Shown: piece after piece, positions 1-64,000 of the stretch
Numbering within the stretch: the first letter of the stretch is position 1
Layout of the letters: each line of letters starts with the position of its first letter
Assembly (NCBI GenBank): GCA_025403435.1
Contig: CM046354.1
Coordinates: 36,545,533-36,609,532, forward strand
DNA length: 64,000 nucleotides
Direction: 5' to 3'
DNA from: Artocarpus heterophyllus
Taxonomy: Eukaryota > Streptophyta > Magnoliopsida > Rosales > Moraceae
Translations under genes and position numbers: made by a program
Notes under the pieces: model-generated
The model's database searches: none
Seen by the model: the letters and a program-made list of their open reading frames with translations, nothing else
Told to the model about the DNA's origin: nothing

Positions 1-277
1 TTAAATCAGTTCGATTCACACTGTCTCTCCCACGTGGTCTCTATACGTGTCATATACAGTGGTTTAATTATTGTTTACATATACGTTTACTGTGCATAAG
101 AGCTTATTTCTCCGAGTTCACTTTTTCTCTCTTAATTTGTTATTTTCTCTCTAAATCGCAAATTCTCTTCTTTTTCATTAGAAATTCTTCTTTTCCTCTA
201 AAAGAAGAAGGAATTCTAGGATTCTGCAATTTACTATCTTAATTTTTCCTTTCTATTTACTCTTCTTTCATCTCATC
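1..277 (+). other. Leader or upstream region of the first reading frame
   Basis: This non-coding stretch lies upstream of the ATG at 278. From about 120 it is rich in pyrimidines and A, like a plant or viral 5' untranslated region. A 14-base box at 49-62 (GTCATATACAGTGG) resembles one at 1012-1025 (GTCACATACGGTAC) upstream of the second reading frame, matching at 10 of 14 positions. The shared box could be a common promoter or leader element, or chance. No LTR end is visible here, and the true upstream limit is outside the window. Confidence 0.3.
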
Positions 278-799
278 ATGGACCCAAAGTACCAACACCT
301 GAGAAAGTATTTCCCATCACTCTCCCAAAAGATTCTTAGAAAGAAATACAAGGCTAGAATTACTCGGTTGTGGATTCTTATGCGTTTTGGCATCCCTTGT
401 GATGTGAGAATGTTAATAGAGGGGAAAATCCGTCCGAGTGACTTTAGTCAAGATGTCGGTTTACCAGGAACAGGTACCAGTCGTAGTGCAATGAAAAGAA
501 GAGCTCGTGCCATCGTGGTCACTTGTAACAAATGTGGAAGACAAAATTGTAACGGTAAATGTACTTCACCTGGTTATATGTCTACGAATAGAGAGGATAA
601 AATAAGGTTTTGTAGGGAAGGACTTTCAAAGGAGAACTTGGATAGCATCCATCCTCCTCTCCACGGTCACCCTAGTGGATATGTTCAAGGAGCTATTTTT
701 AAACTCTGGCCTAAATTTTATACAGAAAGACAACGCCTCAGGAATATGGTATTTCTAGATCCTGTTTGCCAAGCCATAAGAAAACTGGATGGGGAATAA
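278..799 (+). CDS. Viral-type cysteine-rich nucleic-acid-binding protein homologue (putative endogenous viral gene)
   Basis: An intact 173-residue frame starts at the first ATG and ends TAA. Residues 16-50 are basic and hydrophobic. Residues 66-80 hold a Ser/Arg-rich run with a cluster of basic residues (K73, R74, R75, R77). Four cysteines follow directly (C83, C86, C91, C95; C-x2-C-x4-C-x3-C), then a Pro-Gly pair and an Arg-Phe...Glu-Gly segment near 110-115. This order, basic patch then compact zinc-finger-like cluster, is that of the small nucleic-acid-binding or silencing-suppressor proteins encoded near the 3' end of flexuous plant RNA virus genomes (carlavirus/vitivirus type). The N- and C-terminal parts are longer than usual for that family. 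It lies 644 bases upstream of a LOG-like gene on the same strand. The family assignment is by eye. The frame has no stops, unlike every transposon gene nearby, which suggests recent insertion or selection. It could alternatively be a plant zinc-finger protein of unknown role. Confidence 0.55.
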   Translation: MDPKYQHLRKYFPSLSQKILRKKYKARITRLWILMRFGIPCDVRMLIEGKIRPSDFSQDVGLPGTGTSRSAMKRRARAIVVTCNKCGRQNCNGKCTSPGYMSTNREDKIRFCREGLSKENLDSIHPPLHGHPSGYVQGAIFKLWPKFYTERQRLRNMVFLDPVCQAIRKLDGE

Positions 800-1442
800 G
801 TCATCGCTCTATAAAGGTTATTTAGTCTTTACTTATTTGAAGCAGTTTTAGCTGATGTTCAACAGTTTGTGTTTTTCTTTTACTCAAAATATTTGCTTTT
901 GTGTTTGAAATAATTGTGATTATTAGATTGATACAGTAAGTGTTAATATCTTATTTAATTTATGATTTTCTTAAATATATATATAATAAAATATATTATC
1001 TTATCAGACACGTCACATACGGTACAGTAATATGTTTGAATTTTGAAAAGCTTATCCAGATATTTCAAGATTTGTGTCTCAAATTTCAAAAGTTCTATAG
1101 TATTTGTCGTTTATATTAAATTTCTAGACTTTGTGTATATTTGTCAAAAAGTCTACAGTTGTGTCATGAGGGTCTTCTGTCGAATTGTTCTCAATTGTCA
1201 AAAGTTATACAATTAGAGTCTAATCTTTTTCAAAAAGTGAATCAAATTTTCTGTAAACTATCAATCACCTTATCTTACTTTCTTATCCGCACAAGATTTT
1301 GTTTAAATCTTTGGATTACCTTTTCATTACCTACTTGTCTATCTCTTTAGCCCTTTTTGTATATTTCTCATCTTTAAAAACTTATGTAGAACCCGAAGTC
1401 TAAGTGGAGCAGACATTAAGCAACCACTTCTATAAACCAAAT
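800..1442 (+). other. Spacer between the two intact reading frames
   Basis: AT-rich non-coding sequence with a TA-rich tract near 976-1000 that could act as a TATA region for the downstream gene, and the box at 1012-1025 shared with 49-62. Short open stretches around 1141-1350 lack an ATG and look like chance. No intron borders joining the two genes were evident. Confidence 0.3.
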
Positions 1443-2093
1443 ATGTCTACCTCCCAGTCCACGAAGAAAATAAAGAATGTCTGTGTCTTTTGTGGTTCCA
1501 GCCTTGGAAAAGATAAAGCTTATTTAGAAGCTGCAAATCACTTAGGGCAAGTCCTAGCACACAAGAAGATTAACATAATCTATGGGGGTGGTAGTATAAA
1601 AATGATGGTAAATATGGTACTAGCAGCTAGGTCTAGCGACGCTACTGATGTAAAAATTTGGCCTCATATTCCAGTTGAAGGAAACCTTTGTAAGGAAGCC
1701 ATAGGTAAGGGAGAAGGAGTCAAAAGTATCCCTAGAAATTTTAAAGACATAATCTATAATTCTGATGCTTTTATAGCATTACCTGGTGGTCTAGGTACTC
1801 TTGAGGAAATATTTATAGTTGCTTGTGGGCAATTGTTGGGCTTTTATTCCAAACCTTTGGGACTGCTGAACGTAAAGGGTTTTTATGACGGTCTTTTGAA
1901 ATTTCTAGATTACGCTGTGGAAGAAAACATCACTACAGAATCGGAGAGACAAATCTTTGTTACTGCTTCAACAGCTGAGGAATTGATAGATAAAATGCAA
2001 ATCATACATCCAGAATCCGACACTGCAACATCCAAGCTTGAATGGGAAAGGGAAAGCCGGGAGCGGCCAATTGATTTGAATCTCCATCTGTAA
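1443..2093 (+). CDS. Divergent intronless LOG-family cytokinin riboside 5'-monophosphate phosphoribohydrolase
   Basis: I take the first ATG at 1443, giving 216 residues, the usual length of plant LOG proteins. An in-frame GTG at 1404 would add 13 residues unlike the family. Plant LOG enzymes release active cytokinin bases from riboside monophosphates in the cytosol. Family features are clear: a Val-Cys-Val-Phe-Cys-Gly-Ser-Ser start (residues 13-20), Tyr-Gly-Gly-Gly (47-50), the phosphoribohydrolase signature PGGLGTLEE (114-122), a conserved LLNV..FYD stretch and a C-terminal SKLEWE-like end. Odd points: the Gly-Leu-Met-Gly part after the glycine triplet is replaced by Lys-Met-Met-Val, the middle third (about 53-100) is very divergent, and the usual Arg-Lys pair before the Asp-Ala-Phe-Ile motif is Phe-Lys. 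Plant LOG genes are normally multi-exon, so an intronless copy implies passage through RNA (retrocopy, retrotransposon cargo or viral capture). Activity is uncertain. Confidence 0.82.
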   Translation: MSTSQSTKKIKNVCVFCGSSLGKDKAYLEAANHLGQVLAHKKINIIYGGGSIKMMVNMVLAARSSDATDVKIWPHIPVEGNLCKEAIGKGEGVKSIPRNFKDIIYNSDAFIALPGGLGTLEEIFIVACGQLLGFYSKPLGLLNVKGFYDGLLKFLDYAVEENITTESERQIFVTASTAEELIDKMQIIHPESDTATSKLEWERESRERPIDLNLHL

Positions 2094-3048
2094 TCTTTTT
2101 GTTTTATCTTTGGCATGTAGGCATGTGTGTCCGTATTTCGTGTGTTACGAATAACCGTTTGCCTTGTATTCTGTGTTTCTTGTGGTACGTTGTTGTTCAA
2201 TCTTTTAGATTCATTGAGCCTAATGCCGGGATGGCTGGATACGGAGTACTTGATGCTCTCGAAACGCATCCTTCTTAAGGTCCGATCTTTTGTTTATCGA
2301 TGTTTTTGTATCCTCTAAGCATGCATGATATGGATAGCTGGTATACGGAGTGCCTTGTACTCTCGAAACGTATCCGTATCATGTTTGTAATGTATAATAT
2401 TCTGTTAATATTATGTGGAAGTACCAAAGTCAGTTATGGGGATATTCCATATGAAATATGAGTATATTATTTGGATTGAATGTTTGTGTCATGAGGATAG
2501 CTGTTTAATGAAAAATATGCCGGGTATGTTTGCAACTCTGAGATTCCGTTTAATATCTCTATGAGTAAGTTTAATGTATAGTTTTGAATAAAAGCGTTTG
2601 TGATATATGTTTTATGATTATGTTTTAGTTTATTAGTTGAGGTATGAAATCAAATATATTTGACTTTTTCTTACTCAAAAAGGAAAAGGAACCTAAAGAT
2701 GAAGTATATAAAATTTCTCTGGCAATCTCCTTAAATGTGATTGTAAATCACAGTCCATGGACAATGAAGGACTGGAATCATGGTATGGTCAATATGTATG
2801 CCTGATCAGATTCTTAGACTATTATACGGTGTTATAAGTTGAAACTTGTCAGAAATACTCTCATTGAGGGATTTAGGAGTAAGATTTATTATGCAAGTAA
2901 ATAAGTGGAGATACGATAACTTAACTTTGGAAGATAAACAACATTAACGGTTTAGACTCGGAATTGGAATCATAATGGAATCAAAATTTTTACTAGTATT
3001 GCTAGAATTGAAATTTCGAGGACGAAATTTCTTTAAGGGGGGTAGAGC
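2094..3048 (+). other. Non-coding region between LOG-like gene and gypsy LTR, ending in a polypurine tract
   Basis: No substantial ORF. It contains the hairpin repeat pair at 2229-2375. The last 40 bases, an (A)TTTCGAGGACGAAATTT-like stretch followed by AAGGGGGG at 3035-3042, are the usual end of the interior of plant Ty3/gypsy elements just before the 3' LTR, with the polypurine tract. At least the end of this region is therefore retrotransposon interior. I could not see pol or chromodomain coding sequence in it. Confidence 0.5.
2229..2375 (+). repeat. Two imperfect 43-44 base direct repeats, each able to fold into a hairpin
   Basis: Copies lie at 2229-2271 and 2332-2375, a spacing of 103 bases. 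Both start GGAT(G/A)GCTGG and end CTCTCGAAACG(C/T)ATCC. Within each copy an ATACG or GGATACG arm can pair with the CG(T/C)AT(CC) arm, and GAG(T) can pair with (A)CTC. The pairing is kept although the loop differs between copies, so a structured RNA in the 3' region of the LOG-like transcript is possible. Confidence 0.5.
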
Positions 3049-5017
3049 TGTGACACCCGTTATTCTCCTAACGGGTATTGAGGTAATTAAATTAATTTTT
3101 AATGTATAAAAAAAAATTGCTTCATTTAAATTTATTTTATAATATTTATTTTTTATCTATTTTTAAATTTTCTAAAATTCTCCTATATTTATTTAGTATG
3201 ATTACTAAAAAGCCTTAGAACTTCTAATAAATCTCAAAAATGTCATATTGGCATTATGTGTGTTAAAGTCTTTAGATGAGACATAAGGATATCTTTTCCA
3301 ACTACTCTTGACCCTCATTTTCTTTATTTCCTCCGTGACATGCTTCAACATGTCTCCTCTATAATTGTTTCTATCACTTCTTTTCAAAGACTTCATCTTT
3401 TCTTCCTTTTTCTTCCACGGTTCCCACACTCTTCTTCTCATTTCTTTGCTGAAGCAAAATACTTAGAGAACTTCTTCAAGGCAGCCATAAAAATCAGCCA
3501 CCATCACCTCCATTTGAGCAAGAATTTCAGTCATACCGAAGTAAAGGAACCTGTTTTGAAGCCATTTCAAGCTTCCAACTAACCATAATCCGAGGTTAGA
3601 ATCTTATGAACAAATTTAGTCTTTCATTTATAAATTTTCTTTTATACTAAAGGATTATTCAAATTTGCGTTCTTAAACCTAAGTATATGTTTGTTGCTAT
3701 TTTGGAGCATATGTATGAAGTCTAAGTGTATATGCCCTAGACAGAAAATTTATATTGTTAAACTTTGTAATACCTCTATGGGCAGTGGTTATTTCTTGAA
3801 ATTCTAAGATTAAATTAAAATAAATTTTATGAATGTAGTTGTATGTTGTGCTTTAGTTTTAATTGTCCTTATGCACGCCTTAGGATCAAGGGAGTATGGA
3901 GCTAACGTTAATTGATTCCAGGATTAAGAGACTGTTGATAAGCTTGAAAGGTAGGGATTCTATTACTCATCTTTTGTGAGGTTTTTATAGAATTAAAATT
4001 GATTGTTTTGCCGCAATATATATATATCTATGTTGAACTGATATTATATGATTATCACATATGAAACTATGACATGGACTCGTCTTGTATTGTACGGCGA
4101 GGAACATAATGAATTGACACATGTTATAAATTGAGAAGCATGGTTAGGAAAACTAACGCTATTAATAATGATTCAATATAGAGAAATTGTGAGACATGAA
4201 GAGGGCGACAGTTACGTCCTTGGGCATGAATACCCTAAAAGGTAAAATAGGGGGAAGGCGATGACGCTTCCTTGGGTTGAAAGTCCCAGAACACACTGTA
4301 CAGGAATCGATTTGGTGAGGACTCGGGGCTTGATGTCCCCTCACCGGAACACCCTTGGAATGTTTATAGGGTGATCAAGTGCGCCCATTTGGGTTTCGAT
4401 GAGTTGAGTGATACTCAATTTAACATGGATACCTAGGAACAATGATGATTGTTAATATTTGTATAAATGTGTAATTATGACACTTGGTAATGATTAACTA
4501 CGGTATCCATAAGATGTGATCATAATAAACCTCATAATCTGAAATATGATGTGACTTACTAACCATGCAGATTTTAATGTGGTAATGATAGAGGTGAGTA
4601 ATGGCTTTCTCTACTGAGCATAGTGTTGCTCATTCCCTTATGTTTATATCTTTTCAGGACTCACTAAGTGTGAGGTGGCTACGAGAAATATAGTTGAGGA
4701 AGTGATGTAGCTATATTACATTGGGACTGCTTCAATCGTAGACAATGTTCTTCATGATAATGTAAGCATCAATTGTTACTTTCTGTGACTGTATTACAAT
4801 GTGTTGAGGGTTAAAATGATGATGACAACAGTTTATATTATTAAATTTAAGGTGCTACATTAAAACTGTGGTTTATTTATCGTTTATATTTTTATTTTTG
4901 AGTTGAGAGTTTTCATTTAAGTCCCGGGCAAATTTTATTTTTAAGGTTTTACTTTTATTATTTATTTTTTTATTTTATCTCATTAAAAACTGTTAACCCC
5001 CATATAGGGGCGTTACA
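3049..5017 (+). mobile_element. Ty3/gypsy LTR (3' LTR with polypurine tract; 5' part not in window)
   Basis: It begins TGTGACACCCG directly after the polypurine tract and ends GGGGCGTTACA, so the ends are inverted as in plant gypsy LTRs of the TGTAACACCC type. Length is about 1.97 kb. The region is AT-rich with no long ORF. Because polypurine tract and interior tail are attached on the left, this is a 3' LTR, not a solo LTR. A matching 5' LTR would have to lie left of position 1. At its right side it abuts a truncated copia fragment. Confidence 0.7.
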
Positions 5018-5028
5018 CATGTCTAACA

Positions 5029-5613
5029 CTAGGACCGAACCACTGTGTTGCGGTTAAGCATATTTTCAACTAACGGAGAAGGACTTGTGGGTATATGCTT
5101 GTATATTTGAGTGAGGACTTGACTCCTCTAAGATATACTGACTTGAATTTTCATTCTTGTCTGGATCCTAGGAAATTGACTTAAGGTTTTGTGTTTACTC
5201 TGGGTGGCGATGCCATCAGTTGGAGAAGTGTGAAGCAAGATTGCACTTTGAATTCAGCGAAGGAGGCTGAGTATGTGGTAGCTAGTGATGCTTCGAAAGA
5301 AGCAATGTGGCTCTGTAAGTTCCTTGGGGATCTTGAGGTAGTTCTTGGTATGGATAAGGCGATATCACTGTACTATGACAACAGTGCGGCGGTAGCTAAT
5401 GCTAAGGAACCAAGAATTCATATGAAGAGTAAGAATATTGATTGGAAGTATCATGTGATAAAGGACTTCATTAAGGGCAGACATGTCACGGTGTGCAAGA
5501 TCGCATCAGAGGACAATTTAGCTGATCCATTTACGAAGACACTTATTGGGAGAGTCTTTGAGAGATATGTGGAAGCTATGGGGATGCGATATTTATCATA
5601 TTTACTCACTTAG
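5029..5613 (+). pseudogene. Truncated copia reverse transcriptase/RNase H end
   Basis: This matches the last part of the full-length copia polyprotein at 39657-40214, including the Glu of the AEY motif, Tyr-Asp-Asn-Ser-Ala, the Lys-Asn-Ile-Asp stretch and Asn-Leu-Ala-Asp-Pro-Phe-Thr-Lys. The first part carries stops and small changes; the frame is open from about 5191. Everything upstream (gag, protease, integrase, most of RT) is missing. The RNase H end is followed 15 bases later by its own 3' LTR. Confidence 0.8.
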
Positions 5614-5627
5614 TGCAAATGTGAGAT

Positions 5628-7240
5628 TGTTAGACATGTATGCCCTAAGGAGTAAAAATGTAATAAGTTTTTGGAGACATTTTTATCAATAAAGAATTTA
5701 TTTATTGTTATATACCAAATCTTGTCCTCGTTACGTTCATATTTGTTAAATATATGTTAAGCAAACAATAGTCTGAGACTGTCAGTCTAAACCTTTAAGA
5801 ATTGGGTATATGATGGATAGATTATGCGGAAGACACGATTCTTAAGGTGACGGTGTAAATCATAAGATCCGCAATCGAGGGAATAAAGTTAGGTGCTTTA
5901 TTCATATAAAGATTGTTATGTTGTCTATATCCCAATTGGGAGATGGTTTGTTTTGGCCATCGGAGGTGGACTCCGTTAATAGAAACATTGGCATGTTGTC
6001 ATAAGTGACGATGTATTGGATCGGGACATAAAATAAATTGATTTGGATTAATAATTCTATCTCAACAAATCGATTCACTTTAGACATTTATTTGTATTGT
6101 CATGGAGACTAGCTATACCAGCTTTGTAATTCTATGTAGTTCGAGAGTGCAGCTCCAAGCTTTTAGTGGAGTAGCGTTGGAGTTGATAATTATGAAATGT
6201 ATATCTAGGATATTAGGTTTCGTAATTATCGGGAGCTTGAACTGTATAGGTCCAATTGGTCCCCTTTGCTAGCTTACAAAATCTTGTAATGATACGGCGT
6301 GCTTTTTCAATAATTGATGACTTATGTCAGATTTATTAGATTGGTTGAAATTTAGAAGAATCGAATAATTCATGTCTGTTTATCGCTTGAATTAATTTTG
6401 TGATAAAATTAATTCAAGATAAACTTGTTGAATTATTAGGATAAGATAATTCTTGTCTGTTTATCGATTGATTTAATTTTGAATAAATTAAATCAAGATG
6501 AACTTGTAGAATTATTAAGAATTCATTTATTTTCTTAGAGATTATCTAGATAAAGTTGTTTTAATTAGATAAATTTTCTATTGGGTTATTTAAATTAAAA
6601 CTAAGACTTTATCCTATAGAATCTCGGGTGGAAAATAAAAGATTCGTTGAGATATTTTTTTCACAGTTTAGCATGCTGATCCTCAAGTTTGGCCTGTCGA
6701 TTAGGCAGCTTGGCCTACTGATGTGTGAAGGATAAGATTACGTGTTTTCACGTAGATTTTATCAGATATTGATCCGAATTTGATTCTGATTCAAATTTTT
6801 GAGACCTAATCTAATAAGGACTGACCCTATACCTAACCTCTATAAATATGGAGTAAGTCACGTAAGTTATTTTAATCATTTGAGAGATTAAGAGTGATAC
6901 TCTATTGGTGAGAATCTAAAAACTCCCTAAGAGCTCTTGTTCACAAATCATGAACACTTGCTTTATGTTATCTCAATTGGTTGGAAGGAGAGTCACCTAG
7001 TGGAAGAGCTGCACGTGTGAGCCCACACTTACTCCAATCGTGGATTAAGAATAGCAAAGAAAACCGGTTGGTTGAAGCTCTTCTAGAACGTTACTTCTTT
7101 TCAGAGATTGCAAGAGCTTTTCAGCACACAAAGGTTAGTAAGATCTGGTTAATTTATGCATATAGCATGTCAAACTTGTGTTTTGAAAAATACTCTGATA
7201 TAAAATTTTTAAAATTCCGCTGCGTACTATTTTTCCAACA
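5628..7240 (+). mobile_element. 3' LTR of the truncated copia element, with internal deletion
   Basis: It begins TGTTAGACATG and ends TTTTTCCAACA, the ends shared by every copy of this copia family in the window. It is 1613 bp against about 2.0 kb for the others. Comparison with the LTR at 32534 shows about 400 bp missing near 6100, between two short TGT(A/C)AT-like words, so a deletion between short direct repeats is likely. A TATA-like CTATAAATA lies near 6840. Spurious open stretches inside it are not genes. Confidence 0.85.
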
Positions 7241-7834
7241 GTTGCCATGCGGCGATTTTCGCGGATTGTATCTACACTCTGCCAAAAAACTATAAATTTA
7301 GAATATTTAAAATTGCAAGCAAAATATGTTAGTTTCTTCATTTAAATCTCCAACGAAATTTGATCTTATTAGGGAAATTTGTATAGGAACTCATAGATTA
7401 AGATAAGCCAATTGATTAATGAACCCAAACTCATTTAAATGGACATGAGCATAACTAAAATTCCAATGTAAAAGATAAGGAAATATGGAGAATAAATTGA
7501 ATTTAGATGCCACATAAACTTCCGCCAAAGCATTCAGATATCTACAAATATTCTATGTTAAAAGTGTGTTGCCACACAAGCAACACCAATCCGAATCATA
7601 GTAATTTGCAATTTAAACATCACACATTCGGTTGATATGCACAACAATTTCATATAAGCAATTTAAAATTCAAACACTATGAAATCCCAAATCTAAGAAG
7701 AATATGCTTAGCCATCAAGTCACCAAAAATTCGAACTAAATCAATTTGAAAAGTAAACTTAAATTATCCAGATTTTCAACAAGAACATGCAAGTAAAATT
7801 ATCGAGACTAATCTTCACATGAGATCCCAAGAAG
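7241..7834. other. AT-rich sequence with no recognised feature
   Basis: No gene, repeat end or RNA feature was recognised between the copia LTR and the start of the minus-strand element remnant. It may be the degenerate LTR of that element, but no matching copy is in the window. Confidence 0.3.
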
Positions 7835-9975
7835 TCAATAAAGCACACATGTAAAGATGTGTACGTGGAAGGGTCCAAAAACCCTAACAATATCTCTTTT
7901 GACTTCCTTTGGATCAGAGCTCAATTCTTGCAAAAACAAAGTTAGCTCATGCACAATTAAATGAACAAAACAATAATGATTAGTGTAATTATCTATGAAC
8001 AAAAACAACTCCTGCTTAAAAGGGTTAAATCTTTCAGTAACAAAAATAAATACTCCCCTAAGCAAGAACTCCCCTTTGGTTAGTTCTCTCCCATCTTGAC
8101 ACAAGGAGGTCAAAGCAACTAATAAACTAAGAAAGATCAAAATATCAAAATGCAACAAGCAAATAACTCCTTTGTTCTGTCTGATGGCTGGTGCTATAGC
8201 TCCTTTGTTTTACTTTCCTTTCTTAGTTTCTGACACTGGAGTTGTCTGCACCGATGGAGGTAGAACAGGTACTGGGTGCATAGATTGGGGTGGAGCAATA
8301 ACTCTTTGTATTGGTGTAGATGGTTTTCCTGACTTGGCTTCTGCCTTGTTAGTTTTTTGTTCCTCCTCCTCATCGGAATTGTCTCCTGACCCTTCCTCAT
8401 CACTCAAGTTGGTCTTATCTTTCTTTTTAGCCGTCGATTAAAGAGGAACCTGCTATAAGGGTTTAACTGTAGTTACAACAAACCAGTTAGTTTTAGCCTT
8501 CTTGGGCTGAGCTTTTAGTGTAGCCATCCTCACTTTCTTCATGTCCACTTTCTTCCTCATAGCTTAACCCATCTGCTTCAGTGTTTTCCTTTTCTTCTGA
8601 TTCTTCTTCCTCAGATTCTTCTTCTTCTTTCTTTGTAGCTGCCTCTTTCTTCTCTGTCACGGATGGTAGATCTGGCTTCAAAGTGGTAGGTTGTGTCTTG
8701 GCTTCAGCATCTAGAGTGTTAGGAGAGGCTTTGAAGTAATTGACAACAAGCACCTAAAGTTTTCCCACCTCAATTTTTAATTCTTGATTGACACTTTTGA
8801 CCGAGTTTAGACCATAATCAAGTCGCACTATGTTGGATAGCAGCTTGTTGATGTCTTGGCTGAGCCCTTTCTCCAGAGGATTTTTGTGGAATTCTGCATC
8901 ATATGTTTGCTTCTTCTCGACAGTGGCCATTAGAATAGAAATCTTGTTTTCTAACTGTTGAAACAAATCTCGAACAACTGGTGGTTCTAGCAGCTGTGTG
9001 GACAACTTTCTTTCTGGATCAACTATGGCATTAGAGGATTCTGATATCCTGAAACTAGCAGAGGTCAAAGGTATTGGTAGGGGAATTTGGAAGGATCTTG
9101 ATCAAGAACCATGTTGTGAATAAGTCATGGAAATGGAAGGATCTTTTTTTAGGACTTATGTACGTACCCTCTCCAATCATCCTATCTCTGATTACCTTTC
9201 CAATGTTTGGTCGAGCACTTATGACTACAAGATACATAAATTGGGCGCTGTTACTCAGAAATAGTGGCAGCATATTTGGCTAGAACTAGTAATGGTAATC
9301 CTATCACTCATTTTATACTTCTAACTGAACACAGCCTTAGTCAAATTTTTAGAAGAATTGCTTTTTCTTCCCATTAGTTCATTGGCAACAGTTGCCATAC
9401 TAATGTCTTGATAATCCCAACAAATGGTCCAACATTACTTATGCCCAAAAACTATTTAATTCTCTCACTAGAAGTATCAATAAAACTCTCCCTTAAAGTA
9501 GACATTGTATTGGAAACGATTGAACTCATTTGCCACTCTAGAGATCATGATGAAGAAAAATTCCCTAACCAAAGCTACATGAGAGATTTTCAAGGTAAGA
9601 CACTGTTTTCATCAGCCCTAACTTATCAAGATTTGTCTCATACCCAGATCATCAAAATCTTCTATATTGACCCTAATCTTAGGAACTTAGCCCTCATAGG
9701 AATTTTATTATTATACCAAAATTTAGCCTCCACATAAACAAACTTAAATGAGACAAATTTGATAGAGGCTTTACCCATTGTGAGGACCTCCCAATTGATC
9801 ACTTCCTCTAGTTCGGATTTGGTAGGCTATTCTATGTTGATGTAGGGCATAAGGCATTCAGTATCTATTTAGCCTGGTCCTGAACGGTTTTTTAAGCTGC
9901 GACCTCAGTCATCTTGTATTTCTTTGATGGATTTCTTTCTTTCTTCGACCCAGCCTCCCTCTTCTTCTTCATCTT
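7835..9975 (-). pseudogene. Broken post-pol coding remnant: coiled-coil and acidic region, envelope-like position
   Basis: Three consecutive minus-strand frames read together. Positions 9975-9074 contain stretches such as EEVINWEVLTMGKASIKF and, later, an Asn-Ile-Gly-Lys-Val-Ile segment, resembling the putative plant transposon protein found in many plant retroelements. Positions 9068-8754 form a Leu/Ile heptad-type coiled coil. After one in-frame stop, 8753-8493 is strongly acidic (runs of Glu with Ser). A frameshift later, 8407-8210 is acidic then Pro/Gln-rich, and 8158-7835 is hydrophobic with a Glu-Leu-Ser-Ser-Asp motif. The order fits the envelope-like protein downstream of pol in Sirevirus-type copia elements, but I cannot confirm the family by eye. 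Confidence 0.45.
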
Positions 9976-11635
9976 TTTTTCTCATTCTTTTATTTATCAT
10001 TTAGAAGAGCGGTTTTAATCATCAGATATAATTATAAACAATATAAAACTCTCAATACTATAATAAAAATCTACAATGTAAAACTTTTACATGTATAGTT
10101 CTTAAACCAAAACTTTTGGTTCCTACCATTCTTCCAAACAACCATTAGCCTTCTATGGGCAGTTGTTCTTGATGAGAGGGCTCTACTTCAACGTAATGAT
10201 AGTCCACTTGTTCATAAGGCTTGTTGGAGAGTATATTGATGGGAGTCTTCTAGATCTCTGTAAGAGAAGAAGAAAGAAACAAAAAATTTCTTTAGAGAGA
10301 GCATATTAAGAGAGAAAGAGTCAGAGCAAACAAGAAAAAAAGAGAAGTTGATTTCTAGTGAAATGATTCCAAGAGACCCTGATGACATTTTTATAGGAGG
10401 AAAGATGTACGAAATAAAATCTAAATTTGAATTTAAAATTTTAAAAGCAATGATTTTTTGTATCTAACACCCTTCATCTCGAATCTTCCCACCTACACAC
10501 AGTGATCACTATAAATGATTGATTTGATGCCTCTGCCATGTGTTAATCAACTTTTTTAGAACACTATCCGTTATGACTGCATGCGCAATTAACAAATCAA
10601 AATAGCTATTGTAACTGTGGTATACATTAATGTAGTATGTGAATAAGACAATCATGGCACAAAAGAACAATATTGATTATATGAAAGAAGGTATGGTGGT
10701 GAGCCCATTGTGTGCATAGGAAAGGTCAAGATAGACTGTTCATAAAATTGGTGAACTTTTTCAATATAAATCACTTAAACTATACAATACAAGACAAGAG
10801 TATTCTCTAGTTTTAATCTGATCAATTCAACTTGCATAGAAAAATTTCACTTTATCGTTCAACCTGTGTTTCAAACAATTCAACTTCTACACTTTCAAAG
10901 TATGTGCGTGAGAATAATATGACATTGTTGACATGACTCATAAATTAAGGTATTTAATGATTTTTCAAGAGCAGAAACACACCTTGATATTTCAAACCAG
11001 CATGGTTTTTTTAACCAGGAAGAAGGGCCCTCAAGTGAATTCTAACAGAATATGTGTCAAGCAGAATGCATGTGGATGCATAACACGCCTTGATATTTCA
11101 AACCAACATAATTTTCTAGCTAGGAAGAATGATACTCAAGTGAATTCCAGCAAAATGTGTGTGAAGTGTTGGCATGATTAATATTTTCCTCACCTTTTCT
11201 CATACCTCTTACTTTTAACTCCAAATAGCAAAACTTATCTTATCTCTTGACAATTCAAGCTCCTTCATTCATTTTTCTCTTTCTTTTGTCCCTTTTTCTA
11301 TATTTCACATTTTCCTCACTGTAGGCATATTTTATTCCTTTCATATTGTGTGAAAATAGTTTGACTTTTATTTTGCCCTATTTAATACTTTTAGCTTTTG
11401 CACATTTCTTTCTTTTTCTTTCATACTCTCAGATTTCAATTTGAAACTGGGGGTTATGGCTAGTGTACATCATAAGATGTTATGCTATAAAATTTGGTAG
11501 CCTTTTTTTTATTATGCATATCATGTGGCTTTTGCTTGAGAATCATCCCATGAACTAGACAGTTGCTACATGTTATCAAGATGCATTCTTGTATCTAGTA
11601 AAGATAAAAACACCTTTTGTTCGGACATATCAATG
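9976..11635. other. Non-coding spacer of the minus-strand copia element
   Basis: No coding sequence was recognised. It contains A/G-rich sequence near 10250-10360 and the approximately 105-base direct repeat pair at 10978-11165. It separates RNase H from the post-pol coding remnant. Confidence 0.35.
10978..11165. repeat. Two-copy direct repeat of about 83 bases at 105-base spacing
   Basis: Copies at 10978-11060 and 11083-11165 share ACRCCTTGATATTTCAAACC at the start, a CTCAAGTGAATTC core and a TGTGT(C/G)AAG end, with scattered substitutions between. An ORF spanning both copies (10933-11181) is a consequence of the repeat and is not called as a gene. Confidence 0.7.
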
Positions 11636-12184
11636 TTAGTATAGATTTCTCAAAGTGTAAAAAAAACATAAAAAGAATTGTAATAAACATATGTTGTGTA
11701 AACAGATCTGATATGTAAGTGCTATAATTATGCTCAAACAAAATAAGAAAAAACACAACTTAGAATTATGACACATGCAATATAGTGTTTTCCTTTCCAA
11801 CACTCTATCAATTAAGTGTGTAGATACCAAGTGACTTTCTAAAGTGTTGAAATTGTAAGAGTTAAGAGCTATAATGAATAAATCAGCTAATTTCTTTTCA
11901 ATTTGAACATGCTCAATGGAAATCACTTTATCTTTAATAAGTTCTCTTATGAAATGATGTCTTATGTCAATGTGCTTTTTGCATGAATGTTGGATAGGAT
12001 TCTTTGAAATATTAACTGCGCTTGTGTTATCAGAGTACATTACCATAGTGTTCTGCTCAATGTTGTAATCAGATAACATCTGTTTCATCCAGAGAAGTTG
12101 AGTGCAATAAGTCTCAACCACATTATATTTTGCTTTAACGATGGATAGAGAGATTGAGTTATGTTTCTTACTATGCCAAGCCAC
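11636..12184 (-). pseudogene. Copia RNase H remnant
   Basis: The first 110 residues match a copia RNase H: Trp-His-Ser-Lys-Lys at the start, a Lys-Ala-Lys-Tyr in place of the usual Glu-Ala-Glu-Tyr, a Tyr-Ser-Asp-Asn-Thr-Ser-Ala motif with the catalytic Asp, then Lys-His-Ile-Asp-Ile-Arg-His-His-Phe-Ile-Arg and a Leu-Ala-Asp-Leu-Phe end. The loss of the glutamate in the first motif means it is dead. The C-terminal 50 residues are read-through past the true end. Confidence 0.85.
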
Positions 12185-12839
12185 AAGATTGTTACCTACG
12201 TAGAAGCACCCTCTAAATGTGCTTTCAGATCATCTTGGTTTCCTACTAGTCAGCATCACTATAACATGGAATACAAGTACATGTGTCATATGTAAACCAA
12301 ATATCATGGTCAGAGGTCCCACTTACATATCTTATGATATGCTTCACAACTGCAAGGTCTGGCTCCTTTGGATTTTCCTAGAAATTAGCACACACTCTGA
12401 CTCTGAAGGCGATGTCTGGATGACTGGCTATTAGCTATACTAGATTGCCAATCATGCTTCAATATAAGCTTTGGTCTATATATTTTCCATTTATATCTTT
12501 CCTAAGCTTTCCACTAGGGCTCATGGGAGTTTGAAAGGGCTTTGAGGACTCCGAGACAAATTTTCTCACTAAGTTTCTTATGTGTTTGGATTGGGAAAGG
12601 AAAATCCCATCACATTGCTACTTGATTTGCAGCCAAAGAAAGAAATTCAACTCTCCAACCATACTCATTTCGAACTCACTTTGCATGAGTTTGATGAAGC
12701 CTTAAGCATTCTTCTCTAATGTTGACCCAAAGACAATGTCATCTACATATTCTTTAGTCATTGTGATGTCTGCATGGTGCCATTTGATGAAAAGTGTCTT
12801 ATCAACCCCTTTTTTGGAATATCCCTTCTCAAGAAGTTA

Positions 12840-13211
12840 CTCGGTAAACTATTTATACCAAGTTCAAAGAGCTTGTTTCAATCCATAGTCAGGATGCTTT
12901 GGATCTCTAAATCCCTTAGGCTGCTCCACATAAGCTTCTTCATTTAGAATACCATTGAGGAAAGCATTCTTCATGTCCATTTGGAATAACTTAATCATGA
13001 GGTAACAAGACACAACAAGTTGAAGTCGTATGGATTCCAATATGGCTACAAGAGCAAATGTTTCCTCAAAATCTATCCCTTCCACTTGAGTGTAGCCTTG
13101 AACAACCTGTCTTGCCTTGTTCCTTGTGATGTTTCCATGCTTATCTGACTTAGTCTTGATGATCCATTTTGTACCAATGACATTTGTGCCCTCAAGTCTA
13201 GGCACTAGCAT
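12840..13211 (-). pseudogene. Copia reverse transcriptase fragment
   Basis: Contains the copia RT start Gly-Thr-Lys-Trp-Ile-Ile-Lys-Thr-Lys, a Val-Gln-Gly-Tyr-Thr-Gln segment, Phe-Glu-Glu-Thr-Phe-Ala, and Gln-Met-Asp-Met-Lys-Asn-Ala-Phe-Leu-Asn-Gly carrying the first catalytic aspartate, then Glu-Gln-Pro-Lys-Gly-Phe. The frame is lost before the YVDD motif. Degraded RT sequence continues to about 12440. Confidence 0.85.
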
Positions 13212-13483
13212 CCAAACATTGTTTTTCTCAAATTGTTCAACTTCTTCTTACATGCCTTTAATCCATGCTTCTTCCAAGAAAGCCTTTTTAGCATTCTTAG
13301 GCCCAATGTTTTTGTTTCATGGTGACCGTCCTTTTGTCCATTTTTCCTATTAGCTTGTCTATAGGATGTGTTGCATAGGTCATGTTTTGGGCACTATTGT
13401 AGACACAGGTTCTATCACAAGTTCTGTCGATACATTATCCACAATTGTGTTGTTTGTGTCCTCAATAGGTTTTACTGGATCCT

Positions 13484-13732
13484 CTATACTTCATTTTCAT
13501 GGTCCTTGCTCCAATAGATCCTATATTTCCTATTCCTATAAAAATACAAAGAAATCATTAGTATCGTCATAACAATATTGATTGACTCTATGATTTTTTG
13601 AGTTTGCATGTTGTAAATTCGATAAGCCTGACTATTTTGAGAATAGCCAATGAAAACAACTTCATTACTTTTGGGATCAAACTTACATATCAGTTTATGG
13701 TTGTTCAAAATGTAACACTTATTGTAGAACAT
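13484..13732 (-). pseudogene. Copia integrase C-terminal fragment
   Basis: The segment Lys-Phe-Asp-Pro-Lys-Ser-Asn-Glu, then Val-Phe-Ile-Gly-Tyr-Ser and a Tyr-Arg-Ile-Tyr-Asn stretch is the conserved stretch after the integrase core in plant copia polyproteins. The frame degenerates after about 55 residues. Confidence 0.75.
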
Positions 13733-14002
13733 GTGATCAAGTTTCCCCTTCTAGATCTCACAGGTTGCCTGCTTCCTAGCCGTATGTATACACGGTCGAT
13801 GATATAACGTTGTGTTGACAACCTCAAGCTAGAGTGTCATGACTCGAGCCATTTCCAATAAATGCCTAGCCTATTCTTTCTTTCTACCATCCTGTTTTGT
13901 TCAGTAGTTTCTGGGTAAAGAATTCATGAGATGTACCACATGTATAGCAAAAATTATAAAAGTTGGAGTTTTCAAATTCCTTTCCATGATCACTCCTAGT
14001 TT

Positions 14003-14488
14003 TCATAATTTTGCAATTGTCTTATTCATTAATCTCACACACAATTTTTTGAAGGAGTCAAAGTTGTAAGGTTTTTCTTTAAGGAGATCTACCAAAGTGA
14101 AGCATGAAAAATAATCATCACATGCAAAAATATATTTCTTACCCCCTTTACTTTCAGTAGTCATTGGACCTATTAGATTCATGTGCAAAAATTTTACTAC
14201 CCTTGAGGTAATGAGGTGTTGGCTAGCTTTTTAGGAACACTTGACTTGTTTTCCAAGTTGGCATGGCCAACACACTCTTTTGGGTTTGTTTCTCAATTTA
14301 GAGATACCACTAGCTAAAGCAAAATAGACAAGTTTATGCAAATCTTTGTAATTTATGTGTCCCAGCCATTGGTACCATAACTTAGTTAGGTCTGTGGTCA
14401 CATAAAAGCTATACAGTGACTGTTCCAATAGATAACAGTTGTGATGTGATCTTCGTCCTGTTAGAACACACTTCCCTTGTTTATCCAA
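14003..14488 (-). pseudogene. Copia gag-pre-integrase and integrase core fragments
   Basis: 14488-14231 carries a Trp-His-like Leu-Gly-His-Ile...Cys-Trp-Pro-Cys-Gln-Leu-Gly-Lys arrangement (zinc-binding HHCC type, first His altered). After one stop, 14188-14003 begins with His-Met-Asn-Leu-Ile-Gly-Pro-Met and continues Lys-Tyr-Ile-Phe-Ala-Cys-Asp-Asp-Tyr, the integrase core start with its first catalytic region. Both are on the minus strand in the expected order. Confidence 0.8.
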
Positions 14489-15271
14489 AACTTGATCGCA
14501 TCCTACATGAATGACACCTGTAGTTTGTCATCTTAGATTTGGCTTAAGTTGATTAGGTTTACCTTGAGACCATCCACAAGAAGAGCATTCTTTAACTTAA
14601 GGAACCTGGTTACTTCTATTGTTTCCTTTCCAATGATTTTTCCTATCTTTCTATCACCAAATGTGATAGTTCCACTAGAACATGGCTTGTATTCCTTTAA
14701 AAGTCACATGTTACCTATCATATGCCTAGAATACCTACTATCAAAGGATCAATTCTTAACAATGAAGGCTTTAATTGAAATATGTGAAGCAAAATAATTT
14801 AAATCATTTGTCTTCACCTAGATCCTTTTCAATTTCTTGACTGGTTTATTCTTAGTGGTATTCATTTTGATAGGTTTATTTTTCTTAGCCAGTTCATAGC
14901 CCCTATCTTCATAACTTAATTGAATGAGCTGAAAACAATTAGGTCTTTTGTGTCTTTTAACACCATAGTGATGGCAAATAGGGATTTTGTGAGTTTTCTT
15001 ACCTTCACTGCTAAGCTATACCTTGATGCGAGGTGTCTATCGGATGTAGAGATGGTGTTGTTTTGGTCCAGTCTATGCCCACAATCTTTAGAAGGATTGT
15101 AGTGTCTATTGTGTGTATTTTAGGCAAATTATTGCTCTTCACTAATCTTGGATGTCTCAAATATTTTAGCCTTGACAAACACAATCTTTCATTTGGCTAT
15201 ACCTGAAGTGTCTTTGGTGTAACCTATACCACACTTATCATTATTTGGTTTACCAAGACTTAACACTTTAT

Positions 15272-15660
15272 CTAGCCTAGCAGCACCAATAGTGAGCTTT
15301 TGCATAGCTTCTTTGAATTTGGCAAGTTTTGTAGTGACAATGCTTGGAGTTTCTCTATGGCTTCATCCAGCTGTCTCTTTAATGAGTTGCATCCACATCC
15401 CAGCACTTTCTTTTCTAGTTGGAAGTTCAAAATCTTCTCTTCCAAAACTTTGTTCTTTTGAACCATTTTCTCCCATGAGATATATAGTCCATCATAGGTT
15501 TCTTGGAGTTCATCAAAGTTGTGATTTTCCTCGTCTAGAAGTTAATTAAATCAGTGAAAGCAATAAAATTATTAACCACTTTATCTTCTTCTTAATATCT
15601 TCTTCTTCATCATTCCAAGTTAAGTTCCATTTGAGATGACTAGTTCTCTTTGCGGGGAAA
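15272..15660 (-). pseudogene. Copia gag C-terminal coiled-coil fragment
   Basis: Reading from 15660 down, an acidic Asp-Glu-Glu stretch leads into a Phe-Asp-Glu-Leu-Gln-Glu-Thr-Tyr segment and a Leu/Lys/Glu heptad region to 15272. This is the kind of tail found in gag of Sirevirus-like elements. Two frames must be joined, and the rest of gag, including any zinc knuckle, is absent to the right. Confidence 0.5.
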
Positions 15661-17238
15661 AGATTGTGAGTTAGATTAAAAATGAGAAGAAAAAAAAAAG
15701 TTTTGAATAAAGGTGAGTTTTCATAGATGTCATCTTTTAAAACAGTATTTTATAAATTTACACATATTTGAAACTAATTATATAATTAAAAAATATTTTG
15801 TTAGATGACAGAGAGAATATAGAGAGAATTATGAGAGAGTTAAGTTTGTTTATTTAAATTGATTAAAAAAGATAACTAGTCACACCAATTAATTAAAACA
15901 GTAATATGAATGACAGTGTAATATTGTTTTTAAAATTAATTTTCTGTGACACAAATAAGCACATTTTTTTAAAATGTGGCATACCATGTAATTTTTTCCA
16001 CAGAAAAAAGAAAAAAGAGAAAGAAGAGAAAAGATTATTTTAGCCCATAAAAGTGAACTAATCTTAGAAGAGAAAATTACACTGTAAATCATTTTTTTCC
16101 TATGTATTTTTTATGCCATAAAAACAAAACTTAAAAAACTAATGTCACTTATTCTCATGCCACTGTTTTTTCCTTATTCTTTTTACAATTAAGAAAACAA
16201 TTTTCTCTCTTTCTCTCTCTACTAGAATTTTGTTCTCTCCCTCTCCTTATGTTCTTCCTTGATTTCGTCGTCTATTTTTTCTCCACCATGAAGCTTCACC
16301 GGCAAGGGAGATCACCGATCACTTGTCACAATTATGATCCAGTGAAGTCAGCTTTGCTCGCTTGTAGCGATTTCGATTCCGCTGAAACCAAATCAAGCAC
16401 TACCTCCCAATGCTAGCGCGATTTCATTGTGTGTCCCCGAGTTGCGCCATTCGTCGAAGAGAGGGAGGGAGGTCACATCCAAGCTCACATGTCACACCAT
16501 CGTGATTTTGATGCTTGACCAAAGTTATGTCGTCCATCATTGCCTTTTTCCCTTCTTTCTCAATCAGGTTTCCTGTCTCTCTCTCTCTTCGTATTTGTGA
16601 ATTCTGGGCTCAAAATGTTAGTCAAAGGTTATTTTTTTTGTTCTATTTTTCCTTATGGATGGTTATATTTCATAGAATTTTTGGATTGGAAGCTCAGATT
16701 TTTGCTCTATGTTCTTATTGTTGCAGTAATGGAAATGTGATTAATGGTTTTTTTTTTTTTTTTAAGATGGAGGACTAAAGTGTCATAGAAATTAGGTGAT
16801 TTAAAGTTACCTTATTTCTTCAATTACACACCTTACCTCACGTAATCTTTAGGTTTTTTTTTTACATTATTTTGCTAGTTTTTTAGTATGTTGAATTCAA
16901 GGGAAAAGGTATTTCCTTAATCCTTTGAATCTAATTATATCTAGAGGGTGCTTTGTTTAGAGATCTAATTATGTCGATTTATTTTCTTCTAGATAAGTTT
17001 TTTTTATTATTTGGTTGATATAGATGGTAATTTTCTTAGTGTTGTTGATGGAGTTTGTGATGTTTTAGATCTGGAAAATTCTCTGAGTTTGTTAAGAATA
17101 TGGCAAAGCATAAGTTCTTTATGCAGTGCTTTTGAAAATTAGTTCACTATATGAACATGTCCTGGTGAAACATACAACATGTTATGTTTTGGTGGGACAT
17201 GTGACATGTCCTTAAGGGAGACAAGAAATGTTTCCAAG
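15661..17238. other. Non-coding region with a GC-richer transcribed-looking island
   Basis: 15661-16090 is AT-rich and empty. 16195-16250 is a CT-rich tract, followed by a GC-richer island (about 16280-16510) that resembles a plant 5' untranslated region or LTR R-U5 but has no sustained ORF. 16748-16763 is a poly-T run. 17153-17238 contains several ACATGT/GGACAT words that continue at 23523 beyond the inserted element. Confidence 0.35.
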
Positions 17239-19177
17239 TGTTAGAAAATGAGTACGCAGCAAAATTTTAAAAATTTTTAAATTAGAGTATTTTCCAAAAC
17301 ATAAGTTTGACATGCTTATACATAAATTAATTAGATCTTACTAACCTTTTTATTCCGAGGAGCTCTTGCAATCAATGAAGAGGAAAACATTCTAGAACAG
17401 CCTCAACCAGCTGGTCTTCTTTGCTATTCTCTTTCCATGATTGGAATGTACATGGGCACACGTTGTACAGCTATTCTTCCGATGACTCTCCTTCTAACCA
17501 ATTGAGAAGACTTAGAGGTAACGTTCTTGATTATAAACAATAGCCCTTAAGGAGTTTCAGAGTTTCTCCATTGGAGTACTCACTCTAAACTTCTCAACTG
17601 ATCTAAATAACTAAGAAAACTTACCCCCTATTTATAGAGGCCATACATAGGATTAATCATTATGAAATAAGGCCTCAAAATTTGAGTCTAGATCAATTTT
17701 TAATGAAAATCGCGTCTGAAACGCATAATTAGATAATCGTTAGATCGGCAATCCAAACTTATCTATTGGCTTGCCAAACTTACTACATCGACAGGCCGAA
17801 CAAGCAGATTGACCTGCCGAACTTGCGATAATATGATCCCTAAGAATCTTTTATTTTCCACTCGAGATTCTTTAGATAGAGCCTCAGTTTTAATTCAAAT
17901 AACTCAATAAAAAAGTTATCTGATCAAAAAAGTCATATCTAAATAATCTCATAGAAAATAAATATTATCTCAATAATTCAAAATTTTTATCTTGAATTAA
18001 TTTACAAAATTAATTCAACCGATAAATAGACATGAATTATCTAATCCTATTGAATTTTAGCTAATCTAATAATTTAACATAAGTCATAAATTTGTTAGAA
18101 AAGCACGTCGTATCGTTACAGGATTTATTATGAGTTAACAAAGAGGGACTTAATGGACCTATATAGTTCACGCTTTGATAATTACAAAATACAATACCCC
18201 AGATATATATTTTATAATTATCATTTCTAATGCTACTCTACTAAAAGCTTCAAGCTGCACTCTTGAACTATATAAAATTACGAAGCTCCAAATAAGCTAA
18301 GTGTCTATGACATATCATAATGTGTCATATCCCCATAAGATATTTATAATTAGCTTAAGGATAAATTCCATCTTACCTTCCTGATTATTTTTATCTTATG
18401 TTTCGTTATCACACTATTGGAAAACATACTATCCAATGACAGTATACTATTTGGTTACACCTATGCATCCAAATGGTTAAGCGCTCTAATCTTTCAATTA
18501 CAGGATAGTGCACATAAAAGAATATCATTAACTGTACAAAAAGAGCTATGGATTCCATATCTATGAATAGTAGGTCTATGTTATCAAGAGTCGTGTCTCC
18601 AACGTACCGGTATGCATACTATCATAAAGTCAGAATGTCACTCTTTGGTACATCAAAAGACATAAGTCAAGATAACAGGCCTATTAGTCATTTCAGGATT
18701 GAGACACAACACATATGATTGTCTAGGGTAAATTGGTTTGTACAGACATAATTATTAATCCAAATCAATTAAACTTTATGTCTCGATCCAATACATCATC
18801 ACCTATGACAATGTACCAATGTTTCTACTCATGGAGTCCTACTCTGATGGCCAAGACAAGCTATCTCCCATTAGAGATGTAGAAAACATAACAATCTTAA
18901 CATGAATAAAGCACCCAACTCTATTCCCTCGATTGCGGATCTTATGATTTAGACCATCACCTTTAAAATCATGTCTTCCACATAATCTATCTATTGTATG
19001 CATGATTTTTAAAGGTTTAGACCAACAGTCGTAGACTTTTGTTTGGTTATCATACATTCAATAAATATAAATGTAAAGAGGACAACATTTGGTATATAAA
19101 TAATAAATAAACTCTTTATTAATAAAGTCTCACCAAAACATATTACAACATTTTACTCTTAAGGACACCATGTCTAA
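17239..19177 (-). repeat. 3' LTR of the minus-strand copia element
   Basis: The reverse complement starts near TAGACATGGTGTCC, a decayed version of the family start, and ends TTTTCTAACA. Just outside it at about 19178-19212 a second partial copy of the LTR 5' end follows, a short local duplication. Near-palindromic TCGGC..GCCGA-type words lie at about 17745-17830. Confidence 0.8.
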
Positions 19178-19212
19178 AAATGTCTCCAAAAACATATTAT
19201 ATTTTTACATAT

Positions 19213-20745
19213 TACAAATCTCATATCCCCATAGCTTCTACAGGGCTCTCAAAAACTCTTATAGTTAGTGTCTTCCTAAATGAATCAGCTAAATTGTCCT
19301 CAAATGTAATTTTGCATACAGCAACATGTCCGCCCTCAACAAAGTCCGTTATCATATGATACTTTCGATGAATATGCTTACTCTTTTTATGAAATTTTGG
19401 TTCCTTAGCATTAGCTGTTATTGCAATGTTATCGCAACACAGTGATACCACCCTATTCATACCCAGAACTACCTCAAGATCTCCAAGGAACTTGTGAAGC
19501 CACACTGCTTCTTTCAAAGCATCACTAGCTACTACATACTAGGCTTCCATCATTGAATTCGAAGTGCAATCTTGCTTGACACTTCTCTAAACAATGGCAC
19601 CGTCACCCAAAGTAAACACAAAACCAAAAGTCAATCTTCTTAAATGCAGATAGAATTGAAAATCTGAATTGGTGTATCCTAGAGGAGTTAGATCCTCACC
19701 TAAATACACAAGCATATACCCTCGAGTCCTTCTCAGTTACTTGAAAATATGCTTGACCGTAACCCAGCGGTTTGGTCCTGGATTTGACTAAAATTGACTT
19801 ATTATGTCGACCGTATAACTAATGTTCGGTCATGTGCAAGCATAGCATACGTGAGATTACACACTACCAAAGCATAAGACACCTTCTTCATGTATTCTCT
19901 TTCTTCATCAGACTTTGGTGAGTCTTTCTTAGGAAGAGTAATTTTAGAGCTAGATGGTTGCTCACCTTTCTTGGAATTCTGCATTACAAACCTCTTGAGA
20001 ATTTTATCTATGTAGGCCACTTGGAATAAAGCTATCATTATGTTCTTTCTATCCCGAAAGATCTAAATACTGAGAACATAATTAGCTTCCCTCAAGTCTT
20101 TCATGTCAAACATCTTGGTCAACTATAATCTAACTGATGGCAACACCCCAACATCAGTGCCAATCAATAGAATTTCATCTACATAAACTAGTAGAAACCA
20201 CCTTCCTATTCTTAATATGTTTGTAAACACATGATTTGTCCACATTTTATTCAAACCCATAAATCTTAATCACTTGATCAAATCTTATATTCTAATAACA
20301 GGAAGCCTACTTAAGTTCATAAATTGACTTTAGCAGCTTACAAGCCTTACCCTCTTGACCCTTAGCCTTGAACCCGTCTGGCTGTACCATATATATGGAC
20401 TCATCAAGATAGCCATTCAAAAAAGCCATCTTGACATCTATCTGTCAAATCTCGTAGTTAAGAACAGCAGCTATGTATAAGAGAATGTGGATGGCTGTAG
20501 GTGAAAAGTTTTTTTGTAATCGATTCCTTCCTTTTGCGTGTATCCCTTAGCTACCGCTCTAGCTTATAAGTTTAGACTTTCCCATCTGCTCCTCTCTTTC
20601 TCTTGTAGATTCACTTACACCCTATGGGTTTTACCCCTTCAGGAAGATCTATAAATTCCCATACCCGATTAGTCTCCATAGACTTCATCTTAATGTTCAT
20701 GGCTTCTATCGAGAGTTTTGAATCAACATCCTCCATAGTCTCCAT
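19213..20745 (-). pseudogene. Copia reverse transcriptase and RNase H of the deleted element
   Basis: Reading down from 20745: RT pieces equivalent to the protein encoded from about 38690 of the full-length copy, a segment with Gln-Val-Ala-Tyr-Ile-Asp-Lys-Ile-Leu and the Lys-Lys-Asp-Ser-Pro-Lys stretch (20038-19802), then RNase H with Cys-Asp-Asn in place of Tyr-Asp-Asn and Asn-Leu-Ala-Asp-Ser-Phe (19517-19221). Many stops and shifts. The minus-strand sense places RNase H next to the 3' LTR as expected. Confidence 0.8.
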
Positions 20746-21574
20746 CGATTCCTTCAAGTTGTATATTTCTTCATGTAACATCCATCTTCAAGTCTTTGAT
20801 CCTGCATAGATCAAATACTTCATTTTTTTGGTCATCATAAAATTTCATGTTCCTTAGAATTGTCTCAAAAATAAATCAAAACTACACTAAAAAACACACT
20901 TTTTATAGAAACTCACAGCTCTCTATCATCCTGTCAAACCTAAAAGTTTAGCCTATTGTGAAAGTTGAAAGAATTCTGCCCCATAGATGGCCTACCAAAC
21001 TAGAAGTTCGGCCTGCCAATATGAGACCATCAACTTGCCAAACCTAAGCATTTGGCTAGCCGACCGAGCTGAACTCATGTTTTTCCAGAAAGTAGTTTTT
21101 ACACAGTTTTTTAATCTTATTTTCAACAATTCAAAAACATTAAAATTTTTGAAACTCAGGAAAAAACAATGGGTCTGCTATCATCCATCTTCTAGATCCG
21201 TCTTCACTCCAAATGATTATTTAATTACAAAATTTTTTTTTACAAATTTAAAATTAAATAATAACTCCTAGACGGTGATGATAGACCGCCATCTAATTAC
21301 ATGAAAAACCTAGATACACATTCTAACCTCTAAGGAACCATAACGGGCATAAATTAATTAATAAATGATCAAATAATAATTTAATCAACCATAATTAATT
21401 AACAAATATTCACCATATAATCTCATGACAACATTCAAATATATAGAAATCTTAGAGTGTTAACTCTCTAAAAATTAAAATTCAAACATAGGAGAGAATA
21501 AGATCACATAATTAATATATATAGCATGATCAAAAACTCATAAATTTATTTAAAAACCATAGCTTTAATACCAT
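20746..21574 (-). other. 5' leader and primer-binding site of the deleted copia element
   Basis: It corresponds to the leader 34553-35500 of the full-length copy, reversed. The primer-binding site next to the right LTR reads TGGTATTAAAGCTATGG on the minus strand (about 21557-21573), close to the initiator-methionine tRNA complement used by plant copia elements. The leader includes a few of the near-palindromic TCGGC..GCCGA words (about 20930-21070). Confidence 0.75.
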
Positions 21575-23517
21575 TGGTTAGAAAATGAGTACGTAGTGAA
21601 ATTTTAAAAATTTTTAAATCAGAGTATTTTTCAAAACATAAGTTTGACATGCCATATACATAAATTAATCAGAGCTTACTAACCTTTGTATGCCGAAGAG
21701 CTCTAGCAATCAGTGAAGAGAAAAACGTTCCAAAAGAGCCTCAACTAACTAGTATTCTTTGCTATTCTCTATCCACGATCGGAGTGTGTGTGGGCACATA
21801 TGGAACAGCTCTTCCTCCGGTGACTTTTCTTCCAACCAATTGAGAAGACCTCAAGCTAAGGTTCTTAATTGTGAAGAATAGCCCTCAGGGAGTTTAGAGT
21901 TTCTCACACTGGAGTACTCACTTTGAACATCTTAACTGATCTAAAAAACTAAAAAACTCACCCTCTATTTATAGAGACCAGACCTAGGGTTAATCATTAT
22001 TAGATAAGGCCTTAAATTCAAGTCTAGATTAACTTCTAATAAAAATCATTTTTAAAATACGTAATCAGATAATCGTTAAATTGGCAGTCCGAACTTAGCC
22101 ATCGACCTGCCAAACTTTCTACATCGACAAGCTGAGCAAGCAGATCAGCCTGTCGAACTTACGATAATATGATCCCTGAAAATATTTTATTTTTCACCTG
22201 AGATTCTTTAGATAGAGCCTTAGTTTTAATTCAAATAACCAATAGAAAAAGTTATTTGATCAAAAAAGTCATATCTAGATAATCTCATAAAAAATAAATA
22301 TTATCTCAATAATTCAATATGTTTATTTTGAATTAATTCACAAAAATTAATTCAATCGATAAACAGATATGAATTATCATATCTTATCAAATTTCAGCCA
22401 ATCTAATAATTTAATATAAGTCACTAATTTGTTGGAAAAGCACGCCGTATCATTACAGGATTTGTTATGAGTGAGCAAAGAGGGACCTGATGGACCTATA
22501 CAGTTTAAGCTCTGATAATTATAAAATACAATATCCTAAATATATATTTTACAATTATCAACTCTAATACTACTCTACTAAAAGCTTAGAGTTGTACTCT
22601 CAAACTATATAAAATTACAAAGCTCCAAATAAGCTAAGTGTCCATGACATATCATAATATGTTGTATCCCCATAGAATATGCATAATCAGCTTAAAGATA
22701 AATTCCATCTTACCTTCTCAATTATTTTTATCTTACGTTCTGTTATCTCACCATTGGAAAACTTACTATCCAAGGATACTATACCATTCAGTTACACCAA
22801 TGCATCTAAATGGTTGAGAGCTCTAGTCTTCCAATTACAAGATAATGCATATAAGAGAATATCATTAACTCTACAAAGAGAGCTATGGATTCCATATCTA
22901 TGAATAACAGGTCTATGCTATCAAGAATCATGACTCTAACATACCGGTACATGTACCATCATAAAGTCAAGATGTCACCCTTTGGTACATCAAAAGACAT
23001 AAGTCAAGATAATGGGTCCATTATTTCTTTCAAGATTAAGACACAATACATATGATTATTTAAACTGAATTGATTTACATAGACAGAATTATTAATCCAA
23101 ATCAATTCAACTTTATGTCTCAATCTAATGTATCGTCACATAGGACAATGTACCAATGTTTCTACTTGCGAAGTCCCACTCCAATGGCCAAGACAAGCCA
23201 TCTCCCATTAGGGATATAGACAACATTACAATCTTAGAATGAATAAAGCGTTCAACTTTATTCCCTCAATTGTAGATCTTATCATTTAGACTATCATCTT
23301 TAAAATCATGTCTTCTGCATAATTTGTCCATCATATGCAAGATTCTTAAATGTTTAGACTGACAGTCTTAGACTTTTTTTTGCTTACCATACATTCAACA
23401 AATATGAATAAAAGAGGACAACATTTGGTATATGAATAACAAATAAACTCGTTATTCATAAAATATCTCCGAAAACATATTACAATATTTTACTCCTTAA
23501 AGGCACCATCTCTACCA
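21575..23517 (-). repeat. 5' LTR of the minus-strand copia element
   Basis: 1943 bp, close in length to the left LTR (about 1939 bp). The outer end reads ...CATCTCTACCA before the CCAAG duplication, a decayed form of the family end TGTTAGA (reverse complement TCTAACA). Confidence 0.85.
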
Positions 23518-23617
23518 CCAAGGACATGCAATATGTCCCCATAGGACATACAGACACCCCCAATGGGACATAAAAATGTCTCAAAGGGACATGCGGACAT
23601 GTCCTGGAGGGATGTAT
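23518..23617. repeat. Cluster of GGACAT / ATGTCC words
   Basis: About 100 bases hold some eight occurrences of GGACAT or ATGTCC(C) in alternating orientation, including the palindrome-like GGACATGTCC core at 23596-23604. Before insertion of the neighbouring element this cluster was continuous with 17153-17238. A similar cluster lies at 28841-28925. Confidence 0.6.
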
Positions 23618-25652
23618 TGTTAGACATTTATGTCCTAAGGAGTAAAAATGTAATATGTTTTTGGAGACATTTTTATCAATAAAAAAATTATTTATTATTT
23701 ATATACCAAATCTTGTGCTCTTTACGTTCATATTTGTTGAATGTGTGTTAAGCAAATAATAGTCTAAGACTGTCAGTCTAAACCTTTAAGAATTGGGCAT
23801 ATGATGAACAGATTATACGAAAGACACAATTCTTAAGGTGACGGTCTAAATCATAAGATCTGCAATCGAGGGAATAAAGTTGGATGCTTTATTCATGTAA
23901 AGATTGTTATGTTGTCTATATCTCTATTGAGAGATGGTTTGTCTTGACCATCACAGGTGGACTCCATGAATATAAACATTGGCACGTTGTCATATGTGAC
24001 GATGTGCTGGATCGAGACATAAAGTGAATTGATTTAGATTAATAATTCTATCTCAGCAAATCAATTCACTTTAGACAATCATTTGTATCGTATCTTATTC
24101 TTGAGATGAATAGTAGGCCTGTTGTCTTGACTTGTGTCTTTTGATATACCAAAGGGTGACACCCACATTTTAATAATGGTATGCATGTCGGTACGTTGGA
24201 GGCATAACTCTTGATAGCGTAGAACTGTTATCCATAGATATGGAATCCATAGCTCCTCTTTAGGAGCAGTGATATCCTCTTTTATGCGTTATCCTGTAAT
24301 TGAAAAACTAGAGCGCTCAACCATTTGGATACATAGGTGTAACAGAATGGTATACTGTCTTTGGATGGTAAGTTTTCTGGTGGTGAGATAATGGAACGTA
24401 AGATAAAAATAATCAAAAAAGTAAGACAAAACTTGTCCTTAAGCCAGTTATGGATAATCCTATGGGGATATGATACACTATGATATGTCATGGAGACTTA
24501 GCTATACAGGTTTCGTAATTCTATATAGTTCGAGAATGCAACTCCAAGCCTTTAGTAGAGTAGCATTGGAGTTGATAATTATGAAATATATATCTGGGAT
24601 ATTGGGTTTCATAATTATCAGGAGCTTGAACAATATAGGTCCATTTGGTCTCCTTTGTTAGCTCACAACATCTTGTAACGATACAACGTGCTTTTTCAAT
24701 AATTGGTTACTTATGTCAGATTTATTTGATTGGTTGAAATTCAAAAGAATCAAATAATTTATGTCTGTTTATCGGTTGAATTAATTTTGTGACAAAATTA
24801 ATTCAAGATAAACTTGTTGAATTATTGGTATCAGATAATTCTTGTCTATTTATCAGTTGATTTAATTTTGAATAAATTAAATCAAGATAAACTTATAGAA
24901 TTATTACGAATTCATTTATTTTCCTATAGATTATTTAGATAAAGTTGTTTTAATTAGATAACTTCTCTATTGGGTTATTTGAATTAAAATTGAGACTTTA
25001 TCCTATAGAATCTTGGGTGGAAAATAAAAGATTTGCTGAGATTTTTTTTTGGGCAGTTGGACATGTTGTTCCTCAAGTTTGGCCTGCCGATGGGGCAAGT
25101 TCAGCTGCCTATTAGATAGATCGGCCTGCCTATGCATGGAAAAAAAAATCATGCGTTTTCACACAGATTTCATCAGATATTGATCCGACTTTGATTCTGA
25201 TTTGAATTTTTGAGACCTTATCTGATAAGGACTGACTCTAGACCTAACCTCTATAAATAGGGAGTAAGTCTTATAAGTTATGTAGACTAATTGAGAGATT
25301 AAGAGTGATACTCTATTAGTGAGAATCTGAAAACTCCCTGAGAGCTCTTGTTCACAAATCATGAACACTAGCTTTGGGTTCTCTCAATTGGTTGGAAGGA
25401 GAGTAACCTGGAGGAAGAGCTGTACGTGTGAGCCCACACTCACTTCGATCATAGATAGAGAATAGCAAAGAAGACCAATTGGTTGAGGCTCTTTTGACAC
25501 GTTACTTCTCTTCACAAATTGCGGGAGTTCTTCGGCATTCAAAGGTTAGTAAGATCTAGTTAATTTATGCATATAGCATGTCAAACTTGTGTTTTGGAAA
25601 ATACTTTCATATAAAATTTTTAAAATTCTACTGCGTACTATTTTTTCCAACA
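23618..25652 (+). mobile_element. Solo LTR of the copia family
   Basis: A full-length (2035 bp) LTR running from TGTTAGACATT to TTTTTTCCAACA with no primer-binding site after it and no polypurine tract before it. Flanking 5-mers TGTAT (23613-23617) and CGCAT (25653-25657) differ by two C/T transitions, compatible with a decayed target-site duplication. The LTR probably arose by recombination between the two LTRs of a full element. A TATA-like CTATAAATA lies near 25252. Confidence 0.85.
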
Positions 25653-28600
25653 CGCATGACATTTAACAACCCCCTACCTATATGGTTGTTACTTAACTAC
25701 TTAAACATACATTTATTTTTAAATTATTCATACTATTAATGAGATTCCTACTTATCTGTTTTCTTCAAGTAGGTTTCTCTATTCGCCCAAAATTTCCTAT
25801 CCTCTATTGGAACAAATTCTATATAGAAGCACCCATTAAGAATCTCATAATAAATTATCTTTTGCTATTTTAATGTTAGCATAATTGTAAAGATTTGGAT
25901 CCTTTTTTTAGATCACATGTCCCTTTATCAAACTATCATAAAAATTGTTATTTCTATTACAAGGATTAATAAATTAAATCCTCATAATTTTAGTTTTCCT
26001 TAATTGCCTTTAATTCATGTTAAGATTGATAATTAATTTATTTAAATAATTAATTAATTATCTATTGTTATTTAGTTTATATGACTTCAATTATCTAATT
26101 TAGCAATTACATAACTTTGTTATTTATAAACTAAATTCTTAACAGATGTTTTTTTTCATTCATTTATTGGGCTCATAATTGTTTCAAAGCCCATTAAGCC
26201 CCCAAATGTTCTTAGGATGTTCTATACGTCATATTGTTAGACTTTTGACCCAAGTGGGCTCCTAGACTAATACGGGTATTGTGACTTTGTCTAGTGGTGT
26301 TTGGGTTTTCATAGTACCTATTCAAGAGTTTATTTGAAAATTTTTAAAGTTTATGGAATTATATCCATATAATTTAAAGTTTTATATTAAAATTGTTATT
26401 TTAAAAATAGCCTTCGAATTTGGTAAGATGAAAAACAGTAGACTCATATAGTTTATCAAGTGCTATAATTATCTGTTGAACATACAACAGAACTCTATCA
26501 CCAAACTGGCGTTTGTTTGTAAAACTAGTATCGACAGGTACTTTTCAAATAATTTTAAAAGTTGTCGTAAAACTATATGCTAAAGACAGTTCTTCATGAA
26601 AATTCTCTTGTTTTGATTCAAATACTTTCATGTGTAATGAAATCCTGTTAGTTGTCTTTAGCATATCCATTTTCTAGTTATTGTTTCAAACTTTACTGAT
26701 TAAAAAGTTTTGACTGTTTTTATTAATCCAATTCAAAGTCTAGTTTAGTGACAGATTCTTATAAAATTTACTTCACAAAAGTTCTTCATTTAGATAATAA
26801 CTAAAACTTTTGTGTATTGTAAAAATCACAATTCAAAATTAATAGAGGTTACTTTTATTAAAAACCAAAAACTGCTATTTAACTGTAAAAACTACAACCA
26901 ATTTTAATTGCCTGTAACTGTATCATGAGGCAGAATTTCAAAATGCTACAAAATTTTCTTCAAGAAAATTCTTTGTTTTGTAGAGATCTAAAACTTTTTG
27001 TGTTCAATAAAAATTATAATTGGCCCCAAAATGGCTAGAAACTTTGAAAAATAGTTTAGCCCATTTTTTATTGTTTTTTGACAGTTTTGAAAAACTGTCT
27101 ATAACTATAATTTAGAGGTAAAATTTTAAAAAAATTTCTGCATGAAAGTTGTCTGTCTCTTGAAATTTAAAACTTTTGTGTTTAGAAAAAACTATGATTT
27201 GGACCCAAACTAGCCAAAACAACAGTTGCCCTCCTAGAAAATAGCTTTGGACAACAAAGAAAAACTGCTTTTGGTAGGTTAGGCAGTTTTGATTAATTGC
27301 TTGGAAACCCAATTTAGAGTCGAAACTATGTTTTCATACAGTCATTGAGTTTTGTTCAAAACATTGAAAGCTAAAAATTTCATGTACGGGGAAAACTTGA
27401 AATCAGACTCTAAGGCTTCTGTTTTTGTGATGAAAGTTTGTCAAAAATTTTTTTATAATAAATATACAAAAACTCAAGCTAATCATGCATAACCTAAACT
27501 TTTTACCACAATAAACATGAAAAACCATACTAATCATTGTATATAAGGATTATTACAAACAATTTCCATACCAAAACATAAAATAACTCATAAAAATATA
27601 AACTTTGAATTAACTAACAAACTAAAGGGGAAAAGTTTAGAACTTTTGCCCTTGATGAACCTTCATTGAACACCACTCTAAGAAAGCCTAGTTTCTCCTC
27701 CTTCTTCTTGTTTGGTCACTAAAATATTAACTGTACTAAATAATTTATTTTACTAAGAAACATGAAGAAGAAAGTTTGGAGTATACCTTGATGATTACTC
27801 TAGAACCATCATCATCTTCTCCTTCTTCTTCTTAATTTTTTTTTTTTTTGGGTTAAGGATTTATAGTGGAGTTGAAGAAAATTTTTTGAGAGGAAATCCT
27901 TGCATAGAATTGGTTTTTGGAGAGGAAGGAGAAGAGAAAATGAAGCAAAAATGGAGTCTTGATGAAGACGGGTCTATTTACAGACCATGAACTAATTTGG
28001 GCTTAACACCTAACAAATCTTTAATTAAGCTTTTAATTACACTCTTTTGAACTAAATCTTGGTTTAGCTCCCACTAATGTTGGCACGTGAGAGATTTTTG
28101 TCTCATTAATTACACCAAGGATAACATCATATCAATCTTAAATCAAGGTCAGTCTAGTTCTTTTGATCTTATCTTCAAAGATTCTCTCTAAACAGATATA
28201 ATTTATATTGTCGGGGGATGAGTAATTTAACTGACAGGAAATTTTAGTTTCCAAGGGTTCTTTCTCACTGCTCAAATGCAGTTAGACACCAAATAATGTA
28301 TAAACCGATATCGATATACATTTTGATCGCGTATTGATATTTGACTATTTTTAGTCTTAAAATTATTTCTAGACTTAATAAAAATCTAAACTTGATTTTT
28401 TCTACATCCAAACTAGGTAATGACATAGTTTTGCGATAGTGTCAATTTCCAAGCTCACGTAGCATTTTCTACCAAAGTTGCTACTTACATAACCCCGATT
28501 TTAAATTAATTAGCAATAATGGACTTGTTGAGTGTTAGAGTGTTTCTCGATATATTGCTAATATCATACTACACTTGAAAATTCTTGTAATTAAAATTTT

Positions 28601-29331
28601 CAAGTTATTTATGAATTGAAATTTCTTCATCTTTGAATCGTAGTAGAATTTATCAACCAAATTATTTAATCACGAAAGTTAATAAATTTAACTTTAAAAT
28701 TTACTATAGAATTTTGGAATATTTTTATTAATTTCGTAAATCCTTCAGTCACAAAAATTAAACATGATATTTGTAGGAAAATATTTGTCTTAAATATGTA
28801 AATTATATTATTTAATTCTATGATTTTCGCCGTCATTACATGACATGCCCCCGAATGTCTTGCCGGGACATACTTGAGGTGAAATGTCCTGCTACGACAT
28901 GTTGAAATGTCCTAGCGGAACATTTGGAACTAATAATCCATTTTGTAGCATAATAACTTTTCATATTTTGTAGCATAAATGAAAATTGAGTCTAAAAGTG
29001 GCATCTATTTGAATTCCCCATCTTGGAATTTAAGAAACAGTAAAAGAAAAAAAAATCGTTTAACAGAGTGTGTCAAATGTCACAACCGTAACACCTCAAC
29101 CGACAACAAGCTTATAATGTAAAATCAAGGGTGTTTAGGAACACCGTTCAAATCACAATTTATAGTTTCAAACAACACTTTTTTACCCTTTTTTTTACTC
29201 ATATGCTACAGTATTTTTGGTTGTAGCTTGTGATCCCAAACGAGATGCAGTCACTTTTGAACACTATATAGTGCCTAAGAAAAGAAAAAATACCAAAGAA
29301 AAATCCTACAAGATCACTATGTGGCACAAAC
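25653..29331. other. AT-rich non-coding region downstream of the pectinesterase gene
   Basis: No gene was recognised. 26400-27480 and 27640-27990 resemble in style the non-coding LTR and R-U5 sequence of Ty3/gypsy elements in minus orientation (A-rich ATGAAAGTTGT-like words, a CTATAAAT box near 27858, a purine-rich leader), but I found no LTR ends, so the call is weak. 28841-28925 is another cluster of ATGTCC/GGACAT words. Confidence 0.35.
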
Positions 29332-30026
29332 CTAATACTCTAGTAATCCTCCAAAGAAAGGTATATCCGTGTCTGGCAACCAAGACCATCCTGCAGTAAA
29401 ATTATACACGGTAAAATTCGAAGCCTCAGAAGCACTCATCAAAATAAAACCAGGCCACTGAACTCTCCTACTAGTATCAGCGCCAGTACCATAATTCTCA
29501 AACTCTCCATAGTAAAGGGTGTCCAATCCTGTAGTACCATTCCACTCCAACCATCCAGCTGGGGCTACAAGGCCTCCAATATAAGACTGCATGTAAACCG
29601 TCCTGGAATACACTTGCCATGGTCGTCCTAGGTAACTAAGGGTACTTGGGTTGACAACAAGCTCTTCTGTTGCATCGACGGTGCAGTTGTGAATCGAGAC
29701 GCCGGTGTCTTGGTTAGGGTCAGTCCGGCCTTGTGCAATGATAACATTATTTTGGTGGGGCAATGGTTTTCGAGCTAGGATGTTGCAGTTTTGGAAGACA
29801 GCGGCGGCATTACCAAAGATGAAGTCGACAGTGCCGTAGATGTCGCATTCGCGATAGAATTGTCGACGTGATTGGATGTAGAGAGTGTCTTGGTAGCCCT
29901 CGAAACTGCACCGGTAGAACGTTGAAAGGTCGGCTTGGTTTCGGACCGCGACAGCTTGGAACTTTGTTGGACCTGCTGTATTCTGAAATGTGACATCTAT
30001 GGCAATGAATCGATCGCCGACAACCG
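29332..30026 (-). CDS. Pectinesterase, exon 3 (catalytic domain, C-terminal two thirds)
   Basis: This is the last exon of the pectin methylesterase gene, residues 369-599, ending TAG. It starts after a CGTTGCAG acceptor at 30027-30028, and its first two bases complete the split Ala codon begun in exon 2. Pectin methylesterases de-esterify cell-wall homogalacturonan. All catalytic motifs of the beta-helix enzyme are here: QAVAV (Gln392), Gly-Tyr-Gln-Asp-Thr-Leu (Gln414, Asp415), Val-Asp-Phe-Ile-Phe-Gly (Asp436) and Leu-Gly-Arg-Pro-Trp (Arg503). Spacings (22, 21 and 67 residues) agree with the family. The C-terminus has the usual FTAGWSWLPDTDIPFFGGL-type ending. No stop or shift. It is the + strand's complement in the middle of a transposon-rich region, with open reading frame quality unlike its neighbours, and looks functional. 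Confidence 0.95.
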
Positions 30027-30889
30027 CTGCAACGATGAAAAGAGAAAAAAGAAATAAGGTTTAGCGTGAAGTCACAGAACATAATAAAAACTTTAGTGAT
30101 TACAAGCAATCTGTTTTAAACTTTGGTAATTAATTTTTGAATTGGCTTTGTAATTGATGATTTTGCAGAGAGTACTATTAGAGGCCACAACTAACTTTTT
30201 CATATTAACTGATTTCGCATATCAGTTGTCATTAATTTAGCATTACATATTTAAAAATTGTCATGCAATTGGTCAAAATATTTAAGTGGTGTTTTAGAGA
30301 AGAGTTGAGATCACAAAGTTTCAATCGCGTACTATAGCATGTAAGTACTTTATACCACAGTAATTTTTTATTTTACACGGGAGCATATGAGCTTTTTATA
30401 CTGATTGCAATTGAAACTATGTACTTGAAACCATAATCAAACACCCTATATATCTACTTATAAAAAGGTAGTAAATAATTGTCAGGTTGTTTGTAGGATT
30501 AAAGCTAGAATTCCTAGTAATACTTTTCACAAATGTAAAGTAAATGAAATTAACACAAATACGGTACATACAATAAATATTAATGAGTAAATCGGAATAA
30601 AATTCAAGTTCGCTAGCCAATATTGAAGAGTAATAATACAGATAGTAATAATGAAGAAATTGGTTAGAAAAACATGTTAATGCCTAATTTTTACTTAATA
30701 AATCAAAATCGATTATGGTTGTGATGGATCTTGTGTAATATTTGTGCCCTTAAGTTAACTTTAAAAGGAGTTGCTACGGAAATATAATAGACGTTGCGAG
30801 AGGGAAATGTTAATACTTGTCGCCTTTGTATAGAAGATCTCTAGAAAAGTTAAAAGAAATTATATATCATGTGTGTGTTTTATGCTTAC
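30027..30889 (-). other. Pectinesterase intron 2
   Basis: 863 bases, GTAAGC at the 5' end (30889-30884) and TTGCAG at the 3' end (30032-30027), phase 1. AT-rich, with no transposon recognised in it. Confidence 0.9.
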
Positions 30890-31241
30890 CAAATGTTGCA
30901 GAATAGTAAGTAGTCCAGCCATCAACGAAGCTGCGGTTTCCAGTAACGATAGTGGCATTGATACCATCTCCAAGCAACATTATATTCTTTTTGTAACTTG
31001 GGATGTCAATATATTCTTTGTATAATCCTTGTTTGGCATATATCACAAAATACCCATCTTGGGGCCTCGTATTATTAGGGGAAACTGCGACGGCTTCTCC
31101 TATAGTTGTAAAATGTCCAGTGTCATCTTTGCTGACGATCACACTTTCGCGTACCAGAATTCCCTTCTGCTTAATTTCTGAAAGAATCCGTCGTCCCCTC
31201 GGACAAGATTTTGATGCTGAAGTGCAATTAGTCGAATTTTT
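30890..31241 (-). CDS. Pectinesterase, exon 2 (processing site and start of catalytic domain)
   Basis: Residues 252-368 plus the first base of codon 369. The acceptor reads AATTTACAG just before 31241 and the donor TTTG|GTAAGC at 30890/30889. It begins with a Ser/Thr/Cys-rich linker, then Arg-Gly-Arg-Arg-Ile-Leu (266-271), the basic processing site at which the pro-domain of group 2 pectinesterases is cut, then the start of the enzyme (Val-Ile-Val-Ser-Lys-Asp-Asp-Thr-Gly) and the Gly-Leu-Tyr-Lys-Glu motif (323-327). The exon is in phase 0 with exon 1, which lies 25 kb away at 57331-56579. On its own it has no start codon or signal peptide, which is why it must be joined to an upstream exon. 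Confidence 0.92.
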
Positions 31242-32384
31242 CTGTAAATTCTATAAGTTAAAGAAGACATTAGTTTTAAGAACTTGGTCGATTTATCATT
31301 GTGTAATGCAAAATGAACTTCGCTAAGAAATTCTAAATCCGAAAACTTCTTTTATTAATGTGATGTGACTTTAATTATGTGATTGATAGACAATAAGATA
31401 GAGATGATCTAATTTCATTGTTTTCAACTAACGTTGCATACGCATACATGGGCGGCTAAGTTCAAAACCAACTACCTTAAACACTTAAAAGCCAGTTTAA
31501 ATGTCTAGCATTACTGAGAGCCAGCTTTCGAGAAGGATTAAAGGATATTTATCGTCTGTTATTAATTACTAAATACAAAAACTTTCAAGGAGAAGAAAAA
31601 TTAAATTCATATATCCGATATTATGTTGTAAATCACAAAACATATTGAAACTGTAGAAAGACATTTCTTGCTAACTTCTAGGAGTAATCCTATAGACACA
31701 TGAGATGTAGATAGGTTACTCTTAACTATTTGTGGTTCTTACTAGGTGAGATAGAGTCTACTAATTATGAGAGCAAACTAAAATACTCGAGGTTATATAA
31801 TATTGGGATTAAATATCTTGTTATACCAAATGTTTTAGTCAAATGTATACATTCATATTAGATTCAATAACAAATCTATATCTTTTTACAATGAACCGTC
31901 GATTTTAACCTAAAATGGCCAATATATTCTTAGATAGAAAAGTGAAGTAACTAAAAAAATCTTTAAACTTACAATTTTGACCTCAAAAATGCTCAAAAAT
32001 ACCCTCAAAAGGGGGTTTTTTTCCAATTTTTGAAAGGTTTTCTTCTTTTTTAAAAGTTAATTTGGTTATTTTAAAAGTCAAAATCAATTATTAATCGAGA
32101 TAAGAGTATCTCTAATACAATGTTAAAATGATATACCAATGGCAAATTTAGCATTTGGGTGTAAAAAAACACTGTCCAGTGTAATATCATTTTTAATGCT
32201 AGATTTGCTATATACTAGCCATCACGTTTAGTTTATAACAAATTTGGCAACCGTTTTCAAGAATTCTAAGTGTCCTAGGACAAGTGATAATATTGAATGT
32301 GGCTTTTTCATTTATGTTACATGCAGGCCACAAATTATAGTGGCAGCAAATAAGCTCAGTCATGCAAAAGGAACATTTTAGAAA
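31242..32384. other. Intron sequence before the transposon cluster
   Basis: AT-rich unique-looking sequence with no recognised gene or repeat. A pyrimidine-containing stretch ending TTATAGAATTTACAG on the minus strand next to 31241 is the splice acceptor region of exon 2. Confidence 0.4.
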
Positions 32385-32533
32385 TGTAACACCCCTGAAT
32401 TTTAAAGTGGGATTAATTATGTTAAGTTTAATTATCAAGTGTGTCAAGTATGAATTTAATGTTAATTTTGGTCCCTTATGATTTTATTTCCTCTATTACA
32501 TTTTTAAAAAAATTGGTTTTCAGTTTTTTAAAT

Positions 32534-34552
32534 TGTTAGATATGTATGCCCTAAGGAGTAAAAATGTAATACGTTTTTGGAAACATTTTTATCAATAAAG
32601 AATTTATTTATTTACATATACCAAATCTTTTCCTATTTACGTTTATATTTGTTGAATGTATGTTAAACAAACAGTAGTCTGAGACTGTCAGTCTAAACCC
32701 TTAAGAATTGGGCATATGATGGACTGATTATGCGGAAGACACGATTCTTAAGGTGACGGTCTAAAACATATGATCCGCAATCGAGGAAATAAAGTTGGGC
32801 GCTTTATTCATACAAAGATTGTTATGTTGTCTATATCCCCATTAGGAGATGGTTTGTCTTGACCATCGGAGTTGGACTCCGTGAATAGAAACATTGGCAC
32901 GTTGTCATAGGTGACGATGTGTTGGATCGGGACACAAAGTGAATTGATTTGGATTAATAATTCTGTCTTGGCAAATCGATTCACTTTAGACAATCATTTG
33001 TATTGTATCTTAATCCTGAGATGGATAGTGGGCCCGTTGTCTCGACTTGTGTCCTTTGATGTACCAAAGGGTGACACCCACATCTCTATAGTGGTATGCA
33101 TGTCGGTACGTTGGAGGCATGACTTTTGATAGCGTAGACTTGTTATTCATATATATGGAATCCATAGCTCCTCTTTAGGAGTAATGATATCCTCTTATAT
33201 GCGTTATCCTATAATTGGAAAACTGGAGCGCTCAACCATTTGGATACATAGGTGTAACCGAATGGTATACTATCTTTGGATGGTAAGTTTTCTAATGGTG
33301 AGATAATGGAACGTAAGATAAAAATAATCGGGAAGGTAAGACAGAACTTGTCCTTAAGCTGATTGTGGATTATCATATGAGGATACGATACACTATAATA
33401 TGTCATGGAGACTTAGCTATACAGGCTTCGTAATTCTATAAAGTTCGAGAGTGCAGCTCCAAGCTTTTAGTGGAGTAGCGTTGGAGTTGATAATTGTGAA
33501 ATGTATATCTGGGATATTGGATTTCATAATTATCGAGAGCTTGAACTTTATACGTCCATTTTGGTCCCCTTTGCTAGCTCACAAAATCCTGTAACGATAC
33601 GGCGTGCTTTTTCAATAATTGGTGACTTATGTCAGATTTATCAGATTGGTTTAAAATTTGAAAGAATCAAATAATTCATGTCTGTTTGTTAGTTAAATTA
33701 ATTTTGTATTAAAATTAATTTAAGATAAACTTGTTGAATTATGGGGATTGGATAATTCTTATCTGTTTATCGGTTGATTTAATTGGAAAATTAAATCAAG
33801 ATAAACTTGTAGAATTATTGTGAATTGATTTATTTTCTTAGAGATTATTTGATAAAGTTTTTTTTGATCAGATAACTTCTCTATTGGGTTATTTGAATCA
33901 AAACTGAGACTTTATCCTATAGAATCTCAGGTGAAAAATAAAAGATTCACAGAGATATTTATGCGACAGTTCGGCCTGCCGATCTACGTGTTCGACCTGC
34001 CAATGGGACTTGTTCGGCCTGCCAATTAGCGATAGATAAGATTACGCATTTTCACGCGGATCTTATCAGATATTGATCCGAACTTGATTCTGTTTTGAGT
34101 TTTTGAGACCTAATCTGATAAGGACTGACCCCAGGACCAATCGCTATATAAATGGAGCAAGTCTCATGAGTTACTAAGATCAATTGAGAGATTAAGAGTG
34201 ATACTCTTCTGGCAAGCATCTGAAAACTTCCTGAGAGCTTTTGTTCACAAATCACGAACACTAGCTTTGGGTTCTCTTGATTGGTTGGAAGGAGAGTCAC
34301 CGGTAGAAGAGCTGTACATGTGAGCCCATACTCACTCCGATCGTGGATAGAGAATAGCAAAGAAGACCAGTTGGTTGAGGCTCTTTTGGAACGTTACTTC
34401 TCTTCACGGGTCGCGAAAGTTCTTCGGCAATAAAGGTTAGTAAGATCTGTTTAATTTATACATATAGCATGTCAAACTTGTGTTTTGGAAAAATACTCTG
34501 ATGTTAAAATTTTAAAATTTTCGTTGCATACCTCACACTATTTTTTTCAACA
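32534..34552 (+). repeat. 5' LTR of the full-length copia element
   Basis: TGTTAGATATG at the start, TTTTTTTCAACA at the end. A TATA-like TATATAAAT box lies at 34143-34151, and upstream of it three spaced copies of a TTCGGCCTGCC(A/G)AT-type word lie at 33967-34030. Confidence 0.93.
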
Positions 34553-36284
34553 ATTGGTGTTAGAGCCATGGTTTTTACATAAATTTACAAGTTTGTGATC
34601 ATGTTATATTCATAAATTTTGTGATCTTAATCTCTACTATGCTTGAATTGAATTTTATAGAGGGTGGGCACTCTAGGTTTCTATAAATTAAGCATGTTAT
34701 CATGGATTATGTGGTGAATGTTTATTAATTAATTATGGTTGATTAAATCATTATTTAATTAATTATTAATTAATTAATTTATGCCGGTTATGGTTCCTTA
34801 GAGGTTAGAATATGTATCTGGGTTTTTCATGTAATTAGATGGCGGACTATCATCTCCGTCTAGGAATTGTTATTTAATTTTAAATTTGTAAGAATTTTGT
34901 AATTAAATAATTATTCAGAGAAGACAGATCGAGAGGTTGGATCTAAAGGATCGATGATGGCGCACCCAGGTATTTCCTGTGTCTCTAATTTTATGTTTTT
35001 GAATTGTTAAAAATAAATTTGATGAACTGCATTAAAATTGTATTTTCTGGAATGGAGATTTCTGCTCGGTCGGTATGCCGAACTGAAACTCGGTCGGCAT
35101 GCCAAACCTTCAGTTCAGCAGGCCGATGGTCACAGATCGACAGGCCAGATGTGTGGTTTGGTAGGCTGACAGTGGGGCAGAAATAGGCTGGCTCTGCTGG
35201 CAGGCCAAACTTCCAGTTTGACATGCTGAACTTTCATGGGTCGGCAGGCCGATCTTTTACATCAGTAGGCCGATGAAGCATGACCGGCAGGCCGATCACC
35301 TAGATTGGCCTATCGACCGAGAGCTGGAAAATTTCTAAAAAAGGCGCAATTTTTGCAGTGCCGTTTTAATTTTATTTTTGAGACGATTCTGAGAAACATT
35401 AAATTTAGATATGACCGGAAATATGAAGTATTTGATTCATACGGGATTAAAGACTTGAAGATGGGTATTGCATGAAGAAGGATACAACTTGAGGATTCAA
35501 TGATGAAGAATCGATAAATGTCTTGATTATTCTCTTGTAATCTTAGTTTTCTGTTCTCTAGGGTGGAACCATAATATTACGGTTATTATTATTTTGCTTG
35601 TAGCTTTGCTTGATTGCTTTGCTTGTTTGCATTATAATATGATTTGCCATGTATATTGATAACATGTCATATAGAATAGGAAGTGCCACTCATATTAAAA
35701 TTGTTCATGCATAATTTTAAAATAAAACCTTAACTTCAAAAGATTGAGTGGGAGAAGGTTTTCGAAGAGAGAACCTAAGGCCTCCATCGTTGGTCCATAG
35801 GAAGAACATGGTGGTCCCGACCCCTAGGAAGGGGTTTCTATCATGTACCAGATTGGATCTCTAAAAGGATAAGGTATTTTAGCATGATTTATGGTTGCAC
35901 ACCCCTAGGTGGTTATTATAAATCATGGATAAAATATTAAAACGATGGTTATACACTCACGTTAATTTTATTATTAACCTCCCCTAGGAGCTCTATTAAT
36001 AAAATTAATGGCCAAAGAAACGATTATTAATATATGCTGGATCATACGGGTCCTGGATGGCATATATTAATCAGGAGGGGATCCGTGTTCCTGATTGAAT
36101 TTGGCATGACTCCCATAGGAGCTTGTTGAATTCTGAGTTGAGAATTATCGTTGTAAGGTTGTGATATTTTTAAGGTTTTGACACATAAACACATTTGCAT
36201 GATTTTACATGATTGTGTTATCTTACTAAATTATTATGATATGTTTGCTTATGTTTGGTATATGATTCTTTTTGTAGATTAAAA
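34553..36284 (+). other. Primer-binding site and 1.7-kb leader with near-palindromic motif array
   Basis: The primer-binding site TGGTGTTAGAGCC (34555-34567) follows two bases after the LTR and differs at two positions from the initiator-methionine tRNA complement. At 35062-35335 about a dozen copies of TCGGCAGGCCGA-like words lie 15-30 bases apart. The rest has no ORF of note up to the gag start. Confidence 0.8.
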
Positions 36285-39200
36285 ATGTCTAAAAATGCTT
36301 TATCATCGATACTTGACAAAAACCAATTAACCGGTGAGAATTACAATGATTGAAAATGAAACTTGGATATCGTCCTGTCCTTTGAGAAACTGAAATATGT
36401 TTTAACAACCCCTTGTCCTCCCGAGCCTACAGGAGACTCATCTAATGAGCAATTCCAAGCGTATGACCGCTGGAAAGATGCTAATGATTAGGCCCGCTGC
36501 TATGTTATGGCCAGCATGAATAGTATGCTGCAGGCTCAACATCAAGATTATGAGACTGCGAAACAGATCTTGGATAATCTTGAAGACATGTTTGGAGGCT
36601 AGGCCATAACAAAGTAGCAAGGGGCGCTTCGAAAACTCTTAAACTGTAGACAGAGACCGGGGACATCTGTAAAGGAGCATATGATGTTGGTCGTGGGTTA
36701 CCTCGCTGAGGCTCAAACCAATGGAGCCGACATCGATGTTGAAACTCAGATAACTATGGTCTTTGAGACTCTGTCTAAGGAATTTATTCCATTTAGAGCT
36801 ATATTTAATTTGAGCAATAGACGGGATATGACCTTGACAGAACTGATGAAACAGTTGCAGGAGTTTGAACTGCTGATCAGGGAGTCTCTTGCGGGTGGAG
36901 AGGCCAACATGGTAGCTGCTTTTGGTTCCAATTCTAACTCTGGGAATGGAAAGAAGCAACGGGCCAAGAATGGGAAGTCTTCTGTTCTTGCTAATGCCAA
37001 AAGCAACAACAAGAAGAAGAAGAACCCAAAGAAGCTTAAATGCTTCTTCTGTGGTAAAATCGGGCATATTAAGAAGCATTGCAAGGACTTCCTTTCCATA
37101 GGAGGTAGGTGTGATCTTCTGTATTTAGAAACTTATTTGGTTGAGGAATCCAGTGACATTTGGGTCATAGATTCTGGTGCAACTAATCATGTTTGTGTTT
37201 CTTTGTAGGGGTTCAAAGAAACGAGAAGTCTGCTACATGAAGACTTCACGCTTCGAATGGGCGATGGATCCTTGGTCTCAGCGGAAGTAGTGGGAGACGT
37301 CTATCTTTACTTTGATAACTATAGGAATTTATTTTTGCAAGATTGTTTTTATGTTCCTAAATTGAAAAGGAATTTAATTTCTGTATCTTGTTTATTTAAA
37401 GACTCCTACATGGTATCTTTTAATGAAAAAGTAGTGATTCGTAAAAACAAATCTTTTATCTATTCTATATGGATGCAAAATAATCTATATTTTATCAAAC
37501 CTAAGATGGACTTATTGCTTAATGCTGAGATGAATGATAATAACTCTAAAAGACTTAAAACTTCTCACTCTAATAAGACTTATCTTTGGCATTTGCGCCT
37601 TGGTCACATTAACCTGAATAGGATTCAAAGGTTGGTAAGAGATGGACCTTTAAGTCACTTAAAGGTGGAATCTATACCTCAATGTGAATCTTGTTTGGAG
37701 GGTAAAATGACCAAAAGACGATACGGGTCTAAAGGCAATTGGGCCGAAGGGGTTCTAGAACTTGTGCATAGTGATGTTTGCGGACCGATGAACATCCAGA
37801 CACGAGGAGGGTATCAGTACTTCGTCACTTTTATTGACGATTACTCAAGATATGGGTATGTGTGCCTAATGCACCACAAAAGTGAAACTTTTGACAAGTT
37901 CAAGGAGTTTCGGGCTGAAGTGGAAAAGCAATTGGGTAGACCCATAAAGGCACTTCGATCCGATCAAGGTGGAGAATACCTTTCTGATGAGTTCTTGGGA
38001 CACTTATTAGAGAATGGGATTTTATCTCATTTGACTACGTCGGGCACTCCGCAACAGAATGGCGTAGCTGAGAGAAGAAATAGGACTTTGTTGGACATGG
38101 TCAGGTCCATGATGAGTTATTCATCATTACCTTCATCCTTTTGGGGATATTCACTACAAACTGCATGTTATCTTTTGAACAATGTGCCTTCAAAATCGGT
38201 CCCTAAAACTCCTCACGAGTTGTGGACAAGAAGGAAGACATCCTTAAACCATATTCGCATATGGGGATGTTCGGCTCATGTCCTGTTTAAGGATCCGAAT
38301 AAGTTGGAAGCACGTTCAAAAGTTTGCATGTTTGTAGGATATCCAAAAGGGAATAAAGGGGGTTATTTTTATAACCCGAAGGAAAATAAAGTCGTGGTTT
38401 CTACTAATGCAACTTTCCTTGAGGAAAGTTACATGGATGACTTTAAACCTCGAAGCAAAGTGGTGCTTGAGGAGTTAAGGAGTGATCAAATCACTCTGTA
38501 GGTTCCAAATGAAACTGTTTCGATCAGTGTAGAAAAGCCAAATAAACTTGAGCAACAATCTCGGGGGCTTCGGCATAGTAGGAGGATCGGGCATCAACCT
38601 GAGAGGTATATGTTCAATGGGGAGGTCTTCTTGGCTGAACCAGATGAACATGACAAGGATCCTTATACTTACGTAGAAGCTATGGAGTATGTTGATTCAA
38701 AACTCTGAACAGAGGCCATGAACATAGAGATGAAGTCTATGGAGACTAATCAGGTCTGGGAGCTTGTGGATCTTCCCGAAGGGGTAAAACCCATAGGGTG
38801 TAAATGGATCTACAAGAGGAAAAGAGGAATGGATGGAAAGGTCGAAACCTTTAAGGCTAGACTGGTAGCTAAGGGTTATACACAAAAGGAAGGAATCAAT
38901 TATGAGGAAACCTTTTCACCTGTAGCCATGCTTAAGTCTATCCAGATTCTCTCATCCATAGCTGCCGCTGTTGACTATGAGATTTGGCAGATGGATGTCA
39001 AGACGGCTTTTCTAAATGGCTATCTTGATGAGTCCATTTATATGGAACAACCAGACGGGTTCAAGGTCACGGGTCAGGAGGGTAAGGTTTGTAAGCTGTT
39101 AAAGTCAATTTATGAACTTAAGCAGGCTTCTCGTTCTTGGGACATAAGATTTGATCAGGTGATCAAGACTTATGGGTTCTCACAAAATGTGGATGAACCA

Positions 39201-40214
39201 TGTGTTTATAAACACATAAAGGATGGGAAGATGGTTTTTCTACTACTCTATGTAGATGACATTATGCTAATTAGCAATGACGTTGGGGCATTATCATTGG
39301 TCAAATTATGGTTGACCAAGCAGTTTGACATAAAGGACTTGGGTGAGGCTAATTTTGTTCTCGGTATTCAGATATTTCAGGATAAGAAGAACAAAATGAT
39401 AGCTTTGTCACAAGCTGGCTACATAGATAAAATTCTCATGAGGTTTGCAATGCAGGATTCTAAGAAAGGTGGGCAACCATCTAGGTCTGGAATTACTCTT
39501 TCTAAGAAAGACTCTCCAAAGTCTTATGAAGAAAGAGAATACATGAAGAAGGTGCCTTATGCTTCAGCAGTGGGTAGTCTCATGTATGTCATGCTTTGCA
39601 CACGACCGGATATTAGCTATGTGGTCGGGATTGTAAGTCAATTTTAGGCGGATCTAGGACCAAACCACTGGGTTGCGGTAAAGCATATTTTCAAGTACTT
39701 ACGAAGGACTCGAGGATATAGGCTAGTATATTCTGGTGAGGACTTGATTCCTCTAGGTTATACTGATTCGGATTTTCAATCCTATCTGGATTCTTGGAAA
39801 TCGACTTCGGGGTTTGTGTTTACTCTGGGTGGCGGTGCCATCAGTTGGAGAAGTGTGAAACAAGATTGCACTTTGGATTTAACAATGGAGGCTGAGTATG
39901 TGGTAGCTAGTGATGCTTCGAAAGAAGTAGTATGGCTCTGCAAGTTCCTTGGGGATCTTGAGGTTGTTCCAGGCATGGATAAGGCGGTATCACTGTACTA
40001 TGATAACAGTGCGGCAGTAGCTAATGCAAAGGAACCAAGATTTCACATGAAGAGTAAACATATTGATTGGAAGTATCACGTGATAAAGGACTTTGTTGAG
40101 GGCGGGCATGTCACGGTGTGCAAGATCGCGTCAGAGGAAAATTTAGCTGATCCATTTACAAAGACACTTACAGGGAGAGTCTTTGAGAAACATGTGGAAG
40201 CTATAGTGATCTGA
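36285..40214 (+). pseudogene. Copia gag-pol polyprotein, single frame with nine in-frame stops
   Basis: One frame of 1310 codons without any frameshift. Domains in order: gag with a retrotransposon capsid-type region, zinc knuckle C-x2-C-x4-H-x4-C at 37041-37082 (about residue 253), protease Asp-Ser-Gly-Ala at 37170, gag-pre-integrase HHCC (37590-37730), integrase core with His-Ser-Asp and Ser-Asp-Gln-Gly-Gly-Glu-Tyr (37770-38090), reverse transcriptase with Tyr-Val-Asp-Asp near 39248, and RNase H with Tyr-Asp-Asn-Ser and Asn-Leu-Ala-Asp-Pro-Phe-Thr-Lys. Protease-integrase-RT-RNase H order defines copia. Stops at 36351, 36357, 36489, 36600, 36615, 37206, 38499, 38706 and 39645 fit Trp or Gln codons changed by one transition. 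It cannot make the full protein now. Confidence 0.95.
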
Positions 40215-40252
40215 GATTTGCTGTATTTACTCACTTAGTGCAAGTGGGAGAT

Positions 40253-42287
40253 TGTTAGAGATGTATGCCCTAAGGAGTAAAAATGTAACACATTTTTGTA
40301 GACATTTTTATCAATAAAAGAATTTTTTTATTTACATATACCAAATCTTGTCCTCTTTACGTTCATATTTGTTGAATGTATGTTAAGCAAGAAGTAGTAT
40401 GAGACTGTCAGTCCAAACCTTTAAGAATTGGGCATATGATGGACTGATTATGCAGAAGACACGATTCTTAAGGTGACTGTCTAAAATATATGATCCACAA
40501 TGGAGGGAATAAAGTTGGGTGCTTTATTCATGCAAAGATTGTTATGTTATCTATATCCCTATTGGGAGATGGTTTGTCTTGACCATCAGAGTTGGACTCC
40601 GTGAATAGAAACATTGGCACGTTGTCATAGGTGACGATGTGTTGGATTGGGACACAAAGTGAATTGATTTAGATTAATAATTCTGTCTTGGCAAATCGAT
40701 TCACTTTAGACAATCATTTGTATTGTATCTTAATCCTGAGATGGATAGTGGGCCCATTGTCTCGACTTGTGTTTTTTGATGTACCAAAGGGTGACACCCA
40801 CATCTCTATAGTGGTATGCATGTCGGTATGTTGGAGGCATAACTTTTGATAGCGTAGACTTGTTATTCATAGATATGGAATCCATAGCTCCTCTTTAGGA
40901 GTAATGATATCCTCTTATATGCGTTATCCTGTAATTGGAAAACTTGAGCGCTCAACCATTTGGATACATAGGTGTAACCGAATGGTATACTATCTTTGGA
41001 TGGTAAGTTTTCTGATGGTGAGATAATGGAACGTAAGATAAAAATAATCAGGAAGGTAAGATAGAACTTGTCCTTAAGCTGATTATGGATTATCATATTA
41101 GGACACGATACACTATGATATGTCATGGAGACTTAGCTATACGGGCTTCGTAATTCTATAAAGTTCGAGAGTTTAGCTCTAAGATTTTAGTGGAGTAGCG
41201 TTGGAGTTGATAATTATGAAATGTATATCTGGGATATTGGGTTTCATAATTATCGAGAGCTTGAACTTTATAGGTCCATTTTGGTCCCCTTTGCTAGCTC
41301 ACAAAATCCTGTAACGATACGGCGTACTTTTTCAATAATTGGTGACTTATGTCGGATTTATCGAATTTGTTTAAAATTTGAAAGAATCAAATAATTCATG
41401 TCTGTTTATTAGTTAAATTAATTTTGTATTAAAATTAATTTAAGATAAACTTGTTGAATTATGGGGATCAGATAATTCTTCTCTGTTTATCGGTTGATTT
41501 AATTTATCATTTAATTGGATAAATTAAATTAAGATAAACTTGTAGAATTATTGTGAATTGATTTATTTTCTTAGAGATTATCTTGATAAAGTTTGTTTCG
41601 ATCAGATAACTTCTCTATTGGGTTATTTGAATCAAAACTAAGACTTTATCCTATAGAATATCGGGTGAAAAATAAAAGATTCGCAGAGATATTTACGTGA
41701 CAGTTTGGCCTGCCGATCTATGTGTTTAGCCTGCCGATGGGACCTGTTCGGCCTGCCGATTAGCGATAGATAAGATTACGCATTTTTACATGGATCTTAT
41801 CAGATATTGATCCAAACTTGATTTTGTTTTGAGTTTTTGAGACCTAATCTGATAAGGACTAACCCCAGGACCAATCGTTGTATAAAGGGAGTAAGTCTCA
41901 CGAGTTACTAAGATCAATTGAGAGATTAAGAGTGATACTCTTCTGGCGAGCATCTGAAAACTCCCTGAGAGCTTTTGTTCACAAATCACGAACACTAGCT
42001 TTAGGTTCTCTTGATTGGTTTGAAGGAGAGTCACCGATGGAAGAGCTGTACGTGTGAGCCCACACTCACTCCGATCGTTGATAGAGAATAGCAAAGAAGA
42101 CCAGTTGGTTGAGGCTCTTTTGGAACGTTACTTCTCTTCGCGGGTCGCAGAAGTTCTTCGGCACATAAAAGTTAGTAAGATCTGTTTAATTTATACATAT
42201 AGCATGCCAAACTTGTGTTTTGGAAAAATACTTTGATGTTAAAATTTTAAAATTTCCGCTGCGCACCTCACACTGTTTTTTCCAACA
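40253..42287 (+). repeat. 3' LTR of the full-length copia element
   Basis: 2035 bp, TGTTAGAGATG to GTTTTTTCCAACA, preceded by the purine-rich tract AAGTGGGAGAT. It aligns over its length with 32534-34552. Confidence 0.93.
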
Positions 42288-44027
42288 AAAATACGAATTG
42301 ATATTTTTACACTACATGTTCCCCATATTTATAAAAATGCCCTTGGGATCTCCATTTTTATTTTTCTTTCCCTCTCACTCTCTTTCTTATTTCTCTCTCT
42401 CTTTTTCCATCTCTTACTCGTTTCTCTCCATGCACACTCTCTTCCCCTCTCTTCTTCTCTGATTTTTGCACAGTTTTAAGCAAGAATTGAGGTTCAAATC
42501 ATCAAGTTTTTATCCAAAAACATCATAAAGGTTAGCTTTCTCTTTCCCTTTGAAATTTCAAAGTTTTGTTTTCAAATTTTTAATCTTTCTTTGAATGTTG
42601 AATCTGAGCTTTCTTGAGCTCGGATAATGTTCAATTCAAGTTGTCGAAACTATTTTATAGTGAATCTAACCTAATTTGAGCTAGAATCGATTTAACTAAG
42701 TTTTTGCATTTTTCTTTGATTTTCAAATTAATAGTGAAATTGAGTTTAAATTTGAGAAAATTGGTTTAAATTTATTCTATTATGATTTTCTAAGCTTTCT
42801 GCATGATTTTTATGCTCTGGGGATTGAAAAACAGGTTTTAATTTGAATTTTGGGCTCAAAGAAGTCGAAACCCAAGACCTAGAATTTTCTAGATTTTGTC
42901 AGTTTTGTAGGCCAAACTTGATCTTCGGCATGCCAGATTCAAGTAGTTTGGCAGGCTGGACTCAAGAGGTCGGTAGGCCGAACCAAGATGTTTGGCAAGC
43001 CGACTGTGAAGTTTAAAATTTGTATTTGTATTTTTTAATTTCAATGTTTAATGATTTAGAAATGTTTTAAAAAGGATTATGATTTTGTGTTAGGATTATT
43101 TTGAGTCAAAAGGCACACTGATAATTAAACTGACATAATTATATTTGTTAAATGTGATTTCTGATTTTAAATGTAGTTTTCAAGGTTTTGAACATATATG
43201 GAGCATACATTAAAGTTTATTTGGAGCTTACGTTATTGGATTTCAAATAAGGTAGGATATACATATATTTCTATCCCTTTCTTTGACAGCCCTTTTCAAA
43301 TGCTTGACCTTTTGAATGATTGATTAAAATAATTTCTGTATTAGATTTTGAAGAATTGTATTTTGATATTCCTTTCGGATTTCCAAAACCCATACAGTGA
43401 TGTTTTATCAACTTGTTTTCAAGTAAGTGTTTTTATTGATTTGTTAAGACTTTGAGATTCATCTCAAATAGAACGGTTTGTTAACAATTCTCTGTTTTTT
43501 TATTACTATTTTAAAATAACTTTTTTTTAAATAATTATCCTCCTGAACCTTCCGCTCATGTTTTCCTGTTTTTACAAAACCCCCTTCCAAGTTTGAAGAG
43601 GAAGGAAGGTCCTAGGATTGAAACCTGGCTCTATGAGTAGATATGGTATTTTCTCTAGAACAGTGGTATAATGTGTGTACTGTGTGACTTGCCCTGGTGT
43701 TGATGTCGTTTTCATCTCTATCAATTGTATTTTTTTAATTTATCTTAGAGACGATGATTTTTAGTATTTTTTTTATTATTATTCTTGATGTTTGTATTTT
43801 ATTTACCTACCTATCTTTGTGGTAAGCGACCACGTAATGATGAATGAGAATAAGATTTCAGCCCCACCTTCATAGCATTCACGTGATGGTGACCGTCGAT
43901 GATATTTATTTACTTCCTACATATATTTATTTACTTTTTCTTTGTTTATCTTGTTTAATCTGCCTTACTTGCCTTAATTTCAACTTTTTTACCTAAAACT
44001 TACTGACTCCCACCCCGGGGTGTCACA
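42288..44027 (+). repeat. Gypsy-derived LTR A, second part
   Basis: It continues the LTR begun at 32385-32533 and aligns with LTR B from about 44380 on. A CT-rich tract at 42355-42470 looks like the R/U5 leader. Five units of a 21-23 base repeat with the near-palindromic words TCGGCATGCC, TTTGGCAGGC and TCGGTAGGCCGA lie at 42905-43010. Confidence 0.8.
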
Positions 44028-44225
44028 AAATGGTATTAGAGCATAGGCTTTAGATCTTTTGGGAACTAAACCTATGAGATTTTTACTGTTATATTTTGAT
44101 CTTTTGAGTTTTATATTGAGACAGTTGTCGTTACAGTTACGTTTAAGTATACAGTGTTTTTTATGATGTTAAACTTTAGATATTTAAAAATTTTGATAAC
44201 AAAATTTCTTTTAAGAAGGGTGGAA
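44028..44225 (+). other. Minimal interior of the gypsy-derived element (primer-binding site and polypurine tract)
   Basis: 198 bases. The primer-binding site, TGGTATTAGAGC at 44031-44042, is close to the initiator-methionine tRNA complement. The polypurine tract AAGAAGGGTGGA lies directly before LTR B. No ORF lies between. Confidence 0.75.
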
Positions 44226-46126
44226 TGTAACACCCCTGAATTTTAAAGTGGGGTTAATTATGTTAAGTTTACTTATTAAGTGTGTTAAGTGTAAATTTAA
44301 TGTTAATTTTAGTCATTTAAGATTTTATTTCCTCTATTACATTTTAAAAAAATTGATTTTTAGTTTTTAAAATACCAAATGATATTTTTGCACCACATTT
44401 TCTTAATATTTACAAAAATGCCCTTGGGCTCTCCATTTTTTTTTTTCTTTCCCTCTCACTCTCTTTCTTATTCTCTCTCTGTTTTTCTGTCTCTCTCTCA
44501 TTTCTCTCCGTGCACACTCTCTTCCCCTCTCTTCTTCTTTGATTTTGCACAGATTTGAGCAAGAATTGAAGTTCAAATCATCAAGTTTTTATCCAAAAAC
44601 ATCATAAAGGTTAGCTTTCTCTTTCTCTTTGAAATTTCAAAGTTCTATTTTCAAATTTTCAATCTTTCTTTGAATGTTGAATCTGTGCTTTCTTGAGCTC
44701 AGATAATGTTCAATTCAAGTCGTAGAAACTATTTTTATAGTGAATCTAAACTTAATTTAAGCTAGAATCAATTTAACGAAGTTTTTGCATTTTTCTTTGA
44801 TTTTCAAATCAATTGTGAAATTGAGTTTAAATTTAGAAAAATGGTTTAATTTTATTCTATTATGATTTTCTAAGCTTTTTGCATGATTTTTATGCTCTGC
44901 GGATTGAAAAACAGGTTCTAATTTGAATTTTAGGCTCAGGGAACCGAAACCTAAGACTTGAAATTTTTCAGATTTTGCCAGTTTAGTAGGCCACACTTGA
45001 TCTTCAGCATGCCAAATTCAAGCAGTTTGGTAGGCTGGACTCAAGAGGTCTGTAAGCCAAACTTTGCAGGTTCGGTAGGCCAAACCAAGATGTTCGGTAG
45101 GCCGATTGTAAACTTTGAAATTTGTATTTTTATTTCCAGTTTTTAATGTTTAATGATTTAGAAATGTTTTAAAAAGGATTATGATTTTGTGTTAGGATTA
45201 TTTTGAGTCAAAAGGCGCACTGATAATTAAACTGACATAATGATATTTCTTAAATGTGATTTCTGATTTTAAATGAAGTTTTCAAGGTTTTGAATGTATA
45301 TGGAGCATACGTTAAATTTTTTTTGGAGCTTACGTTATTGGATTTCAAATGAGGTAGGATATACATATATTTCTATCACTTTCTTTGGTAGCCCTTTTCA
45401 AATGCTTGACCTTTTGAATGATTGATGAAAATAATTTATGTCTTTGATTTTGAAGAATTATATCTTGATATTCCTTTTAGATTTCCAAAACCTGTGCGGT
45501 GATGTTTTATCAACTTGCTTTCAAGTAAGTGTTTTTATTGATTTGTTAAGACTTTGAGATTTATCTCAAATAGAACGGTTTGTAAACAATTCTTTGTCTT
45601 TGATTACTATTTTAAAATAACTTATTTTTAAATAATTATCCTACTGAGCCTTCCAGTCACGTTTTCCTGTTTTTAAAAATCCCCTTCCAGGTTTGAAAAG
45701 GAAGGAAGGTCCTAGGATGAAAACCTGGTTCTATGAGTAGATATGGTATTTTCTCTTGAATTATGGTATGATGTGTGTACTGTATGACTTGTCCCAGTGT
45801 TGATGTCGTTTTTGTCTCTGTCAACTGTATATTTTAATTTATCTTAGAGACGATAATTTTCAGTATTTTTTGTATTATTTTTCTTGATATTTGTATTTTA
45901 TTTTCCTACCCACCTTCTTGGTAAGCGACCATGTGATGGTAAATGAGAATAAGATCTCGACCCCACCTTCATGGCATTCACGTGATGGTAATCGCCAATG
46001 ATATGTCTTTACTTTTTACATATATTTATTTACTTTTTCTTTATTTACCTCATTTAATCCACCTTATTTACTTTAATTTCAACTTCTTTACTTAAAACTT
46101 ATTGACCCCCACCCCAAGGCATCACA
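44226..46126 (+). repeat. Gypsy-derived LTR B
   Basis: 1901 bp, TGTAACACCCC at the start and CAAGGCATCACA at the end (a decayed inverted terminus). It carries six units of the TCGGTAGGCCGA-like repeat (about 44985-45110) against five in LTR A, so the array changed by one unit since insertion or during transposition. Confidence 0.8.
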
Positions 46127-46498
46127 AAAAATAATGCTATAGAAGAAGTTAGACTAGAATGGGTTGATTACCTAATTAGGTTTGTTCGATATGGAGCACT
46201 TTTTTAGATGTACCGTGACTATAATGTATTTTCAATATTTGTTTTATTTTATAGGCTTTGGAATAAATAATCAAGGTATTGGCCACCCATTGGAAAATTG
46301 ACTTTGCATGACAATTTTATATAAAAACCATCGTGGTAACAGACCTTTACACGATAGTTTTCTTAAATAACTATCATGTAATGTAGTAGTAATAGCAGTA
46401 ATGGTTGTGGTTGTGGTAGTAGTGATAGTGATAGTAATAGTAGTAAGAGTGGTAGTGACAATGATGTTAGTAGTAATAATACTAATACCATTTGTTTA

Positions 46499-46535
<37 letters not shown>

Positions 46536-48711
46536 GATTATAAAAGGGTCATAGTTTTCTTCCATTTGTTTAGCTAACGCCATACAAATGGGCACTTGGA
46601 CATCCAGGCCTCACGGTTAGGCCAAGATGTCTTATCACACGCCTAGTTTATTTGATACAGTTTGACAACCATCTCATTTGAGAATTAAGATATTACTACC
46701 ATTATAATATTCGAGAAATTCATTATTTCAAATCTAAAATCTAAGCAAGATTTAAACAATAACTTTCCTTCAAAAGTTTCATACTTATTATTATGAAACT
46801 TAAAGATCAAGATGCAATAAAATTCCTAGTGCATTATATGTGCAATTTTTATTAGTTATTGTGAGCAATTTATGTACAAATTTTGGTGAGCTAAAAGCTA
46901 TGCTTAAAATTTTATTAACTGTTTTGAAGACAATATAAGTGTTCACAAAGATTATTGTTAAATCTAAATTTTGTGACAAATACCCATGGAGTAAATATTA
47001 GTTTATAAGGTCAAATAACATGCGAAAGTCCATAATTAAATTTAATTAACAGTATTTCAGTCAAATAAAAATGGTATAGCTTTGAGTGTCTACAATTAGA
47101 ATACAGCATACTGAAACCCCTATAAAGGTAAGCTAGTAAGCTTAACTATTGCAAGTTACATATATTGCAATACATTTTGAAACAATTATACAATATAAGA
47201 TTATATAGTATGAGAATTAGGCAATATAAGGATTATGTAGTATTGGAATTAAGCAGTATAGAAATGATGTAGTATAAAAAGTTGTGAATAATTATGGAAT
47301 GCTGTGGAATGTTATGGACAGCATAGGAAAAATATTGCATGATATAGAATTGGCCTGCTAAAAGTCAAAGGTCAATTAGCATTTTGCTTCTTCAAAATTG
47401 TAGAATATTCTATAGTTATCTAGGGAGAACCAAAGTTATCATGGAGGGGTATAATAACAAATATTTTTTCTGCAACTTAGTCCCTACTTTGGTCTAGAAA
47501 CACCCATAGGTCAAATTAAAATAAAACATTATGTTCTTTTCTCCTACTTTTCTCCCATGAAATCTGCTTTCTTTTAGCCATTACTTTCTCTAAGTTTTTG
47601 ATAATATAAGTCTCCAAATCATTTTTAGAAACAAAATCAAGATTTTGGAGGAGGTTTATGAAGGTTTTAAGGTAAAATCTAAACTTTGTCTTGTGAATTT
47701 AAAGTTTAGTTTAAAGTTTTGAATGGATTTTTATGGTCATGTCTTGATGCTGTTATTAAGCAGAGTTAAGGAGTTTTCAAGTTCTAAGATAAGCAATTTA
47801 CACTTTGAAATCCTCTAAGTAAACTCTAGCACTCAACTTGAGAAAGTTTATGATTTTCTGGTTATGTGTAGAAGATGTATTATGGATTATGGCATGTAAA
47901 GGAAATTATGTGACATTATTGATTTATATGTTATGTGCTTAATGATATGCCTGAAAGACTAAAATTGTATAGAACAATTTCAAGTGATAGTTATAAACTA
48001 TGTCATGCAAAGGATATTATATGACGTAATGGTTTTACGGGTTAAATATCTGATGATATGCTTAAGAGACCAAAGTTGGATCATAAACAACAAAAAGTAA
48101 GCTTAGTAAGATTAATTGTTGAAAAAGTGTTGCAACATAATTTTAAAACATGTTTGTTGCACTCTCTATTACAACGGAACTTAGAACAGTTTTCATTGAA
48201 TTAAGCTTTTGAGTTATTTAGAGGCCTGACCAGTTTTGGCGCTTTGCATAAGATTTATTGAAAATGTTGATATGAATTAATTTTGTAAAGAAATTTTCCT
48301 CAAACTCTAATCAAATCTAGCCAAAAAGCATGATTTATAAATATGCCTGTTTTGAAAAGTGGCCAAAACTCTTTCAAAATGTTTGATTTTGGAAAAAAGA
48401 TAAAATATAAAAGTTGTAGATCTCATTAAAACTATTAAGTTTCATGAAAAGAGATTTTAATTAATTCCACATGGATTTTGATTTATGAATTTTACAAGAT
48501 TTTATCAGGAAATTGCAGAACGATTTAATTTTAAACTAACCAAGAGCCGACCGAGTTTGCTCAAAGTACTTGAGCAAAAAATGATCCTTGTTATATTAAT
48601 TTCAAAGCCCTATAACGTGACATAAAATTTGACTCTAGTATACCTAAGTCAATCATGTAGAACTAGACTGATTAGGGAGACTCGACCTAATGATCTGGTA
48701 TCATTTGAACA
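46127..48711. other. Intron sequence between the gypsy-derived and Athila-like elements
   Basis: No gene. 46385-46500 is an irregular GTA/ATA-rich stretch and 46501-46535 a (TAA)n microsatellite. From about 47400 to the Athila insertion the sequence resembles in style a gypsy LTR R-U5 and interior, and it continues after the element at 54808, but no LTR ends were seen. Confidence 0.4.
46501..46535. repeat. (TAA)n microsatellite
   Basis: About eleven uninterrupted trinucleotide units follow a longer imperfect GTA/GTG/ATA-rich tract. Confidence 0.9.
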
Positions 48712-50115
48712 TTATAAGTTAGTTTTAGGCTAATTAATTAGATGATTCTCACTTAATATTTTTGTTAGTTTTGAGCGATTTATAAGAATTTAATAGTGTT
48801 TTATGTTCTTTTATAGGTTTTGAAGGAAAACGATGCATAATGGCAAAGCACAGGGTAAAACAGACCGAAAATTGAGCAAAAGTAGACTCGGGATGAAATG
48901 GAGCCTAGACGCCAACTATTGGGCGCCTAGGCACTGCAACAGATGAAGTTTCACACAAAAAAAACCCAAGAGCATAGCGTCTAGGCGTCACAATTTGGGC
49001 ACCTAGGCGCCATTTGGGAGGCCAGTATAGAGCCTAGGCGCTACAATCCTAGCGCCTAGGCGCTACTTCGAAGCCTAGGCACCGTATTCATGGCGCCTAG
49101 GCGTCAATTCAAAAAAGCTTCCACGGGCAAGTATAGCGCCTAGGCGCTACAATCATGGAGCCTAGGCGCTAGAAAATCGAGCCTAGGCGCCATTGCGATC
49201 CCAATTCAAATTTTAGTGTAATTTCATTCCAAAATTGCCCTTTTAAACCCTAGCCTATAAATAGAACATTATGAAGGGTTGGAGTACGAATTGTAACAAA
49301 GGAAAACTACAAACAAGAGGGGAGAACTTACTGCTTTGGAGAAGACGAATGGTGCAACCCAAAGATGGAAACCATCTTCGCATCCAAATAGAGTTCTTTT
49401 CTTTCACTCATCATGTTTAAGAGATTATTTAGGATTGTTTTTAGTTTCATTAGGAGCTAATTTTTTCTATTCTAGGGCTACGATGTAGCCGAATTATGAA
49501 TGTTCACTTTTGTTTAATTTAATTCAATTCGATGTTTATTCATTATCTATGCTGAGTATTTAATCTAATCTTAATGCTTGTAAAAGTTTGCACACCTTTT
49601 GCATGATATGTGATTTAATTTGAGGCTGAGAAGCGATAATTAAATTAGACCATGATTGAATGCCATGAGATCATCATAGGATAGAAATATCTATGAGACT
49701 TGTGTAACACTATGAATTTCTTGTTCTTAACGAATCTCGGTAAGTTTAGAGTTTCCACAGAGATGTAGGAAATTTGCTAACTAAGATAAATTATTAATGC
49801 TTGAGAAAGATTAATGACTGCCTAAGAGAAATTCGTTATCGGAATAGGAGTAAACATCAGTTGATTAAGTTAGATAATTTGAATAGGATTAATTTAGGTG
49901 AAATCGGATGGCCTAGTCTTTTATTTATTTAGATTTTCATTTATATTTGTTTGTTTTGTTATTTTTCTATTTTATATTTGATTGTTCAAATAATTTTAGA
50001 GTTAACTAATTTTGGTACTTAGCTAGATTAACGCAATCCTCGTGGGAACGATATTCTACTCATTCTTTATTACTTGTTAACGATATGTGCACTTGCGTTA
50101 GAAAATTCTACAACA
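48712..50115 (+). repeat. 5' LTR of the Athila-like element with palindrome array and TATA box
   Basis: It starts TTATAAG (ancestral TGATAAG) and ends TACAACA. 48898-49195 holds about eleven copies of the palindrome GCGCCTAGGCGC or close variants at 15-45 base spacing. A TATAAATAG box follows at 49256-49264, about 60 bases after the array, so the array sits in U3 directly upstream of the likely promoter. Confidence 0.9.
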
Positions 50116-50273
50116 AGTTTTTGGCACCGTTGCCGGGGATTGTTGTTTAATTTAGTTAATTTCAATACCAATTAGCTCTAGGATTACTTTGAACATTTTT
50201 TTTATTTGTTTCATTTCATTTTTATTTGTTCTAATTTTTTTTCTTTTAAGTTATTTGTTTCCCAGGGAACTTC

Positions 50274-51518
50274 ATGATGTTTCATCAGAATATCCTTGCA
50301 AGTTTTGTCCAACAACATATGGAACCATTTTATGTGGCTTGGGAGCGTTTTAAAGATTTGCTTGAGCAGTATCCACATCACAACTTGCCAAAGTGGGTAC
50401 TTCTCTAAATTTTTATTGAAGGATTGCATTTTGAAGCTAGAGATTGGGTGGAAAAAGGCGCAATTTCTAACGGTCATTCTTTCTTTTCAAGAACTGTTGA
50501 TGAAGCTTACTACTTATTGGAGGATATGGCAGCCTTTAATCATCATTGGCATTTGAATTCTTCAATGCATAATTCTTGCTGGGAGAGGCACCAAAATCTT
50601 TCATGGAATATCCATCCCAACATGATGGAACAATCATGTAGCCAATATCAAGAAGAGAAGATAGCTTTGGAAGTTGCTTTAGACCGTCTAAAGGCCACTC
50701 TTGAGGGAAGTCATGAAATCTCCAACTCTAGGCGATATCTTGATGAACAAATCCGTTTAAAGAGCACAATTTTAGAGAGTCATCTAGAGGTGGAAATTAC
50801 TACGTCAAATCCTTGTGGTGACCATAAAACGATAAAGGACGTGGTTTTGTTTGATGATGATTGTCCGAAACCTCAGGAATTTGAGCCTCTAGAGGAAATA
50901 GAACCTCAAGATGAAGAACAAGAACCCTTTGAAGTTGTCTTAGTTCAACCATTTGCTGAGTTGGGATCTTGCTCAATCAACAACGATATACACTTGCTAA
51001 ATCAAGAGGAGTCTAACCAAAACTTTGACTTTTATGAAAACCAAATCACAAGCATGCTAATGGATAGCCAAAAGGAAAAGGAAGAGCAAATAGAGAGGTC
51101 ATTAGAGGAATTCCTACATGAGGAGAAGCCGCAAGGGTCGTTGGAGGATATAGAAGCGCATAAGACTGTTGATTTGAGCTCATCAATGGTTCCAACATAT
51201 AGATCACCAACTAATTCGTGTTGGCCATGGACATCACAACCATCACATCTCACCATGTTCAAGCTCGAGCCAATAATGAAGTTCCCATCAAAAGCACATC
51301 ATTTAAAGACGTTTGTTGTTGGTGCAACATGCGAATCACTTCTAAATCTTGCCAAGCTTGAGGGCATCTATAACCAAGACCCATATGTGGTGCCGTTTGA
51401 CACTAACTATGGGCGAAAGCCGCTCTTTGACACGCGCTTCTTTGAGAGTCAGGCTGATGACTATAAAACAAGCGCTTCTTGGGAGGCAACCCAAGCTCTC
51501 TATCCTTTTCAATTTTAG
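50274..51518 (+). pseudogene. Athila-like gag frame with one internal stop
   Basis: From ATG 50274 the frame runs 415 codons to TAG-equivalent end at 51518, interrupted only by TAA at 50406-50408. Before the stop lies Glu-Pro-Phe-Tyr-Val-Ala-Trp-Glu-Arg-Phe-Lys-Asp-Leu-Leu and His-His-Asn-Leu-Pro-Lys-Trp, after it Phe-Ile-Glu-Gly-Leu and an Asp-Glu-Ala-Tyr-Tyr-Leu-Leu-Glu-Asp-Met-Ala stretch: the retrotransposon gag core of Athila elements. The stop replaces the Gln normal at this place, a CAA to TAA change. The following 300 residues are acidic and coiled-coil-like (Gln/Glu-rich, about 50650-51150) and end in a Asp-Thr-Arg-Phe-Phe-Glu-Ser segment I cannot assign. No zinc knuckle is seen. Confidence 0.85.
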
Positions 51519-53364
51519 TTTTCATAATATTATTTAGTTTATTAGTTGTTTCTTTTAGTTTTAGTCTTTTTTGCTACTTAATCATTATGTAAGTCTTGTT
51601 TGTGGTGATTCCAGGTTTTCGAGGGACATCAAGGTGCTCAGCTTGCTAAAAAAAAAAATCAAAAACTGAAACCATATCGGCAACCTGGTACAGATGATGA
51701 ACCACATGGCCATGCATCTGAACATGAACTTGGACAATTTTCCCACAGTCTCTGCTTTAAATGAAGATAATGAAGAGAATGAGGATGAGGAGGAATAGGC
51801 CGCCGCAACCTTCAGTTTAGGGAGTGTTCTTTCCTTTCTTATTTTTGTTTTCTTTTTACATTGAGGACAATATATTGTTCAAGTTTGGGGGTGGTGTGTT
51901 GCTTTATTTTTTTTTGTGTCAATTAGTCATTATGGTTTAATTATGTTTTAGTTTAGGTTTTTTTTTTTCTTTGCATTTGATAGTAATTAGGATAGTAAAG
52001 TTGTGTCGTTTGAGCACTGTTTAACTTGAATCATAGGAGGCCAATGATAAGACGATGGTTGAAATTGAATATGGCTTGTAGGGGATAATAATTATTGTTG
52101 GTCTATCCTTGTTTTTCTTGTGATTTTTTTTGTCATGCTGTGATTCTTTGAGCACTTTGAGCACTCACGCCTTGATCACCTAAATATTCTATAGTTAGAG
52201 GACTTTTATGTTGATTAAGTGATATTTTTGATCTCAAATGAATGCTAGAACCTATTTGATAACCACTCGAGGCAAAATCTTAGGCTACACATCATTAAGG
52301 ACATGATTTAGGCTATTTTTGGACCGTTTGAGCCTTTCAAGCCTACCATTGACATCATTTAATCACTAGTTACCTCATTGAGCCTTATTAACCATTTTCT
52401 TTGTTACCCACATAATCAACCTAGCCTTTGAATAATTTTATCCTACTTAGTCCCTCACTCATAAGCATGATTAGTTTGTCCAGGAAATTATTTGAAGGTA
52501 GTAGGCATTATGGGAGAATGGGTGGAGTTTTGAAGAACTTATCAAGTAAATATGTTTTCCTATCATTTAATCATGGGTGGAGTTTTGAAGAACTTATCAA
52601 GGAAATATGTTTTCCTATCATTCAATCATGGGTGGAGTTTTGAGTATTGTTATCAAGGGATTATGTATTCATGTTTATTCATTGTCAAAAAAAAACACAA
52701 AAAAAAGAAAAAAAGAAAAAGAAAAAAAGAAAAAAATTTAAAAAAAAAAGAAAAAGAAACATCAAATAAATGTGAATGTCAAAGGGAGTGCAACATAAGT
52801 TTGGGGGTGTACTTAAAAAGAAGAAATGATGTTCTTATGAGGTCCTAAGACAAATTGTGTGTTTATGGGTGAATTTTGAGCCACATTATATCCTTTATCG
52901 CACCTTTTTACCTCAGCCACACATTACAAGCCGAATAAAGTCCTAATGATCTTTGATGTTGCGATAGTCTACATTAGTGGAGAGTGAGTTTGAAAAATAG
53001 GCCTATGGAGTTCACAAATTTCACTAATCTAGAGATCTTTCAAAATAAGCTTGTTGACATAAACTAATCCGAGTGTAGGTACATAAGTGCTACAGGCATC
53101 ACACACACACACTCAAGGAATTATGAGTATGGTAAACCTAAGATTTAAATTGATTTTTTTTTACATGATCACAATGGTTAGAGTTTCCTTTGAGTCATAA
53201 ACTTTTTGCAATCTTTGAGGCCAAGTATGATGAAAAATTAAATTGATGCTTGAACAATGTCGTGCGTTAGTGTCAGTCTCATCCTTTTGTCTTGTTCTTT
53301 GTTCTTTTTTTTGTGTGTGTGTCTTTTGCTCGAGGACTAGCAAAATCTTAAGTTTGGGGGTATT
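51519..53364 (+). other. Non-coding 3' interior of the Athila-like element
   Basis: No pol. It contains three units of a 55-base tandem repeat (52520-52650), an A/G-rich run (52685-52760), a short (CA)n near 53098-53112, and the polypurine tract before the 3' LTR. Small ORFs over the repeat and the A-rich run are not genes. Confidence 0.6.
52520..52650 (+). repeat. 55-base tandem repeat, about 2.4 units
   Basis: Units start GGGTGGAGTTTTGA at 52520, 52575 and 52630. The first two are nearly identical and the third is partial. Confidence 0.9.
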
Positions 53365-54807
53365 TGATAAGTTAGTTTTAGGCTAATTAATTAGATGATT
53401 CTCACTTAATATTTTTGTTAGTTTTGGGCGATTTATAAGAATTTAATAGTGTTTTATGTTCTTTTATAGGTTTTGAAGGAAAACGATGCATAATGGCAAA
53501 GCGCAGGGTAAAACAGATCGAAAATTGAGCAAAAGTAGACTAGGGATGAAATGGAGCCTAGACAACAACTATTGGGCGCCTAGGCGCTGCAACAGATGAA
53601 GTTTCACACAAAAAAACCCGAGAGCATAGCGCCTAGGCGTCACAATTTGGGCGCCTAGGCGCCATTTGGGAGGCCAGTATAGCGCCTAGGCACTACAATC
53701 CTGGCGCCTAGGCACTACAATCCTGGCGCCTAGGCGCTACTTCGAAGCCTAGGCACAGTATTCATGGCGCCTAGGCGTCAGTTCAGAAAAGCTTCCACGG
53801 GCAAGTATAGCACCCAGGCGCTACAATCATGGAGCCTAGGCGCCGTAATGAAGCCTAGGCGTAAGAAAATCGAGCCTAGACGCCATTGCGATCACAATTC
53901 AAATTCTAGTGTAATTTCGTTCCAAAATTGCCCTTTTAAACCCTAGCCTATAAATAGAACATTATGAAGGTTGGAGTACAAATTCTAACAAAGGAAAACT
54001 ACAAACAAGAGGGGAGAACTTACTGCTTTGGAGAAGAAGAATGGTGCAACCCGGAGATGGAAACTATCTTCGCATCCAAATAGAGTTCTTTTCTTTCACT
54101 CATCATGTTTTAGAGATTATTTAGGATTGTTTTTAGTTTCATTAGGAACTAATTTTCTCTATTCTAGGGCTACGATGTAGTCGGATTATGAATGTTCACT
54201 TTTATTTAATTTAATTCAATTCGATGTTTATTCATTATCTATGCTGAGTATTTAATCTAATCTTAATGCTTGTAAAAGTTTGCGCACCTTTTGCATGATA
54301 TGTGATTTAATTTGAGGCTGAGAAGCGATAATTAAATTAGACCATGATTGAATGCCATGAGATCATCATAGGATAGAAATATCTATGAGACTTGTGTAAC
54401 ACTATGAATTTCTTGTTCTTAATGAATCTTGGTAAGTTTAGAGTTTCCACAGAGATGTAGAAAATTTGCTAACTAAGATAAATTATTAATGCTTGAGAAA
54501 GATTAATGACTACCTAAGAGAAATTCATTATCGACATAGGAGTAAACATCAGTTGATTAAGTTAGATAATTTGAATAGGATTAATTTAGGTGAAATCGGA
54601 TGCCCTAGTCTTTTATTTATTTAGATTTTCATTTATATTTTTTTGTTTTGTTATTTTTCTATTTTATATTTGATTGTTCAAATAATTTTAGAGTTAACTA
54701 ATTTCGGTACTTAGCTAGATTAACGCAATCCTCGTGAGAATGATACTCTACTCACTCTTTTTTACTTGTTAACGATACGTGCACTTGCGTTAGAAAATTC
54801 CACAACC
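53365..54807 (+). repeat. 3' LTR of the Athila-like element with palindrome array
   Basis: It starts TGATAAG and ends CACAACC (ancestral ACAACA). 53553-53885 holds about thirteen copies of the GCGCCTAGGCGC palindrome or variants, two more than the 5' LTR, explained at least in part by a local duplication of an ACTACAATCCTGGCGCCTAGGC-type unit near 53690-53730. The TATA box is at 53949-53957. Confidence 0.9.
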
Positions 54808-56578
54808 GAACATAACTCAAAGCCAACTTAAAAAATGAGTAAGTTGAAAAAACGCTAAAGTGAAATCCAAATAAGGTCTAAATCTCACCTATGGTATGAA
54901 GAAAATGAGTTCTAAATCAAATGCTTTGTATATGTTTGAAATTATGTTTGCATTTGTGTGCATATTATTTTAAACACCAAGTCATGATTTATAGTATGTT
55001 TAATATTTGATATGTTTATTGTATTAGCATTAAGTCACGTCATATAGTATATTCACTAAGATTACATAATTAGTAATCTAAACCTATGAGAAAAGATATG
55101 AAAAGTGTCATACTAACCTTCCGAGCCAAGTCGAGGATTTATGTTAAGACCTAAGGGAATTATCAAAAAACTCCCAATCTAAGGGGAGGATCCTGACCTA
55201 AGGGAAGCAAAAGACGTCTCCCTTCCTAAGAGGAGCATCAAGTTACGTTATGTTATGATCTCAATGTTCGATGATCATACACACCTGGTGTGTACACTTA
55301 GGCCCATAGTTCAAGATAATTAAGATAAGAATGATGTTAAGATGTACATGATTGAACATAAATGGAATCATACATTATGATATTATTAGTATCCTTTTTA
55401 AATGTTTTGTAAGTCATGTTTGGGCTTACTATGAAAAAGCTCATTTTGTACTTTCATGCTGCACAAAATCCTACCAAGAGACCGATATGATTATTTGATG
55501 GGCTTGGCATAGCAGATTGACAAATGTGAAAGTTGGGCTATGGATACAGCTATAGTTAGTTTCCACTATTTTGAAGGATTTTTAAATTATTAAATTATGA
55601 GATGGTCTAGTAGTACACTAGCACCTTTTAGCAAAGATAGTATAAGTATATGTTTTAAATATATTTTGCGGTGTCCATTAAATTACAACTGTATGTTTTT
55701 AAAAGGAAATTATTATTCCTCATTTTCTTCTTACTAGTAAGTAAGATTATGATTAAGCAAACAAGTTCAAATAAGTTAAATAACAGCTTGAGAAGCCACC
55801 ATCTTGAAAATTCTTCTTTTTTTTCCCTCCTTAATGTGCTCTTTGAGCTCATCAGCGATTAGCAATTATGGTTTAAACATCGTATATATGTGATGCTATT
55901 GTATTATTCAATTAGTAACTATGGTTCAAGAACTCTTTTTTCTTCTTTCTTCCTAGACAAGGTAAGTTGATATTTTATCAGCTATTGTATTATTCAATTA
56001 TACATAGTAATTAGTGCTACATTATTGATGTATTGGAAGCAAATAATTATGAGAAAGACACATGGAAAGAAGGATACAATATTCTTAAAAGCCATTAATT
56101 AATTGAAATACCAGACAACCAGATCATCGTCTTAATTCGCTCACGAACACCAGATCAAAAACAAAAATATAAGCAAAACTCGTTGATTCAAATAATCTCC
56201 AGAATTGCATTTCAAGTGCTTTGAGTAAAAAATCTGAATGATAGGAAGGTGTTCTGAGTTAATTGGTTTACATTTCTCATTTTAACTTGTATTGTCTTTA
56301 TGATTGTATATTGCATCGTTTTTTAATCAATATGATTTTTGTTTCTTATAAAAAAGATGAGAACACCCGTCTATTTTTCACTAGGATTCATTCACAGAGA
56401 ATTATTTGACAAGCATAGAAAATGCTACCAACCAGACCTTAATAAGATATATCATTATGTCTGCTAAAAAATGAACTACTTTAAATTTTAATTCTTCAAA
56501 CAAGAATATTATATGATAACAAAAATAATTGTAAGTCAAGATGCACCAGCAAAATAGCTCTAAAAAGATTTGCTGTAC
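54808..56578. other. Intron sequence after the Athila-like element
   Basis: AT-rich, no gene recognised. 55110-55300 with CCTAAGGG/CTCCC words resembles gypsy LTR sequence interrupted by the Athila insertion, weakly supported. The splice donor of exon 1 is at its right end. Confidence 0.4.
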
Positions 56579-57331
56579 CTTGATAAACTGAGACAATCGC
56601 TCCCGGTGGAGGTTCGCCGTGGCAGGGTGAAGTTCGTTGTCTATATTGCCGTCGACATTAATATTCATCCGTTTCCTGTGCTTGTGTTTCTGAGTCCTAG
56701 TGAGCGCGTGAGTCACCAACCCTAAAGAAACGCTGTACAACCTGCTGACTTTGAACATCGTTGGAGCAGACAGTGCAGCCATCGTCGTTTTGTTTCCTCG
56801 TGGCCACAGAATCTCGCTCTTTGCCTCCACTAGGCTGTCATAACACGTCTGGTGGTTGGTCACGATGGCGCTGAGCTGGGACCTGATCCCATCAACAAGC
56901 TCGCTGGTCATCGACTTATCGTCGGCCAAGCGGAGCTCCTCGTCTATGGACTCCAGTAATTCGACATTGAGCATGTAAAGTTCCTGGCAGTCCTCCACCG
57001 CCCTAGCATCTCTTTGGTTGGTGGAGTCCTGCTGCCGCAGGATTAATTTGGACATTGTCAGTGCATTTTTCTGGCATTGCTTGAGGAAGAATTTGCTGTA
57101 GTCATAGGGACCGTGGCCCGAAGGGGAGGATCGATAGATGGAGAGAATCGAGTGGCAAAGTTTTGGATAAGGAGTGGACTTACACATGGCAGAGGGTGAC
57201 GACGACGTTGATGATGAGGAGCTGTTGGAGGATAGAGTTTTGACGGCGTTAGCGGAGATGAGGAGAGGAAATGAAAGGAGTAAGAGGGGAAAGAATATGA
57301 GAAAAAAGGAAAATGGCTTGTGTTGATACAT
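56579..57331 (-). CDS. Pectinesterase, exon 1 (signal peptide and inhibitor-like pro-domain)
   Basis: Residues 1-251, ATG at 57331. Residues 1-27 form a signal peptide with a long Leu/Phe/Ile core. A Ser-rich linker follows, then the PMEI-type four-helix domain (about 48-205) with its four conserved cysteines: C50 and C59 (C-x8-C) at the N-terminal hairpin, and C115 and C163 in Glu-Asp-Cys-Gln and Thr-Cys-Tyr-Asp contexts, plus an extra C86. It ends Leu-Ser-Gln-Phe-Ile-Lys at AAG|GTACAG. The open frame that continues to 56402 is intron read-through. In group 2 pectinesterases this pro-domain keeps the enzyme inactive until cleavage in the secretory pathway. A PMEI-only protein is the alternative, but the basic Lys/Arg-rich tail and the matching phase with 31241-30890 favour one gene. 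Confidence 0.88.
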
Positions 57332-57600
57332 TACGGAGGATATTGATTAAGAAAGAAAATTCCCAGAACAAAAATGTGGCGGTTTTGTGTTATTGCAAGC
57401 TGTGTGGATTTTGGTTGTAGACTTGTTGAAGGACAAAAAATATATATATATATTATTTTGATACGGCCACACCCCTTACCCTAAACTCCGTCACTCTCCC
57501 ACGCCAAAGTGCAATGCTCCGATTTCGTTTCTTTTCAACGACTTTGCTAATCAAGTGGAGAAAGAAAAACGACACCGATTCATGAAAAGATAGAGAAGCC
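57332..57600 (-). promoter_or_regulatory. Pectinesterase promoter region with TATA-like tract
   Basis: On the minus strand a TATATATATATTTT tract lies at about 57436-57456, roughly 110 bases before the ATG, suitable as a TATA box with a 5' untranslated region of about 80 bases. The whole intergenic space to the next gene is only about 270 bases. Confidence 0.4.
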
Positions 57601-57717
57601 TTAAATAAAAAAAGTAATAAATAAATAGTCAACTTTGCGTTTGATATCCGCCGGAGGGTTGACCTGCCAATCCAGAAGCGCTTTCATGAGGCGATTGCAA
57701 TCAATCTTGCTCAAAGC
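57601..57717 (-). CDS. Probable microprotein gene, exon 2
   Basis: After a TTTTTCAG acceptor at 57718, 38 codons run to a TAA at 57601: Ala-Leu-Ser-Lys-Ile-Asp-Cys-Asn-Arg-Leu then a Met-Lys-Ala-Leu-Leu-Asp-Trp segment, Asn-Pro-Pro-Ala-Asp-Ile-Lys-Arg-Lys and a hydrophobic end. GC content and codon make-up differ from the flanking AT-rich DNA. Phase 0 joins with exon 1 at 58067-58038 to give about 48 residues. The last eight hydrophobic residues may be intron read-through if a donor at AAA|GTTGAC is used, but no third exon is evident before the pectinesterase promoter. Family not recognised. Confidence 0.45.
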   Translation of the reverse strand, partial: ALSKIDCNRLMKALLDWQVNPPADIKRKVDYLFITFFI

Positions 57718-58037
57718 CTGAAAAATCAACACGAATCCAATGAGAACCCTAAATCACAATAAATAAAATAAATAAAAGAAAAAAAAAAGAAATCTTATGG
57801 TGGAAAAGTCATTTTTCTCCACTAATAGAGCTAACATGGTATTTTAGTCATTCGATATGTATTTTAACAGTCTAACCATGTAAAAATTTCCAACGTGCAA
57901 TACAAAATACTTGTAGTTGTAAATCAAACTGTTAAATTAAACCTAACATATCCATTCTCTACTTGTGGTGTAAAAATATGTTTTCCACCATAAGGATTCT
58001 CTGTGTGAAAGGGACACGAAAAATGGTGAAGGGTAAC

Positions 58038-58067
58038 CTTCCTGGTGTTGGCGGAGGTGCTTATCAT
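58038..58067 (-). CDS. Probable microprotein gene, exon 1
   Basis: Ten codons from ATG (context GAAACCATGATA) ending AGG AAG before GTTACC, a usable donor. The 320-base intron (58037-57718) has GT and AG ends. An upstream ATG at 58170 in another frame would start a longer ORF with no recognised similarity, so the transcription start must decide. Support is from splice phase and coding look only. Confidence 0.4.
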
Positions 58068-59401
58068 GGTTTCTGGTTTCTAGTTTCTGTTTTCTGTGCA
58101 AATAGTGGGGAGAGTTGCAGCAAAAAGGAGAAAGAAAGAGTTGGGAGTGAGATAACGCAGCGCGTTTCATGAATTAAAAAAATAATAATAATAAAAGACG
58201 TTTTGAATTTTTGTTGTCGCTTGCTATAGAGGTTGGTTCTGCTATACATCCACGATTCAAAATACATTTAAAAAAAAAAAAAAAAAAAGAGCATCCACAC
58301 CACACAAGAAAGCTAGCAAACGATAACAAAGTCTCTGTAAATGTTTTTTATTAACATTAAACGTCCTGCATCGGAGAAATATATGGAAATGGAGAGGAGT
58401 AAGCAACGATATAATCTAAGGAGAGGTTGGTGGCTATTTTTACGGCAGCTTTTGAAGCTTCGTTTTTATTTATAGCTAAAATGGACAGTTGAATTCTTCA
58501 AAAAAATGGACAGTTGAATAGTACAAGATCCCATTAAAAAAGGATTTCTGCTATTTAAATTGAAAAAAAGAAAGTTTAAAAGCTCATCAGGATTTTTTTT
58601 TTTTTTTTGAAAGCAAACTCACAAACTTAGTCACATATGACCCATATTAAGAGAACTTGACCTCAATTATTAACTAGTAAGGACGAACACAATACAGAGA
58701 CAAATTTCAAGTGTCTAGACCTAATTAAAAAGCCTTGCTCGACACGAAAACTAGAGCTTCACAAGACGCGTCACAAGATATCACAACAATCGATAGTTTA
58801 AACTAGTCGACCAAAATCAAAACCCCCTCAGTGGGACACAAACAATATGGCTTAGAATAAGATTTAGTTGGATTTCTACATACCTTTTGTAAATAACAAA
58901 CAAAGATAACATACAAGCCAAAACCAGACGTGTGGAAACCATCTCATTCACCCCTTTTATTACAACCGAAACAAACAAAGTAAGAAAAAAGGCGAAAAAG
59001 GAAACTAACATTTTTGGCATTTTGGAGTAGCTTGACTGTGACATGACCAATTGCCACTAAGCCACACAAATGCACCATACCCTTAAAGCCAAACTCCACT
59101 TTCCTTCTGTCCCTCGCCCCATCGATCACCACCAACCCTCCATCCCCCTCACCAATAATGACACATACTACTCCTACTCCCACATCTACGTTTGAGGTGG
59201 CAAACCTCCCCGTTGGAAACAAAGACCTCGCGCCACATACCCATCAGACTCCTCCTACTACTTGCCTAGTCATACGCTGCCATTTGGTTGGATCTCATCC
59301 CATACTCGGTTGCCCCCTTACCACACCACCTAGATCTATGACGACAGAGAACCAAAGCCCAAGCTATGATTAAGCCGAAGACAAGTTGCCAAACACCTAG
59401 C
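58068..59401. other. Intergenic region with homopolymer runs
   Basis: 58269-58288 is a poly-A run and 58591-58608 a poly-T run. 59050-59350 is GC-richer and gives an open minus-strand stretch (59222-58944) rich in Gly and Val, which I could not assign and do not call as a gene. No repeat end was recognised before the copia LTR at 59402. Confidence 0.35.
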
Positions 59402-61396
59402 TGCTAGACATGTATGCCCTAAGGAGTAAAATGTTGTAATATGTTTTTGGAGACATTTTATTAATAAAGAATTTATTTATTGTTCATATACCAAATGTTA
59501 TCCTATTTATGTTCATATTTGTTGAATGTATGATATGTAAACAGAAGTCTAAGATTGTCAATCTAAATCTTTAAGAATCAGGCGTATGATAGACAGATTA
59601 TGTGGAAGACATGATTCTAAAGGTGATGGTTTAAATCATAAGATCCACAATCAAGTGAATAAAGTTGGGAGCTTTATTCATGCTAAGATTGTTATCTTGT
59701 CTACACCCGTAGTGGGAGTGGCTTGTCTTGGCCATTGGAGTTGGACTCCGCGAGTAGAAATATTGGCGCATTGTTATAGGTGACAATATATTGGATCGGG
59801 ACATAAAATAGAATTGATTTAGATTAATAATTCCATCTGTGCAAATCAATTCATTTTAGAAGATCATATGTGTTGTATCTCAATTCTCAAATGTCTAATG
59901 GGCCTATTATCTTGTCTTATGTCTTTTGATGTACCAAAGGGTGATATCTTGACTTTGTGATAGTACACATACTGGTATGTTGGAGACATAACTCTTGATA
60001 GCGTATACCTGTTATTCATAGACATGGAATCCATAGCTCCATTAGTGGAGTCAATGATATTCTCTTATATGCATTATCTTGTAATTGAAAAGCTAGAGCG
60101 CTCAACCATTTGGATACATAGGTGTAACCGAATGGTATACTGTCTTTAGATAGTAAGTTTTCCAATTGTGAGATAACGAAATGTGAGATAAAAAAAATCG
60201 GTAAGGTAAGATAGAATTTATCCTTAAGCTAATTAGGAATACCCTATGGGGATACAACACATTATGATATGTCATGGACACTTAGCTAAATTGGAGCCTT
60301 GTACTTTTATATAGTTCGATTATGATATGTCATGGACACTTAGCTAAATTGGAGCTTCGTAATTTTATATAGCTTGAGAGTATAGCTCTAAGCTTTTAGT
60401 GGAGTAACGTTAGAGTTGATAATTATAAAATATGTATATGGGATATTATAGTTTATAATTATCGGAGCTTGAACTTTATAGGTCCATCACGTCTCCCTTG
60501 CTAGCTCATAATAAATCCTGTAATAATACAGCATGCTTTTCTAATAAATTGGTGACTTATGTTGAATTATTGGATTGGCTAAAATTCGATAGGATCATAT
60601 AATTCATGTCTATATATCGGTTGAATTAATTTTATAAATTAATTCAAGATAAACTCATTGAATTATCAAAAATATTTATTTTCCTTAAGATTATCCAAAA
60701 ATGACTATTTTAATCAGATAACTTCTTTATTTGGTTATTTTAATTAAAACTGAAGCTCTATCCAAAGAATCTAGGGTGCAAAATAAAAGATTCTCAGATA
60801 TCATATTATCACAAGTTTGGTAGGCCGATCTATTAGTTTAGCCTGTCGATGAATTAAGTTCGATATGCCGATCCATTAGTTCGACCTGTCGATCTAATGA
60901 TAATTTGATTATACGTTTCTAATGCGATATATCATAAGTTAATCTAGATTTAAATTTTTGAAGCCTTATATGATAATGACTAACGCTAGGTCTGACATCT
61001 CTAAATAGGAGTGATTTTTCTTAGTTATTCAAATCAATTGAGAGGTTTAGAATGAGTATTCTACTGTGAGATACTCTAGGAACCCCTAATAGCTATTGTT
61101 CATAATCACAAACCTTGGCTTTAGATCTTCTTAATTGGTTTGAAGTAGAGTCATCGGAGAATAGCTATATGATGTGTGCCCATATACATTCTGATTGTAG
61201 ATAGAGAATAGCAAAGAAGACTAGTAGGTTGAGACTTTTCTAGAACGTTCTCCTCTTCACAGATTGAAGGAGCTCTTCGGCATACAAAGGTTAGTAAGAT
61301 CTGATTAATTTATATATATAGCATGTTAAACTTGTATTTTAGAAAATATTCTAATTTTAAATTTTAAACTTTTGCTGCATACTCATTTTTTCAACA
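59402..61396 (+). repeat. 5' LTR of the right-hand copia element
   Basis: TGCTAGACATG to TTTTTTCAACA, 1995 bp. It contains a private 58-base tandem duplication at 60261-60376 and near-palindromic words at 60815-60900 upstream of the likely promoter. Confidence 0.9.
60261..60376 (+). repeat. 58-base tandem duplication inside the copia LTR
   Basis: Units 60261-60318 and 60319-60376, both starting ATTATGATATGTCATGGACA, with a few substitutions. Other LTR copies in the window have one unit. Confidence 0.9.
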
Positions 61397-63036
61397 ATTG
61401 GTATCAGAGACGTGGTTTTTTTGTTAATTTACAAGTTTATGACCATGTTATATATATATAAATTATGTGATCTTGATCTCTCCTATGCTTGAATTTAATT
61501 TTTTTAGAGGGTTGGTACTCTAAGGTTTCTATATATTTATATGTTGTCAGGAGATTATATGATGAATGTTTATTAATTAATTATGGTTGATTAAATTATT
61601 ATTTAATTATTTGTTAATTAATTAATTTATGTTGTTTATGGTTTCTTAGAAGTTAGAATGTGTATCTAGGCTTTTCATGTAATTAGATGGTGGCCTATCA
61701 TCACCATCTAAGAATTATTATTTAATTTTAAATTTGTAAGAATTTTATAATTAAATAATTATTTGGAGTAAAGACAGATCTAGAAGATGGATGATACGGT
61801 TCCATTGTTTTTTTCCTAAGTTTTTAAATTTTTTAGGTTTTTGAATTGTTGAAAATCAGATTGAAAAACTACGTAAAAACTATTTTTTGGAAAACGTGAG
61901 TTCTACTTAGTCAGCAAGCTGAACCCTCAAGTTCAACAGGCCGATGGTCGCAGACCAGCAGGCCGTCCACATGGTAGGATTTAGCTAGCTCTAGCGGCAG
62001 GCTGAACTGTCAAGATCAACAAGCCAATGGGCGATAACCGATAGGCCAATCACATAGATCGGCAAGTTGGCAGAGAGCTATGGTTTTTCAAAAAAGGTGC
62101 ATTTTTTGGTGCAATTTTTATTTTATTTTTGAGACAATTCTGAGAAACATGGAATTTTGTGATGATCGAAAAAGTGAAGTATTTGATCTATACATAATTG
62201 AAGACTTGCAAATGGATACCAAATGAAGACGGATACAACTTGAAGATACAAGGACAAAGAATCGATAATATGTTTCGATTGATCTATTTTAATGTTTAAT
62301 TTCTTTTCTCTGGGATGGAACCATAATATTAGGTTGTTTATTATTTTTTTTCTTGTGGCTTTGCACGATTGTTTTGCTTGTTTGCATTATAATATGATTT
62401 GCCATGTATGTTGACAACATGTCATATAGAATAGGGAGTGCTACTCATTAAAAATTGTTTATGTAGTTTTAAAATAAAACCGTTGTTTTTCAAAAGATTA
62501 AGTGGGAGAAGGTTTTCGAAGAGAGGACCTACGGCCTCTAGCGTTGGTCCATAGGTAGCACATGGTGGTCTCGATCCCTAGGAAGGGATGTCATCATGTC
62601 CCGGGATGGATCTCTGAAAGGATAATTTATTTTAGCATGATCTATCGTTGCACACCCCTAGGTGGCAATTATAGATCATTGATAAAATAGTTAAAATGAT
62701 GGTTGCATGCTCAAGTTAATTTTATTATTAACCTCTCCTAGGAGCTCTGTTAATAAAATTAATAGCCGAAGAAAATGATTATTAATATAGCTGGATTAGA
62801 CGGGTCATAGATGGCATATATTAATCGGAGGGGATCTGTGTTCTTAATTGAATTCGGCGATTCTCCCTTAGGTGACTTGTTGAATTCTGAATTAGGAATT
62901 ATCGTTGTATGGTTGTGATTTTTTCAAAGTTTTAACACATAAACACAATTGTGTGCTTACTTGATTGTGTTATCTTACTAAACTGTTATGGTATGTTTGC
63001 TTATATTTGGTATATGAATCTTTATTGTAGATTAAA

Positions 63037-63960
63037 GTGTCTAAAAATGTTGTATCTTTAATACTTGATAAAAATCAATTAACTAGTGAGAATTACAATG
63101 ATTAGAAGAGGAATCTGAATATCGTCCTGTCCTTTGAGAAACTAAAATTCATGCTGACAACACTATGTCCTCTTAAACCTACCAAGGAATCCACTAATGA
63201 GCAAATCTAAGCGTATGATTGCTGGAAAGATGCTAACGATTAGGCATGCTGTTATGTTATGGCTAGCATGAACGACATGATGTAGGCTCAACATGAAGAT
63301 TATAAAACTATGAAGCAGATCATGGATAATTTTGAAGACATGTTTAAAGACCAAGCCATAACAAAATGGCAAGGGGCACTTTGGAAACTTTTGAACTACA
63401 AACAAAGACTGGGGACTCCTATAAAGGAGCATATGATATTAGTCATGGGTTATCTCGCTGAGGCTTAAGTCCATGGAGCTGATATCAATGTTGAGTCACA
63501 GATGACTATGGTTTTTGAGACTCTATCAAAGGAGTTTATCCCGTTTGGAGCTTCGTAAAATTTGGGCAATAGACAGGATGTGACCTTAACGGAGCTGATG
63601 AAGCAGTTAAAAGAGTTCAAAAATCTAATCAAGGAAACTCCTGCAATGGCGAGGTTAACTTGGCGACTGCATCCGGTTCCAATCCTATCCCTAGGAATAG
63701 AAGGAAGGAAGCATAGGGCTAAGAACGGGAAGCCTTTTATTCTTGCAAATGACAAGAATAAGAAGAAGAAAAAGAAGAATCCAAAGAAACTCAAGTGCTT
63801 TTACTGTAGGAAGGTTGGGCACATCAGGAAGAATTGCAAGGACTTCCTTTCCCGATGAGGTAAGTATGATCTTCTGGTTATTAAAACTTGTTTGGTTGAG
63901 GAATCAAGTGACACTTGGGTTATAGATTTTGGAGCAACTTATCATTTTTGTGTTTCTCTG
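63037..63960 (+). pseudogene. Copia gag and start of protease, degenerate
   Basis: This corresponds to 36285-37208 of the full-length copy. The start codon is GTG in place of ATG, several stops are shared in position with the other copy (for example at the Tyr-Asn-Asp-Trp site), and others are private. A zinc knuckle C-x2-C-x4-H-x4-C is readable near 63797-63838, followed by a stop (63856-63858). The protease motif is Asp-Phe-Gly in place of Asp-Ser-Gly, so the active site is lost. Confidence 0.88.
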
Positions 63961-64000
63961 CAGGGGTTAAAGAAATGAGAAGTTTTCTGCATGAAGACTT

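Follow-up and report, generated by a model that had tools for sequence, protein, structure and literature searches.

The locus and its carrier element

The window, i.e., the whole stretch of 64,000 nucleotides from Artocarpus heterophyllus that was analysed, contains two intact open reading frames on the plus strand (278-799 and 1443-2093), which are separated by 643 bases. The initial annotation had described these frames, the basic patch and cysteine cluster of the first protein and the PGGxGTxEE signature of the second, and all of this holds. The frames are far beyond chance because protein 1 has many relatives and protein 2 matches TIGR00730. Both reside inside a complete young non-autonomous LTR retrotransposon of 8.2 kb with LTRs of 1.97 kb and a 5-bp target duplication. 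The element starts upstream of the window and comprises the following features:

Contig 36542350-36545532, upstream of the window: 5' LTR and first ~1.2 kb of the internal region, with primer-binding site TGGTATCAGAGC
1..3048, plus strand: the part of the internal region that lies in the window, placed by LTR comparison, primer-binding site and coordinates
278..799, plus strand: gene 1, 173-residue protein of nucleic-acid-binding type with basic patch and Cys4 cluster
1443..2093, plus strand: gene 2, 216-residue LOG-fold protein without catalytic Arg99, with C-terminal DLNLHL tail
2073..2090, plus strand: codons of the DLNLHL tail (EAR-like)
3035..3042, plus strand: polypurine tract AAGGGGGG, directly 5' of the 3' LTR
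3049..5017, plus strand: 3' LTR, TGTGACACCC...GGGGCGTTACA, sharing 99.95% identity with the 5' LTR
5018..5022, plus strand: target-site duplication CATGT, identical to the five bases preceding the 5' LTR

The LTRs of the window element end in TG...CA and differ by no substitution and one gap. The primer-binding site TGGTATCAGAGC is found at L009:7352 and the polypurine tract AAGGGGGG at window position 3035. The termini and the type of primer-binding site would suggest the Ty3/gypsy chromovirus lineage. In the 4,261-bp internal region, genes 1 and 2 are the only open frames of more than 130 codons; the open-frame lists for this region contain neither a gag or pol frame nor a reverse transcriptase, and no viral replicase or capsid gene is present among the frames of this length. 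The remark in the initial annotation that transposon genes nearby are broken holds only in part, since the carrier of the two genes is itself intact and young.

At least 150 near-identical copies are present in the 985-Mb genome. All 150 LOG copies scored, the window's included (of 6,115 first-look candidates), were free of stop codons and 98-100% identical at the amino acid level, in a ranking that is biased towards intact copies. The 40 leader copies scored, again including that of the window (2,905 candidates), shared 97-100% DNA identity. When 12 copies were chosen via the non-coding leader DNA, gene 1 proved intact in ten, gene 2 in eleven and both genes in nine. LTR pairs were 99.8-100% identical, with 12 substitutions summed over eight pairs, and perfect 5-bp target-site duplications were found in eight of eight elements measured, out of ten with flanks (L014/L015 and L022/L023, nested or rearranged, were omitted). 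We state with near certainty that the locus is an LTR retrotransposon with a conserved two-gene cassette in place of gag-pol.

Linkage of the two genes across families

Order, strand and spacing of the pair are preserved in two diverged families of the same genome, one of which is a putative Athila-type gag element with LTRs unrelated to those of the window element. Among the best 150 gene-1 matches, 26 had match coordinates differing from those of the window family (four loci were assigned to families by sequence, the rest by coordinates), and 22 of these 26 have a gene 2 on the same strand among the best 150 gene-2 matches listed, 21 of them at 1,175-1,410 bp, while four are without a listed partner. 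Family B has the primer-binding site TGGCGCCGTTG, presumably of tRNA-Asp type, and a Retrotrans_gag domain (4.6e-23), and lacks pol. Locus L068, which has integrase domains, is a further candidate for the Athila lineage. For family C, no LTRs were delimited within the flanks examined. The idea of a two-gene cassette, already part of the initial annotation, is borne out by this linkage, which supports genes 1 and 2 as a real cassette.

Gene 1 and viral nucleic-acid-binding proteins

Protein 1 combines the basic patch KRRAR with a cysteine cluster of the form C83-x2-C86-x4-C91-x3-C95. Searches with the single sequence yielded 15 relatives (137 candidates) and searches with a profile 855 (2,392 candidates). 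R74, R75, C86, C91 and C95 are conserved in 117-123 of 125 relatives. Among 46 family proteins scanned, that of the window included, 34 matched Carla_C4 and 32 matched Viral_NABP at E<=1e-3, such that about 70% of the sampled members match flexivirus nucleic-acid-binding profiles. A relative from locus L068 passes the Viral_NABP cut-off (34.3 bits versus 23), and gene 1 of family B on its own reached an E-value of 0.002 with the Carla_C4 profile. For the window protein, the scores fall short of the curated Pfam cut-offs (17 bits versus 23 and 13.2 versus 20.9), and in NCBIfam it obtains a lower E-value with an unrelated dehydrogenase (4.4e-4, 19.8 bits versus a cut-off of 430). Its own single-sequence scores therefore prove nothing, and the viral link runs via its relatives. 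At the level of sequence profiles, a relationship between the family of protein 1 and viral nucleic-acid-binding proteins is supported.

Further searches were less informative. Carla_C4 gave no match in the own genome at E<=0.001, which says little because the control genomes were likewise silent. Foldseek comparison of protein 1 with viral nucleic-acid-binding proteins was not significant (E 0.29-0.79, model pTM 0.41), and the PDB held nothing useful for gene 1. In viral contigs, 54 pattern matches yielded no confirmed gene-1 relative, in a search without positive control for plant RNA viruses. Sixteen distant LOG-like loci were also retrieved. Among the 120 profile matches listed, two carry viral-type function names from JGI with the organism absent, and ten bear a species name, all of them plants.

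By analogy with its viral counterparts, control of silencing by the cassette, as suggested in the initial annotation, is possible. The role of gene 1 as an RNA-binding anti-silencing helper is a serious candidate, if not quite a probable one. A different function is conceivable: gene 1 could encode a nucleocapsid or RNA chaperone of the element, which aids packaging and reverse transcription in trans and is not a silencing suppressor. A basic protein with a cysteine cluster in a gag-less element would fit this role, and in L068 an integrase frame, in which integrase domains were found, precedes the gene-1 relative by ~200 bp. However, gene 1 is also present in the family-B copy on contig C22, which has retained its own gag, and the profiles of the relatives resemble viral nucleic-acid-binding proteins rather than retroviral zinc knuckles. 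We consider this alternative unlikely.

Selection on the two genes

For 26 copies of the window family, 14 of which had been selected through gene 2, pN/pS amounted to 0.18 for gene 1 and 0.36 for gene 2. Variants of gene 1 present in at least two copies comprised 4 replacement and 11 silent changes, singletons 23 (one of them a stop) and 7 (Fisher p 0.003). The same test within the family was not significant for gene 2 (2:4 versus 11:8, p 0.38). Between the window element and family C, dN/dS was 0.16 for gene 1 and 0.28 for gene 2, with dS values of 1.08 and 0.85, respectively. For gene 2, ratios of 0.45-0.55 were obtained against family E and of 0.43-0.64 among E copies, and the ratio was ~1.0 between the family-B copies L057 and L058. 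Gene 1 is under purifying selection within and between families, and gene 2 mainly between families. Raw divergence among copies was 1.25% for gene 1, 1.12% for the spacer and 0.59% for gene 2; it falls below that of the spacer only in gene 2 and not in gene 1.

In principle, both genes could merely ride along as cargo of an old capture, their conservation reflecting youth and recent amplification. The copies are indeed young, as seen from their LTRs, transduced genes have been described in plant LTR elements in the part of PMC7264820 consulted, and gene 2 is without significant constraint within the family and without any between L057 and L058. On the other hand, the shared variants of gene 1 are strongly biased towards silent changes when compared with singletons, the ratios between the window element and family C are low at a dS of about 1, and the pair persists in diverged families. 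Passenger cargo is therefore an improbable explanation, and the pair appears to be kept by selection.

Gene 2 encodes a LOG-fold protein lacking catalytic residues

Protein 2 carries the signature PGGLGTLEE, matches TIGR00730 (3.1e-37, 128 bits, cut-off 96.35) and has the LOG fold (structure match 2a33, E 1.9e-15). It fails the NCBIfam equivalog CtkRMPhLog (84.8 bits versus 300). With residue roles assigned according to passages of PMC4979012, the window protein retains Ser19 and Thr119 of the phosphate site as well as Glu122. Position 99 is occupied by Asn instead of the catalytic Arg in 26 of 26 family copies, all five residues of the prenyl pocket (M96, H97, K100, E125 and W129) are replaced in the window protein, by I, P, F, I and G, and the GLMG loop is altered. 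A compensated frameshift as the source of the lost Arg99 found no support, as the divergent stretch aligns via substitutions. In the 114 other relatives, Arg99 is kept in 107, K100 in 11, H97 in 27 and E125 in 10; judged by Arg99, other families may be enzymes.

The DLNLHL end of protein 2 fits an EAR-type motif, the consensus of which is of the LxLxL or DLNxxP type. An LxLxL tail is present in 86 of the 114 other relatives versus none of five host-type LOGs. Ahead of the tail, 74 of the 114 have a basic run, of which the window protein shows a weak version; copy L058 of family B ends before the tail. In phylogenetic analysis, protein 2 sits on a long branch (1.36) with weakly supported placement (55/31). 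The 120 LOG relatives listed are at most 49% identical to it, bar one 98% cluster, and a recent origin by retrocopying of a host LOG is rejected on these grounds, in line with the expectation of the initial annotation. This comparison covers the relatives listed; the best 150 own-genome matches are seemingly all retrotransposon copies and not host LOG genes.

The initial annotation had also raised local hormone production. Active cytokinin synthesis could favour dividing cells and help the element to spread through the germ line, and the LOG fold, PGGxGTxEE and Glu122 as well as the retention of Arg99 in most other relatives are consistent with it. For the window copy, however, it is unlikely because of the uniform Asn99 and the complete replacement of the prenyl pocket, to which the altered GLMG loop is added, and most relatives have likewise lost Lys100 and Glu125. 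As an account of the cassette, hormone production is distinctly improbable. That gene 2 encodes a non-enzymatic effector is about as likely as not.

Proposed mode of action

The complete account, a young non-autonomous element with an anti-silencing gene 1 and a non-enzymatic gene 2, is in our view somewhat more probable than not. Gag, reverse transcriptase and integrase would be supplied in trans from another element. Through the basic patch together with the zinc-finger-like cluster, the product of gene 1 would bind RNA, and it would shield transcripts of the element against host small-RNA silencing, as its viral look-alikes do. Gene 2 would provide a LOG-derived nucleotide-binding protein that makes no cytokinin in the window family. 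It may act on a host partner via the LOG fold, which forms dimers, and the DLNLHL tail, the likeliest route being recruitment of a TOPLESS-type co-repressor or pairing with a host LOG. More speculatively, and on the unlikely side, the pair could be a portable counter-defence and host-reprogramming module common to at least two unrelated LTR types, in which gene 1 protects RNA and gene 2 is a co-repressor-recruiting pseudoenzyme. If true, it would be comparable to the accessory genes of complex retroviruses.

The initial proposal of an endogenous viral segment would have the genome acquire a copy of a plant RNA virus that had captured a LOG from its host. It draws on the flexivirus profile matches of most scanned gene-1 family members and on the two viral-type JGI names. 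As far as the locus is concerned, it is refuted, with next to no probability left, by the LTRs, primer-binding site, polypurine tract and target duplications and by an internal region without any further gene above 130 codons. The plant origin of all ten species-named matches points the same way, as does the lack of confirmed gene-1 relatives in viral contigs, albeit in a search without positive control for plant RNA viruses.

Comparison with known systems

Protein 2 shares the fold, Ser19, Thr119 and Glu122 with the LONELY GUY cytokinin phosphoribohydrolases. In contrast to these enzymes, it lacks Arg99, Lys100, His97, Met96, Glu125 and Trp129, has gained DLNLHL, and is encoded by an intronless and mobile gene. 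Protein 1 has the basic patch and cysteine cluster in common with the cysteine-rich nucleic-acid-binding proteins of flexiviruses (Carla_C4 PF01623, Viral_NABP PF05515) over ~55 aligned residues, whereas gene 1 resides on a plant retrotransposon, is not virus-encoded and has longer flanking regions. Cysteine-rich proteins of plant RNA viruses are thereby linked to a large family in plant genomes, and the direction in which the gene was captured becomes a question in its own right. By role alone, the proposed function can be likened to VANC, an anti-silencing protein that acts on methylation: here, too, a mobile element would encode a counter-silencing factor, although the carrier of VANC is a DNA transposon.

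Plant LTR retrotransposons carry extra genes with mostly unknown functions, and Athila-like elements with LOGL4-like ORFs are said to have been described by Steinbauerova et al. in 2011. LOG-like ORFs in gypsy elements are known already: the sections consulted of PMC9289625, PMC7264820 and PMC6317226 deal with Ty3/gypsy elements with extra ORFs (aORF/eORF), including consensus elements of Citrus and Populus with a LOG/YgdH-type domain. As far as these sections go, such elements likewise contain extra conserved genes, in some cases with a LOG-type domain. The window element differs in that a viral-type nucleic-acid-binding protein gene accompanies its LOG gene, gag-pol is absent and the catalytic Arg is lost, and in that a putative Athila-type gag element, whose LTRs are unrelated, harbours the pair as well. 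We came across no published account of the pair, of its viral-type member or of the tailed pseudoenzyme. According to the same partial sources, the screen in PMC9289625 used reverse transcriptase as a marker and that in PMC6317226 set a minimum of 250 codons for extra ORFs, so that the window element with its genes of 173 and 216 codons would escape both. Here, two extra genes travel as a pair, across diverged families and on two types of carrier, with signs of selection, and it is this pairing, persistence and selection that make the role of extra genes for a retrotransposon directly testable.

The gene pair resides in a young, non-autonomous LTR retrotransposon

Both intact frames claimed in the initial annotation were found, and together with DNA fetched from upstream of the window they proved to belong to one element of 8,200 bp. 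The features are listed in order, with C28 denoting contig CM046354.1.

Features of the window element
C28:36542350-36544319, upstream of the window: 5' LTR, the second copy of a 1.97-kb stretch, from the fetched upstream DNA
7 bases after the 5' LTR: primer site TGGTATCAGAGC
278-799, plus strand: gene 1, 173 aa
1443-2093, plus strand: gene 2, 216 aa
3035-3050, plus strand: polypurine tract, then TGTGACACCC, 3' of gene 2
3049-5017: 3' LTR, 99.95% identical to the 5' LTR, zero substitutions
On either side of the element: 5-bp target-site duplication CATGT

The internal region of 4,261 bp contains gene 1 and gene 2, and no gag or pol frame was present among its open frames. At 1.3e-8 substitutions per site and year, the substitution-free LTR pair points to an insertion at most roughly 20,000 years ago. 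Flanks were collected from ten copies (the window's and nine more), two of which were nested or rearranged and were excluded. The remaining eight have clean LTR pairs, with 12 LTR-LTR substitutions in total and a perfect 5-bp target-site duplication in every case. The family has two LTR size classes, about 1.97 and 2.35 kb, which differ by a single block of ~380 bp (fetched loci L009:5375-7344 versus L012:4993-7344). In the flanks of L014/L015, L016/L017 and L022/L023, additional fragments of this family, either LTR or internal, point to nested insertions.

A protein search of the 985-Mb genome returned at least 150 copies of gene 2 (the window's included) with 98-100% identity, stop-free in 150 of 150 scored out of 6,115 first-look candidates, under a ranking that favours intact copies. 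The non-coding leader yielded at least 40 copies, again including the window's, all 97-100% identical (2,905 candidates, 40 scored). In 12 further copies, selected for leaders nearest to the window's and thus not a random sample, gene 1 was intact in ten, gene 2 in 11 and both in nine.

Elsewhere, the window carries Ty1/copia remnants (36681-40214 and 12864-13211) with integrase, SH3 and RVT_2 domains in several frames and a zinc knuckle slightly under its cut-off. An intact plant invertase/pectin methylesterase inhibitor frame on the minus strand (56402-57331; PMEI, 2.1e-21) is probably a host gene. A plus-strand open frame of 330 aa (50526-51518) has zero Pfam matches at E<=0.01.

The pair is conserved in diverged families and on a second type of carrier

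A Populus relative of gene 1, used as query against the genome, revealed additional families. Relative to the window proteins, family C (L056) shows 74.6% identity for gene 1 and 62% for gene 2, and family B (L057-L059) 55-58% and 49-53%, respectively. Gene 2 lies downstream of gene 1 on the same strand at all four loci. Among 26 gene-1 matches assigned to diverged families by their coordinates, 22 have a same-strand partner among the gene-2 matches listed, 21 of them at 1,175-1,410 bp and one at 3,158 bp.

A family-B element on contig C22 (loci L060, L057 and L061) has the order gag domain (PF03732, 4.6e-23), gene 1, gene 2 and 3' LTR; a reverse transcriptase frame is absent from it. Its LTRs of 2.1 kb are 96.5% identical, and its primer site, TGGCGCCGTTG, is what we take to be the tRNA-Asp type typical of Athila. 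This copy looks like an Athila-type element, of another kind than the window element, and its LTRs and leader gave zero blastn matches to those of the window family (E 1e-5). The cassette is thus common to two carrier types.

Most scanned gene 1 relatives match viral nucleic-acid-binding profiles

Gene 1 had been assigned to the viral nucleic-acid-binding proteins. In a scan of 46 proteins, the window's and 45 relatives, Carla_C4 was matched by 34 (best 1.9e-7) and Viral_NABP by 32 (best 1.1e-8) at E<=1e-3. The window protein itself is absent from these matches and falls under both cut-offs; it also matches an unrelated NCBIfam dehydrogenase (4.4e-4, far under that family's cut-off), so that the viral link of gene 1 rests on its relatives. 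The basic patch, the cysteine cluster and NREDKI are among the conserved columns. The structure prediction is of only fair quality (pLDDT 73, pTM 0.41); in a Foldseek comparison with viral models, its best four matches were all viral NABPs or silencing suppressors, none of them significant (E 0.29-0.79).

Gene 2 encodes a LOG-fold protein with an altered active site

The predicted model of gene 2 matches Arabidopsis LOG structures (2a33, E 1.9e-15). In work on Corynebacterium glutamicum LOG, catalysis is ascribed to Arg99 and Glu122 and adenine binding to Met96, Lys100 and Glu121; the residues given for the prenyl pocket are Met96, His97, Lys100, Glu125 and Trp129 (PMC4979012). With the numbering of the window protein taken as coinciding with that enzyme, from equal spans, Ser19, Thr119, Glu121 and Glu122 are retained, and the replacements are Ile96, Pro97, Asn99, Phe100, Ile125 and Gly129. 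Asn99 occurs in 26 of 26 window-family copies. Among 114 other relatives, which are the matches listed from one search, include near-duplicates and are not established as residing in retrotransposons, Arg99 is kept in 107, Trp129 in 111, Lys100 in 11, His97 in 27 and Glu125 in ten; all five residues are kept in five host-type LOGs, a class defined by motifs in which three are close banana-family sequences. Of these 114 relatives, 86 have a C-terminal LxLxL tail and 74 a basic run near the C-terminal end, versus none of the five host-type LOGs in either case. The tail is kept in families C (DLNLNL) and E (DLNLSM); in family B, L057 ends in DWDLSL and L058 stops before the tail. LxLxL-like tails can recruit TOPLESS co-repressors.

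Compared with family E (L062, L063 and L065), gene 2 of the window family looks like a mosaic. Gene 1 is ~95% identical in L062 and L063, gene 2 only 68-69%. Binned by 100 bases, the flanks are 84-99% identical to L062 and L063, and identity drops to 57-87% at about window 1501-2200; the minimum, 57-59% in all three loci, lies at 1601-1700, and L065 shows renewed divergence past 3100. Judged by these alignments, the gene-2 region of the window looks as if it was exchanged with a diverged element and then changed rapidly; a donor of the stretch was not found. In translation, aligned position 99 is still Arg in L063 and L065, and the loss of Arg99 is therefore recent in the window lineage.

Selection on the two genes

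Among 26 window-family copies (14 obtained via gene 2, the window's included, and 12 via the leader), pN/pS is 0.18 for gene 1 and 0.36 for gene 2. Single-copy variants of gene 1 comprise 22 replacements, one stop and seven silent changes, and these singletons agree with what non-coding spectra predict under neutrality (22.4, 1.8 and 8.0). Variants in at least two copies comprise four replacements versus 11 silent changes (Fisher p 0.003 against singletons). We read this pattern as neutral decay after insertion combined with filtering in the lineages still transposing. Gene 2 points in the same direction without significance (replacement:silent 2:4 shared, 11:8 singletons, p 0.38); its singletons are fewer than expected under neutrality (26.6 replacements, 1.7 stops and 10.5 silent changes) in a set where 14 of the 26 copies were picked by an intact gene 2. 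Uncorrected differences between pairs of copies amount to 1.25% for gene 1, 1.12% for the spacer and 0.59% for gene 2, so the overall variability of gene 1 is not below that of the spacer. All these counts come from copies with common ancestry and are not fully independent.

The comparison of the window with family C gives a dN/dS of 0.156 for gene 1 (dS 1.08) and 0.282 for gene 2 (dS 0.85). Against family B, silent sites of gene 1 are saturated and gene 2 gives 0.23-0.27. Constraint on gene 2 is countered by ratios of 0.45-0.55 for the window versus family E and of about 1.0 for family-B copy L057 versus L058.

Relatives outside this genome and comparison with known elements

A profile search with gene 1 returned 855 proteins; among 120 listed, ten carry a species name and all ten are from plants, the genera among these listed matches being Hibiscus, Populus, Xanthoceras, Acer, Gossypium, Orobanche and Rhamnella. 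The longest contig is 8,723 nt for both P0069, a gene-2 relative, and P0152, a gene-1 relative, which suggests, short of proof, one common contig. L068, a 3.3-kb contig filed under a Candidatus Nomurabacteria MAG, is evidently misbinned plant DNA. It contains retrotransposon DNA (L068:104-2344) with a frame of 496 codons carrying integrase domains (PF00665, 2.4e-16; PF17921, 1.4e-12), followed after ~200 bp by a gene-1 relative with 50% identity to the window protein. No gene-2 match occurs in the other ~986 bp, and gene 1 may accordingly also occur without an adjacent gene 2.

For an NABP partner or an NABP-LOG pair in retrotransposons, we found no report in the open-licence literature, and the main text of two recent papers on extra-ORF elements names neither cytokinin nor LONELY GUY (PMC11963269, PMC13317346). 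Earlier work documents extra ORFs in plant gypsy elements well (PMC7264820; PMC6317226) and describes LOG/YgdH domains in Citrus and Populus elements (PMC9289625). In our judgement, the element is an LTR retrotransposon with extra genes and as such of a known kind, and its cassette is unusual and testable.
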